Shown here: positions 1 through 42,419 of the stretch, one piece after another | How the letters are laid out: each line of letters begins with the position of its first letter | Position numbering within the stretch: the first letter of the stretch is position 1 | Assembly (NCBI GenBank): GCA_016882525.1 | Contig: VGPU01000017.1 | Span: 1-42,419, forward strand | Length of the DNA: 42,419 nucleotides | Source of the DNA: Cyanobacteria bacterium M_surface_10_m2_119 | GTDB lineage: Bacteria > Cyanobacteriota > Cyanobacteriia > PCC-6307 > Cyanobiaceae | Direction of reading: 5' to 3' | Notes under the pieces: generated by a model | Database searches by the model: none | What the model was told of the DNA's origin: nothing | The model's input: only the letters and a program-made list of their open reading frames with translations | Made by a program: the position numbers and the translations under genes

Positions 1-192
1 GGCAATGCCGTGGGTGTACCAGGAGGTGGCGAAGGTGGTGCCGGTCAGCCAGCCACCCAGCGCCAGATAGGCGGTGGGGAAGAGCAGCAGACCAGACCAC
101 CCCACAAAAACGAAGCGGTCACGCTTGAGCCAGTCATCGAGGACGTCGAACCATCCCCGACCGGCTGGGGCGCGCCCTACAGCGATCGTCAT
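1..192 (-). CDS. psbD: Photosystem II D2 protein, N-terminal part (runs off the left edge)
   Basis: The complement encodes the first 64 residues of the D2 reaction-centre protein, beginning [20 protein letters not shown] and continuing through the stromal segment ([16 protein letters not shown]) into the first membrane helix. D2 binds the PSII pigments and the QA quinone in the thylakoid membrane as a heterodimer with D1. The ATG at 192 is the normal D2 start. The rest of the gene, and probably the usual overlapping psbC, lie to the left of the window. The preceding bases show no clear Shine-Dalgarno sequence. Identity is very secure because D2 is almost invariant. Confidence 0.97.
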
Positions 193-340
193 GAGAGGCG
201 TACTTCATGAAGCGTTACACCTGAATCTTATGGGGAAGGACGCCGAACTGCGGCCGTCGCCGCCGGGGTTTGAGTACAACGACCTACACGGGCCATTCGC
301 CAGAGTGGAGCCGGCCAGTCCGCACCACCCGGAACCTCCG
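193..340 (-). promoter_or_regulatory. psbD leader and probable promoter
   Basis: This gap separates psbD (leftward) from a rightward small gene. On the psbD strand a -10-like hexamer TAAGAT lies at 230-225, about 33 bases before the ATG. A single GTTACA half-site (214-219, plus strand) resembles half of the HLR1 site bound by RpaB, but no second half is seen at the right spacing. The -10 assignment is by eye only. Confidence 0.35.
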
Positions 341-604
341 ATGTACGTCGTCGAGCTCTCCCTCAAGCTCAGCCCCATGCCGATCGCCGTGCAGCGCAAG
401 GAGCTGGCCGATGCCCAGGCCCTTTACGACTCGGTGCGCCAGGCCCTGGAGGGCATGGGCCCACGGGTGCTGGAACTGAGGTGCGAGAAGGAGCCTGAGA
501 AGAAGGTGAGCCTGCTCAGCAGCGAAGTGGTGGCCGTGCAGGTGTACGAGAAGTTTGCCAGCGGTGGCGGCGGCAAGCGGCCCGGCTTCAGCTTCGACGG
601 CTGA
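341..604 (+). CDS. Small conserved cyanobacterial protein of unknown function
   Basis: This 87-residue soluble protein starts [20 protein letters not shown] and ends in a Gly/Lys-rich tail ([13 protein letters not shown]). It contains no membrane segment or recognisable catalytic motif; the middle is charged (CEKEPEKK). I chose the ATG at 341 because the in-frame sequence upstream overlaps the psbD leader and is low-quality. It ends 6 bases before the GTG of the ABC ATPase gene, so the two are probably cotranscribed. I recall similar small proteins next to psbD in picocyanobacteria, but I cannot name a function. Confidence 0.7.
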
Positions 605-610
605 GCCGCC

Positions 611-1282
611 GTGCATCCAGACCCACCCTTCCTGGATCTGAAGGGCATTCACTACAGCTGGCCTGGCGGCGCGAAGGCGCTGGAGGGCTGCGACCTGCGT
701 CTGCCGCACGGTGGGCTGTGGATGCTGGTGGGACGCAACGGCAGTGGCAAGAGCTCACTGCTTCGCCTGATCGCCGGCCTGCTCAGCCCCCAGGCAGGGG
801 AGCTCCAGTGCCAGGGCCGCAGTGCCCTGGTCTTTCAGAACCCCGACCACCAGCTCCTGTTGCCGAGCTGTGGGAGCGAACTGCTGCTGGGGATCGATCC
901 CCGGTTGCCGGAGGAGCTGCGCCTGCAGCGGCTGGAGGCGGCCCTGGAGCAGGTGGGGCTGGCCGGGCTGAGGGAACGGCCGATCCATGGTCTCAGCGGC
1001 GGCCAGAAGCAGCGCCTGGCCATTGCCGCGGCCCTGGCCAGCGACGCCGACCTCCTGCTGCTCGATGAACCCACGGCCCTGCTGGACCCCGACAGCCAGG
1101 CGGAGGTGCTGGCCCTGATCCGCGCGCTGACCGCCCGCCCCGAAGGACCGCTGACCGCCCTGTGGATCACCCATCGGCTTGACGAGCTGGCCCAGTGCGA
1201 CGGGGCCGCTCTGATGGAGCAGGGGCGCATCGGGCCCTGGCTGTCGGGCAGCGCCCTGGCGGCCCAGCTGGCCAGGCGCTGA
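611..1282 (+). CDS. ABC transporter ATP-binding protein (ECF/CbiO-like)
   Basis: This 223-residue ABC ATPase starts at GTG. It has a Walker A motif GRNGSGKSS (about residues 41-49), a Q-loop (VFQNPDHQLLLP), the signature LSGGQKQR, a Walker B LLLLDEP and a switch His (WITHRLDEL). The short single-domain form and the Q-loop context NPDHQ resemble the energy-coupling-factor ATPases EcfA/CbiO, which drive vitamin or metal uptake. No membrane or substrate-binding partner is adjacent, so the substrate is unknown. It follows a small gene by 6 bases and is followed by tRNA-Asn. Confidence 0.88.
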   Translation: MHPDPPFLDLKGIHYSWPGGAKALEGCDLRLPHGGLWMLVGRNGSGKSSLLRLIAGLLSPQAGELQCQGRSALVFQNPDHQLLLPSCGSELLLGIDPRLPEELRLQRLEAALEQVGLAGLRERPIHGLSGGQKQRLAIAAALASDADLLLLDEPTALLDPDSQAEVLALIRALTARPEGPLTALWITHRLDELAQCDGAALMEQGRIGPWLSGSALAAQLARR

Positions 1283-1286
1283 GCCC

Positions 1287-1316
1287 TTGCCGGGGGGGCA
1301 AGCCACCCGGTATGGT
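1287..1316 (+). promoter_or_regulatory. Probable promoter of tRNA-Asn
   Basis: A -35-like TTGCCG at 1287-1292 and a -10-like TATGGT at 1311-1316 are separated by 18 bases and stand 32 bases before the tRNA. They lie just after the ABC ATPase stop codon. The spacing and position fit a sigma-70-type promoter dedicated to the tRNA. Confidence 0.5.
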
Positions 1317-1348
1317 TCAACACCGTTGGCGCTCCAGCGCTGGCCCAT

Positions 1349-1420
1349 TCCTCGGTAGCTCAGCGGTAGAGCGGTCGGCTGTTAACCGATTGGTCGCAGG
1401 TTCGAATCCCGCCCGGGGAG
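1349..1420 (+). tRNA. tRNA-Asn (anticodon GTT)
   Basis: A complete 72-base cloverleaf without an encoded CCA. The acceptor stem TCCTCGG pairs with CCGGGGA (one G-U), and the discriminator is G at 1420. The D-arm contains AGCTCAGCGGTAGAGC. The anticodon loop CTGTTAA gives anticodon GTT, and the T-loop is TTCGAAT. The T-stem GCAGG/CCCGC has one A-C mismatch in the middle; the other four pairs are intact. Confidence 0.95.
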
Positions 1421-1434
1421 TTTTCAGATCGCAT

Positions 1435-1509
1435 CAGCCCCTTCTGGCTGGTGCCAGTGGGTTGACGAGAATCAACCCGAATCGATGACACGTGATCGTT
1501 GAGCGATCA
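1435..1509 (+). other. Cluster of stem-loops downstream of tRNA-Asn
   Basis: Perfect inverted repeats stand close together: CAGCC/GGCTG (1435-1450), the overlapping alternative CTGGC/GCCAG (1444-1457), GGGTTGA/TCAACCC with a 6-base loop (1459-1478), and TGATCG/CGATCA with a 5-base loop (1493-1509). None is followed by a T-run, so a simple intrinsic terminator is not obvious. They could be a tRNA 3' trailer, a small RNA or the start of the rpaA leader. Confidence 0.4.
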
Positions 1510-1525
1510 AGCCCGTCATGTCCGG

Positions 1526-1564
1526 CAATCAGCTGGCTGAGCAATCAGGGCACTGATCAATCAG
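1526..1564 (+). repeat. Three direct repeats CAATCAG with exact 16-base period
   Basis: Copies of CAATCAG start at 1526, 1542 and 1558. The first two units also share CTGA near their ends. The 16-base spacing is not a whole number of helical turns. The block lies about 300 bases upstream of the rpaA start and outside any coding frame. Confidence 0.6.
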
Positions 1565-1869
1565 CATGGTGGGGCCAACGACCGCAAGCCCCGAGGAAGC
1601 CTCCACCCCCACAGCCCGTTGACCCACCAGGCAGGCGTTGACGCAACGATTACAACAAACAACCCCGAAGAGATCCTGAAGATCCGAGGCGTCAAGGGGA
1701 GGGATGGTGCAGGGAGACAGGCCGCCACCACTGGCGTCCCCCGCTGGCGGCGACCAGGCAGGCTTCCCGATCCGGGTCAGCGACGCCCACGGGGCCCCGA
1801 ATGGTCATGCAGGAGGCAGCGCGGGCCAGGAGAATGCGCTGGCACAGGTGTGGGCTCCCAGCAGTTGTC

Positions 1870-2628
1870 ATGAAACCCTGCATCCTGCTGATCGAAGACG
1901 ACAGCGACATGCGCGAGCTGGTGGCCGGTCACCTGATGCATGGCGGGTTTGATGTGCAACAGGCCGAGGACGGCATCCGCGGCCAGGCCCTCGCACTGCA
2001 ATACAGCCCAGACCTGATCCTGCTCGACCTGATGCTGCCCAAGGTGGACGGGCTCACCCTCTGTCAGCGGCTGCGCCGGGATGAACGCACCTCCAGGATC
2101 CCGATCCTGATGCTCACCGCCCTGGGGGGCACCAAGGACAAGGTGAGCGGTTTCAACTCCGGGGCTGACGACTACCTCACCAAGCCCTTCGACCTCGAGG
2201 AGCTGACGGTGCGGGTGAAGGCACTGTTGCGTCGCAGCGACCACGCTCCCCTGTCGACGAAACACAACGAGATCCTCAGCTACGGCCCCCTCACCCTGGT
2301 GCCCGAGCGCTTCGAGGCGATCTGGTTCGATGCGCCGGTTCGTCTCACCCATCTGGAATTCGAGCTGCTCCACTGCCTGTTGCAGCGCCACGGCCAGACG
2401 GTCTCGCCGGCCCTGATCCTCAAGGAGGTGTGGGGATACGAGCCCGACGACGACATTGAGACCATCCGCGTCCACGTGCGTCACCTGCGCACCAAGCTCG
2501 AACCCGATCCCCGCAAACCCCGCTTCATCAAGACGGTCTACGGCGCCGGCTACTGCCTCGAGCTGCCCCACGGCGAGCAGCTGGCCGAACTGATCCCCCT
2601 GGTGGAACAGTCGCGCCAGGCCAGCTAG
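1870..2628 (+). CDS. rpaA: OmpR-type response regulator RpaA
   Basis: A 252-residue two-domain regulator. The receiver domain (about 1-120) has the acidic pair EDD, the phospho-acceptor Asp in LILLDLMLP and the conserved Lys in DDYLTKPF. The C-terminal winged helix carries [15 protein letters not shown] and [33 protein letters not shown], characteristic of RpaA. RpaA is phosphorylated by SasA and CikA-linked signalling and drives clock output and phycobilisome association genes. I start at the ATG giving [11 protein letters not shown]; the in-frame extension upstream is not family-like. It converges on holB with one base between the stop codons. Confidence 0.93.
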
Positions 2629-2629
2629 A

Positions 2630-3610
2630 TCAAGCCACCGAGGCCGGCGCGCCCGGCATCAGCCGGGCCAGCTCCAACAGGGCCACTTCCCATGCCAGCC
2701 GGGGCTGCACATAGGCCCGCAGCTGGCTGCGCAGTTGCTCAAGGCGGCGCAGCAGATCGGCGCGTCCATGACGCCGCCACAGCCACAGCTGCCACCAGCT
2801 CAGCAGCCAGAGCTGCTGTTCGCCGTCAAGGGCGTCGGTGAGGTCGCGGGCCAGCGCCAGGGCGGCGAGGGGGTCCGCCGGCGCGAGGGCCTGCAGGCGG
2901 CCGGCAAGCCCTTCCGGCAGGGCACGCCAGGCCTGGCGATGGCGCAGCAGCGCCCCAGGCGAACCGGCGGCCAACTCCAGCAGCTCGGCCGGCTCCGCCG
3001 CGCCAGCGGGCTCCGGATCGGGGCAACGGGCCAGGACCCCGGCAAGCTCACCCGGCTGCAGCCGGGTGAACGGAACGAGCTGGCAGCGCGACCGGATGGT
3101 GCTCAACAACTGCTCGGGCGCCGCCGAGATCAGCAGCAAAACCCCATCACCCGGTTCCTCCAGGGTCTTCAGGAGGGCGTTGGCCGCTGCTTCGGCCATC
3201 AGCTCCACCTGCTCCAACACCACCAGGCAGCCCGGAGCTTCGACCGGTCGACGGGCCAGAAAACGCGAGACCTCCCGGATCTGATCCAGCCGCAGCTGGG
3301 GCGGGCTGCGGCGGCTGACGCCCCGCTCCTCCGCCTGCGACTGGGGAATCAGCTCCCCCTTGTCGAGATAGGTGGGCTCGACCCAGAGCAGGTCGGGGTG
3401 GTTGCCCTCGGCCAAGCGCCGGCGCTGCAGGGGGGAGCCCTCCAGACCGGCCAGCATGCCCTCGAGAAAACGCAGGGCGGCGAGGCGCCGGCCCACCCCC
3501 TCCGGGCCGGCGAACAGGTAGGCCGGCGCCAGGCGCTCCCTCTCCAGGGCCGCCGAAAGCAGGGTGCGGGCCTGGCGCTGACCAACCAGATCGGCAAACA
3601 GATCAGGCAC
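2630..3610 (-). CDS. holB: DNA polymerase III subunit delta' (clamp loader)
   Basis: A 326-residue clamp-loader subunit that helps load the sliding clamp on DNA. The N-terminal AAA+ domain begins FADLVGQRQARTLL. The P-loop position reads GPEGVGRR, with Arg in place of the catalytic Lys, as expected for a delta' subunit that does not hydrolyse ATP. It also has NALLKTLEEP and the SRC motif in STIRSRCQLVPF. The GTG start overlaps the end of tmk by 8 bases (tmk TGA lies inside the first codons of holB), indicating translational coupling. The C-terminal helical domain is Leu/Ala/Arg-rich and divergent, as usual. Confidence 0.9.
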   Translation of the reverse strand: MPDLFADLVGQRQARTLLSAALERERLAPAYLFAGPEGVGRRLAALRFLEGMLAGLEGSPLQRRRLAEGNHPDLLWVEPTYLDKGELIPQSQAEERGVSRRSPPQLRLDQIREVSRFLARRPVEAPGCLVVLEQVELMAEAAANALLKTLEEPGDGVLLLISAAPEQLLSTIRSRCQLVPFTRLQPGELAGVLARCPDPEPAGAAEPAELLELAAGSPGALLRHRQAWRALPEGLAGRLQALAPADPLAALALARDLTDALDGEQQLWLLSWWQLWLWRRHGRADLLRRLEQLRSQLRAYVQPRLAWEVALLELARLMPGAPASVA

Positions 3611-4271
3611 TGGCCCCCCCGCCCACACCACTCCACCACCCCAGAACCCGCTCGCGACAAGCGGCAGCCACCGCATCGGGGGGTTGATCGGCGGCCACCT
3701 GCTGCCAGCCGCGCTCGCTGGCCAACTGGCGGAAACCGGCGGCGACCGCCTCCAGGAAGGCGGTGCCGGACGACTCGATGCGGTCGCTGGCCCGGGCGCT
3801 GCGGCGCCGGCGGCTCTCCGCCAGGGGAAGGTCGAGCCAGAGGGTGAGATCGGGCTGCAGCCCAGCTGTGGCCACCTGCTCAAGCTGGTGGATCAGGGGC
3901 AGGGAGAGGCCGCGGCCATAGCCCTGGTAGGCGGCAGTGGAGCCACTGAAGCGATCGGAGAGCACCCAGTGCCCGGCGGCCAGGGCCGGCCGGATGATCT
4001 GCTCGACATGCTGGGCCCGGTCGGCCGCATAGAGCAGCAGCTCGGCGGTGCTCAGCGGTGCCGCCTCCGCGGGGGGATGGAGCAGCAACTCCCGCAGGGC
4101 CAGCCCGAGGGCCGTGCCCCCGGGCTCGCGGGTGACGATCAGCTCGGCACCTGGGGGGAGCAGGCCACTGCCAGGAAGCCACTGGGCCAGGGCCTGGAGC
4201 TGGGTGGTCTTGCCACAGCCATCAATGCCCTCCAGCACCAGAAAGCAGCCCGGTTGGGGTTCAGGCGCCAC
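3603..4271 (-). CDS. tmk: Thymidylate kinase
   Basis: A 222-residue dTMP kinase that makes dTDP for DNA synthesis. It shows the P-loop EGIDGCGKTTQ, the substrate segment TREPGGTALGLALRE, the DR motif in LSDRFSGSTAAYQGYGRGL, and a LID region rich in Arg (ESRRRRSARASDRIE). I place the start at GTG 4271, which overlaps the last 11 bases of the copper ATPase gene; an ATG at 4298 would lengthen the overlap. It is the middle gene of a Cu-ATPase, tmk, holB operon with overlapping ends. Confidence 0.92.
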   Translation of the reverse strand: MAPEPQPGCFLVLEGIDGCGKTTQLQALAQWLPGSGLLPPGAELIVTREPGGTALGLALRELLLHPPAEAAPLSTAELLLYAADRAQHVEQIIRPALAAGHWVLSDRFSGSTAAYQGYGRGLSLPLIHQLEQVATAGLQPDLTLWLDLPLAESRRRRSARASDRIESSGTAFLEAVAAGFRQLASERGWQQVAADQPPDAVAAACRERVLGWWSGVGGGASA

Positions 4272-6717
4272 GCCGTTCGTGCACCGGCAGGGCTCCATCC
4301 TGCAGCAACAGGGCGTTCAGCACCACCGTGATCGAGCTGAGGGCCATCAGCAGGGCCGCCAGCGGTGGATCCAGCAGCACGCCGAAACCGGGCAGCAGGG
4401 CACCGGCGGCAATCGGCAGCACGATGAGGTTGTAGCCGAACGCCCAGGCCAGGTTCTGGCGCACCTTGGTCATGGTGCGGCGGGCCAGGCGCAGGGCCTG
4501 GGCAATTCCCTCGAGGCGATCGCCCATCACCACCAGGGAGGCGCTGTCCTGGGCGATCTGGGTGCCGGTGCCCACAGCGATGCCCAGGTCGGCCGCCGCC
4601 AAAGCCGGCGCGTCGTTGATGCCATCCCCGACCATCGCCACCGGCCCCCTGGCGTGGGCGGCCACGATCCGCTCCAGTTTCTGCTCGGGCCGTAGCTGCC
4701 AGGCCAGCTCGCCTGGATGGAGGCCCAGGGCCGCACCGAGCAGTAGCACGGGCTGGCGTCGGTCGCCGCTGAGCAGCCCCAGCTGCATCCCCAGCTGACG
4801 CAGCTCGGCGATCAGGCCGGCGGCCTCGGGGCGCAGCGCGTCGGCCGCCGCCACCAGTCCCTCCAGGCGACCAGATCGGGACACTGCCATCACGGAGGCC
4901 CCGGCTGCCTCCAGGGTTCGCTGCCGCTCCAGCCAGGCGGGCGAGGGGTCGGGGCTCACCCAGTCGAGCCGCCCCACCCGCACCTCCGCGTCGCCCAGCA
5001 GGCCCAGCACCCCATCGCCGCTGAGGGTGCGGCACTGGCTGGCGGGCAGCAGATCGAGCTGCCGGGCGCTGGCCTCCTGCAGCAGGGCATGGGCCAGGGG
5101 ATGGCGGGTGGTGGCTTCCAGGCTGGCGGCCAGCTGCAGCAGCTGGTCGGCGGTGATGCCCTCCACCGGCTCCACCGCGCTCACCATCGGCCGGCCCACG
5201 GTGAGGGTGCCGGTCTTGTCGAACAGCACGGTGTGCAGTCGGGCCGCCATCTCAATCGCATCCCCGCCGCGAAAGAGCAGGCCCGAGCGAGCCGCCAAAC
5301 CCGAACTCACGGTCATCACGGTCGGCGTGGCCAGGCCGAGCGCGCAGGGGCAGGCCACCACCAGCACGGCGATCGCCAGCTGCAGGGCCAGGCTGAAGGG
5401 GGTGTCTGCGGAGACGCCGAGCACGCCGTGGCCTCCAACACCGTGGCCCCCAGCGCCGTGCCCCCCGTGGCCGGCGCCGGCAGGGTGCCCATCCAGCACC
5501 TGGGGCCAGAGAGCCGTGCCCCACAGCCACCAGAAGAAAAACGTGGCCAGGGCGAGGGCCAGCACCACCAGGGTGAAGCGACCGGCCACCCGGTCGGTGA
5601 GGGCCTGGATCGGGGCCTTGCGGGTCTGGGCCTGCTCCACCAGACGAATGATGCGCGCCAGGGCACTGTCGGCACCGCTGCGCTGCACCTCCAGCACCAG
5701 GGGAGCCGAGAGGTTGAGGCCCCCGGCAGCCAGCTCGGTGCCCGGGCCCACCTGCTGGGGCAGGGGCTCCCCGGTGAGGGCGGAGAGGTCCACCGCCGAT
5801 TCCCCGGCCTGCACGATGCCGTCGACGGGCACCCGATCGCCTGGGAGCAGCTGCAGCCGATCCCGGGGGCGCACTCCGCCCACCCGCACCGGCCGCGGCG
5901 GGCCGGCGTCGACCAGCAGCAGGGCCGTGTCCGGCTGGAGGTCGGCCAGCTGCTCGAGGGCCCGACCGGTGCGGTAGCGCGCCCTCTCCTCCAGAAAGCG
6001 CCCCAGGAGCACGAAGCCCAGGAGCATCACCGGCTCGTTGAAGAAGCAGGGCCAGCCGCTCGCCGGCCAGAGCAGACCCACCAGGCTGGCCCCGTAGGCA
6101 CTGGCCACCCCGAGGCCCACGAGCGTGTCCATGCTGGGCACCCCCGCCAGGGCGGCGCGGGCGCCGCCCAGCAGGATCGGCCGACCAGGGCCCAGCAGGG
6201 CGGCGGTGGCCACCAGGGCGTGAAACCACTCCGCGGAGATCACCCAACCCCCGGCGCCCTGCCAGAGCGGGTCGGCCACCAGGCCGAAATGGCCGAGGGC
6301 GGAGACCGCCACCAGCAGCAGGGCGACCACCAGCTGCCGCCAGAGCTGCCACCAGCTGCGCTGCTGCAGCCGGCTGCGGCGGCTGCTCGGCAACGCCGAG
6401 GCCTCCCGGGGGCGGGCCGTGTAGCCCATGGCGGCCAGGGCCTGCTCGAGCGGCTGGCTGCGCTGGGCAGGGGAGGCGGCGGCGAGGGCCGGGTCCAACT
6501 CGACCCAGGCGGTGCGGGTGAGCAGGTTCACGCTCACCTGGCGCACCCCCGGCTGATCGCGCAGACGCTGCTCGACGGCCCGCACACAGCCGGCACACTT
6601 CATGCCGTCGATATCCAGCAGCAGAGGCTCCAGCACGCCGGTCGCGTCGGGGGGCGCCTCAGGACCCAAAGGCACGGGCACTGCTGGGGAAGCAGGCATG
6701 GGGGAGCTGCCGGGCAT
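4261..6717 (-). CDS. Copper-transporting P1B-type ATPase (CtaA/PacS family)
   Basis: An 818-residue heavy-metal ATPase. In order: a heavy-metal-associated domain with the Cu-binding motif GMKCAGC (about 38-44), paired N-terminal membrane helices, the actuator loop with TGEP (about 315-318), the transport motif CPC in [13 protein letters not shown] (about 456-458), the phosphorylation site DKTGTLT (about 500-506), and the hinge [13 protein letters not shown] and the single metal domain indicate Cu(I). In cyanobacteria such pumps supply copper for plastocyanin and oxidase; I cannot separate CtaA from PacS. A Gly/His-rich loop (five His) precedes the CPC helix. The start is either ATG 6717 or ATG 6699. 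Confidence 0.9.
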
Positions 6718-6775
6718 CGGAGCCAAGCTAGGCAGATCGGCCAAACTGATGGCCCTCCCGCTCTTCGTGCCGCCG

Positions 6776-7297
6776 GTGCCCCGCTCCCAACGCAACGACA
6801 ACTTCATCGACAAGAGCTTCACGGTGATGGCCGACCTGATCCTCAAGGTGCTGCCCACCAACCGGCGGGCCAAGGAAGCCTTCGCGTATTACCGCGACGG
6901 CATGAGCGCCCAGGCCGATGGCGAATACGCCGAGGCGCTGGAGAACTACGAGGAGGCCCTGCGGCTCGAGGACGACCCCAACGACAAGGCCTTCATCCTC
7001 TACAACATGGCGCTGGTGTTCGCCTCCAACGGCGAGCACGCCAAGGCGCTCGACTTCTACGGCCAGGCCCTGGACCTCAACAGCAAGATGCCCCAGGCCC
7101 TCAACAACATGGCGGTGATCCACCACCACCTGGGCTCGATCGCCGAGGAGCAGGGCGACGCGGACGAGGCCGACCGGCAATACGACCAGGCCGCCGATTT
7201 CTGGAGCAAGGCGATCCGCCTGGCCCCGAACAACTACATCGAGGCCCAGAACTGGCTCAAGACCAGCGGCCGGGGCAACGTGGACGTGTATTTCTGA
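6776..7297 (+). CDS. ycf3: Photosystem I assembly protein Ycf3
   Basis: A 173-residue TPR protein required to assemble photosystem I at the thylakoid. The N-terminus [26 protein letters not shown] and three TPR units ([40 protein letters not shown], and the final NMAVIHHH to [19 protein letters not shown] stretch) are diagnostic. The GTG at 6776 matches the family N-terminus; an ATG at 6749 would add nine residues. The gene is divergent from the copper ATPase (about 60 bases apart) and converges on radA. Confidence 0.95.
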
Positions 7298-7307
7298 GTT
7301 GGCTCAG
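7294..7307. terminator. Short hairpin spanning the ycf3 and radA stop codons
   Basis: CTGAG-TTGG-CTCAG is a perfect 5-base-pair stem with a 4-base loop. The ycf3 TGA (7295-7297) and the radA TGA (complement of 7304-7306) lie at mirror positions in the two arms. There is no T-run, so it is at best a weak two-way terminator or 3'-end stabiliser. Confidence 0.35.
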
Positions 7308-8794
7308 TCCCGGTCGGCGGCCGGGTTCACCCCTAGGGCCGCCACCAGGGCAGCCGCCACCGTGCCGGCCTCCAGCAGTTCCAATCCAAGCCCGGCAGCC
7401 GCCTTGGCCAGGCCCGACCCCTTGGGCACCACCGCCCGGGTGAACCCGAGCCGGGCCGCCTCCTGCAGCCGGAGCTCGAGCTGGCCCACCGGCCGCAGCT
7501 GGCCGCCCAGCCCGAGCTCCCCCACCAGCACCGTGCCGGGGGGCAGGGTGAGATCGCGGTAGCTGGCCACCACCGCCGCAGCCACCCCCAGATCCGCCGC
7601 AGGCTCCTCCACCTCCAGGCCGCCCGCCACTGCCAGGTAGCAGTCGAAGCGCGAGAGGGGCAGGCCCAGGTGCTTCTCCAGCACCGCCAGGATCTGGTGC
7701 AGGCGGTTCACGGCGATGCCGGTGGCACTGCGGCGCGGGCTGGCGTAGCTGGTGGTGCTCACCAGGGCCTGGAGCTCCACCACCAGCGGCCGGGTGCCCT
7801 CGCAGGCCACGATCGTGGCGGTGCCGCTGCTGGGCTCGCTGCCGCCCAGAAACAGCTCGCTGGGGTTGCTCACCTCCGCCAGACCCCGGTCGCGCATCTC
7901 GAACACCCCCAGCTCGTGGGTGGCGCCGAAGCGATTCTTCACCGCCCGCAGCAACCGGTGGCTGGCGAAGCGGTCGCCCTCGAAGGTGAGCACCGCATCC
8001 ACCAGGTGCTCCAGCACCTTGGGGCCGGCGAGCATGCCCTCCTTGGTCACGTGCCCCACCAGCAGCAGGGCCGTGTCCTGGCGCTTGGCGATCCGGGCCA
8101 GGGCGGCGGCGCACTCGCGCACCTGGGCCACCGAACCCGGGGCACTGGCCAGCTCGGCGTCATGCAGGGCCTGGATGCTGTCGATGATCGCCACGGCCGG
8201 CCGCAGGGCCTCGAGCTCCTGCAGCACCAGCTCCAGATCGGTTTCGGCCAGGAGCTGGAAATCGCCCATGCGCACCGCCAGGTGCGCATCGCCAGCGCCT
8301 TCGCCCCCGCTGGCCACCCCGGCGGCATCCCCAGCCGGCTGCTCCACCTGGGCCAGGCGCCGCCAGCGCAACTTCACCTGCTGGGCCGACTCCTCGGCAC
8401 TCACATAGAGCACCGAAGCCCGGCCGGCCATCGCCCGGGCGCTCTGGAGCAGCAGGGTGCTCTTGCCGATGCCCGGGTCACCGCCCAGCAGCACCAGCGA
8501 GCCCGGCACCAGGCCACCACCCAGAACCCGATCCAGCTCGCCGTAGCCGCTGGCCAGGCGCTGCAGGGGCCGCTCCCCCACCGCGGCGATCGGCTGGGAG
8601 CGGCGCGGCGCGGGGGCCAGGGCGCCCTCAGCGGCAGCGGCGGCCACGGGCCGCCGGCGGCGGGTATCGGCGGCGGCGGGGGCCGCCTGCTCCACCAGGG
8701 TGTTCCAGCTGCCGCAGCTGCTGCAGCGGCCGAAGAACTGGCGGCTCTGGGCGCCGCAGCTGCTGCAGACGTAGACGGAGGTGGACTTGGCCAA
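7304..8794 (-). CDS. radA: DNA repair protein RadA
   Basis: A RecA-like ATPase of about 496 residues that promotes branch migration in recombination. It has an N-terminal four-Cys zinc finger (CSSCGAQSRQFFGRCSSCG), Walker A GGDPGIGKSTLL, the RadA-specific motif KNRFG (in AVKNRFGATHELG), and a C-terminal Lon-like domain. I start at TTG 8794, which gives LAKSTSVYVCS directly before the zinc finger as in relatives. A TTG at 8839 would add a Pro/Ser-rich stretch that does not look conserved. It converges on ycf3 and is divergent from rpaB. Confidence 0.92.
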   Translation of the reverse strand: MAKSTSVYVCSSCGAQSRQFFGRCSSCGSWNTLVEQAAPAAADTRRRRPVAAAAAEGALAPAPRRSQPIAAVGERPLQRLASGYGELDRVLGGGLVPGSLVLLGGDPGIGKSTLLLQSARAMAGRASVLYVSAEESAQQVKLRWRRLAQVEQPAGDAAGVASGGEGAGDAHLAVRMGDFQLLAETDLELVLQELEALRPAVAIIDSIQALHDAELASAPGSVAQVRECAAALARIAKRQDTALLLVGHVTKEGMLAGPKVLEHLVDAVLTFEGDRFASHRLLRAVKNRFGATHELGVFEMRDRGLAEVSNPSELFLGGSEPSSGTATIVACEGTRPLVVELQALVSTTSYASPRRSATGIAVNRLHQILAVLEKHLGLPLSRFDCYLAVAGGLEVEEPAADLGVAAAVVASYRDLTLPPGTVLVGELGLGGQLRPVGQLELRLQEAARLGFTRAVVPKGSGLAKAAAGLGLELLEAGTVAAALVAALGVNPAADRD

Positions 8795-8870
8795 GGGGAG
8801 CGGGAGCGAGGGACGAGGAACGCCCGACGGAGCAGGCAACTATGAAGAAAGGTGGCTTTGCATGAAACAT

Positions 8871-8900
8871 TCGCCCCTCAGGCCTTTTCAGTAGGGGCGA
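8871..8900. promoter_or_regulatory. Perfect inverted repeat between radA and rpaB
   Basis: TCGCCCCT (8871-8878) and AGGGGCGA (8893-8900) are exact reverse complements, with centres 22 bases apart, about two helical turns. They sit 25-54 bases upstream of the rpaB ATG in the divergent radA/rpaB gap. This geometry fits an operator for a dimer, or a hairpin in the rpaB leader. Confidence 0.5.
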
Positions 8901-8924
8901 TCTGATGTAGTGCCCGGCGCGGCG

Positions 8925-9698
8925 ATGACGGCCACCCCCCACAGCCCTGCCCCCCACAGCCCAGCGCGCGAGAAGGAGACGATTCTGGTCGTCGACGACG
9001 AGGCCAGCATCCGCCGCATCCTGGAGACGCGGCTGTCGATGATCGGGTACCGGGTGGTGACGGCCTGTGACGGCCAGGAAGCCCTGGAGGCCTTCCACGA
9101 CCACCACCCCGATCTGGTGGTGCTCGACGTGATGATGCCGAAGCTCGATGGCTACGGCGTCTGCCAGGAGCTGCGCAAGGAATCGGACGTGCCGATCGTG
9201 ATGCTCACGGCCCTGGGCGATGTCGCCGACCGCATCACCGGCCTGGAGCTCGGCGCCGACGACTACGTGGTGAAGCCCTTCAGCCCCAAGGAGCTGGAGG
9301 CGCGCATCCGCTGCGTGCTGCGACGGGTGGAGAAGGAGCAGGTGGCCGGCATCCCCAACTCCGGGGTGATCTCCGTGGGCGACCTGCGCATCGACACCAA
9401 CAAGCGCCAGGTGTACCGGGGCGACGAGCGCATCCGCCTCACCGGCATGGAGTTCAGCCTGCTGGAGCTGCTGGTGAGCCGCAGCGGCGAGCCCTTCAGC
9501 CGCGGCGAGATCCTCAAGGAGGTATGGGGCTACACCCCTGAACGCCACGTCGATACCCGGGTGGTGGATGTCCATATCTCCCGGCTGCGCTCCAAACTGG
9601 AGGACGACCCGGCCAACCCCGAGCTGATCCTCACGGCTCGCGGCACGGGCTACCTGTTCCAACGCATCGTTGACGCCGTTGCCCCCGAAGGAGCCTGA
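8925..9698 (+). CDS. rpaB: OmpR-type response regulator RpaB
   Basis: A 257-residue response regulator, essential in cyanobacteria, that represses high-light genes under low light and is paired with the NblS/Hik33 kinase. The receiver has DDE, the phospho-Asp in LVVLDVMMPKLDGYG and Lys in DDYVVKPF. The output domain has GVISVGDLRIDTNKRQVYRG and EVWGYTPERHVDTRVVDVHISRLRSKLEDDP, a near-invariant RpaB signature. I chose ATG 8925 (MTATPHSPAP) over GTG 8910 because relatives begin MTAT. It overlaps the plsX frame by 29 bases. Confidence 0.95.
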   Translation: MTATPHSPAPHSPAREKETILVVDDEASIRRILETRLSMIGYRVVTACDGQEALEAFHDHHPDLVVLDVMMPKLDGYGVCQELRKESDVPIVMLTALGDVADRITGLELGADDYVVKPFSPKELEARIRCVLRRVEKEQVAGIPNSGVISVGDLRIDTNKRQVYRGDERIRLTGMEFSLLELLVSRSGEPFSRGEILKEVWGYTPERHVDTRVVDVHISRLRSKLEDDPANPELILTARGTGYLFQRIVDAVAPEGA

Positions 9699-11004
9699 CA
9701 AGCGCGCCAAGCCGAACCGGACGATTCGCCGTCTGGTGATCTGGTATCGGCGCAATGCGGCGGTGACCACCCTGGTGGGCACCGCGACCTCGGCAGCGAG
9801 CACGGCCGCCAGCACCGCCGGCAGCGTGGCCGGAGCGGCCACCTCGGCGGCCACGTCCGCGGCTAACACCGTGCTTCAGCCCCTGGTGTTCGACCCGCTG
9901 CGGCGCCTGCAACGGGGCCTGGGGGGTCCCGATGAGGATGCACCGATCAACGATGCCGACCGCCTGTGGGTCGCCGTGGATGGCATGGGCGGCGACCATG
10001 CCCCCGGACCGATTCTCGAGGGGTGCCTCCAGGCCGTGGAGCGCCTGCCGCTGCGGGTGCGCTTCGTGGCGGAGCTGGATCGCCTGCAGCCCGCCGTGGC
10101 CGAACTGGGCCTGCAGGAACAACTGGATGAAGCGGTGACCCGCGGCCTGATCGAGCTGGTGCCCAGCGGCCCGTCGGTGGGCATGGACGAGGAGGCCACG
10201 GTGGTGCGCAAGAAGCGAGACGCCAGCATCAACCTGGCCATGGACCTGGTGAAGCAGGGCCAGGCCACCGCCGTGTATTCGGCCGGCAACTCGGGCGCCG
10301 TGATGGCCTCGGCGATCTTCCGCCTGGGCCGGCTCAAGGGGGTCGACCGTCCGGCCATCGGCGCCCTCTTCCCCACCCGCGATCCGGAGCAGCAGGTGCT
10401 GGTGCTCGATGTGGGGGCCAACATGGACTGCAAGCCGGAATGGCTGCACCAGTGGGCCCTGGTGGGCAACATCTACAGCCGCGATGTGCTGCAGGTGGGT
10501 CGCCCGCGCATCGGCCTGGTGAACATCGGCGAGGAGGAGTGCAAGGGCAACGACCTCTGCCTGCGCACCTACCCGCTGCTGGCCGCCGAATCCCGCTTCA
10601 CCTTTGCCGGCAACTGCGAGGGGCGCGACATCCTCTCCGGTGACTTCGACGTGGTGGTGTGCGACGGCTACACCGGCAACGTGCTGCTCAAGTTTCTGGA
10701 GAGCGTGGGCAGCGTGCTGCTCGACGTGATCAAGGTGGAGCTGCCCCGCGGCCGCCGGGGCAAGGTGGGCTCCGCCTTCCTGATCAACAACCTGCGCCGG
10801 ATCAAGAAGCGGCTCGACCATGCCGAACACGGCGGCGCCCTCCTGCTCGGCGTGGATGGGGTGTGCGTGATCGGCCACGGCAGCAGCAAGGCCCTCTCGG
10901 TGCTCAGCGCCCTGCGCCTGGCCCACTCCGCCGCCAACCACCACGTGATGGACGACCTGCATGCCCTCAGTGACAGCGCGGCCGGTGCGGTCGCCTGTGG
11001 TTGA
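9670..11004 (+). CDS. plsX: Phosphate acyltransferase PlsX
   Basis: PlsX converts acyl-ACP to acyl-phosphate for phospholipid synthesis at the membrane. The catalytic domain begins near residue 98 (RLWVAVDGMGGDHAPGPILEG) and continues with SAGNSGAVMA, LDVGANMDCKPEWL, NIGEEECKGND, VCDGYTGNVLLKFLES and HAEHGGALLLGVDG. An N-terminal extension of about 95 residues contains IRRLVIWYRRNAAVTTL followed by an Ala/Ser/Thr-rich segment. No ATG is available; TTG 9670 or TTG 9679 is the likely start, inside the end of rpaB. It leads plsX-fabH-fabD-plsC. Confidence 0.92.
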   Translation: MTPLPPKEPDKRAKPNRTIRRLVIWYRRNAAVTTLVGTATSAASTAASTAGSVAGAATSAATSAANTVLQPLVFDPLRRLQRGLGGPDEDAPINDADRLWVAVDGMGGDHAPGPILEGCLQAVERLPLRVRFVAELDRLQPAVAELGLQEQLDEAVTRGLIELVPSGPSVGMDEEATVVRKKRDASINLAMDLVKQGQATAVYSAGNSGAVMASAIFRLGRLKGVDRPAIGALFPTRDPEQQVLVLDVGANMDCKPEWLHQWALVGNIYSRDVLQVGRPRIGLVNIGEEECKGNDLCLRTYPLLAAESRFTFAGNCEGRDILSGDFDVVVCDGYTGNVLLKFLESVGSVLLDVIKVELPRGRRGKVGSAFLINNLRRIKKRLDHAEHGGALLLGVDGVCVIGHGSSKALSVLSALRLAHSAANHHVMDDLHALSDSAAGAVACG

Positions 11005-11093
11005 CTGAGCCAACCTGCGGGCTGTCTCCCGTGCCCCTCGGCGTCTCGCTCAGCCTCTCAGGCCCCAACAGCCAGGCTGGCCCCGCTTCAGGC

Positions 11094-12086
11094 ATGGCAC
11101 TGGTGGGTTGCGGCAGTGCGCTGCCGGCGGCCCGGGTGAGCAACACCGACCTGAGCCAGCGGGTCGACACCAGCGACGACTGGATCCGCAGCCGCACCGG
11201 CATCGCTGCCCGCCGGGTGGCCTCGGCCGCCGAGCCCCTCACGCTGCTGGCCAGCCAGGCGGCCGAGGCCGCCCTGGCCCACGCCGGCTGGGAGGCCGCG
11301 GATCTCGACCTGATCCTGCTGGCCACCTCCAGCCCCGACGACCTCTTCGGCACCGCCCCCCGCATTCAGGCCGCCATCGGCGCCAGCGGCGCCGTGGCCT
11401 TCGACCTCACCGCCGCCTGCAGCGGCTTTCTCTTCGCCCTGATCACCGCCGGTCAGTACATCGCCAGCGGGGCCGTGCGCCGGGCCCTGGTGATCGGTGC
11501 CGACCAGCTCAGTCGCTGGGTCGACTGGGACGACCGCCGCACCTGCGTGCTCTTCGGCGATGGCGCCGCAGCCGTGGCGGTGGAAGCCGCAGCACCTGGG
11601 ACCACGGATCTGCTGGGCTTCCGCATGCGCTCGGACGGCAGCCGCAACGCCTGTCTCACCCTGGCCCAGACCACCGAGACCGAACCCCTCCTCGGCGATC
11701 TCGAAGCCCAGAAAGGTGGCTTCGCGCCGATCCAGATGAACGGCCAGGAGGTCTACAAGTTCGCCGTGCGGGAGGTGCCCCAGATCCTGGCGGAGCTGCT
11801 CGAGCACACCGGCACCGATCCGGGCGCCCTCGACTGGCTCCTGCTGCATCAGGCCAACCAGCGCATCCTCGATGCCGTGGCGGAGCGCTTCTCCATGCCC
11901 GGCGAGCGGGTGCTGAGCAACCTGGCCCACTACGGGAACACGTCTGCCGCCACGATCCCCCTGATGCTGGATGAAGCGGTGAAGGATGGGCGGGTGCAGC
12001 CCGGCCACCTGCTGGCCAGCAGCGGCTTCGGCGCCGGCCTGAGCTGGGGGGCGGCCCTGCTGCGCTGGAGCGGGCCCCAGGGCTGA
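11094..12086 (+). CDS. fabH: 3-oxoacyl-ACP synthase III (KAS III)
   Basis: A 330-residue enzyme that condenses acetyl-CoA with malonyl-ACP, the first step of fatty acid synthesis. The catalytic triad is visible: Cys in FDLTAACSGFLFAL, His in LLLHQANQRILDAV and Asn in NLAHYGNTSAAT. The substrate segment VDTSDDWIRSRTGIAARR is also present. I start at ATG 11094 (MALVGCGSALPA), which matches the usual length; GTG 11031 or the TTG overlapping the plsX stop would add a non-conserved Ser/Gly-rich leader. Confidence 0.94.
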   Translation: MALVGCGSALPAARVSNTDLSQRVDTSDDWIRSRTGIAARRVASAAEPLTLLASQAAEAALAHAGWEAADLDLILLATSSPDDLFGTAPRIQAAIGASGAVAFDLTAACSGFLFALITAGQYIASGAVRRALVIGADQLSRWVDWDDRRTCVLFGDGAAAVAVEAAAPGTTDLLGFRMRSDGSRNACLTLAQTTETEPLLGDLEAQKGGFAPIQMNGQEVYKFAVREVPQILAELLEHTGTDPGALDWLLLHQANQRILDAVAERFSMPGERVLSNLAHYGNTSAATIPLMLDEAVKDGRVQPGHLLASSGFGAGLSWGAALLRWSGPQG

Positions 12087-12126
12087 GGCCCCTGCCGCGC
12101 GGCGGGATGCCCAGAGGGGTGGGCCC

Positions 12127-12132
12127 TAATCT
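12127..12132 (+). promoter_or_regulatory. Possible -10 element before fabD
   Basis: TAATCT lies 27 bases before the fabD ATG in the 72-base gap after fabH. It shares the CCTA context of other -10-like hexamers in this window. No convincing -35 was found, and fabD may also be read through from fabH. Confidence 0.25.
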
Positions 12133-12158
12133 CCAGCCGACGTTGCACAGCGCGCCAG

Positions 12159-13061
12159 ATGGCCATTGCCTGGGTGTTTCCTGGCCAGGGGTCCCAGAAG
12201 CTCGGGATGGCCGAAGGGGTGCTGACGCTGCCCGGAGCCCGCGAGCGCTTCGCGGAGGCCTCCGCACTCCTGGGCCGCGACCTGCTGGCCATCTGCGGGG
12301 GCCAGGCGGAGGGGGAGCTGGCTGACCTCAACGACACCCGCAACACCCAGCCGGCCCTGTTCGTGGTGGAGAGCCTGCTGGTGGACGCCCTCCGGGCCCA
12401 GGGTCGCCAGCCGGATCTGGTGGCGGGCCACAGCCTGGGCGAACTGGTGGCGCTCTATGCCGCCGGGGTGTTCGACGTGGCCACGGGCCTGCGGCTGATG
12501 CAGGTGCGCAGTGACCTGATGGCCAGGGCGGGGGGCGGCGCCATGACCGCCGTGATGGGATTCGATCGGGACGAACTCGAGAGCCTGGTGGCGGCCACCG
12601 ACGGCGTGGTGATCGCCAACGACAACAGCAGCGCCCAGGTGGTGCTCTCCGGCACCCCGGAGGCCGTGGCGGCGGTGAGCGGCCAGCTCAACTGCAAGCG
12701 GGCGATCCCCCTGGCGGTGAGCGGCGCCTTCCACTCGTCCTTCATGGCCGAAGCCGCCGAGGCCTTTGGTGCCGAGCTGGACGCGGTGCCCTTCGCCGAT
12801 GCCGCCATCCCGGTGCTGAGCAACACCGATCCCTCCCCCGCCACCAGCGGCGAGGCCCTCAAGCACCGGCTGCGCAGCCAGATGATCACCGGTGTGCGCT
12901 GGCGCGAGACCATGGAGACCTTCGGCAGCTCAGACCTTCCTGAGCCGATCGACACGGCCGTGGAGATTGGGCCGGGCAACGTGCTCAGCGGCCTGATCAA
13001 GCGCAGCTGCCCCGGGGTGAGCACCGCCCAGATCGCCACCGCCGCCGACCTCGGACTGTGA
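12159..13061 (+). CDS. fabD: Malonyl-CoA:ACP transacylase
   Basis: A 300-residue enzyme that loads malonyl groups on ACP. It begins MAIAWVFPGQGSQKLGM, has the nucleophile Ser in AGHSLGELVALYAAG, Arg in MQVRSDLM and the catalytic His in SGAFHSSFM; EIGPGNVLSGLIKR closes the fold. The ATG at 12159 gives the expected start. Its stop codon overlaps the GTG of plsC (GTGA), so the two genes are translationally coupled. Confidence 0.95.
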   Translation: MAIAWVFPGQGSQKLGMAEGVLTLPGARERFAEASALLGRDLLAICGGQAEGELADLNDTRNTQPALFVVESLLVDALRAQGRQPDLVAGHSLGELVALYAAGVFDVATGLRLMQVRSDLMARAGGGAMTAVMGFDRDELESLVAATDGVVIANDNSSAQVVLSGTPEAVAAVSGQLNCKRAIPLAVSGAFHSSFMAEAAEAFGAELDAVPFADAAIPVLSNTDPSPATSGEALKHRLRSQMITGVRWRETMETFGSSDLPEPIDTAVEIGPGNVLSGLIKRSCPGVSTAQIATAADLGL

Positions 13062-13834
13062 GCGGCTCTGGCCTGCGGCCCGGCAGCCGGCCGGTGAATG
13101 CCGTGAAGCGGGTGTGGCAGCGCCGGCGGCGGCGCGAGCCCCCCGCGCTGATCCGCACCCCCCGCCCCAGCCTCACCTACCGACTGATCAGCTACCTGCT
13201 GGTGTTTCCGGTGTTCCGGCTGCTCTTCCGCGGCCGCACCGCCGGCAACGCCAACGTGCCCCTGGAAGGGGCTCTGGTGGTGGTGGCCAACCACGGCTCC
13301 CATCTCGATCCGCCCCTGCTCGGCCATGCCCTGGGGCGGCCGGTGGCCTTCATGGCCAAGGCGGAGCTGTTTGCCGTACCCCTGCTGGGGCCGATCATCC
13401 GCGCCTGCGGCGCCTACCCCGTCTCCCGCGGGGCCAGCGACCGCGAGGCGATCCGCACCGCCACCGACCGCCTGGAGGAGGGCTGGGCCACGGGCGTGTT
13501 CATCGACGGCACCCGCCAGGCGGACGGGCGGGTGAACAACCCCCAGGCTGGCGCTGCCCTCCTGGCCGCCCGGGCCGGGGTGCCGCTGCTGCCGGTGGCG
13601 ATCATCAACAGCCACCGGGCCCTCGGGCCAGGGGGCCAGGGGCTCCGGCTGGTGCCCGTGCACATCCGCATCGGCACACCGGTGCCGCCCCCCGCCTCGC
13701 GACGACGACCCGATCTGGATCGGGCGACCGCCGCGGTGCAGGAGCAGATCAATGCTCTGCTGGATCAGGGACTGATCCAGGGCCGCCAGCTGGGGCCAGC
13801 CAGGCGGGCAGGTGCTCTGCCGCCCAGCCCTTGA
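13058..13834 (+). CDS. plsC: 1-acyl-glycerol-3-phosphate acyltransferase (PlsC family)
   Basis: A 258-residue LPLAT-family enzyme that makes phosphatidic acid. The HX4D motif is NHGSHLDPP, followed by AELFAVPLLGPIIRACGAYPVSRG. The usual FPEGTR block reads FIDGTRQADGRV, a conservative variant. A hydrophobic segment RLISYLLVFPVFRLLF near residues 42-57 should associate with the membrane. GTG 13058 overlaps the fabD stop; a GTG 12 codons later is an alternative. The last 86 bases overlap the convergent DUF218 gene, so the extreme C-terminus is unusual. Confidence 0.88.
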   Translation: MSGSGLRPGSRPVNAVKRVWQRRRRREPPALIRTPRPSLTYRLISYLLVFPVFRLLFRGRTAGNANVPLEGALVVVANHGSHLDPPLLGHALGRPVAFMAKAELFAVPLLGPIIRACGAYPVSRGASDREAIRTATDRLEEGWATGVFIDGTRQADGRVNNPQAGAALLAARAGVPLLPVAIINSHRALGPGGQGLRLVPVHIRIGTPVPPPASRRRPDLDRATAAVQEQINALLDQGLIQGRQLGPARRAGALPPSP

Positions 13835-14417
13835 GGTCGCGGCCGGTGAGCACCCACAGCGCACCGCGCAGACCATCCCCCCACACCTTGCGTCGCCGCT
13901 CGGGCACGCACTGATCGGCGCAGTCGACCGGCTCCGGGGTGAGGTGAATCCCGCGGCTGCCGGCCACGATCCGCCCCACCAGGAGAGCCCGCTCCATGTG
14001 ATCGCTGCTGGTCACCAGCAGGGCATGGCGGATGCGGGCCCGACGCAGGTCATCGACCAGGGAGGTGAAGTTGGAGAGGGTGTCGCGGGCGCGATAGTCG
14101 AGCTGCACCTGACCGGGCGAGAGGCCCTGGCGCTGCTCGAACAGCCAGTGGGCGTATTCGGGATTGCTGCCGCCGCTCACCACCACCGGCAGGCCCAGGT
14201 CCTCGGCCAGGGCGGCCGCATGGCGTTCGCGGGCCACATCCCCCCCCAGCACCAGGATCAGCTGCGGCGGCGGTGGGGTAGGCCACCACCAGCCCCGGGA
14301 GAGCCAGAGCAGCCCCGAGCCCAGCGACACCACCAGCAGCCAGCGGCCGGGGTGGCGACGGCGGCGGGGGCGGCGCCCTGAGGACGGCCGGGAAGGCGGG
14401 GGCGGCAGAGCCTGCAT
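13749..14417 (-). CDS. DUF218 (YdcF/ElyC/SanA-like) membrane-anchored protein
   Basis: A 222-residue protein with an Arg-rich N-terminus, one membrane helix (WLLVVSLGSGLLWLSRGWWW, about 26-45), then a DUF218 domain: LILVLGGDVARERHAAALAEDL, VVVSGGS, YRARDTLSNFTSLVDDL and ALLVTSSDHMERALLVGRIV. The family acts in envelope processes in other bacteria; the activity is not established. It starts 3 bases after the tsaB stop, so it is in the ycf34-tsaB run. Its last 86 bases are antisense to the end of plsC. Confidence 0.82.
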   Translation of the reverse strand: MQALPPPPSRPSSGRRPRRRRHPGRWLLVVSLGSGLLWLSRGWWWPTPPPPQLILVLGGDVARERHAAALAEDLGLPVVVSGGSNPEYAHWLFEQRQGLSPGQVQLDYRARDTLSNFTSLVDDLRRARIRHALLVTSSDHMERALLVGRIVAGSRGIHLTPEPVDCADQCVPERRRKVWGDGLRGALWVLTGRDLKGWAAEHLPAWLAPAGGPGSVPDPAEH

Positions 14418-14420
14418 CGA

Positions 14421-15038
14421 TCAGCGGAGGGCCACCGGGGACGTGGGGTAGATGGGCAAGACCTCCTGCCAGGGCGCGGGCCGCTGCTGGCGATGGGCGC
14501 GGGTGGCCACGGCCAGCAGGGCGGCCACATCGGCGCGCACATCGTCCTCTGCAGGCAGCTGCGGGGCCGGTGCCACTGCCCTGAGGGCCTCGGCATCGGC
14601 ATAGAGGCGCGGGGCCAGCCGTTCCTCCACCTCCCCAGCCTCGCTCGGGTGGGGGGCGTAGAGGCCGGCCACCAGACCGCGGCGCGGCAGCTCCTGCACC
14701 AGCCAGGTGGGCTCGGTGAGGGCCAGCCGCCGTGCCGCCAGGGCCTGGCTGCTGACCCCCTGCAACGGCAACTGCAGTTGCTGGGCCAGGGTGCGGGCCA
14801 GCACCACCGTGAGGCGGGTGCTGGTGAAGCCCCCCGGCCCGGTGGCGACGGCCAGGCGCACCAGCTGCGGCCACTGCCGGGCGGGGAAGACCTCTTCGAT
14901 GCTCGTCAGCAGGTGATTGCTCAGGTCCCGGCCGGCAGCTGCGGTGTGCAGCACATCCGGAGCGGATCCATCGAGCCAGCGCAGGCCGACGCCCAGATCC
15001 GCCGCGGAACTGTGCAGGGCCAGGAGGGCTTCAGGCAT
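14421..15038 (-). CDS. tsaB: tRNA threonylcarbamoyladenosine synthesis protein TsaB
   Basis: A 205-residue TsaB (YeaZ) homologue, the partner that supports TsaD in making t6A37 on ANN-decoding tRNAs. It shows an ASKHA-type N-terminus (LLALHSSAADLGVGLRWLDG), a dimer helix region (LSNHLLTSIEEVF) and the family motif ATGPGGFTSTRLTVVLARTLAQQL, followed by GVSSQALAARR. The start ATG at 15038 lies in the second copy of a tandem 16-base-period duplication, so an identical ATG context exists 16 bases upstream but stops after seven codons. Confidence 0.9.
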   Translation of the reverse strand: MPEALLALHSSAADLGVGLRWLDGSAPDVLHTAAAGRDLSNHLLTSIEEVFPARQWPQLVRLAVATGPGGFTSTRLTVVLARTLAQQLQLPLQGVSSQALAARRLALTEPTWLVQELPRRGLVAGLYAPHPSEAGEVEERLAPRLYADAEALRAVAPAPQLPAEDDVRADVAALLAVATRAHRQQRPAPWQEVLPIYPTSPVALR

Positions 15039-15056
15039 CGGAGGCTTCAGGCATCG
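15027..15056 (-). repeat. Tandem duplication covering the tsaB start codon
   Basis: The 14-base sequence GGCTTCAGGCATCG occurs at 15027-15040 and again at 15043-15056. On the tsaB strand each copy contains ATGCCTGAAGCC. The upstream ATG (15054) opens the frame MPEASDA and then hits TGA overlapping the real start region; the downstream ATG (15038) begins TsaB. Confidence 0.75.
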
Positions 15057-15086
15057 CAGGGAAGGGGGGAGGGGGCCTCCCTGGCT

Positions 15087-15338
15087 TCAGCCGGGGAGGG
15101 GTTCGCCAGGCCGCATTCGCAGCCAGCGTCCAGGATCAGCGACGAAGCTCGCACAGGCCCGCACGTCCCATTCCACCCCCACCCCGCCAGCCGGCAGGTC
15201 CCGCACCTGCACGTGAATGCGGGGCTGCTCAGGCTGGAACTGGGGAGCGGCGCAGAGATGGGGCACCCCGTGCTGCCGCTCGACCGCGTGATAGGCCTGA
15301 CAGGAGTCGACCCAGCGGCAGTCCACACAGATGCACAT
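15087..15338 (-). CDS. ycf34: Ycf34 (cysteine-containing photosynthesis-related protein)
   Basis: An 83-residue protein starting MCICVDCRWVDSCQAYHAVE, the diagnostic Ycf34 N-terminus with clustered Cys (positions 2, 4, 7 and 13) and YHAVERQH. Ycf34 is found in cyanobacteria and red-algal plastids, and work in Synechocystis linked it to Fe-S binding and photosynthetic electron transport. The ATG at 15338 overlaps head-to-head with the start of the CCA-adding enzyme gene. It precedes tsaB by about 48 bases on the same strand. Confidence 0.92.
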   Translation of the reverse strand: MCICVDCRWVDSCQAYHAVERQHGVPHLCAAPQFQPEQPRIHVQVRDLPAGGVGVEWDVRACASFVADPGRWLRMRPGEPLPG

Positions 15339-16608
15339 CCCGGCCAGGCCGCGCCAGGACCCCATTCTGACGAGGGGAAACGCGGGCGCGGCCCTGGAGG
15401 CTCGCCTTTGGGAGAGGCTCGCCCCGGATCGCTGGCCCCTCAGCCCCAGCGATCTGCCGCCGGGCACGGCCCTGGTGGGCGGAGCCGTGCGCGATGCCCT
15501 GCTGGGACGTCTGGCCGCCCAGCCCGACCTGGACCTGGTGGTGCCAGGGGAGGCCATCGCCCTGGCCCGCCGCCTGGCCCGGCAACGGGGCGGCAGCTGC
15601 GTGGTGCTCGATCCGGAACGGGACATGGCCAGGCTCGTTCTGCAGGGCTGGACCGTGGATCTCGCCCGCCGCGAGGGGAGCGACCTGGCCAGCGACCTCT
15701 GGCGGCGGGACTACAGCGCCAACGCCATCGCCTTGCCGCTGGCGCCCGGGGCATCCCTGCTCGACCCCACGGGGGGCCTGGAGGCCCTGGAGCGCCGCCA
15801 GCTGGTGGCGGTGTGCGAGAGCAACCTGCTCGATGACCCCCTGCGCCTGCTGCGGGGCATCCGCCTGGCGGCGGAGCTGGAGCTGACCCTGGAGGCGACC
15901 AGCCTGGGCTGGATCGGGCGTCACGCCGCCCGCCTGGGGACCGTGGCCGGAGAGCGGGTGTTGAGCGAACTGGAGCGCCTGGCGGCGGCCCCGGATGGCC
16001 AGCAGGGCCTGGAGCAGGCCCTGGCGCTGACCCTGCTGCAGGCCTGGGGAGCTGATCCGCAGGCCGGGGCAACCCTGGCCTGCCTCACGCCCGGGGCCGC
16101 TGCAGAACGGGACCTGAGCCCTGCGGAAACGGCCTGGGCCCTGCCCCTGGCCCGGCTGGCCCGGCTGCTTCCCCCGGCGGCGGTGGAGCATCTGCGCGGC
16201 AGCAGACGGCTGCAGCAGCGCTGCGGCGGCCTGCGGCGCTGGTGGGAGCGCCTGGCGGCCGGGGGGAGCGGCGGCCTGGAGACCCTGGCGGAGGAGCCCC
16301 GCCTGCAGTTGCACAGGGACCTGGAGGCCGACCTGCCGGCCCTGCTGCTGGGGCTGCCACGGGCCGGGGCCCAGGGCGCCCTGCGGCGCTGGCGCGACCA
16401 GGAGGACCCCCTGTTCCATCCCCGGGCGCCGCTCAATGGCCATGTGCTCAGCCAAGCCCTGGGGCTGGCGGCCGGACCGGAGCTCGGTGCCCTGCTGCAG
16501 CACCTCACCCGGGAGCGGGCCTTTGGCCGGATCGCGGCGGAGGGCCCTGCCCAGCGCGACGAGGCCCTGCAGGCCGCACGGCAGTGGCTGAGCTGTCGCC
16601 GTGGTTAA
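15331..16608 (+). CDS. CCA tRNA nucleotidyltransferase / poly(A) polymerase family
   Basis: A 425-residue class II nucleotidyltransferase that adds CCA to tRNA 3' ends, needed here because the local tRNA-Asn encodes no CCA. Motifs: LVGGAVRDALLGR, the metal-binding pair in PDLDLVV, DLWRRDYSANAIAL, and LDDPLRLLRGIRLAAEL. The C-terminal half is a helical, Ala/Leu/Arg-rich body. ATG 15331 is the only canonical start before the GGAVRD motif, and it overlaps the ycf34 start codon region on the opposite strand by 8 bases. Relatives can be CC-, A- or CCA-adding; the sequence alone does not settle it. Confidence 0.9.
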   Translation: MHIPARPRQDPILTRGNAGAALEARLWERLAPDRWPLSPSDLPPGTALVGGAVRDALLGRLAAQPDLDLVVPGEAIALARRLARQRGGSCVVLDPERDMARLVLQGWTVDLARREGSDLASDLWRRDYSANAIALPLAPGASLLDPTGGLEALERRQLVAVCESNLLDDPLRLLRGIRLAAELELTLEATSLGWIGRHAARLGTVAGERVLSELERLAAAPDGQQGLEQALALTLLQAWGADPQAGATLACLTPGAAAERDLSPAETAWALPLARLARLLPPAAVEHLRGSRRLQQRCGGLRRWWERLAAGGSGGLETLAEEPRLQLHRDLEADLPALLLGLPRAGAQGALRRWRDQEDPLFHPRAPLNGHVLSQALGLAAGPELGALLQHLTRERAFGRIAAEGPAQRDEALQAARQWLSCRRG

Positions 16609-16682
16609 CTGCTTGTTGCGAAGGCGTGAGTTTGAGGTTTGTCCTCGCCAGCTGAAGTATTTCCCTTTTCCCTTTTCCATCC
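16609..16682 (+). promoter_or_regulatory. Leader of the RNA-binding protein gene
   Basis: The 74-base gap holds a possible bulged hairpin (GGCGTGAG with CTCGCC) and then a pyrimidine tract with CCCTTTT repeated twice just before the ATG. No Shine-Dalgarno sequence is visible. Cyanobacterial rbp genes are often cold-regulated through the 5' leader, so this tract is a candidate control element. Confidence 0.4.
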
Positions 16683-17108
16683 ATGAGCGTTCGCCTCTAC
16701 GTCGGCAACCTGCCGCAGTCTTTTGATGCCAAGGAGCTTGAGGCTCTGTTCACCGGCGTGGGGGAGGGTGTGCGCTTCAAGGCGGTCCATGACCGCGAGA
16801 CCGGCAGCTGCCGCGGATTCGGCTTCGCCAATGTCGATGACCAGAAGCTGGCGGAGACGGTGATCGCCCAGCTGAACGGCCGCGAGTTCGGCGGTAATGC
16901 CCTGCGCATCGAAATCTCCGAGCGCAAGGACAGCCGCAGCAGTGCTCCTGGCGATCGTCGCGGCCCCGGCGGCGGCACCCCCCTGCGCCAGGTGGTGAAC
17001 AAGGTGGTGCACGCCGACCAGGTGGACGGCGAAGCCCCCGATCCCCGCTGGGCCGGCGAACTGGCCAAGCTGAAGCAACTGCTCGACAGCCAGAAAGTCA
17101 GCGTCTGA
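16683..17108 (+). CDS. RRM-type RNA-binding protein (Rbp family)
   Basis: A 141-residue protein with one RNA recognition motif. RNP2 is LYVGNL (about 5-10) and RNP1 is CRGFGFANV (about 40-48), with the helical segments between. A basic linker (RKDSRSSAPGDRRG) leads to a C-terminal tail (WAGELAKLKQLLDSQ) that looks helical. Cyanobacterial Rbp proteins bind RNA and often respond to cold. The start ATG is secure. Its stop codon overlaps the likely start of the downstream hydrolase (CTGA). Confidence 0.92.
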   Translation: MSVRLYVGNLPQSFDAKELEALFTGVGEGVRFKAVHDRETGSCRGFGFANVDDQKLAETVIAQLNGREFGGNALRIEISERKDSRSSAPGDRRGPGGGTPLRQVVNKVVHADQVDGEAPDPRWAGELAKLKQLLDSQKVSV

Positions 17109-18076
17109 CCCTCCCAGCGCCCACCACGGACACCTGGCACTGGCATCAGCACGGGATCCAGTGCCTGCGCGCCGGCAGCCCGGACGCACTTGATCGGGTG
17201 GTGCTCGTGCACGGCTTTGGGGCCTGCAACGGCCACTGGCGCCACACCTGGCCGGCCCTCGCGCCCAGCTGCGAGGTGATCGCCCCCGACCTGCTCGGCT
17301 TCGGGGCCAGCGACAAGCCCCGCTCGGCCCTGCGGGATGAGCTCCTCACCCCGGGAAGCGTGCGCTACGGCTTCGATCTCTGGGCCGAGCTGGTGGCCGA
17401 TCTGGCCACCGATGGCCTGGGCGATCGGCGCCTGCACCTGGTGGGCAACTCCATTGGCGCCATGGTGTGTCTCAATGCCTGCCTGCGGCTGCGCCGGCAG
17501 GGACACCCACCCCAGCAGGCGATCCTGCTCGACTGTGCCCAGCGCACCCTCGATGACAAGCGCCTGGCGGAGCAACCGCCCCTGGCGCGGCTGGGCCGGC
17601 CGGCCCTGAAGCAGTTGGTGCGCCAACGCTGGCTCACGGCCCTGCTGTTCCGGGCCCTGGCCCGGCCGGCGGTGATCCGCCAGGTGTTGCTGCAGGCCTA
17701 CCCCAGCGGCGCCCACGTGGATGCCGAGCTGGTGGCCCTGCTGCACCAGCCCACCACCGACCCCGGCGCGGTGGAGAGTTTTCGCGGCTTCATCAATCTC
17801 TTCGACGACCATCTCGCCCCCACACTCCTCGACGCGTTGAGCAGCGGCGCCGGTGCAGGGGAAACCGCTGAGGCCGCATCGATCCCCGTGCGCCTGCTGT
17901 GGGGCGAAGCCGATCCCTGGGAGGATCCAGGCGAAGCCCGGCGGTGGGCCCAGGCCTACGCCTGCATCGAGGAGCTGATCGTGCTGCCGGGCATCGGCCA
18001 CTGCCCCCACGATGAAGCCCCTGACCAAGTGAATCCGATCCTGCAGCGCTGGATCCTGGGCCCCATGCCGACCTGA
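17105..18076 (+). CDS. Alpha/beta-fold hydrolase
   Basis: A hydrolase with the oxyanion segment VLVHGFGACNGHWRHTWPAL, the nucleophile elbow in LVGNSIGAMVCLNA (Ser in GNSIG), an acid in LLWGEADPWEDP and the catalytic His in GIGHCPHDEAP. The substrate is unknown. The coding signal continues upstream of the first canonical start (GTG 17198) as TWHWHQHGIQCLRAGSPDAL, a normal N-terminus for this family. No ATG, GTG or TTG is available there, so I extend to CTG 17105, which overlaps the rbp stop. If that codon is not used, the protein begins at 17198. Confidence 0.85.
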   Translation: MTLPAPTTDTWHWHQHGIQCLRAGSPDALDRVVLVHGFGACNGHWRHTWPALAPSCEVIAPDLLGFGASDKPRSALRDELLTPGSVRYGFDLWAELVADLATDGLGDRRLHLVGNSIGAMVCLNACLRLRRQGHPPQQAILLDCAQRTLDDKRLAEQPPLARLGRPALKQLVRQRWLTALLFRALARPAVIRQVLLQAYPSGAHVDAELVALLHQPTTDPGAVESFRGFINLFDDHLAPTLLDALSSGAGAGETAEAASIPVRLLWGEADPWEDPGEARRWAQAYACIEELIVLPGIGHCPHDEAPDQVNPILQRWILGPMPT

Positions 18077-18089
18077 GGCCGGCCCTCAG
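18073..18089. terminator. Hairpin spanning the hydrolase and crtB stop codons
   Basis: CTGAGG-CCGGC-CCTCAG is a perfect 6-base-pair stem. The hydrolase TGA (18074-18076) and the crtB TGA (complement of 18086-18088) occupy mirror positions. There is no T-run on either side. Confidence 0.35.
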
Positions 18090-19027
18090 CGGGCCTGGGC
18101 GGCCAGATAAGAAAACGGAAGGTCGAGGAGCTTGCCCGCCGTCGGCACATAGGCCCGGTGATTGAAGACGTCGTAGCCGTGCTGCTCGATCACGTCGAGG
18201 ATGCCCCGATAGAGCCGCAGGGAGGCCCAGACCGGCCAGCGGGCATCCGCTGCCAGCCAGCGCACACCGGCCTCGGAGCGGGCGAACCAGTCCCGGGCGC
18301 GCTCCAGCTGGAAGCGCATCAGGGCCCGCCAGTTGTCGTTGACCACCCCGGCCATCAGCTCCGCTTCGGAGTAGCCGAAGCGCTCCAGCTCATCGAGGGG
18401 GAGATAGATGCGTCCCCGGCCCCGGTCCTCCCCCACATCCCGGAGAATGTTCGTGAGCTGGTTGGCGATTCCGAGGGCGACGGCGGCCTCCGTGGTGTCG
18501 GGCAGGGTGTCGGGCCGGCCGCTCCAGGGGGAGGTGGTGTAGGCCGCATCCAGCCCCATCACCTCCTGCGTCATCAGGCCCACCGTGCCGGCCACGCGAT
18601 AGCAGTAGAGCTCCAGCTCGGCAAAGGTGGCATAGCGGCTGGTGGTGAGATCCATGCGCATGCCCTCGATCATGTCGAGATAGGGCTGCAGGGGCTGGGG
18701 ATAGCGCTGCAGCGTGTCGTGCATCACCAGGTCGAGCCCATCCCCCACCTCCCCGGCGAACAGGCCGCGGGTGCGGGCTTCCCAGGCGTCCAGGCGTTCC
18801 GCCAGCACCGGCAGCGGCTGGGCCTGGGCCTCGGGGCTGTCCATCAGCTCATCGGTGCGGCGACACCACACGTAGATGGCCCAGATGGCCCGCCGCTTCT
18901 CGGGCGGCATCAGCAACGTGCCGAGATAGAAGGTCTTGGCCCACTCCGCGGTTTCCCGGCGACAGGCCTCATAGGCCTCGTCGAGGGAAGGCAGGGGCTG
19001 GATCCCCGAGGCACTGTGCACCGGCAC
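18086..19027 (-). CDS. crtB: Phytoene synthase
   Basis: A 313-residue enzyme that joins two geranylgeranyl diphosphates to phytoene, the first carotenoid step. Both Asp-rich motifs are present: RRTDELMDSPEA and NILRDVGEDRGRGRIYLP. The N-terminus SLDEAYEACRRETAEWAKTFYLGTLLMP is typical. No ATG is available; GTG 19027 (or GTG 19021) gives the usual length, and a TTG at 19042 would overlap the crtP stop. It follows crtP by about 11 bases in a crtP-crtB operon. Confidence 0.95.
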   Translation of the reverse strand: MPVHSASGIQPLPSLDEAYEACRRETAEWAKTFYLGTLLMPPEKRRAIWAIYVWCRRTDELMDSPEAQAQPLPVLAERLDAWEARTRGLFAGEVGDGLDLVMHDTLQRYPQPLQPYLDMIEGMRMDLTTSRYATFAELELYCYRVAGTVGLMTQEVMGLDAAYTTSPWSGRPDTLPDTTEAAVALGIANQLTNILRDVGEDRGRGRIYLPLDELERFGYSEAELMAGVVNDNWRALMRFQLERARDWFARSEAGVRWLAADARWPVWASLRLYRGILDVIEQHGYDVFNHRAYVPTAGKLLDLPFSYLAAQAR

Positions 19028-19038
19028 CGCAGCGCTGC

Positions 19039-21607
<2,569 letters not shown>

Positions 21608-21611
<4 letters not shown>

Positions 21612-21637
21612 GCCTGGCCGCTGCCGCCTCCCCTCAG
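21608..21637. terminator. CTGAG/CTCAG inverted repeat around the DUF3172 and rbcR stops
   Basis: CTGAG (21608-21612) and CTCAG (21633-21637) are reverse complements and hold the TGA codons of the two convergent genes. The 20-base loop is long, and an alternative pairing GCCTG/CAGGC (21612-21616 with 21635-21639) is possible. Weak evidence for a two-way terminator. Confidence 0.25.
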
Positions 21638-22617
21638 GCCGGCGTGGCCTCCACGCTGGCCTGGCTCTGCTGCAGAGGGCGACGCAGGGGGCTGTCGGCG
21701 CTGGCGAACACCGGCAGCACCTCCCGCCGGAAGGCATCGGCGGCCCTGGAGCAATAGCGGGCCGGGTGGGTGATCAGCTTGAGCTGGCGGCGCACCAGCA
21801 GGTCGGCCACCTGGGGGCGATGCAGGGTGCCCGCCGCCAGCTCCCGCTCGATCGAGACCACCGGGAGGAAGGCCGCGCCGAGACCGCTCTGCACGGCGTT
21901 CTTGATCGCCTCGAAGGAGTTGAGCTCCATCTCGATCTTCAACCGCGACACATCCAGCCCGGAGCGGGCCAGCAGCTGGTCGACCATCTTGCGGGTGGTC
22001 GACTGGGCATCCAGGCAGACGAAACCCAGGCGGTAGAGATCGTCCTTGGTGAGTTCAGGCAGGCGCGCCAGGGGGTGCTTGACCGGCAGCACCAGGGCCA
22101 GCTCATCACTGGCGTAGGGCACCACCTGGAGCAGATCGTTGAGATCGGCGGGCAGCTCGCCGCCGATGATCGCCAGGTCGACCTGGCCATTGGCCACGCT
22201 CCAGCCGGTGCGCCGGGTGCTGTGCACCTGAAGCTGCACCGCCACATCCGGGTACTTCTGACGGAAGAGGCCGATCATCCGCGGCATCAGGTACGTGCCG
22301 GTGGTCTGGCTGGCGCCGACGATCAGCGAGCCCCCGCGCAGATTGTGGAGATCCTCCAGGGCCCGACAGGCCTCCTGGCACTGGCTGAGGATCCGATCGC
22401 AGTAGCTGAGCAGCAGGTGGCCGGCCTCGGTGAGCTGGGCCTTTCGTCCGCCCCGGTCGAACAGCGACACGCTCAGCTGCTTCTCCAGGTTCTGAATCTG
22501 GAGGCTGACGGCCGGCTGGGTGACGTAAAGGCTGTCGGCGGCCTTCTTGAAGCTGCCCTCAGTGGCGATGGCGCGCAGGATGCGCAGCTGGTCGAGGGTG
22601 AAGGGCAGATCTGCCAT
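21634..22617 (-). CDS. rbcR: LysR-type regulator of CO2 fixation (RbcR/Ycf30)
   Basis: A 327-residue LysR regulator. The winged helix-turn-helix [41 protein letters not shown] is followed by the effector domain starting [61 protein letters not shown]. This matches the RbcR/Ycf30 group that controls RuBisCO and carbon-concentration genes; NdhR/CmpR are close paralogues and cannot be fully excluded. The start ATG at 22617 is secure. A -10-like TAGAGT lies at 22667-22662. Confidence 0.87.
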
Positions 22618-22720
22618 AGGTCGACCCGGGGCCTGCAGCCCAGCACTGCCAGCGAAGCAAAACTCTAGGCGGGTTGGCGGGTCGCCAGAATCGGCCCCTT
22701 CACAACTCCCCACCCTGCCC

Positions 22721-23473
22721 TTGATCCCCGGTCCCCCCCCGGCCGCCGGCCTGCACCACAGCAGCTGGGTGATGCTCGGCCTGCTGCTGGCCTTCGCCGT
22801 GCTCCACAGCGGCGGCGCCTCACTGCGGATGTGGGGGGTGGCGCGCATCGGCGAGCGGGCCTGGCGGCTGCTGTTCGCGGCCGTGAGCATCCCTTCTGCG
22901 GTGGTGGTGATCGGCTATTTCCTGGCGCACCGCTACGACGGGGTGCGGCTCTGGGACCTGCAGGACCAGCCCTGGATCGTGCCGCTGGTGTGGGGTGGAA
23001 CGGCGATCAGTTTTCTGTTTCTCTATCCGGCCACCTACAACCTGCTGGAAATCCCGGCCGTGCTCAAGCCCCAGGTGCGGCTCTACGCCACGGGCATCAT
23101 CCGCATCAGCCGCCACCCCCAGGCCGTGGGGCAGATCCTCTGGTGCGCCACCCATCTGCTCTGGATCGGCAGCAGCTTCATGGTGGCCACCTGCGCCGGC
23201 CTGATCGCCCACCATCTGTTTGCCGTGTGGAACGGCGACCGGCGCCTGGCCAACCGCTTCGGACCCGCCTTCGCGGAGCTGAAGGCCAGCACCTCGGTGA
23301 TCCCCTTCCGGGCGGTGCTCGATGGGCGCCAGCGGCTGGTGCTGGCGGAGTTTCTGCGGCCAGCCCAGCTCGGCATCGCCATCGCCGTGGGCGTCTTCTG
23401 GTGGGCCCACCGCTACATCGGCCTGGGGGCGGTGAGCTTCAGCCGCACAGGGCTGGCCCACTGGCTGGGCTGA
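22721..23473 (+). CDS. NnrU-family integral membrane protein (related to zeta-carotene isomerase)
   Basis: A roughly 250-residue membrane protein with about six helices. Conserved text includes [73 protein letters not shown] and the His pair in [10 protein letters not shown]. The NnrU family includes the plant 15-cis-zeta-carotene isomerase Z-ISO, which uses haem. Here the gene lies about 2 kb from crtP-crtB, so a carotenoid role is plausible but not shown. TTG 22721 is my start; GTG 22769 or ATG 22772 would begin just inside the first helix. Confidence 0.8.
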
Positions 23474-23492
23474 GATCCCCAGGCGTCCTGCC

Positions 23493-23498
23493 TACACT
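23493..23498 (+). promoter_or_regulatory. Possible -10 element before ndhF
   Basis: TACACT in the context GCCTACACTCG lies 33 bases before the ndhF start at 23532. Its position makes the in-frame ATG at 23502 unlikely as the real start, because that would leave almost no leader. No good -35 was identified. Confidence 0.35.
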
Positions 23499-23531
23499 CG
23501 GATGCAGCCAGCCCCCCGGGAGCCCAGCCGG

Positions 23532-25544
23532 ATGCCCTCAGCCGCCGAACTTGCCTGGTTGATCCCGGTGTTGCCTCTGGCTGGAGCCTGCCTGGTGGGC
23601 CTGGGGCTGATCAGCTTCAACCGCACGATCAACCGGCTGCGCAAACCGGTCGCCTGGCTGCTGATCAGCTGTGTAGGCGCCGCAGCGGTGCTCAGCTACG
23701 CGATCCTCGCCCAGCAGCTGGCGGGAGCAGGTCCCACGGAAGTGCTGTTCAACTGGGCCAGCGCCGGCACGTTCAATCTGCAGATGGGCTTCCGCGTGGA
23801 TGCCCTGGCGGCAGTGATGCTCAGCCTGGTCACCACCATCGCCGTGCTGGTGATGGTCTATTCCGATGGCTACATGGCCCATGACAAGGGCTATGTGCGC
23901 TTCTTCACCTACCTGGCCCTGTTCAGCAGCTCGATGCTGGGCCTGGTGATCAGTCCCAACCTCCTCGAGATCTACGTCTTCTGGGAGCTGGTGGGCATGT
24001 GCTCCTACCTGCTGGTGGGGTTCTGGTACGACCGCGATGGCGCCGCCAATGCCGCCCAGAAGGCCTTCGTGACCAACCGCGTGGGGGATTTCGGCCTGCT
24101 GCTGGGCATCCTCGGCCTGTTCTGGGCCACCGGCAGCTTCGGCTTCGAGGAGATCGGCGCCGGCCTGCAGGACGCCGTGGCCGGCGGCAGCCTCAGCAGT
24201 GGCGTTGCCGTGATCCTCTGCCTGCTGGTGTTCATGGGCCCGATGGCCAAGTCGGCCCAGTTCCCGCTGCACGTGTGGCTGCCCGATGCGATGGAGGGCC
24301 CCACGCCGATCTCGGCCCTGATTCACGCAGCCACGATGGTGGCCGCCGGTGTGTTCCTGGTGGCCCGGCTGCAGCCGGTGTACGAGCCCTTCGCCGCCGT
24401 GCAGATCACGATCGCCGTGATCGGCACGATCACCCTGTTCCTGGGGGCCACCATCGCCCTCACCCAGCAGGATCTCAAGAAGGGTCTGGCCTACAGCACC
24501 GTGAGCCAGCTCGGCTACATGATGCTGGCCATGGGCTGCGGCGCCCCGGTGGCCGGCATGTTCCACCTGGTGACCCACGCCTTCTTCAAGGCCATGCTCT
24601 TCCTGGGCTCCGGCTCGGTGATCCACGCCATGGAAGAGGTGGTGGGCCACGAACCGGTGCTCGCCCAGGACATGCGCCTGATGGGAGGCCTGCGCCGCTA
24701 CATGCCGATCACCTCCGCCACCTTCTTCATCGGCTGCGTGGCGATCGCCGGCATCCCGCCCCTGGCCGGCTTCTGGAGCAAAGACGAGATCCTCGGCCAG
24801 GCCTTCAACAGCTTGCCCCTGCTGTGGGCGATGGGTTTCATCACCGCCGGGATGACGGCCTTCTACATGTTCCGCCTCTACTTCCTCACCTTTGAGGGCG
24901 AGTTCCGGGCCAACGACACCGCCGTTCAGGCAGCGCTGCTGGCGGCTGCCGGCAAGGGCAACGACCACGACGAGGACCACGATCACGGCCACCACGCCGA
25001 GCACCCGCACGAATCGGGCTGGCAGATGGCGATGCCCCTGGCGGTGCTGGCGGTGCCGTCGGTGCTGATCGGCCTGCTCGGCACCCCCTGGAACAGCCGC
25101 TTCGCCTTCCTGCTCGATCCCCACGAGGGCGCCGAGATGGCCGAGCACTTCAGCTGGGGCGAGTTCCTGCCGCTGGCGGGTGCCTCGGTGGCAATCTCCG
25201 TGGCCGGCATCACGGTGGCCGTGCTGGCCTATGCCCTGCGCAAGCTGGACATGGCCGCCCTGTTCGCCAACCGCTTCCCGGCGGTGAATGCCTTCCTGGC
25301 CAACAAGTGGTACCTCGATGCCATCAACGACAAGCTCTTCGTGCAGGGCAGCCGCAAACTGGCCCGCTCGGTGCTCGAGGTGGATTCCAAGGTGGTGGAT
25401 GGGGTGGTCAACCTCACCGGCCTGATGACCCTGGGCAGCGGCGAGGGGCTCAAGTACTTCGAGACCGGCCGGGCCCAGTTCTATGCCCTGATCGTGTTCG
25501 GCGGCGTGATCGCCCTGGTGGTGCTGTTCGGCTCCCTGGGCTGA
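23532..25544 (+). CDS. ndhF: NAD(P)H-quinone oxidoreductase subunit 5 (NdhF)
   Basis: A 670-residue proton-pumping NDH-1 subunit with many helices. Antiporter-type motifs: FWELVGMCSYLLVGFWYDR, NRVGDFGLLLG, MAKSAQFPLHVWLPDAMEGPTPISALIHAATMV, SQLGYMMLAMG, and THAFFKAMLFLGSGSVIHA, then GIPPLAGFWSKDEIL. Text and pairing with ndhD suggest the constitutive respiratory/cyclic form (NdhF1). A His/Asp-rich stretch (HDEDHDHGHHAEHPH) sits in a late loop. I start at ATG 23532 (MPSAAELAWLIPVLPL). It stands alone with its own -10 candidate, then ndhD. Confidence 0.94.
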   Translation: MPSAAELAWLIPVLPLAGACLVGLGLISFNRTINRLRKPVAWLLISCVGAAAVLSYAILAQQLAGAGPTEVLFNWASAGTFNLQMGFRVDALAAVMLSLVTTIAVLVMVYSDGYMAHDKGYVRFFTYLALFSSSMLGLVISPNLLEIYVFWELVGMCSYLLVGFWYDRDGAANAAQKAFVTNRVGDFGLLLGILGLFWATGSFGFEEIGAGLQDAVAGGSLSSGVAVILCLLVFMGPMAKSAQFPLHVWLPDAMEGPTPISALIHAATMVAAGVFLVARLQPVYEPFAAVQITIAVIGTITLFLGATIALTQQDLKKGLAYSTVSQLGYMMLAMGCGAPVAGMFHLVTHAFFKAMLFLGSGSVIHAMEEVVGHEPVLAQDMRLMGGLRRYMPITSATFFIGCVAIAGIPPLAGFWSKDEILGQAFNSLPLLWAMGFITAGMTAFYMFRLYFLTFEGEFRANDTAVQAALLAAAGKGNDHDEDHDHGHHAEHPHESGWQMAMPLAVLAVPSVLIGLLGTPWNSRFAFLLDPHEGAEMAEHFSWGEFLPLAGASVAISVAGITVAVLAYALRKLDMAALFANRFPAVNAFLANKWYLDAINDKLFVQGSRKLARSVLEVDSKVVDGVVNLTGLMTLGSGEGLKYFETGRAQFYALIVFGGVIALVVLFGSLG

Positions 25545-25673
25545 GGGGCGCAGGTTCAAAGGCGCGAGCTGGCCTGAGGGACGCCGGAAGCTCACGAGGA
25601 GCCGGAATGGCTCGAGCCGCTACGGACTGTGTGCCTCCGACCACCAGGCCTGGGGCGGCCCGAAAGGTATTTC

Positions 25674-25679
25674 TACACT
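25674..25679 (+). promoter_or_regulatory. Possible -10 element before ndhD
   Basis: TACACT, the same hexamer as before ndhF, lies 24 bases before the GTG start at 25704 in the 159-base ndhF-ndhD gap. The rest of the gap shows no other structure I can support. Confidence 0.35.
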
Positions 25680-25703
25680 CCAGCCAACGGACGACTTGCA
25701 TTC

Positions 25704-27281
25704 GTGGTCTTTCCCTGGCTGAGCGCCTCGATCCTGTTCCCGATCGGGGCCGCGCTGCTGATTCCGTTCGTCCCCGACAAGGGCGACGGCCGCCAGGTGC
25801 GCTGGTTCGCTCTGGGGGTCGCGCTCACCACCTTCCTGCTCACCGTCGGCGGCTATCTGAACGGCTACGACCCCGCGGTGGAGGGGTTGCAACTGGTGGA
25901 GCGTGTGGAGTGGCTGCCCAGCCTGGGGCTGGCCTGGTCGGTGGGGGCCGACGGCCTCTCGATGCCGCTGATCCTGCTCACCAGCTTCATCACGGCCCTG
26001 GCGGCCCTGGCGGCCTGGCCTGTGAGCTTCAAGCCACGACTCTTCTACTTCCTGCTGCTGGCGATGGATGGCGGCCAGATCGCCGTGTTCGCCGTGCAGG
26101 ACATGCTGCTCTTCTTCCTGGCCTGGGAGCTGGAGCTGATCCCGGTTTACCTCCTGCTGGCCATCTGGGGGGGGAAGAAGCGCCAGTACGCCGCCACCAA
26201 GTTCATCCTTTACACCGCGGGCAGCTCCCTGTTCATCCTGATCGTGGGCCTGGCCATGGCCTTCTACGGCGGCAACACGAGCTTTGAATACGCGGCCTTG
26301 ATGGCCAAGGACTTCCCCCTGAAGTTTCAGATCCTCTGTTATGCGGGATTGTTGATCGCCTTCGGGGTGAAGCTGCCGATCGTGCCCCTGCACACCTGGC
26401 TGCCCGATGCCCACGGCGAAGCCACAGCGCCGGTGCACATGCTTCTGGCGGGCATCCTGCTCAAGATGGGCGGCTATGCCCTCCTGCGCTTCAACGTGCA
26501 GCTGCTGCCCGAAGGCCATGCCCAGTTCGCGCCGCTGCTGGTGGTGCTCGGGGTGGTGAACATCATCTACGCCGCCCTCACGTCCTTCGCCCAGCGCAAC
26601 CTGAAGCGCAAGATCGCCTACAGCTCGATCAGCCACATGGGCTTTGTGCTGATCGGCATCGGCAGCTTCAGTGCCCTGGGCACCAGTGGCGCCATGCTGC
26701 AGATGATCAGCCACGGCCTGATCGGTGCCAGCCTCTTCTTCCTGGTGGGCGCCACCTATGACCGCACCCACACCCTGCAGCTCGACGAGATGGGAGGGGT
26801 GGGCCAGAAGATGCGCAAGATGTTCGCCCTCTGGACCATCTGCTCCCTGGCGTCGCTGGCCCTTCCTGGGATGAGCGGCTTCGTCAGTGAACTGATGGTG
26901 TTCGTGGGTTTCGCCACCAGTGAGGCCTACACCCTCAGCTTCCGGGTGGTGATGGCAATCCTGGCGGCGGTGGGCGTGATCCTCACCCCGATCTACCTGC
27001 TCTCCATGCTGCGCGAGATCTTCTTCGGCAAGGAGAACCGCGAGCTGGCCTCCCACACCCATCTGGTGGATGCCGAACCGCGCGAGATCTACGTGATCAG
27101 CTGCCTGCTGGTGCCCATTATCGGCATCGGCCTCTACCCGCGGCTGATGACCGACACCTACCGGGCCTCCATCGAGGCCCTAGTGCAGCGCGAAACCAGC
27201 GCCATGACCCGGGTGGTGAGCGTGCCCTCCGGCAGCCTGATCCGTCAGGCCAACCTGCAGGCCCCGGCCGTGCCGGGTTGA
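25704..27281 (+). CDS. ndhD: NAD(P)H-quinone oxidoreductase subunit 4 (NdhD)
   Basis: A 525-residue proton-pumping subunit that partners NdhF. Diagnostic text: [107 protein letters not shown] and [18 protein letters not shown] 25704 gives [13 protein letters not shown] and the usual length; a further upstream start would encode Pro/Arg-rich non-membrane sequence. Together with ndhF1 it forms the respiratory and cyclic-flow type of NDH-1. Confidence 0.94.
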
Positions 27282-27292
27282 GCAGAGCGGCC

Positions 27293-27298
27293 TACGCT
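27293..27298 (+). promoter_or_regulatory. Possible -10 element before the LapA-domain gene
   Basis: TACGCT in the context GCCTACGCTCA starts 39 bases before the ATG at 27332, exactly the distance at which the similar TACACT precedes the ndhF ATG. Confidence 0.3.
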
Positions 27299-27331
27299 CA
27301 GCACCACCTCCACCGGTTCCGGTCCTGACCG

Positions 27332-27688
27332 ATGAGACAGGTCAATTTCCTGCTGATCTTCAGCTTCGGCCTGGCCATGGTGATGTTCACCCTGGAGAAC
27401 ACCGCGGCGACCACCGTGCACTTTCTGCCCGGGCTGAAGGCCACCATGCCCCTGGCCGCCCTGCTGCTGCTGGTGGGGGGTGTGGGGGCCACCGCGGCCT
27501 GGGTGTTTGCCGTGTGGAGCGGCGTGGTGAAGAAGGTGGAGGCCATCCAGAACCAGAATGAGCTGGAGGCCCAGCAGGTGCGCATCCAGGAGCTGGAGAA
27601 CGATCTGCAGCGCTACCGGGCCACGGTGGATGCCCAGCTCGGCCTGCTGCCGGCCGCTGGCCAGACGGGATCCCCGCCGGTAGGTTGA
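27332..27688 (+). CDS. LapA-domain (DUF1049) membrane protein
   Basis: A 118-residue protein with two membrane helices (FLLIFSFGLAMVMFTLEN and MPLAALLLLVGGVGATAAWVFAVW) joined by a short loop, then a coiled-coil tail (VEAIQNQNELEAQQVRIQELENDLQRYRATV). This is the LapA/DUF1049 layout; in proteobacteria LapA aids lipopolysaccharide assembly. Its cyanobacterial role is not known. It lies between ndhD and scpA on the same strand. Confidence 0.8.
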   Translation: MRQVNFLLIFSFGLAMVMFTLENTAATTVHFLPGLKATMPLAALLLLVGGVGATAAWVFAVWSGVVKKVEAIQNQNELEAQQVRIQELENDLQRYRATVDAQLGLLPAAGQTGSPPVG

Positions 27689-27742
27689 AGCCGGTCCGGG
27701 GTCCGCTCCGCGCCACGCCCACCTTCCCACCTCAACCAGGCC

Positions 27743-28630
27743 TTGACCGAAGGAGGCGCCCGGCTCGCCATTCGCATGCTGCAGGACGCGGCCGAACGGG
27801 GTGATCTGGACCCCTGGGATGTGGACGTCATCGCCGTGGTGGATGGCTTTCTCGACCAACTCCACCAGCGGATCACCGTGCCACGCCTGGCGGCGGCCGT
27901 TGGGGGCAGCTACGAGCAGGATCTGGCGGAGGCCAGCGAGGCTTTTCTGGCCGCCTCCGTGCTGGTGAGCCTGAAAGCGGAGGTACTGGAGGCCAGCACG
28001 CTGCCGGCGGAGCCCCTGGCGGATGACGACGTCGATGACGGCTCTGGCTTCGATGAGGCCTGGGCGCAGGACGCGGCCCTTGCCCTGCCAAGGCGACCCG
28101 AACGCCATCTCTGGCGAAGGCCTGTGGCGCCACCCCCCCTGCAGCGACCGGTGACCCTGGGGGAGCTGATCCGTCAGCTCGAGGACATCGCCGAACGGCT
28201 GGAACAGGATGAGCAGCAGGGCCGGCGGCGCTCGCGTCCCCGCCGCCTGAGCGATCGGGCCGCCATCGAGCAGGTGGCCAACCTGGCCCACAGGGAGAAG
28301 CTGCCGGAGACCACCGCTGCCCTGAGCCGCTTTCTGCGCGACTGGCCCGCCGCTGCCGACTGGGTGGCCTTTGATGCCCTGGTGGAGGCCTGGGATGCGG
28401 CCGTGCGCGCAGGGGAAGGGGAAGAGGCCCTCGACAGCGATCGGGTGGGGGTGTTCTGGGCCCTGCTCTTTCTCTGCCATCAGGGCCGGCTCGAGCTGGT
28501 GCAGGAAAACGGCCTGTTCGGCCCCCTGGCGCTGCGCCGCCTCGAGGAGAGCAGCGAGCACGAGCGGGTTCAGCCCATAGCACCGGCAGGGTCAGCTGAT
28601 CTGCCGGCTGTGCAACAGCTGGCCGCCTGA
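27743..28630 (+). CDS. scpA: Segregation and condensation protein A
   Basis: A 295-residue ScpA-like kleisin that bridges SMC arms in chromosome condensation. The N-terminal domain (GDLDPWDVDVIAVVDGFLDQL, then EASEAFLAASVLVSLKAEVL) and the C-terminal winged helix (VGVFWALLFLCHQGRLELVQENGLFGPLALRRL) are recognisable. The central region is acidic and then Arg-rich. TTG 27743 is the likely start. No scpB or smc is nearby. Confidence 0.85.
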   Translation: MTEGGARLAIRMLQDAAERGDLDPWDVDVIAVVDGFLDQLHQRITVPRLAAAVGGSYEQDLAEASEAFLAASVLVSLKAEVLEASTLPAEPLADDDVDDGSGFDEAWAQDAALALPRRPERHLWRRPVAPPPLQRPVTLGELIRQLEDIAERLEQDEQQGRRRSRPRRLSDRAAIEQVANLAHREKLPETTAALSRFLRDWPAAADWVAFDALVEAWDAAVRAGEGEEALDSDRVGVFWALLFLCHQGRLELVQENGLFGPLALRRLEESSEHERVQPIAPAGSADLPAVQQLAA

Positions 28631-28675
28631 GGGGCCGCCTAGGCTGAGCCATCCGACCGATGTGAGCAAACGCCG

Positions 28676-29857
28676 ATGAAGGCGATGATCCTGGCGGCCG
28701 GCAAGGGCACCCGGGTGCGGCCGATCACGCACACCATTCCCAAGCCGATGATCCCCATCCTGCAGAAGCCCGTGATGGAGTTTCTGCTGGAACTGCTGCG
28801 GGAGCACGGCTTCACGGAAATCATGGTGAATGTCTCCCACCTTGCGGAGGAGATCGAGAACTATTTCCGCGACGGCCAGCGCTTCGGCGTGGAGATCGCC
28901 TACAGCTTCGAGGGCCGGATTGAGGACGGCGAGCTGATCGGGGATGCGCTGGGATCAGCCGGGGGCCTGAAGAAGATCCAGAGTTTTCAACCCTTCTTCG
29001 ACGACACGTTTGTGGTGTTGTGCGGCGATGCGCTGATCGATCTGGATCTCACCGAAGCGGTGCGCCGCCACCGCGAGAAGGGGGCCCTGGCCAGCCTGAT
29101 CACCAAACGGGTGCCGAAAGACCAGGTGAGCAGCTACGGCGTGGTGGTGACCGACGCCGATGGACGGGTGCGCTCCTTCCAGGAGAAGCCGGCCGTGGAG
29201 GAAGCGGCCAGCGACATGATCAACACGGGCATCTACATCTTCGAGCCCGAGGTGCTCGACTATGTGCCGGCCGGAGTTCCCTTCGACATCGGCTCCGATC
29301 TCTTCCCGAAGCTGGTCGCTGCCGGGGCGCCGTTCTACGCCCTGCCGATGGAATTCGAGTGGGTCGACATCGGCAAGGTTCCCGACTACTGGCAGGCCAT
29401 CCGCAGCGTGCTGCAGGGCCAGGTGCGCCAGGTGCAGATTCCGGGCAAGCAAGTGCACCCTGGCATCTACACGGGCCTGAACGTGGCCGCCAACTGGGAT
29501 CGCATCAAGGTGCAGGGCCCCGTGTATGTGGGCGGGATGACCCGCATTGAGGATGGCGCCAGGATCATCGGACCGGCCATGATCGGCCCGAGCTGTCACA
29601 TCTGCGAGAACGCCACGATCGACAACTCGATCATCTTCGACTATTCGCGCATTGGCCCCGGCGTGCGCCTGGTGGAGAAGCTGGTGTTCGGCCGCTACTG
29701 CGTCGACCGCAACGGCGACCATTTCGACCTGCAGGAAGCGGCACTCGACTGGCTGATCACCGATGCCCGCCGCCAGGACGTGGTGGAGCCCTCACCCCAG
29801 CAAAAGGCCCTGGCCGAGCTGCTCGGCAGCGATCTGGCCCTCAGCCAACCGGGCTGA
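28676..29857 (+). CDS. Sugar nucleotidyltransferase with hexapeptide-repeat tail
   Basis: A 393-residue NDP-sugar pyrophosphorylase. The catalytic N-terminal domain starts MKAMILAAGKGTRVRPITHTIPKPMIPI, with VVLCGDALIDLDL and FQEKPAVEEAASDMINTGIYIFE; the last third (GPVYVGGMTRIEDGARIIGPAMIGPSCHICENATIDNSIIF) is a left-handed beta-helix. Such proteins are annotated as mannose-1-phosphate guanylyl- or glucose-1-phosphate transferases; the exact sugar cannot be read from sequence. A -10-like TAGGCT lies at 28640-28645. Its end overlaps metF by 17 bases, with the stops inside a 10-base-pair hairpin. Confidence 0.88.
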   Translation: MKAMILAAGKGTRVRPITHTIPKPMIPILQKPVMEFLLELLREHGFTEIMVNVSHLAEEIENYFRDGQRFGVEIAYSFEGRIEDGELIGDALGSAGGLKKIQSFQPFFDDTFVVLCGDALIDLDLTEAVRRHREKGALASLITKRVPKDQVSSYGVVVTDADGRVRSFQEKPAVEEAASDMINTGIYIFEPEVLDYVPAGVPFDIGSDLFPKLVAAGAPFYALPMEFEWVDIGKVPDYWQAIRSVLQGQVRQVQIPGKQVHPGIYTGLNVAANWDRIKVQGPVYVGGMTRIEDGARIIGPAMIGPSCHICENATIDNSIIFDYSRIGPGVRLVEKLVFGRYCVDRNGDHFDLQEAALDWLITDARRQDVVEPSPQQKALAELLGSDLALSQPG

Positions 29858-29861
29858 GGGC
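29837..29861. terminator. Strong hairpin at the overlapping ends of the nucleotidyltransferase and metF genes
   Basis: GCCCTCAGCC (29837-29846) and GGCTGAGGGC (29852-29861) are exact reverse complements with a 5-base loop AACCG. The two TGA stops (29855-29857 on plus; 29843-29841 on minus) lie symmetrically in the arms. The stem is GC-rich but has no T-run, so it could end or protect transcripts from both sides. Confidence 0.5.
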
Positions 29862-30767
29862 GGCGGCCTGCAGGCCAGCCCGCTCCAGGATCAGGGGGAT
29901 CCGCTCTTCCGCCTTGATCGCCATCAGGTGCACGCCCTGGGCAATGCCGGCATAGCAGGCCGCCTGCTCGGCGGCGATCGCCACCCCCTCGGCCGCCGGA
30001 TCCTCAGCGGCGGCCAGACGATCGATCAGGCTCTGGGGAATGTTGGCCCCCGGCACCACCCGGTTGATGAAGGCGGCATTGCGGGCGGATTTGAGCAAAA
30101 ACACCCCCGCCAGCACCGGCAGGCCAAGGGGCGCGGCAATCTCCTCCACGAACCGGCGCAGGGCATCGGCGTCGCTCACCATCTGGGTCTGCAGAAAGCG
30201 GGCGCCGGCCGCCTGCTTGCGCCGCACCCGCGCCTTCAGGCCACTCCAGCTGGGTGACTGGGGATCGGCGGCTGCCCCGGCAAAGAAGGCCGTGCCGCCA
30301 TCGGCCAGCTCGCCGGCCACGGGATCGCGGCCGGCATTGAGGGCCTGCACGAGCTGCAGCAGGCGCACCGACTCCAGCTCGTTCACCGGGCGGGCATCGG
30401 GCTGGTCACCCGCCCGCACGGGGTCGCCGGTGAGGCACAACAGGTTGCGCAGGCCGAGGGCATGGGCGCCCAGCAAATCGGCCTGGAGGGCAATGCGATT
30501 GCGGTCGCGGCAGGCAAGCTGCAGCACCGGCTCCAGCCCCTCATCGCGCAGCAGGCGGCACATCGCCACGCTGCTCATCCGCATCACGGCCCGGCTGCCG
30601 TCGGTGACGTTGATCGCATGCACCCAGCCCCTCAGGCTGCGGGCCGCCTCCAGGGTGCGGGCCGGATTGCCCCCCCGGGGTGGCGTCACCTCCGCGGTGA
30701 TGGCCGTTCGACCGCTGGCCAGAGCCTGTTGAAGCAGCAAGCCATCCCTCCTGCGCCGCCCCATCAT
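29841..30767 (-). CDS. metF: Methylenetetrahydrofolate reductase
   Basis: A 308-residue flavoenzyme that makes 5-methyl-THF for methionine synthesis. It shows AITAEVTPPRGGNPARTLEAA, VHAINVTDGSRAVMRMSS, GLEPVLQLACRDRNRIALQADLLGAHALGLRNLLCLTGDPV, GARFLQTQMVSD and LPVLAGVFLLKSARNAAFINRVVPGA. The start is ATG 30767 or the adjacent ATG 30764; both lie inside a 7-base-pair inverted repeat. It is divergent from pedR with a 53-base gap. Confidence 0.92.
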   Translation of the reverse strand: MMGRRRRDGLLLQQALASGRTAITAEVTPPRGGNPARTLEAARSLRGWVHAINVTDGSRAVMRMSSVAMCRLLRDEGLEPVLQLACRDRNRIALQADLLGAHALGLRNLLCLTGDPVRAGDQPDARPVNELESVRLLQLVQALNAGRDPVAGELADGGTAFFAGAAADPQSPSWSGLKARVRRKQAAGARFLQTQMVSDADALRRFVEEIAAPLGLPVLAGVFLLKSARNAAFINRVVPGANIPQSLIDRLAAAEDPAAEGVAIAAEQAACYAGIAQGVHLMAIKAEERIPLILERAGLQAAALSPVG

Positions 30768-30776
30768 GCATGGGGC
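30758..30776 (-). promoter_or_regulatory. Inverted repeat over the metF start codon
   Basis: On the metF strand GCCCCAT-GCATG-ATGGGGC is a perfect 7-base-pair stem with a 5-base loop. The two adjacent candidate ATG codons fall at the loop edge and in the 3' arm. If transcribed, it would hide the start codon. A TTTAGG -10-like sequence 12 bases upstream would give a leader only about a dozen bases long. Confidence 0.4.
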
Positions 30777-30787
30777 TCCAGCCTGCC

Positions 30788-30793
30788 TAAAGT
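30788..30793 (+). promoter_or_regulatory. Possible -10 element before pedR
   Basis: TAAAGT in the context GCCTAAAGTG begins 33 bases before the pedR ATG. A purine-rich ribosome-binding-like GGGGAG lies at about 30803-30808. The same bases read on the other strand (TTTAGG) may serve metF, so the divergent promoters probably overlap. Confidence 0.35.
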
Positions 30794-30820
30794 GCCGGAT
30801 CAGGGGAGACCTGAGCAGGC

Positions 30821-31114
30821 ATGAACCAGCAGGATCCGCTTCCCCGAAGCCAGCCGGCCCGCGAGCGGGACCTCTCCGAGCGGGAGCTGGAAATCATCGG
30901 TCTGGTGGCCGAGGGCCTCACCAACCAGGAAATCGCCGCGACGCTCACGATCAGCAAGCGCACCGTGGACAACCACGTGAGCAACATCTTCACCAAGACC
31001 GGCGCCAAGAATCGGGTCGCGCTGCTCAACTGGGCCATGGATCACGGCAAGATCTGCCGGGACGGCTTCAATTGCTGCTCTCTGGACGCACCGCGCAGCG
31101 ACCGGCCAGATTGA
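30821..31114 (+). CDS. pedR: PedR-like LuxR-type small DNA-binding regulator
   Basis: A 97-residue protein that is essentially a LuxR helix-turn-helix: LSERELEIIGLVAEGLTNQEIAATLTISKRTVDNHVSNIFTKTGAKNRVALLNWAMDHGKIC, ending FNCCSLD. The size, lack of a receiver domain and the Cys-containing tail match PedR, a redox-responsive regulator linked to photosynthetic electron transport and thioredoxin in Synechocystis. Three Cys lie near the end and could be the redox switch; that is inference. Its last 47 bases overlap a minus-strand small gene. Confidence 0.85.
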   Translation: MNQQDPLPRSQPARERDLSERELEIIGLVAEGLTNQEIAATLTISKRTVDNHVSNIFTKTGAKNRVALLNWAMDHGKICRDGFNCCSLDAPRSDRPD

Positions 31115-31241
31115 TCAGGGCCAGGGATTCCAGGCTGTAACCGGAGCGATCCAGGCCGAAGAGTTCGGCATAGGCCAGGCAGTCATCGCTGTCCCGCCCG
31201 GCAAAACGGAGCACGCCCTGATCGTCATAGAGGCCGGTCAC
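31068..31241 (-). CDS. 57-residue small protein of unknown function
   Basis: Too short for usual ORF cut-offs. It starts at GTG and reads VTGLYDDQGVLRFAGRD, then DDCLAYAELFGLDRSGYSLE, ending in VRPESSN. Third codon positions are strongly GC-rich, like neighbouring genes. It is 45 bases after the CYTH gene on the same strand, with a TAAAGT -10-like hexamer (31289-31284) and an inverted repeat in between. The 3' end overlaps pedR by 47 bases. No domain is recognised; two Cys are present. Confidence 0.6.
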   Translation of the reverse strand: MTGLYDDQGVLRFAGRDSDDCLAYAELFGLDRSGYSLESLALINLAGRCAVRPESSN

Positions 31242-31267
31242 AGCAGCTGGGCAGAGCGGATCTGCAG

Positions 31268-31288
31268 AAAGTCTTCGGATTTGACTTT
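31268..31288. promoter_or_regulatory. Inverted repeat before the 57-residue gene
   Basis: AAAGTC (31268-31273) and GACTTT (31283-31288) are reverse complements 9 bases apart, overlapping the CYTH stop codon and a TAAAGT -10-like hexamer on the minus strand. It could be an operator or a weak terminator. Confidence 0.35.
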
Positions 31289-31853
31289 AGGCCCAGGCCT
31301 GCAGCACCTCCAGCAGTGGATCCCGCTGCTCCGGCGACCAGGTGCTGAAGGGGCAGCCGGCCAGGGCCGCATTGCTGAATGCGTGCTGGCCCGTGAGTTC
31401 CTGGGCGCACCAGGCAGGCACCGTCAGGGCCTGATCAGCACTGGTGAGTTCCACTTCGGCCACCACCAGGGGCGCATTGGAGCCGGCAAACACATCCACC
31501 ACCCAGTCGCCACCGGGTAGAGCCAGGCCATGGCGGATCTTGCTCAGCTGCAGCGCGGTGAGTGCCAGCAGAGCTTCGGCATCCGCAAGGGGGATGGGGT
31601 ACTCGAACTCCTGACGCACAAGACCCTCCGGCACCCCCTGGAAGGCCGGAGCCGGGGCCTTGAGGGTGAGCCAGGCCTGGGCTGCTGCGGCTGCGCAGTC
31701 CCCCGAAGTGATCGGGCGACTGGTGCGCACCCGCAGGGTGAAGCCATCGGCCTGGCGGCTGAGGTAGCCCTGCTGCAACTGGCGGCTCCAACGCACCTGC
31801 TCGCGCCATTGGGGGCCACCCACGAGGAACCGCCGCTCAATCTCCAGTCCCAC
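31287..31853 (-). CDS. CYTH-domain protein (triphosphate tunnel metalloenzyme)
   Basis: A 188-residue protein beginning (GTG) MGLEIERRFLVGG, with the ExExK-like EIERRF motif, LRVRTSRPI, WLTLKAP, EFEYPIPLADAEAL, KIRHGLAL, WVVDVF and VVAEVELTS, the ordered strands of the CYTH tunnel fold. Members act on triphosphates (inorganic triphosphatase or adenylate cyclase); I cannot choose. It follows nadK by 18 bases and ends the gltA-ndh-nadK run. Confidence 0.88.
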   Translation of the reverse strand: MGLEIERRFLVGGPQWREQVRWSRQLQQGYLSRQADGFTLRVRTSRPITSGDCAAAAAQAWLTLKAPAPAFQGVPEGLVRQEFEYPIPLADAEALLALTALQLSKIRHGLALPGGDWVVDVFAGSNAPLVVAEVELTSADQALTVPAWCAQELTGQHAFSNAALAGCPFSTWSPEQRDPLLEVLQAWA

Positions 31854-31871
31854 AGGCTTCGGCGTCGCTCC

Positions 31872-32825
31872 TTAATTGTGGGATGGCTCCGCCGCCACCA
31901 GACTGCCCGCCCAGTGGAGCTTGTGGGTGAGGGTGCGGTAATAGGAGGGACTCTGCTCCAGGAGCACCATCAGGGCCCCGTGGCGGCTTCGCTGCACCAC
32001 CGCCCGATCGCCGGGTTCCAGGCTGGTGGCCTGAACGCCGTCCTGCCAGAGCCGCACCCGACGGCTCGATTCCCCAAGCGGCCACACGCACAGCCGGGCC
32101 CGGGGCGGCACCACCACCGCCCGGCTGGAGAGGCTCATCGGACAGATCGGATTCACCACGATCCCCTCCAACCCTGGATGCAGGATCGGCCCCCCGGCCG
32201 CCATCGCGTAGCCGGTGGAGCCCGTGGGGGTGGCGATGATCAGGCCATCGCCGCGGTACTGATCAACCACTTCGCCATCGATCTCCAGCTCCAGCACGCA
32301 GGTGGAGGAGAGCTCATCAAGGCCGGGGCGGAAGTAGAAGTCATTGAGGGCCAGGTGGGGGGCCTCCGTACCGCCGCCGCCGACCCCATCCCCCCGGTCG
32401 ATGTGGGCTTCAAGCATCATCCGGCGCTCCAGGGCGAAGCGGTCATCGCGCAGACGCTGCCAGAGGTCGAGGGCGTCGGACTCTGCCGATGCCGCGGCGG
32501 TGTCGCCAGCCAGCCGCAACAGACGGCGGTCATGGGTGAGAAAGCCCAGATGGCCGCCCACGTTGAAACAGAGAATCGGCACCCCGAGGGGACCCAGGTG
32601 GCGGGCTGCTCCCAGCACGGTGCCATCGCCGCCCAGCACCAGGGCGAGATCGGGAAGCTGGGCCTCACTGGCCAACAGGCCCGGATAGGGATCACGGGCC
32701 AGGCCGCTGCTGGCGGTGACCACGGCCACCCCCTGGCCGCGCAGGTCAGCGGCACAGCGGCGGACCTGGCGCTGGGCGGCCTGACTGCCGGCGCGTGCAA
32801 TCAGCCAGACCCGCTCCAGGCGCAT
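31872..32825 (-). CDS. nadK: NAD kinase
   Basis: A 317-residue enzyme that phosphorylates NAD to NADP. It has the family motif [16 protein letters not shown], the segment [19 protein letters not shown], and [20 protein letters not shown]. The ATG at 32825 is 8 bases after ndhE, so they are cotranscribed. Cyanobacteria usually carry two NAD kinases; this is the copy linked to NDH-1 genes. Confidence 0.93.
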
Positions 32826-32833
32826 GGCAAGGG

Positions 32834-33187
32834 CTACCAGCGCAGCAGGTTGAAGCGCTCCATATCGACCGTCTCCCGGTTGCGGTAAAGGGACAGAAGA
32901 ATGGCCAGACCGACCGCCGCCTCAGCGGCCGCCACGGTGATCACGAAGATGGCGAAGACCTGGCCCCTGATCAGCTGGCCATCCAGGTAGCTGGAGAAGG
33001 CCATCAGGTTGATGTTCACGGCATTGAGCATCAGCTCGATGCTCATCAGCACCCGCACGGCATTGCGGCTGTTGATCAGGCCCCACACACCGGTGCAGAA
33101 CAGCAGTGCCGCCACCACCAGATAGGCCTGCAGGGGCACGCCATCGGCGAGGGACAGGCTGGTGACGTCGATCGGGGTGGAATCCAT
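32834..33187 (-). CDS. ndhE: NAD(P)H-quinone oxidoreductase subunit 4L (NdhE)
   Basis: A 117-residue NuoK-type subunit with three helices: [42 protein letters not shown] (with the conserved Glu in the second helix) and [25 protein letters not shown] (Glu in the third). It forms part of the NDH-1 membrane arm in thylakoids. ATG 33187. It lies between ndhG (46 bases upstream) and nadK. Confidence 0.95.
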
Positions 33188-33233
33188 CGGACTGGAATTC
33201 GACGGGGGAAGGTCTGGGGCGGTGGGGCTGGGC

Positions 33234-33836
33234 TCAGGAGGCGCTCTTGTCGAGCAGAAGCGGGGTGCGGGCCTTCTCGATCAGGGCCTGATCGACCTCC
33301 TCCCCGGTGGCGATGTCGCGGCTGAACACATCGCGGCGCGCGAGCACGATGGCACCGATCATCGCCATCAGCAGCAGAACGGAGGCCAGTTCGAAGGGGA
33401 GCAGGTAGTCGGAGAACAGGTGTTCGCCGATGCGAATGGTGGCTTCCTCCCCCACGGGCAAGGGGCCGGGCAGGGCCCAGGGAGTTGTGAGGGCCACCCG
33501 GAGCAGCAGGGCGAACAGGCCGCCGCACACCAGGCCTGAAAGCAGGCGGCGCACCGCCAGGCCGGGAATGGCGGAGAGATCTTCGCGCTTGTTCACGAGC
33601 ATGATCGCGAACAGGATCAGCACGTTCACCGCCCCGACGTACACCAGCACCTGGGCAGCGGCGACAAAGCTGGCATTCAGCAGCAGGTAGAGACCGGCCA
33701 CCGAGAGGAAGACCCCGCCGAGCAGGAAGGCGGAGTAGACGATGTTGGGCAGCAGCACCACTCCGAGGGCCCCCAGCACGACGGTGGAGGCGAGCACCGC
33801 GAAGCAGATCAGCTGGGTGGTGGTGGCGATCGTCAT
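33234..33836 (-). CDS. ndhG: NAD(P)H-quinone oxidoreductase subunit 6 (NdhG)
   Basis: A 200-residue NuoJ-type subunit with five helices. Core text: [66 protein letters not shown], then the last helix [20 protein letters not shown]. The start ATG at 33836 overlaps the ndhI stop (TGATG), showing translational coupling. Confidence 0.95.
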
Positions 33837-34462
33837 CAGGCCTTCTCCTTGGAGGTGGCAGCGGCCGCTGCGGGCTCGGTCTTGGGCAGGGTCTCGAGCA
33901 CCTGCTCGGGCAGTCTGCCCACCCGGGGGGCGGTATCGGGCACCCCATGGGGATCCATCTCGCCCTTGGGCAGGTAGGCCAGTTCCCGCAGGGCAAACAC
34001 GGCTGGATCGCTGGTGACGCTGGTGGGCAAACGGCCGAGGGCGATGTTGTCGTAGTTGAGGCTGTGACGATCGAAGGCCGCCAGCTCGTATTCCTCGGTC
34101 ATCGACAGGCAGTTGGTGGGGCAGTACTCCACGCAGTTGCCACAGAAGATGCACACCCCGAAGTCAATCGAGTAGTTGCGCAGCTCCTTTTTCTTGGTGG
34201 CCTTGTTCATCACCCAATCCACCACCGGCAGGTTGATCGGGCACACGCGCACGCACACCTCGCAGGCGATGCACTTGTCGAACTCGTAGTGGATGCGGCC
34301 GCGGTAGCGCTCCGAGGGGATCAGCTTCTCGTAGGGGTACTGCACCGTGACCGGCCGGCGGCGCAGGTGGTCGAAGGTCACCGCCAGACCCTGGGTCATG
34401 TAGTTGGCTGCACCCACCGCATCACGGGTGTAGTCGCCGACTTTCTTGAGGAACCCGAACAT
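33836..34462 (-). CDS. ndhI: NAD(P)H-quinone oxidoreductase subunit I (2x 4Fe-4S)
   Basis: A 208-residue iron-sulfur subunit that carries electrons through the peripheral arm. Two ferredoxin-type motifs are intact: [16 protein letters not shown] and [17 protein letters not shown]. The N-terminus [47 protein letters not shown] is typical. The C-terminal tail is Ala/Lys-rich. It follows ndhA after a 91-base gap. Confidence 0.96.
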
Positions 34463-34553
34463 CAGCCAGGAAGCAGGGGGCGAGGAACCAGGAGCGAAGC
34501 AGACCGGGGATGGCCGGCACCATGATGGCCCGGCCGGCGCGGCAGCTGGGGAA
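34463..34553 (-). other. ndhA-ndhI spacer
   Basis: A 91-base gap inside the ndh operon. It contains purine-rich text GCGAGGAACCAGGAGCGAAG (34479-34498) resembling short GGAAC/GAGCGAAG stretches near radA and inside the Anbu gene. No gene or terminator is seen. Confidence 0.3.
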
Positions 34554-35714
34554 TCAACCGCCGAAGAAGGCGGGGAAGGCCAGCTTGAGACCGGCGGTCA
34601 CCAGCAAATTCACCAGGGCGATGGGCAGCAGGAACTTCCAGCCCAGGTCGAGCAGCTGATCAATCCGCACCCGCGGCGTGGTCCAGCGCAGCAGGATCGC
34701 CAGGAACACCAGCAGGTAGGCCTTGAGCACGGTCATCACGATGCCCACCGAGGCGGTGATCACCTGGACCACCGGCGCATCGACGGGCTGACCCAGCCAA
34801 CCGGCCAGCCATTCCACCGGCAGGGGGAAACCCCAGCCGCCCAGATACAGCACCGACACCAGCAGGGCCGAGAGCACCAGGTTGATGTAGCTGCCCAGGT
34901 AGAAGAGGGCGAACTTCATGCCGGAGTACTCGGTCTGGTAGCCGGCGACCAGCTCCTCTTCCGCTTCGGGAAGGTCGAAGGGCAGGCGCTCGCACTCGGC
35001 CAGGGCGCAGATCCAGAAGATCACGAAGCCCACCGGCTGGCGCCAGATGTTCCAGCTGAGGATGCCGGCGCCGGTCTGCTGGTCGACGATGTCGACGGTG
35101 CTGAGGGAGTTGCTCATCATCACCACCGCCAGCACCGCCAGGGCCAGGGGGATCTCGTAGCTGATCGACTGGGCCGCCGCCCTCAGGCCACCCAGCAGCG
35201 AATACTTGTTGTTGGAGGCGTAGCCGCTCATCAGCAGGCCGATGGGCTGGATGCTGCTGAGGGAGATCCACAGGAAGATCCCCACCCCCACGTTGCTGAT
35301 CAGCAGGTGCTGGCCGAAGGGCACCACCAGCCAGCTGAGGATCACCGGGATCAGCACCAGCACCGGGCCGAGGGTGAACAGCAGGCCATCGGCTCGGGCC
35401 GGGATGATGTCTTCCTTGAACACCAGCTTCATGCCGTCGGCGATCGGCTGGAGCACCCCCAGGGCGCCGGCGTATTCCGGACCGATGCGCTGCTGCACGG
35501 CGGCGGAGATCTTGCGCTCCAGCCACACGTTCACCAGCACGCCCACCACGGCGGCAACCAGCACCAGCACCATCGGCAGGGGCAACCAGAGCAGGTGGGC
35601 GGCACCAGCGCTCAGCCCCAGCCCCTGCAGGGCTGTTTCAAAGGAGGCCTGGAGGTCCAGGCCCGCGGCTGCATCCAGGCCGGGGGTGGTTCCCGGAGCC
35701 GTGGTGCTCAGCAT
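34554..35714 (-). CDS. ndhA: NAD(P)H-quinone oxidoreductase subunit 1 (NdhA)
   Basis: A 386-residue NuoH-type subunit that forms the quinone site at the arm junction. Recognised text: [43 protein letters not shown], then [32 protein letters not shown], and [37 protein letters not shown]. The ATG at 35714 lies 24 bases after gltA. Secure. Confidence 0.96.
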
Positions 35715-35738
35715 GACGGCAGCGCAGATGGGGGCAAC

Positions 35739-36932
35739 TTAGCGGTCCTGCAGGGACAGCCACTCACGGGGAGCTGAACCGGTGTACAGCTGGGAGGGCC
35801 GGAAGATCCGGTTGGCGCCCAGCTGCTCCTTCCAGTGGGCCAGCCAGCCAGCGGTGCGGGCGATCGCAAAGATCGGCGTGAACAGGTCGCGGGGGATGCC
35901 CAGCTTGCGGTACACGAGCCCGGAGTAGAAGTCGACGTTGGGATAGATGCCCTTGGGCCCCAGGCGCTGGGCCGCGGCCTCCTCGAGCCGGCGGGCCAGG
36001 TCGTACATCGGGTCGTGGCCGAAGCGGTCGAAGAGCTGCTCCGCGAGCCCCTGAAGAATCACCGCCCGGGGGTCCTTGACCTTGTACTCCCGGTGGCCGA
36101 AGCCCATGATCTTCTGCTTCTCGGCGATGGCCCGATCGAGCCAGGGCTCCACCTGGTCCTCGCTGCCGATCGTCTCCAGCATGGCCAGCACATCCTCGTT
36201 GGCCCCGCCGTGCAACGGACCGGCCAGGGTGCCCACCGCCGAGGCCACCACCGCGTAGGGATCGGTGAGGGTGCTGGCGGTGACGCGGGCGCTGAAGGTG
36301 CTGGCGTTGAGGCTGTGCTCGGCGTGCAGGATCAGGCAGGCATCGAAGATGCGGGCGGCCAGGGGATCCGGCTCCCGCTCGGTGAGCATGTAGAGGAAGT
36401 TGGCGGCATAGGGCAGGTCGTCGCGGGGCTGGATCGGATCCTGTCCCTTCCGGATCAGCTGGAAGGCCGCCACCATCGTGGGGATCTTCGCCAGCAGGCG
36501 CACCACGGCCCCGTAGATGTATTCCGGGTTGTCGAGGGCGCGGCGCGAGTAGAAAAGTCCGAGGGAGGCGGCGCTGGCCTGCAGCGCGTCCATCGGATGC
36601 CCCTGGGAGGGGAAGCTTTTCATCATGTCGCGGATGCGGAAGCTCACCCGCCGGTGCATCTGCACCTCGTGCTCGAACTCCCGCAGCTGATCGGCGGTGG
36701 GGAGCTCGCCCCAGATCAGCAGGAAGGCCGTCTCCAGAAAGGTGCTGTTGGCCGCCAGGGTGGCGGCATTGAAACCGCGGTAGGTGAGATGGCCGCGCCG
36801 GCCATCGATATCGCAGATGGCCGACTGGGTGGCCGGCACCCCCTCCAGGCCAGGCCGGAAAGGTGGCGGTTCCTGGGCCGGGCCGCCTCCGGAGGGGGCC
36901 ATCGGAGTGCTGAGGGAGCCACTCACCGCCAT
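35739..36932 (-). CDS. gltA: Citrate synthase
   Basis: A 397-residue type-I-fold citrate synthase that forms citrate from oxaloacetate and acetyl-CoA. Catalytic segments: LHAEHSLNASTFSARV, GTLAGPLHGGANEDVL (His) and MGFGHREYKVKDPRAVIL, with the catalytic Asp region NVDFYSGLVYRKLG. The N-terminus has a Pro/Gly-rich leader before GLEGVPATQSAICDIDG. A -10-like TAGGTT lies at 36960-36955. It leads a run into ndhA-I-G-E, nadK and CYTH. Confidence 0.95.
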   Translation of the reverse strand: MAVSGSLSTPMAPSGGGPAQEPPPFRPGLEGVPATQSAICDIDGRRGHLTYRGFNAATLAANSTFLETAFLLIWGELPTADQLREFEHEVQMHRRVSFRIRDMMKSFPSQGHPMDALQASAASLGLFYSRRALDNPEYIYGAVVRLLAKIPTMVAAFQLIRKGQDPIQPRDDLPYAANFLYMLTEREPDPLAARIFDACLILHAEHSLNASTFSARVTASTLTDPYAVVASAVGTLAGPLHGGANEDVLAMLETIGSEDQVEPWLDRAIAEKQKIMGFGHREYKVKDPRAVILQGLAEQLFDRFGHDPMYDLARRLEEAAAQRLGPKGIYPNVDFYSGLVYRKLGIPRDLFTPIFAIARTAGWLAHWKEQLGANRIFRPSQLYTGSAPREWLSLQDR

Positions 36933-36954
36933 GCCGTCGCACGCTGCTGGAGCG

Positions 36955-36992
36955 AACCTAGGCCGTGCGGCAGCCCCTACGCCGTAGCGCTA
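36955..36992 (-). promoter_or_regulatory. gltA promoter region with small palindromes
   Basis: On the gltA strand a -10-like TAGGTT occupies 36960-36955. Upstream are two overlapping palindromes, CTACGCCGTAG (36977-36987) and TAGCGCTA (36985-36992), at about the -35 position and upstream; the latter includes the sixA stop codon. Confidence 0.35.
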
Positions 36993-37508
36993 GCTGCCGC
37001 CCAGCACCTGGGCCGGGCCCAGCAGCAGGCGCAGGCGAGCCCTGCCACAGCCGGCCTCCGAAGGGGGAAGCCCAGGGTCGGAGAGCGGCATCTCGAGCTG
37101 GAGCAGCAGAAGCCCGGCCTTTTTGAGCACCAGACTTCCGGCCGGGGCACCGATCAGGGCCGCGGCCAGGTTGCCCAGGTCGGGTTCGTGGCCCACCAAA
37201 GCCAGACGGCGCACGCCAGGGGGCCAGTGCAGCAGGGGCCAGGGGTCACCCTCCGGCGCCAGGGCCGCATCCAGCTCCAGCGACGGGGCCAGACCAGCGG
37301 CCACCGCCAGCTCGGCGGTCTGGCGGGCCCGCACCAGCGGGCTGCTCACCAGGCGCTCGCTGTGCAGCCCGAGGGCCGCCATACGCTCGAGCACGGCCTG
37401 GGTGCGGCGGCGGCCAGCGGCGGTGAGGGCCCGCTCGCCGTCGGGCCTGGAGGGATCGAGCTCCTCGGCGATCCCGTGGCGCAACAGCAGCAGCTCCACG
37501 GGGGCCAT
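36990..37508 (-). CDS. sixA: SixA-like phosphohistidine phosphatase
   Basis: A 172-residue histidine phosphatase-superfamily protein with the catalytic RHG motif in ELLLLRHGIAEELDPSRPDGERALTAAGRRR, LVSSPLVRARQTAEL, and the second His in LALVGHEPDLGNLAAAL. SixA removes phosphate from HPt-type phosphohistidines. The ATG at 37508 is 13 bases after the DUF3352 gene, so both are likely in one transcript. Confidence 0.87.
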   Translation of the reverse strand: MAPVELLLLRHGIAEELDPSRPDGERALTAAGRRRTQAVLERMAALGLHSERLVSSPLVRARQTAELAVAAGLAPSLELDAALAPEGDPWPLLHWPPGVRRLALVGHEPDLGNLAAALIGAPAGSLVLKKAGLLLLQLEMPLSDPGLPPSEAGCGRARLRLLLGPAQVLGGS

Positions 37509-37521
37509 CGCTGGGCGGGGC

Positions 37522-39102
37522 TCAGGCGCCATAGGTGAGCCGCACCTGCAGGCGCACGGCCTCACCCTCAGGCTCCAGGGCAAGGCCCAGGCCCTGGACC
37601 GGCTCAGCCAGGGGTTGCCCCGCCAGGGCCGAGAGCAGCCGCCAGCCGCTCCAGCGCTGCAGCAGCTCCTGGGCCGGCAGGTGCCCCCCGGCCCACTGGA
37701 GGGAGGCCGCCGGCCGCTCCAGGGACTGCAGGCGAGCCAGCAGCGGGCGGGGCTGGCTGCGGCTCTGGCGCTGCTCCCCGAGCAGCGTGAGCGAATCCGA
37801 CCACCAGGCCCAGCCGTCGCCGACGCTGCGGGCCACCCCAAGGGAGGCCTGCACCTGCCCGGCGCCCTTGCCCCTGCGCTGGGGATCGGCAGCGGCCTGC
37901 AGGCGGGTCCAGGCCTGCACGGTTGCGCCACCGGGCACGGCCAGGGGCGCCTCCACCAGACCGCGCTCCCGCAGGGCGGCCTCCACCGCCGCCGCGGGGG
38001 GATGATCGGGGGCCGTGCCCAGCAGCCAGCCGTCGGCCCCCTGGCGCCAGAGCACCGGGCCATCGGCCGCGGCCAGCAGAATCGAAGCCACGGCACCGGC
38101 CCGCTCCTCGTCGAAGGCGGCTACCAGGGGCTCCAGCACAGGCTTCCAGCTGGCGGGCCAGTGGGCCGGATCCTGCACCAGGGCCAGGGCATCGGCCTCG
38201 GCGTGAACAGCCTGCACCAGATCCGCTGACCCGGCCTGGCCCTGGGGCGGCAGGGCCGCCCCAGGAGCACTGGCGAGCCAACCCTCGAGCACCAGCTCGC
38301 GACCCTCCGGATGCAGAGCGGCCACCAGGGCTGACGCCGTACCTGGCAGATCGGTGCCAAGCCAGCGCTGCAGGGCTGACGGCCGGGCGGTGAGCAGGGC
38401 CGTGCCTGGCCCCAGCGCATCCAACCGGCGGCGCAGGGCGGGATCGGCAGCCTGGTTGAGATCGTCGATCTGGGAGACGTCGAGGGCCTGCTCCAGGGCG
38501 CCACGCCCCGAGGCGAGCAGCACCAGGTCGTCATCAATCAGGGCCGTGGCCAGGGGCATGGGCTCCCGACCCACCAGGGCACCCCGACCACTGATCAGGC
38601 CCATGCCCCGGTAGCTGCTGATCTGCAATTCAGTGCCAGCGAGGCTACGGGTCTGCCAGAAGCGCTGCAGAAAGCGGCGGGCGCCGTCACCGTCGCGACT
38701 GGAGAGGGCGAGCACCCAGCCGGTGGTGCCACGGCCCGGATCCTCCAGGAGCCAGAGACCGGTCTCCTCCCCCAGCCAGGAGGCCAGCTCGCCGCGGTAG
38801 TCGAGGCCGGCGGCGGCAAAGGCCCCATCCCGCAGGCCGGCGATCGCCTCGCCGGCCTGGCGCCGCTGGCGGGGCGGGGCCACGGCCCGGGCGTAGGCCA
38901 CGGGCTGCTCCGCATCGCTGAGCAGATAGAAACTCAGGGCCGCATCGCGCGGCACGAAACGGGCGGAGCGGGGCGGCACCAGCGGCCGGTGCTGGAGCTG
39001 GAGCGGGGAGCGCTGCCATACCAGCCACCAGGCGCCGGCGCCAAGCCCCAGCAGCAGCAGGGTCACCGCCAGCACCACCGCCAGGAATCGGCGGGCTTTC
39101 AT
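37522..39102 (-). CDS. DUF3352 protein with N-terminal membrane anchor
   Basis: A 526-residue protein. Residues 1-30 hold a basic start (MKARRF) and a strong hydrophobic helix (LAVVLAVTLLLLGLGAGAWWLVW), a signal anchor. The rest is Ala/Leu-rich, with conserved DUF3352-like text (RFVPRDAALSFYLLSD, ASWLGEETGLWLLEDPG, LVLLASGRGALEQAL, LEGWLASAPG). The function of DUF3352 is unknown; it probably faces the periplasm or lumen. ATG 39102 is chosen because the positive start precedes the helix. It is divergent from the rhodanese gene. Confidence 0.8.
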   Translation of the reverse strand: MKARRFLAVVLAVTLLLLGLGAGAWWLVWQRSPLQLQHRPLVPPRSARFVPRDAALSFYLLSDAEQPVAYARAVAPPRQRRQAGEAIAGLRDGAFAAAGLDYRGELASWLGEETGLWLLEDPGRGTTGWVLALSSRDGDGARRFLQRFWQTRSLAGTELQISSYRGMGLISGRGALVGREPMPLATALIDDDLVLLASGRGALEQALDVSQIDDLNQAADPALRRRLDALGPGTALLTARPSALQRWLGTDLPGTASALVAALHPEGRELVLEGWLASAPGAALPPQGQAGSADLVQAVHAEADALALVQDPAHWPASWKPVLEPLVAAFDEERAGAVASILLAAADGPVLWRQGADGWLLGTAPDHPPAAAVEAALRERGLVEAPLAVPGGATVQAWTRLQAAADPQRRGKGAGQVQASLGVARSVGDGWAWWSDSLTLLGEQRQSRSQPRPLLARLQSLERPAASLQWAGGHLPAQELLQRWSGWRLLSALAGQPLAEPVQGLGLALEPEGEAVRLQVRLTYGA

Positions 39103-39146
39103 GCGCCCAACGCAGGATGGGCCCATCCTGCACCGAACCCTCTCCC

Positions 39147-39491
39147 GTGAACACGCCTCAGCAGATCAGCGCCGTTGAGCTGCAGCGGCGGCTCCTGGCA
39201 GGGGAGCCCCTGCAACTGGTGGACGTGCGCGAACCGGAGGAACTGGAACGGGCCCGGCTCGCGCACCCCGTGCTCCACCTGCCGCTGAGCCAGTCGGCCG
39301 CCTGGCTGGCCTCCCTCGAGCAGCAGCTGGATCGGGATCGGCCCGTGGTGGTGCTCTGCCATGCGGGCATCCGCAGCTGGCAGTTCGGCTGCTGGCTGAT
39401 GGAGCAGCAGGGCTATGGCGCGGTGTGGAACCTGCGCGGGGGGATCGAGGCCTGGAGCGTGGACGTGGATCCGAGCGTGCCCCGCTACTGA
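39147..39491 (+). CDS. Rhodanese-like domain protein
   Basis: A 114-residue single-domain rhodanese. It shows QLVDVREPEELERARLAHPVLHLPLS and the active-site loop LCHAGIRSWQFGCWL with Cys in CHAGIRS, followed by NLRGGIEAW. It may transfer sulfane sulfur. GTG 39147 gives MNTPQQISAVELQRRL; ATG 39117 would add ten residues. The gap to the divergent DUF3352 start is short. Confidence 0.87.
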   Translation: MNTPQQISAVELQRRLLAGEPLQLVDVREPEELERARLAHPVLHLPLSQSAAWLASLEQQLDRDRPVVVLCHAGIRSWQFGCWLMEQQGYGAVWNLRGGIEAWSVDVDPSVPRY

Positions 39492-39590
39492 TCCAGCCCG
39501 GCAACCGGCACAGGCCAGGAGCACCTTCCAGGCTCCCTACCATACCGGTCCGAACTCACCCAGGCCGCGCCCCTGACCAGTTCCGTCCCG

Positions 39591-40571
39591 GTGCCGACCC
39601 TCTCCAGCCGCCAGCAGGAAGTGCTCCAGTTGGCGGTGCGTCACTACGTGGACACGATGGAGCCGGTCGGCAGCAAGACCCTGGTGCGGCGTTTCGGCCT
39701 GCCCGCCAGTCCCGCGACCGTGCGCTCCGCCATGGGCGTGCTGGAACAGCGGGGGCTGCTCACCCAGCCCCACACCTCCGCCGGGCGGGTTCCCAGCCAG
39801 CAGGGGTATCGGGTCTACGTCGACGGCCTGCTGCCAGCGCCGGGGGCCGTGGCCCAGCAGCTGGAGCGGGAACTCACCGGCCTGAGCCTCCAGTGGGCCG
39901 CCCTCGACGACCTGCTGCTCCACCTCAGCCGCCGGCTTTCAGACCTCACCGGCCTGCTCAGCCTGATCACCCGGCCGCAGCCACCTGATCCCCATCCCCG
40001 CCTGCAGGCCCTGAGGCTGGTGGCCAGCGGCGACCGTCTGCTGGTGTTTCTGGTGGAGGACGCGGCCACGGCCCGGAGCCTCAACCTGCGCCTGCCCAGC
40101 ACCAACCGTGGGGAGGTGGAGGCTCTGGAGGGCTGGGTGCGCGACCAACTGGGACGCGGAACCATTGACTGGGCAAGCCTGCCGCCCCAGCTCAGCGCCT
40201 GCGGGGCCGTGGTGCGTCAGGGTCTGGCCAGCCACGGTCAGGCCCCCCGGCTGCTGGGGAAGGGAGCCGTGGCCTCCGGGCTGGCGGGCCTGCTGGCCCA
40301 GCCGGAATTCAGCCAGACCGCCAGCCTGCGGCCCCTGGTGGAACTGGTGGAGGAAGCTCCCCAGCAGGTGCTGCAGCAGGGGGGCATCTGGATCGGCGCC
40401 GAGCATCCGCACCAGGCCCTGCACCAGTGCGCCCTGGTGCAGGCCGACTACCGCAGCGGCGACGGCGGCGTGGGCCAGGTGGCGCTGGTGGGACCCATGC
40501 GCATGGCCTACGCCACGGCCCGGGCCGCCGTGCGCTCGGTGGCCCTGGTGCTGGAGCGGCTGCTGGGCTGA
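39591..40571 (+). CDS. hrcA: Heat-inducible transcription repressor HrcA
   Basis: A 326-residue repressor of groESL-type heat-shock genes, which binds CIRCE operators. The N-terminal winged helix LSSRQQEVLQLAVRHYVDTMEPVGSKTLVRRFGLPASPATVRSAMGVLEQRGLL and HTSAGRVPSQQGYRVYVDGLL are diagnostic; the GAF-like domain and the end (QVALVGPMRMAYATARAAVRSVALVLERLL) complete it. It starts at GTG 39591. A -10-like TACCAT lies at 39538-39543. No CIRCE is seen nearby. Confidence 0.94.
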   Translation: MPTLSSRQQEVLQLAVRHYVDTMEPVGSKTLVRRFGLPASPATVRSAMGVLEQRGLLTQPHTSAGRVPSQQGYRVYVDGLLPAPGAVAQQLERELTGLSLQWAALDDLLLHLSRRLSDLTGLLSLITRPQPPDPHPRLQALRLVASGDRLLVFLVEDAATARSLNLRLPSTNRGEVEALEGWVRDQLGRGTIDWASLPPQLSACGAVVRQGLASHGQAPRLLGKGAVASGLAGLLAQPEFSQTASLRPLVELVEEAPQQVLQQGGIWIGAEHPHQALHQCALVQADYRSGDGGVGQVALVGPMRMAYATARAAVRSVALVLERLLG

Positions 40572-40602
40572 TGGGGAGTACCCGTGACGGTGGTGGCCGG
40601 CC

Positions 40603-41511
40603 ATGACGTACTGCGTGGCCTTTCTGCTGGACGCGGGCCTGGTGTTCGCCTCCGACTCCCGCACCAATGCCGGGGTGGACTACATCTCCAGCTACAGCAA
40701 GATGCACGTGTTCCAGCCGGCAGCCGACCGGCTGTTCGTGCTGCTGGCGGCGGGCAACCTGGCCACCACCCAGGCCGTGCTCAACCGCATCCAGCGCGAC
40801 CTGCACGGGCCGGCAGGCCCCGGCACACCCCCAGCCACACCCACCCTGAGCTCCGCCTTCCACCCCGGGCCAGGATCAAGGAACGAAGCGCGGGCCACCC
40901 AGGAGGGCACCCTGGCGGCCGCCGCCGATGCAAGCCCCGCATCGGCGGGGGCAACAGCCCCTGCGGCTCCCTGCGCAGCGGCGCCCCCCGACCTGCAGAC
41001 CGCCCGCTACCTGTTTGAGGCGGCCGACTACGTGGGCCGGATCAGCGTGGCGGTGCAGGAGCCATTCGCCAGCCAGATGCAGCAGAGCGGCGGCAGCGCC
41101 CAGGCCAGCTTCATCCTGGGCGGCCAGATCGCTGGGGAGGGGCATGGTCTGTTCCTGATCTATCCCCAGGGGAATGCGGTGATGGCCACCCGCGACACGC
41201 CGTTCCTGCAGATCGGTGAGAGCAAATACGGCAAACCGCCGCTGGATGTGGTGGGCCACTGCGGCCTCTCCCTGGAGGATGCGGCCCGGCTGTGCCTGAT
41301 CTCCCAGGTGGTCACCCGCCGCTCCAACCTCACGGTGGGGCCGCCGTTCGAGCTGGCGCTGATGCCAGCCGATGGGCTGCGCATCTCGCGGCGGATCAAG
41401 CTCGACAAGGACTCGGCGGAGATCAGCCGTTCGATGGAAATCTGGGCGAGCTGCATGCAGGACGGCCTGCGCCGCCTGCCCCGCTTCGCCTGGGAGGAGG
41501 ACCCGCTCTAG
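40603..41511 (+). CDS. Anbu-type proteasome-like protease with a long insert
   Basis: A 302-residue Ntn hydrolase related to proteasome beta subunits. After Met1 comes Thr2, the likely N-terminal nucleophile, in MTYCVAFLLDAGLVFASDSRTNAG, with Asp18 and Lys33 as expected (SYSKM). Later text (LFEAADYVGRISVAVQ, ASFILGGQIAGE, FLQIGESKYGKPPLD) fits the Anbu family. Residues about 69-129 are a Pro/Ala/Gly-rich low-complexity insert absent from typical members. It stands between hrcA and def, without the transglutaminase and ATP-grasp partners known elsewhere. Its TAG stop overlaps that of def. Confidence 0.85.
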   Translation: MTYCVAFLLDAGLVFASDSRTNAGVDYISSYSKMHVFQPAADRLFVLLAAGNLATTQAVLNRIQRDLHGPAGPGTPPATPTLSSAFHPGPGSRNEARATQEGTLAAAADASPASAGATAPAAPCAAAPPDLQTARYLFEAADYVGRISVAVQEPFASQMQQSGGSAQASFILGGQIAGEGHGLFLIYPQGNAVMATRDTPFLQIGESKYGKPPLDVVGHCGLSLEDAARLCLISQVVTRRSNLTVGPPFELALMPADGLRISRRIKLDKDSAEISRSMEIWASCMQDGLRRLPRFAWEEDPL

Positions 41512-42050
41512 GCGGGAACCGCCGGAATCAACCCGGCCGCTTCCAGCTCCGGGATGAAGCCGAAGGCCGTGGGGTCGCTGAGGCGGTCGGGGAAGAGCAG
41601 CCCATCGAGGTGGTCGCACTCGTGCTGCACCACGCGGGCATGGAACCCCTCCACGCTGCGGTCCACGGGCTGGCCCTCGCCATCGATCCCCTGGTAGCGC
41701 AAGCGCAGCCAGCGCGGCACCCGCCCCCGCAACCCCGGCACACTCAGGCAGCCCTCCCAGGCCTCCTCGCGCTCTGGCCCAAATGGGGTCAGCACGGGGT
41801 TAATCAACAGGGTGCGGGGCAGCGGTGGAGCATCGGGGTAGCGGGGGTTGGGCCCACCGCCGCCGAACAACACCACGCGCAGCGGCACACCGATCTGGGG
41901 AGCCGCCAGACCGGCGCCACTGCAGGCCGCCATGGTGTCCTCGAGATCCACGATCAGCTGGCGCAGGGCCGGATCGCGCACATCGGCCACGACCTGGGCG
42001 CGCTGACGGAGGCGGGGATCCCCCAGCCGCAGAACGGTGCGGACCGCCAT
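41508..42050 (-). CDS. def: Peptide deformylase
   Basis: A 180-residue metalloenzyme that removes formyl groups from new proteins. All three motifs are present: GAGLAAPQIGVPLRV, EGCLSVPG and QHECDHLDG (metal-binding His pair and Glu). ATG 42050 gives MAVRTVLRLGDPRL, the usual start. It converges on the Anbu gene, with both stops in one CTAG. It lies 35 bases downstream of a broken gene. Confidence 0.94.
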   Translation of the reverse strand: MAVRTVLRLGDPRLRQRAQVVADVRDPALRQLIVDLEDTMAACSGAGLAAPQIGVPLRVVLFGGGGPNPRYPDAPPLPRTLLINPVLTPFGPEREEAWEGCLSVPGLRGRVPRWLRLRYQGIDGEGQPVDRSVEGFHARVVQHECDHLDGLLFPDRLSDPTAFGFIPELEAAGLIPAVPA

Positions 42051-42085
42051 CGTCACCAACCCAGCCGTGCCATGGAAGCATCGCC

Positions 42086-42288
42086 TCAAGGGGCGAAGAG
42101 CGCCCGGATCTCCGGTGCGGGGCGACCCAGGGCGGCAGCCACCGCCGCCAGCCCCGGGCGAGAGGCAGCGCCAAAGGATTGATCCGGGCGCAGACGCTGC
42201 TGGGGTGGGGACCCAGGTCCGCGAGCTGCCGCGGGAAGCGGCGGTAGTAGGTGAGGTCGACCCCGAGCCGCCCGGCCAATGCCTGGGC
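42086..42288 (-). pseudogene. 3' remnant of a gene cut by an insertion sequence, with a frameshift
   Basis: On the minus strand the text LGVDLTYYRRFPRQLADLGP and SSVCARINPLALPLA (GC-rich third positions) reads down to about 42158. There the coding signal moves to another frame and ends LAAVAAALGRPAPEIRALFAP and TGA at 42086. Losing one base in the CCCCGGG run (42152-42158) would explain the switch. The 5' part is missing, and the frame meets TAG next to the insertion sequence. I do not recognise the family. Confidence 0.55.
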
Positions 42289-42292
42289 CTAA

Positions 42293-42419
42293 GAGTTTGC
42301 TGAAAAACCCGGCCTACTCTGCGAAAATGGGCTAACTGCCCAGCCCAGATGCGAGGCCACCGGGAGCCCAGCGGCTCCCTGTTCTCCTACGTGTCGATTG
42401 AGGAGCGGATCCCGGCCAG
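42293..42419 (+). mobile_element. Left end of an IS5-like insertion sequence
   Basis: The terminal sequence GAGTTTGCTGAAAAACCCGG begins at 42293 and is followed after about 55 bases by a transposase start. It directly follows CTAA (42289-42292), which fits the YTAR 4-base target duplication typical of IS5-group elements. The right end and second target copy lie outside the window. Confidence 0.65.
42349..42419 (+). CDS. Transposase N-terminus (IS5-like, runs off the right edge)
   Basis: The frame reads MRGHREPSGSLFSYVSIEER and continues IPA to the edge. The pattern MRG-x-FSY-x-E-R-P is the usual N-terminus of an IS5-related DDE transposase group. Only 23 codons are visible, so integrity is unknown. 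Confidence 0.7.
   Translation, partial: MRGHREPSGSLFSYVSIEERIPA

Follow-up and report, generated by a model that had tools for sequence, protein, structure and literature searches.

Regulatory small proteins of cyanobacteria with which the one considered here can be compared include NirP1, NblD, AtpTheta and SliP4, whose partners were sought by co-immunoprecipitation (PMC10907346, available part). According to the same part of that source, the NirP1 gene had previously been unannotated, and Prochlorococcus and most marine Synechococcus are reported to lack NirP1, whereas the small protein family described below was found only in the family to which these belong. We set these proteins beside ours by description and not by sequence. 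Convergent overlapping gene pairs are a second point of comparison: in such pairs of compact bacterial genomes the 3′ ends are shared on opposite strands, as they are by our small gene and pedR. Unlike the usual pairs, however, the small gene has its stop and last residues fixed by the Phe-Asn-Cys-Cys of PedR, and a gene for a CYTH-domain protein can substitute for it at the junction. PedR itself (NF052366), the physical neighbour and overlap partner of the small gene, acts in Synechocystis as a thiol switch that is reduced by thioredoxin and controls chlorophyll genes and ndhD2 (PMC13421787, available part). None of our searches reported a similarity of the small protein to PedR, and pedR occurs with and without the small gene. 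In titles and the beginnings of abstracts on PedR, small proteins, overlapping genes and antisense RNA in picocyanobacteria and cyanobacteria, the small gene was not named.

The small gene and its distribution

The window, by which we mean the whole analysed stretch of 42,419 nucleotides from a cyanobacterium of the Cyanobiaceae, carries at 31068..31241 on the minus strand an open frame of 57 residues with a GTG start and a TGA stop opposite the PedR Phe-Asn codons. The preliminary description had reported this frame, its position at the end of a gltA-ndh-nadK-CYTH run and its overlap with the Cys-containing tail of pedR, and all three were recovered. Going upstream on the same strand, the order is the CYTH-domain protein (31287..31853, separated by a 45-nt spacer), the NAD(+) kinase gene nadK (31872..32825), and then ndhE/nuoK, ndhG/nuoJ, ndhI, ndhA/nuoH and gltA (32834..36932). 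From the other side comes pedR (30821..31114, plus strand), encoding a LuxR-type redox regulator of 97 residues with the tail CRDGFNCCSLDAPRSDRPD, which passes the NCBIfam cut-off for PedR (136.3 bits against 120). The two genes share 47 bases tail to tail (31068..31114), including the PedR Cys-Cys codons. The third codon positions of the small frame are GC-rich, as had been noted: GC at the three positions is 0.69/0.48/0.72 for the entire frame and, with the overlap left out, 0.74/0.43/0.76, which is compatible with coding without proving it.

A single-sequence search of 99 genomes found the small gene in 47 of the 61 from the window's family and in none of the other 38. With a profile the gene was found in 281 of 400 family genomes; among the 251 good ones (completeness of 90% or more, contamination of 5% or less) 198 had a match and 53 had none. 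Among 388 genomes of the class, the profile gave no match outside the family at E<=1e-3, the best (E 0.0107) falling in a frame that stop codons interrupt. In a scan of named genomes 225 places were confirmed; the best 80 of them carry the labels Cyanobium, Synechococcus, Vulcanococcus, Prochlorococcus or unnamed cyanobacteria. Below, the first set denotes the 47 loci and the second set the best 80 of the 225 places, which are rich in Prochlorococcus; the two sets have genomes in common, and near-identical Prochlorococcus are numerous in the second. In the first set, nadK, CYTH, pedR and metF all surround the small gene in 42 of 47 loci, and two of the remaining five are cut by contig ends. 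On a midpoint-rooted tree of four proteins from 57 genomes (one short row dropped, 11 genomes without the gene sampled) the genomes that lack it lie scattered, which requires at least 9 changes, a pattern pointing to an ancestral small gene with repeated loss. Given these scattered absences and the 53 good genomes without a match, the small gene is dispensable.

Selection on the encoded protein is seen in the first 41 codons (31119..31241, minus strand), a core that lies wholly outside the pedR overlap. Here pN/pS, taken as ratios of uncorrected proportions in four groups of loci, was 0.34 (n=16), 0.21 (n=10), 0.11 (n=43) and 0.26 (n=18). In each group four of the other five frames had values above 1, and the frame whose third positions coincide gave 0.27–0.45. 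A frame changing at the neutral rate, the outcome that according to the preliminary description would speak against a gene, is thus not what we found. The alignment of 47 sequences has seven invariant columns, all N-terminal (L4, Y5, D6, G9, R12, C21 and Y24), within a core consensus MxGLYDxxGxLRFxGxDxxxCLAYAELFxL...SL, and the C-terminal tail is without conservation as protein. The start falls at one aligned position, where the first set has TTG 26 times, GTG 11, ATG 5, CTG 2 and another codon 3 times (n=47), and the second set, the best 80 of the 225 places, has ATG 50 times, GTG 20, TTG 8 and others twice. In 5 of these 127 rows the aligned codon is a non-start (TCG, ACC or CGG), so that the start must there be displaced by at least one codon. 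Shine-Dalgarno-like tetramers occur in 29 of 47 leaders against a background of 0.16; none was found in the window's own leader. Conservation and purifying selection together indicate that the frame at 31068..31241 is a real gene, far beyond chance, and selection also argues for its translation.

Predicted fold and role of the product

The window protein matched no family above cut-off in Pfam, NCBIfam or PHROGs, and a Pfam scan of the 47 members gave two families with one member each at E 0.06–0.09. A sequence search of the PDB returned no significant relative (one match at E 0.078). Foldseek gave no match at E<=0.001 and a best value of 1.3, which is weak evidence since the query was a model of modest confidence. 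A phage origin was considered and dropped; the one match (E 0.7) was unconvincing. Two AlphaFold2 runs agree on a beta-beta-alpha-beta arrangement (pLDDT 71.6 and 62.1), which we regard with modest confidence as the predicted fold; the low-confidence tail of the model is the unconserved C-terminal end dictated by pedR.

Taken together, the locus very probably holds a genuine picocyanobacterial small-protein gene that follows ndh-nadK-CYTH and runs toward pedR, where it would end in a passive junction, with an accessory role in redox or NAD(P) metabolism as the presumed function. The N-terminal 41 residues are selected as protein, and the tail within the overlap is dictated by pedR, whose Phe-Asn codons supply the stop. 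Expression would come in part from a promoter of the gene's own, at a direct-repeat element in the spacer that follows CYTH, and in part through transcripts of the ndh-nadK-CYTH operon that read on into the small gene. The product would be soluble, built on a beta-beta-alpha-beta core with a single invariant Cys, and would work through a bound partner, which is most likely an enzyme or complex belonging to the redox/NAD(P) cluster. It is the placement after ndh and nadK that suggests such a role; a relocated copy (G020) weakens the suggestion, and in one genome (L021) the gene lies away from CYTH and nadK too, which weakens its tie to the cluster. It seems rather unlikely, though worth considering, that the gene encodes a small picocyanobacterial regulator with an element-driven promoter, whose one-Cys protein fine-tunes the redox signalling of NAD(P)/NDH or of PedR and whose convergent end is 'parked' on the Phe-Asn stop. 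Prochlorococcus and marine Synechococcus count among the most abundant phototrophs, and their regulators are few. An unnamed protein under purifying selection that is present in most sampled genomes of the family, beside genes for NDH-1, NAD kinase and PedR, offers a defined target for gene knock-out and for tagging.

The junction with pedR

The frame had also been proposed to serve as both a protein and an antisense regulator. The protein half of this proposal is well supported by the family-wide occurrence and the pN/pS values given above; the antisense half is not supported, in view of missing overlaps, relocation of the gene and, in the 36 overlaps examined, constraint on pedR only. A dual-function locus, in which antisense RNA or transcriptional collision at the overlapping 3′ ends regulates pedR, is improbable in our view. 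It is true that the small gene overlaps pedR in 33 of the 42 first-set loci with a recognisable pedR nearby and in 54 of 74 such loci of the second set (best 80 of the 225 places), often by 38–56 nt in marine genomes, and that no terminator-like site was found between the two genes in the window. Collision of convergent transcripts has been proposed to be common in bacteria including cyanobacteria (PMC10349824, available part), and transcription may still run antisense across the end of pedR. However, the overlap is missing while the protein persists in 9 of the 42 (gaps of 10–107 nt; eight of these loci belong to the window's genus) and in 20 of the 74. Within the genus of the window, the two genes are separated by 10–106 nt in eight of 11 measurable loci and overlap only in the window, L011 and L014. 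Three genomes from three genera (G020, G036 and G043) do not have the small gene beside pedR at all. With these counts and three genomes without adjacency, an overlap conserved wherever the gene is conserved, as expected of cis-antisense regulation, was not observed.

The sequence of the shared DNA itself argues in the same direction. In 36 Prochlorococcus genomes with a common 38-nt overlap, the 14 variable columns fall on 11 third, 3 first and no second positions of pedR codons, and in the small-gene frame the same columns are 11 second, 3 first and no third positions. Variation thus follows the codon positions of pedR, which alone constrains the shared DNA in those 36 genomes. The stop of the small gene lies exactly opposite the PedR Phe-Asn codons in 30 of 42 loci of the first set and 41 of 74 of the second (best 80 of the 225 places). 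Because TT[TC]-AA[TC] reads in this antisense frame always as TAA or TGA, any gene entering pedR in this frame stops there, and because the last residue before this stop is Asn or Ser, the ends ...SN or ...NN recur. In four first-set loci PedR has Val in place of Phe (L004, L007, L009 and L013), and the small gene ends before pedR. Where the small gene is lacking, CYTH leads to pedR in nine of the 11 genomes checked (in the other two, L159 and L167, CYTH is not beside pedR), either after a gap (2–133 nt) or with an overlap (4, 41 and 41 nt). In two of them, L163 and L164 (at about 1480–1520 in the oriented loci), CYTH reaches 41 nt into pedR and takes the Phe-Asn stop, so nothing specific to an RNA of the small gene is kept. 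Since the PedR Phe-Asn codons supply the stop to a gene that runs into pedR, the overlap looks like a passive, compact tail-to-tail junction and not like an antisense switch. The locus presents a conserved protein motif on one strand that supplies stop codons to genes on the opposite strand, and such PedR-supplied stops are a caution against taking overlaps of this kind for antisense regulation.

We give similarly little credence to the idea that the small protein partners PedR, using its thiol-bearing chain to bind either PedR or the redox partner of PedR, and that the convergence of the genes reflects function. The one invariant Cys and the adjacency of the genes in most loci would fit, as would the thioredoxin-reduced thiol switch of PedR in Synechocystis (PMC13421787, available part); yet all 11 checked genomes without the small gene have kept pedR, and in G020, G036 and G043, which keep the small gene, pedR lies elsewhere, next to metF. 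That we are dealing with a spurious open frame opposite a GC-rich gene has a negligible probability: high-GC genomes do hold many long chance frames (61 of at least 40 aa in an 8-kb stretch), but family-wide conservation, a conserved start and purifying selection stand against it, and the pN/pS values refute it.

At the relocated copies, the convergent gene downstream of the small gene in G020, G036 and G043 is one that we take to encode a DegT-type aminotransferase. In L016, L017 and L021 a DegT-like aminotransferase frame takes the place of pedR as the convergent, overlapping neighbour of the small gene.

The spacer element and the leader

Returning to the reading of a genuine gene with a passive junction, the small gene probably has its own promoter, as suggested by a direct-repeat element just upstream that is clearest in marine relatives. 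There, in the spacer between CYTH and the small gene, the element has a period of 11 and the form CTTTA[G/T]ATT-NN-CTTTATATT, also CTTTA[G/T]ATT-NN-[C]TTTATATT; examples are L018, L038, L044, L113 and L149, and a fixed pattern matches 81 of 157 leaders, some of them redundant. Nine aligned leaders of the window's near relatives give the consensus CCTAGGAT...CGAAAGANTTTCTGAAG, which is possibly related to the marine element. The window's spacer (31254..31291, minus strand) aligns with this consensus and carries a degenerate form of it, the first part overlapping the CYTH stop. By eye the element is absent from the spacers of five loci without the small gene (at least 33 nt each, one inspected over 120 of its 133 nt); in four more such loci the spacer is 2 nt or none. 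The element might serve as promoter or operator.

The preliminary description had pointed to a −10-like hexamer and an inverted repeat in front of the frame. Both can be read in the sequence, but neither is better than chance in the window: the lone hexamer TAAAGT at the CYTH stop has 4 of 6 consensus positions, and a two-hexamer sigma-70 scan of 29500–32500 found no promoter; the 6-bp repeat AAAGTC/GACTTT is present, but its leader is no more stably folded than shuffled versions (z −0.25). For marine relatives only, a structured leader RNA is suggestive. Among 30 distinct leaders, selected because they have the element together with a TTG or GTG start, 12 have a stem of at least 6 pairs starting 19–25 nt after the element start, against a mean of 2.2 and a maximum of 8 in 300 shuffles; folding z-scores of 15 chosen leaders ranged from −2.7 to +0.5. 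Rfam gave no match in three loci. Hairpins sit at the expected beginning of the transcript in some marine leaders. In L038, L044, L045 and other marine leaders a hairpin directly follows the element, with stems that differ in a way that looks compensatory, and a second hairpin stands just before the Shine-Dalgarno site.

Whole-genome counts give a mixed picture of a possible wider regulon of the element. In 20 genomes the element was matched 20 times genome-wide against 3 for the reversed control, and 12 of these matches are by position the small gene's own sites, which leaves 8 against 3. A looser pattern gave 49 matches against 35 in 19 genomes; at least 14 of the 49 are the small gene's own, so that no surplus over the control is left. 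A broader form gave 19 against 15 in 14 genomes. RpaB, with its HLR1 repeat, was considered and rejected as the binder of the element; the HLR1 repeat has a period of 10 and the element one of 11. The marine element recurs near a gene for a high-light-inducible (hli)-like protein and near other small-protein genes; the copy before the hli-like gene may have arisen by chance and been kept by descent. In L205, L206, L241, L245, L263 and L269 a similar element ends 11–12 nt before the ATG of a short gene, which presumably encodes this hli-like protein.
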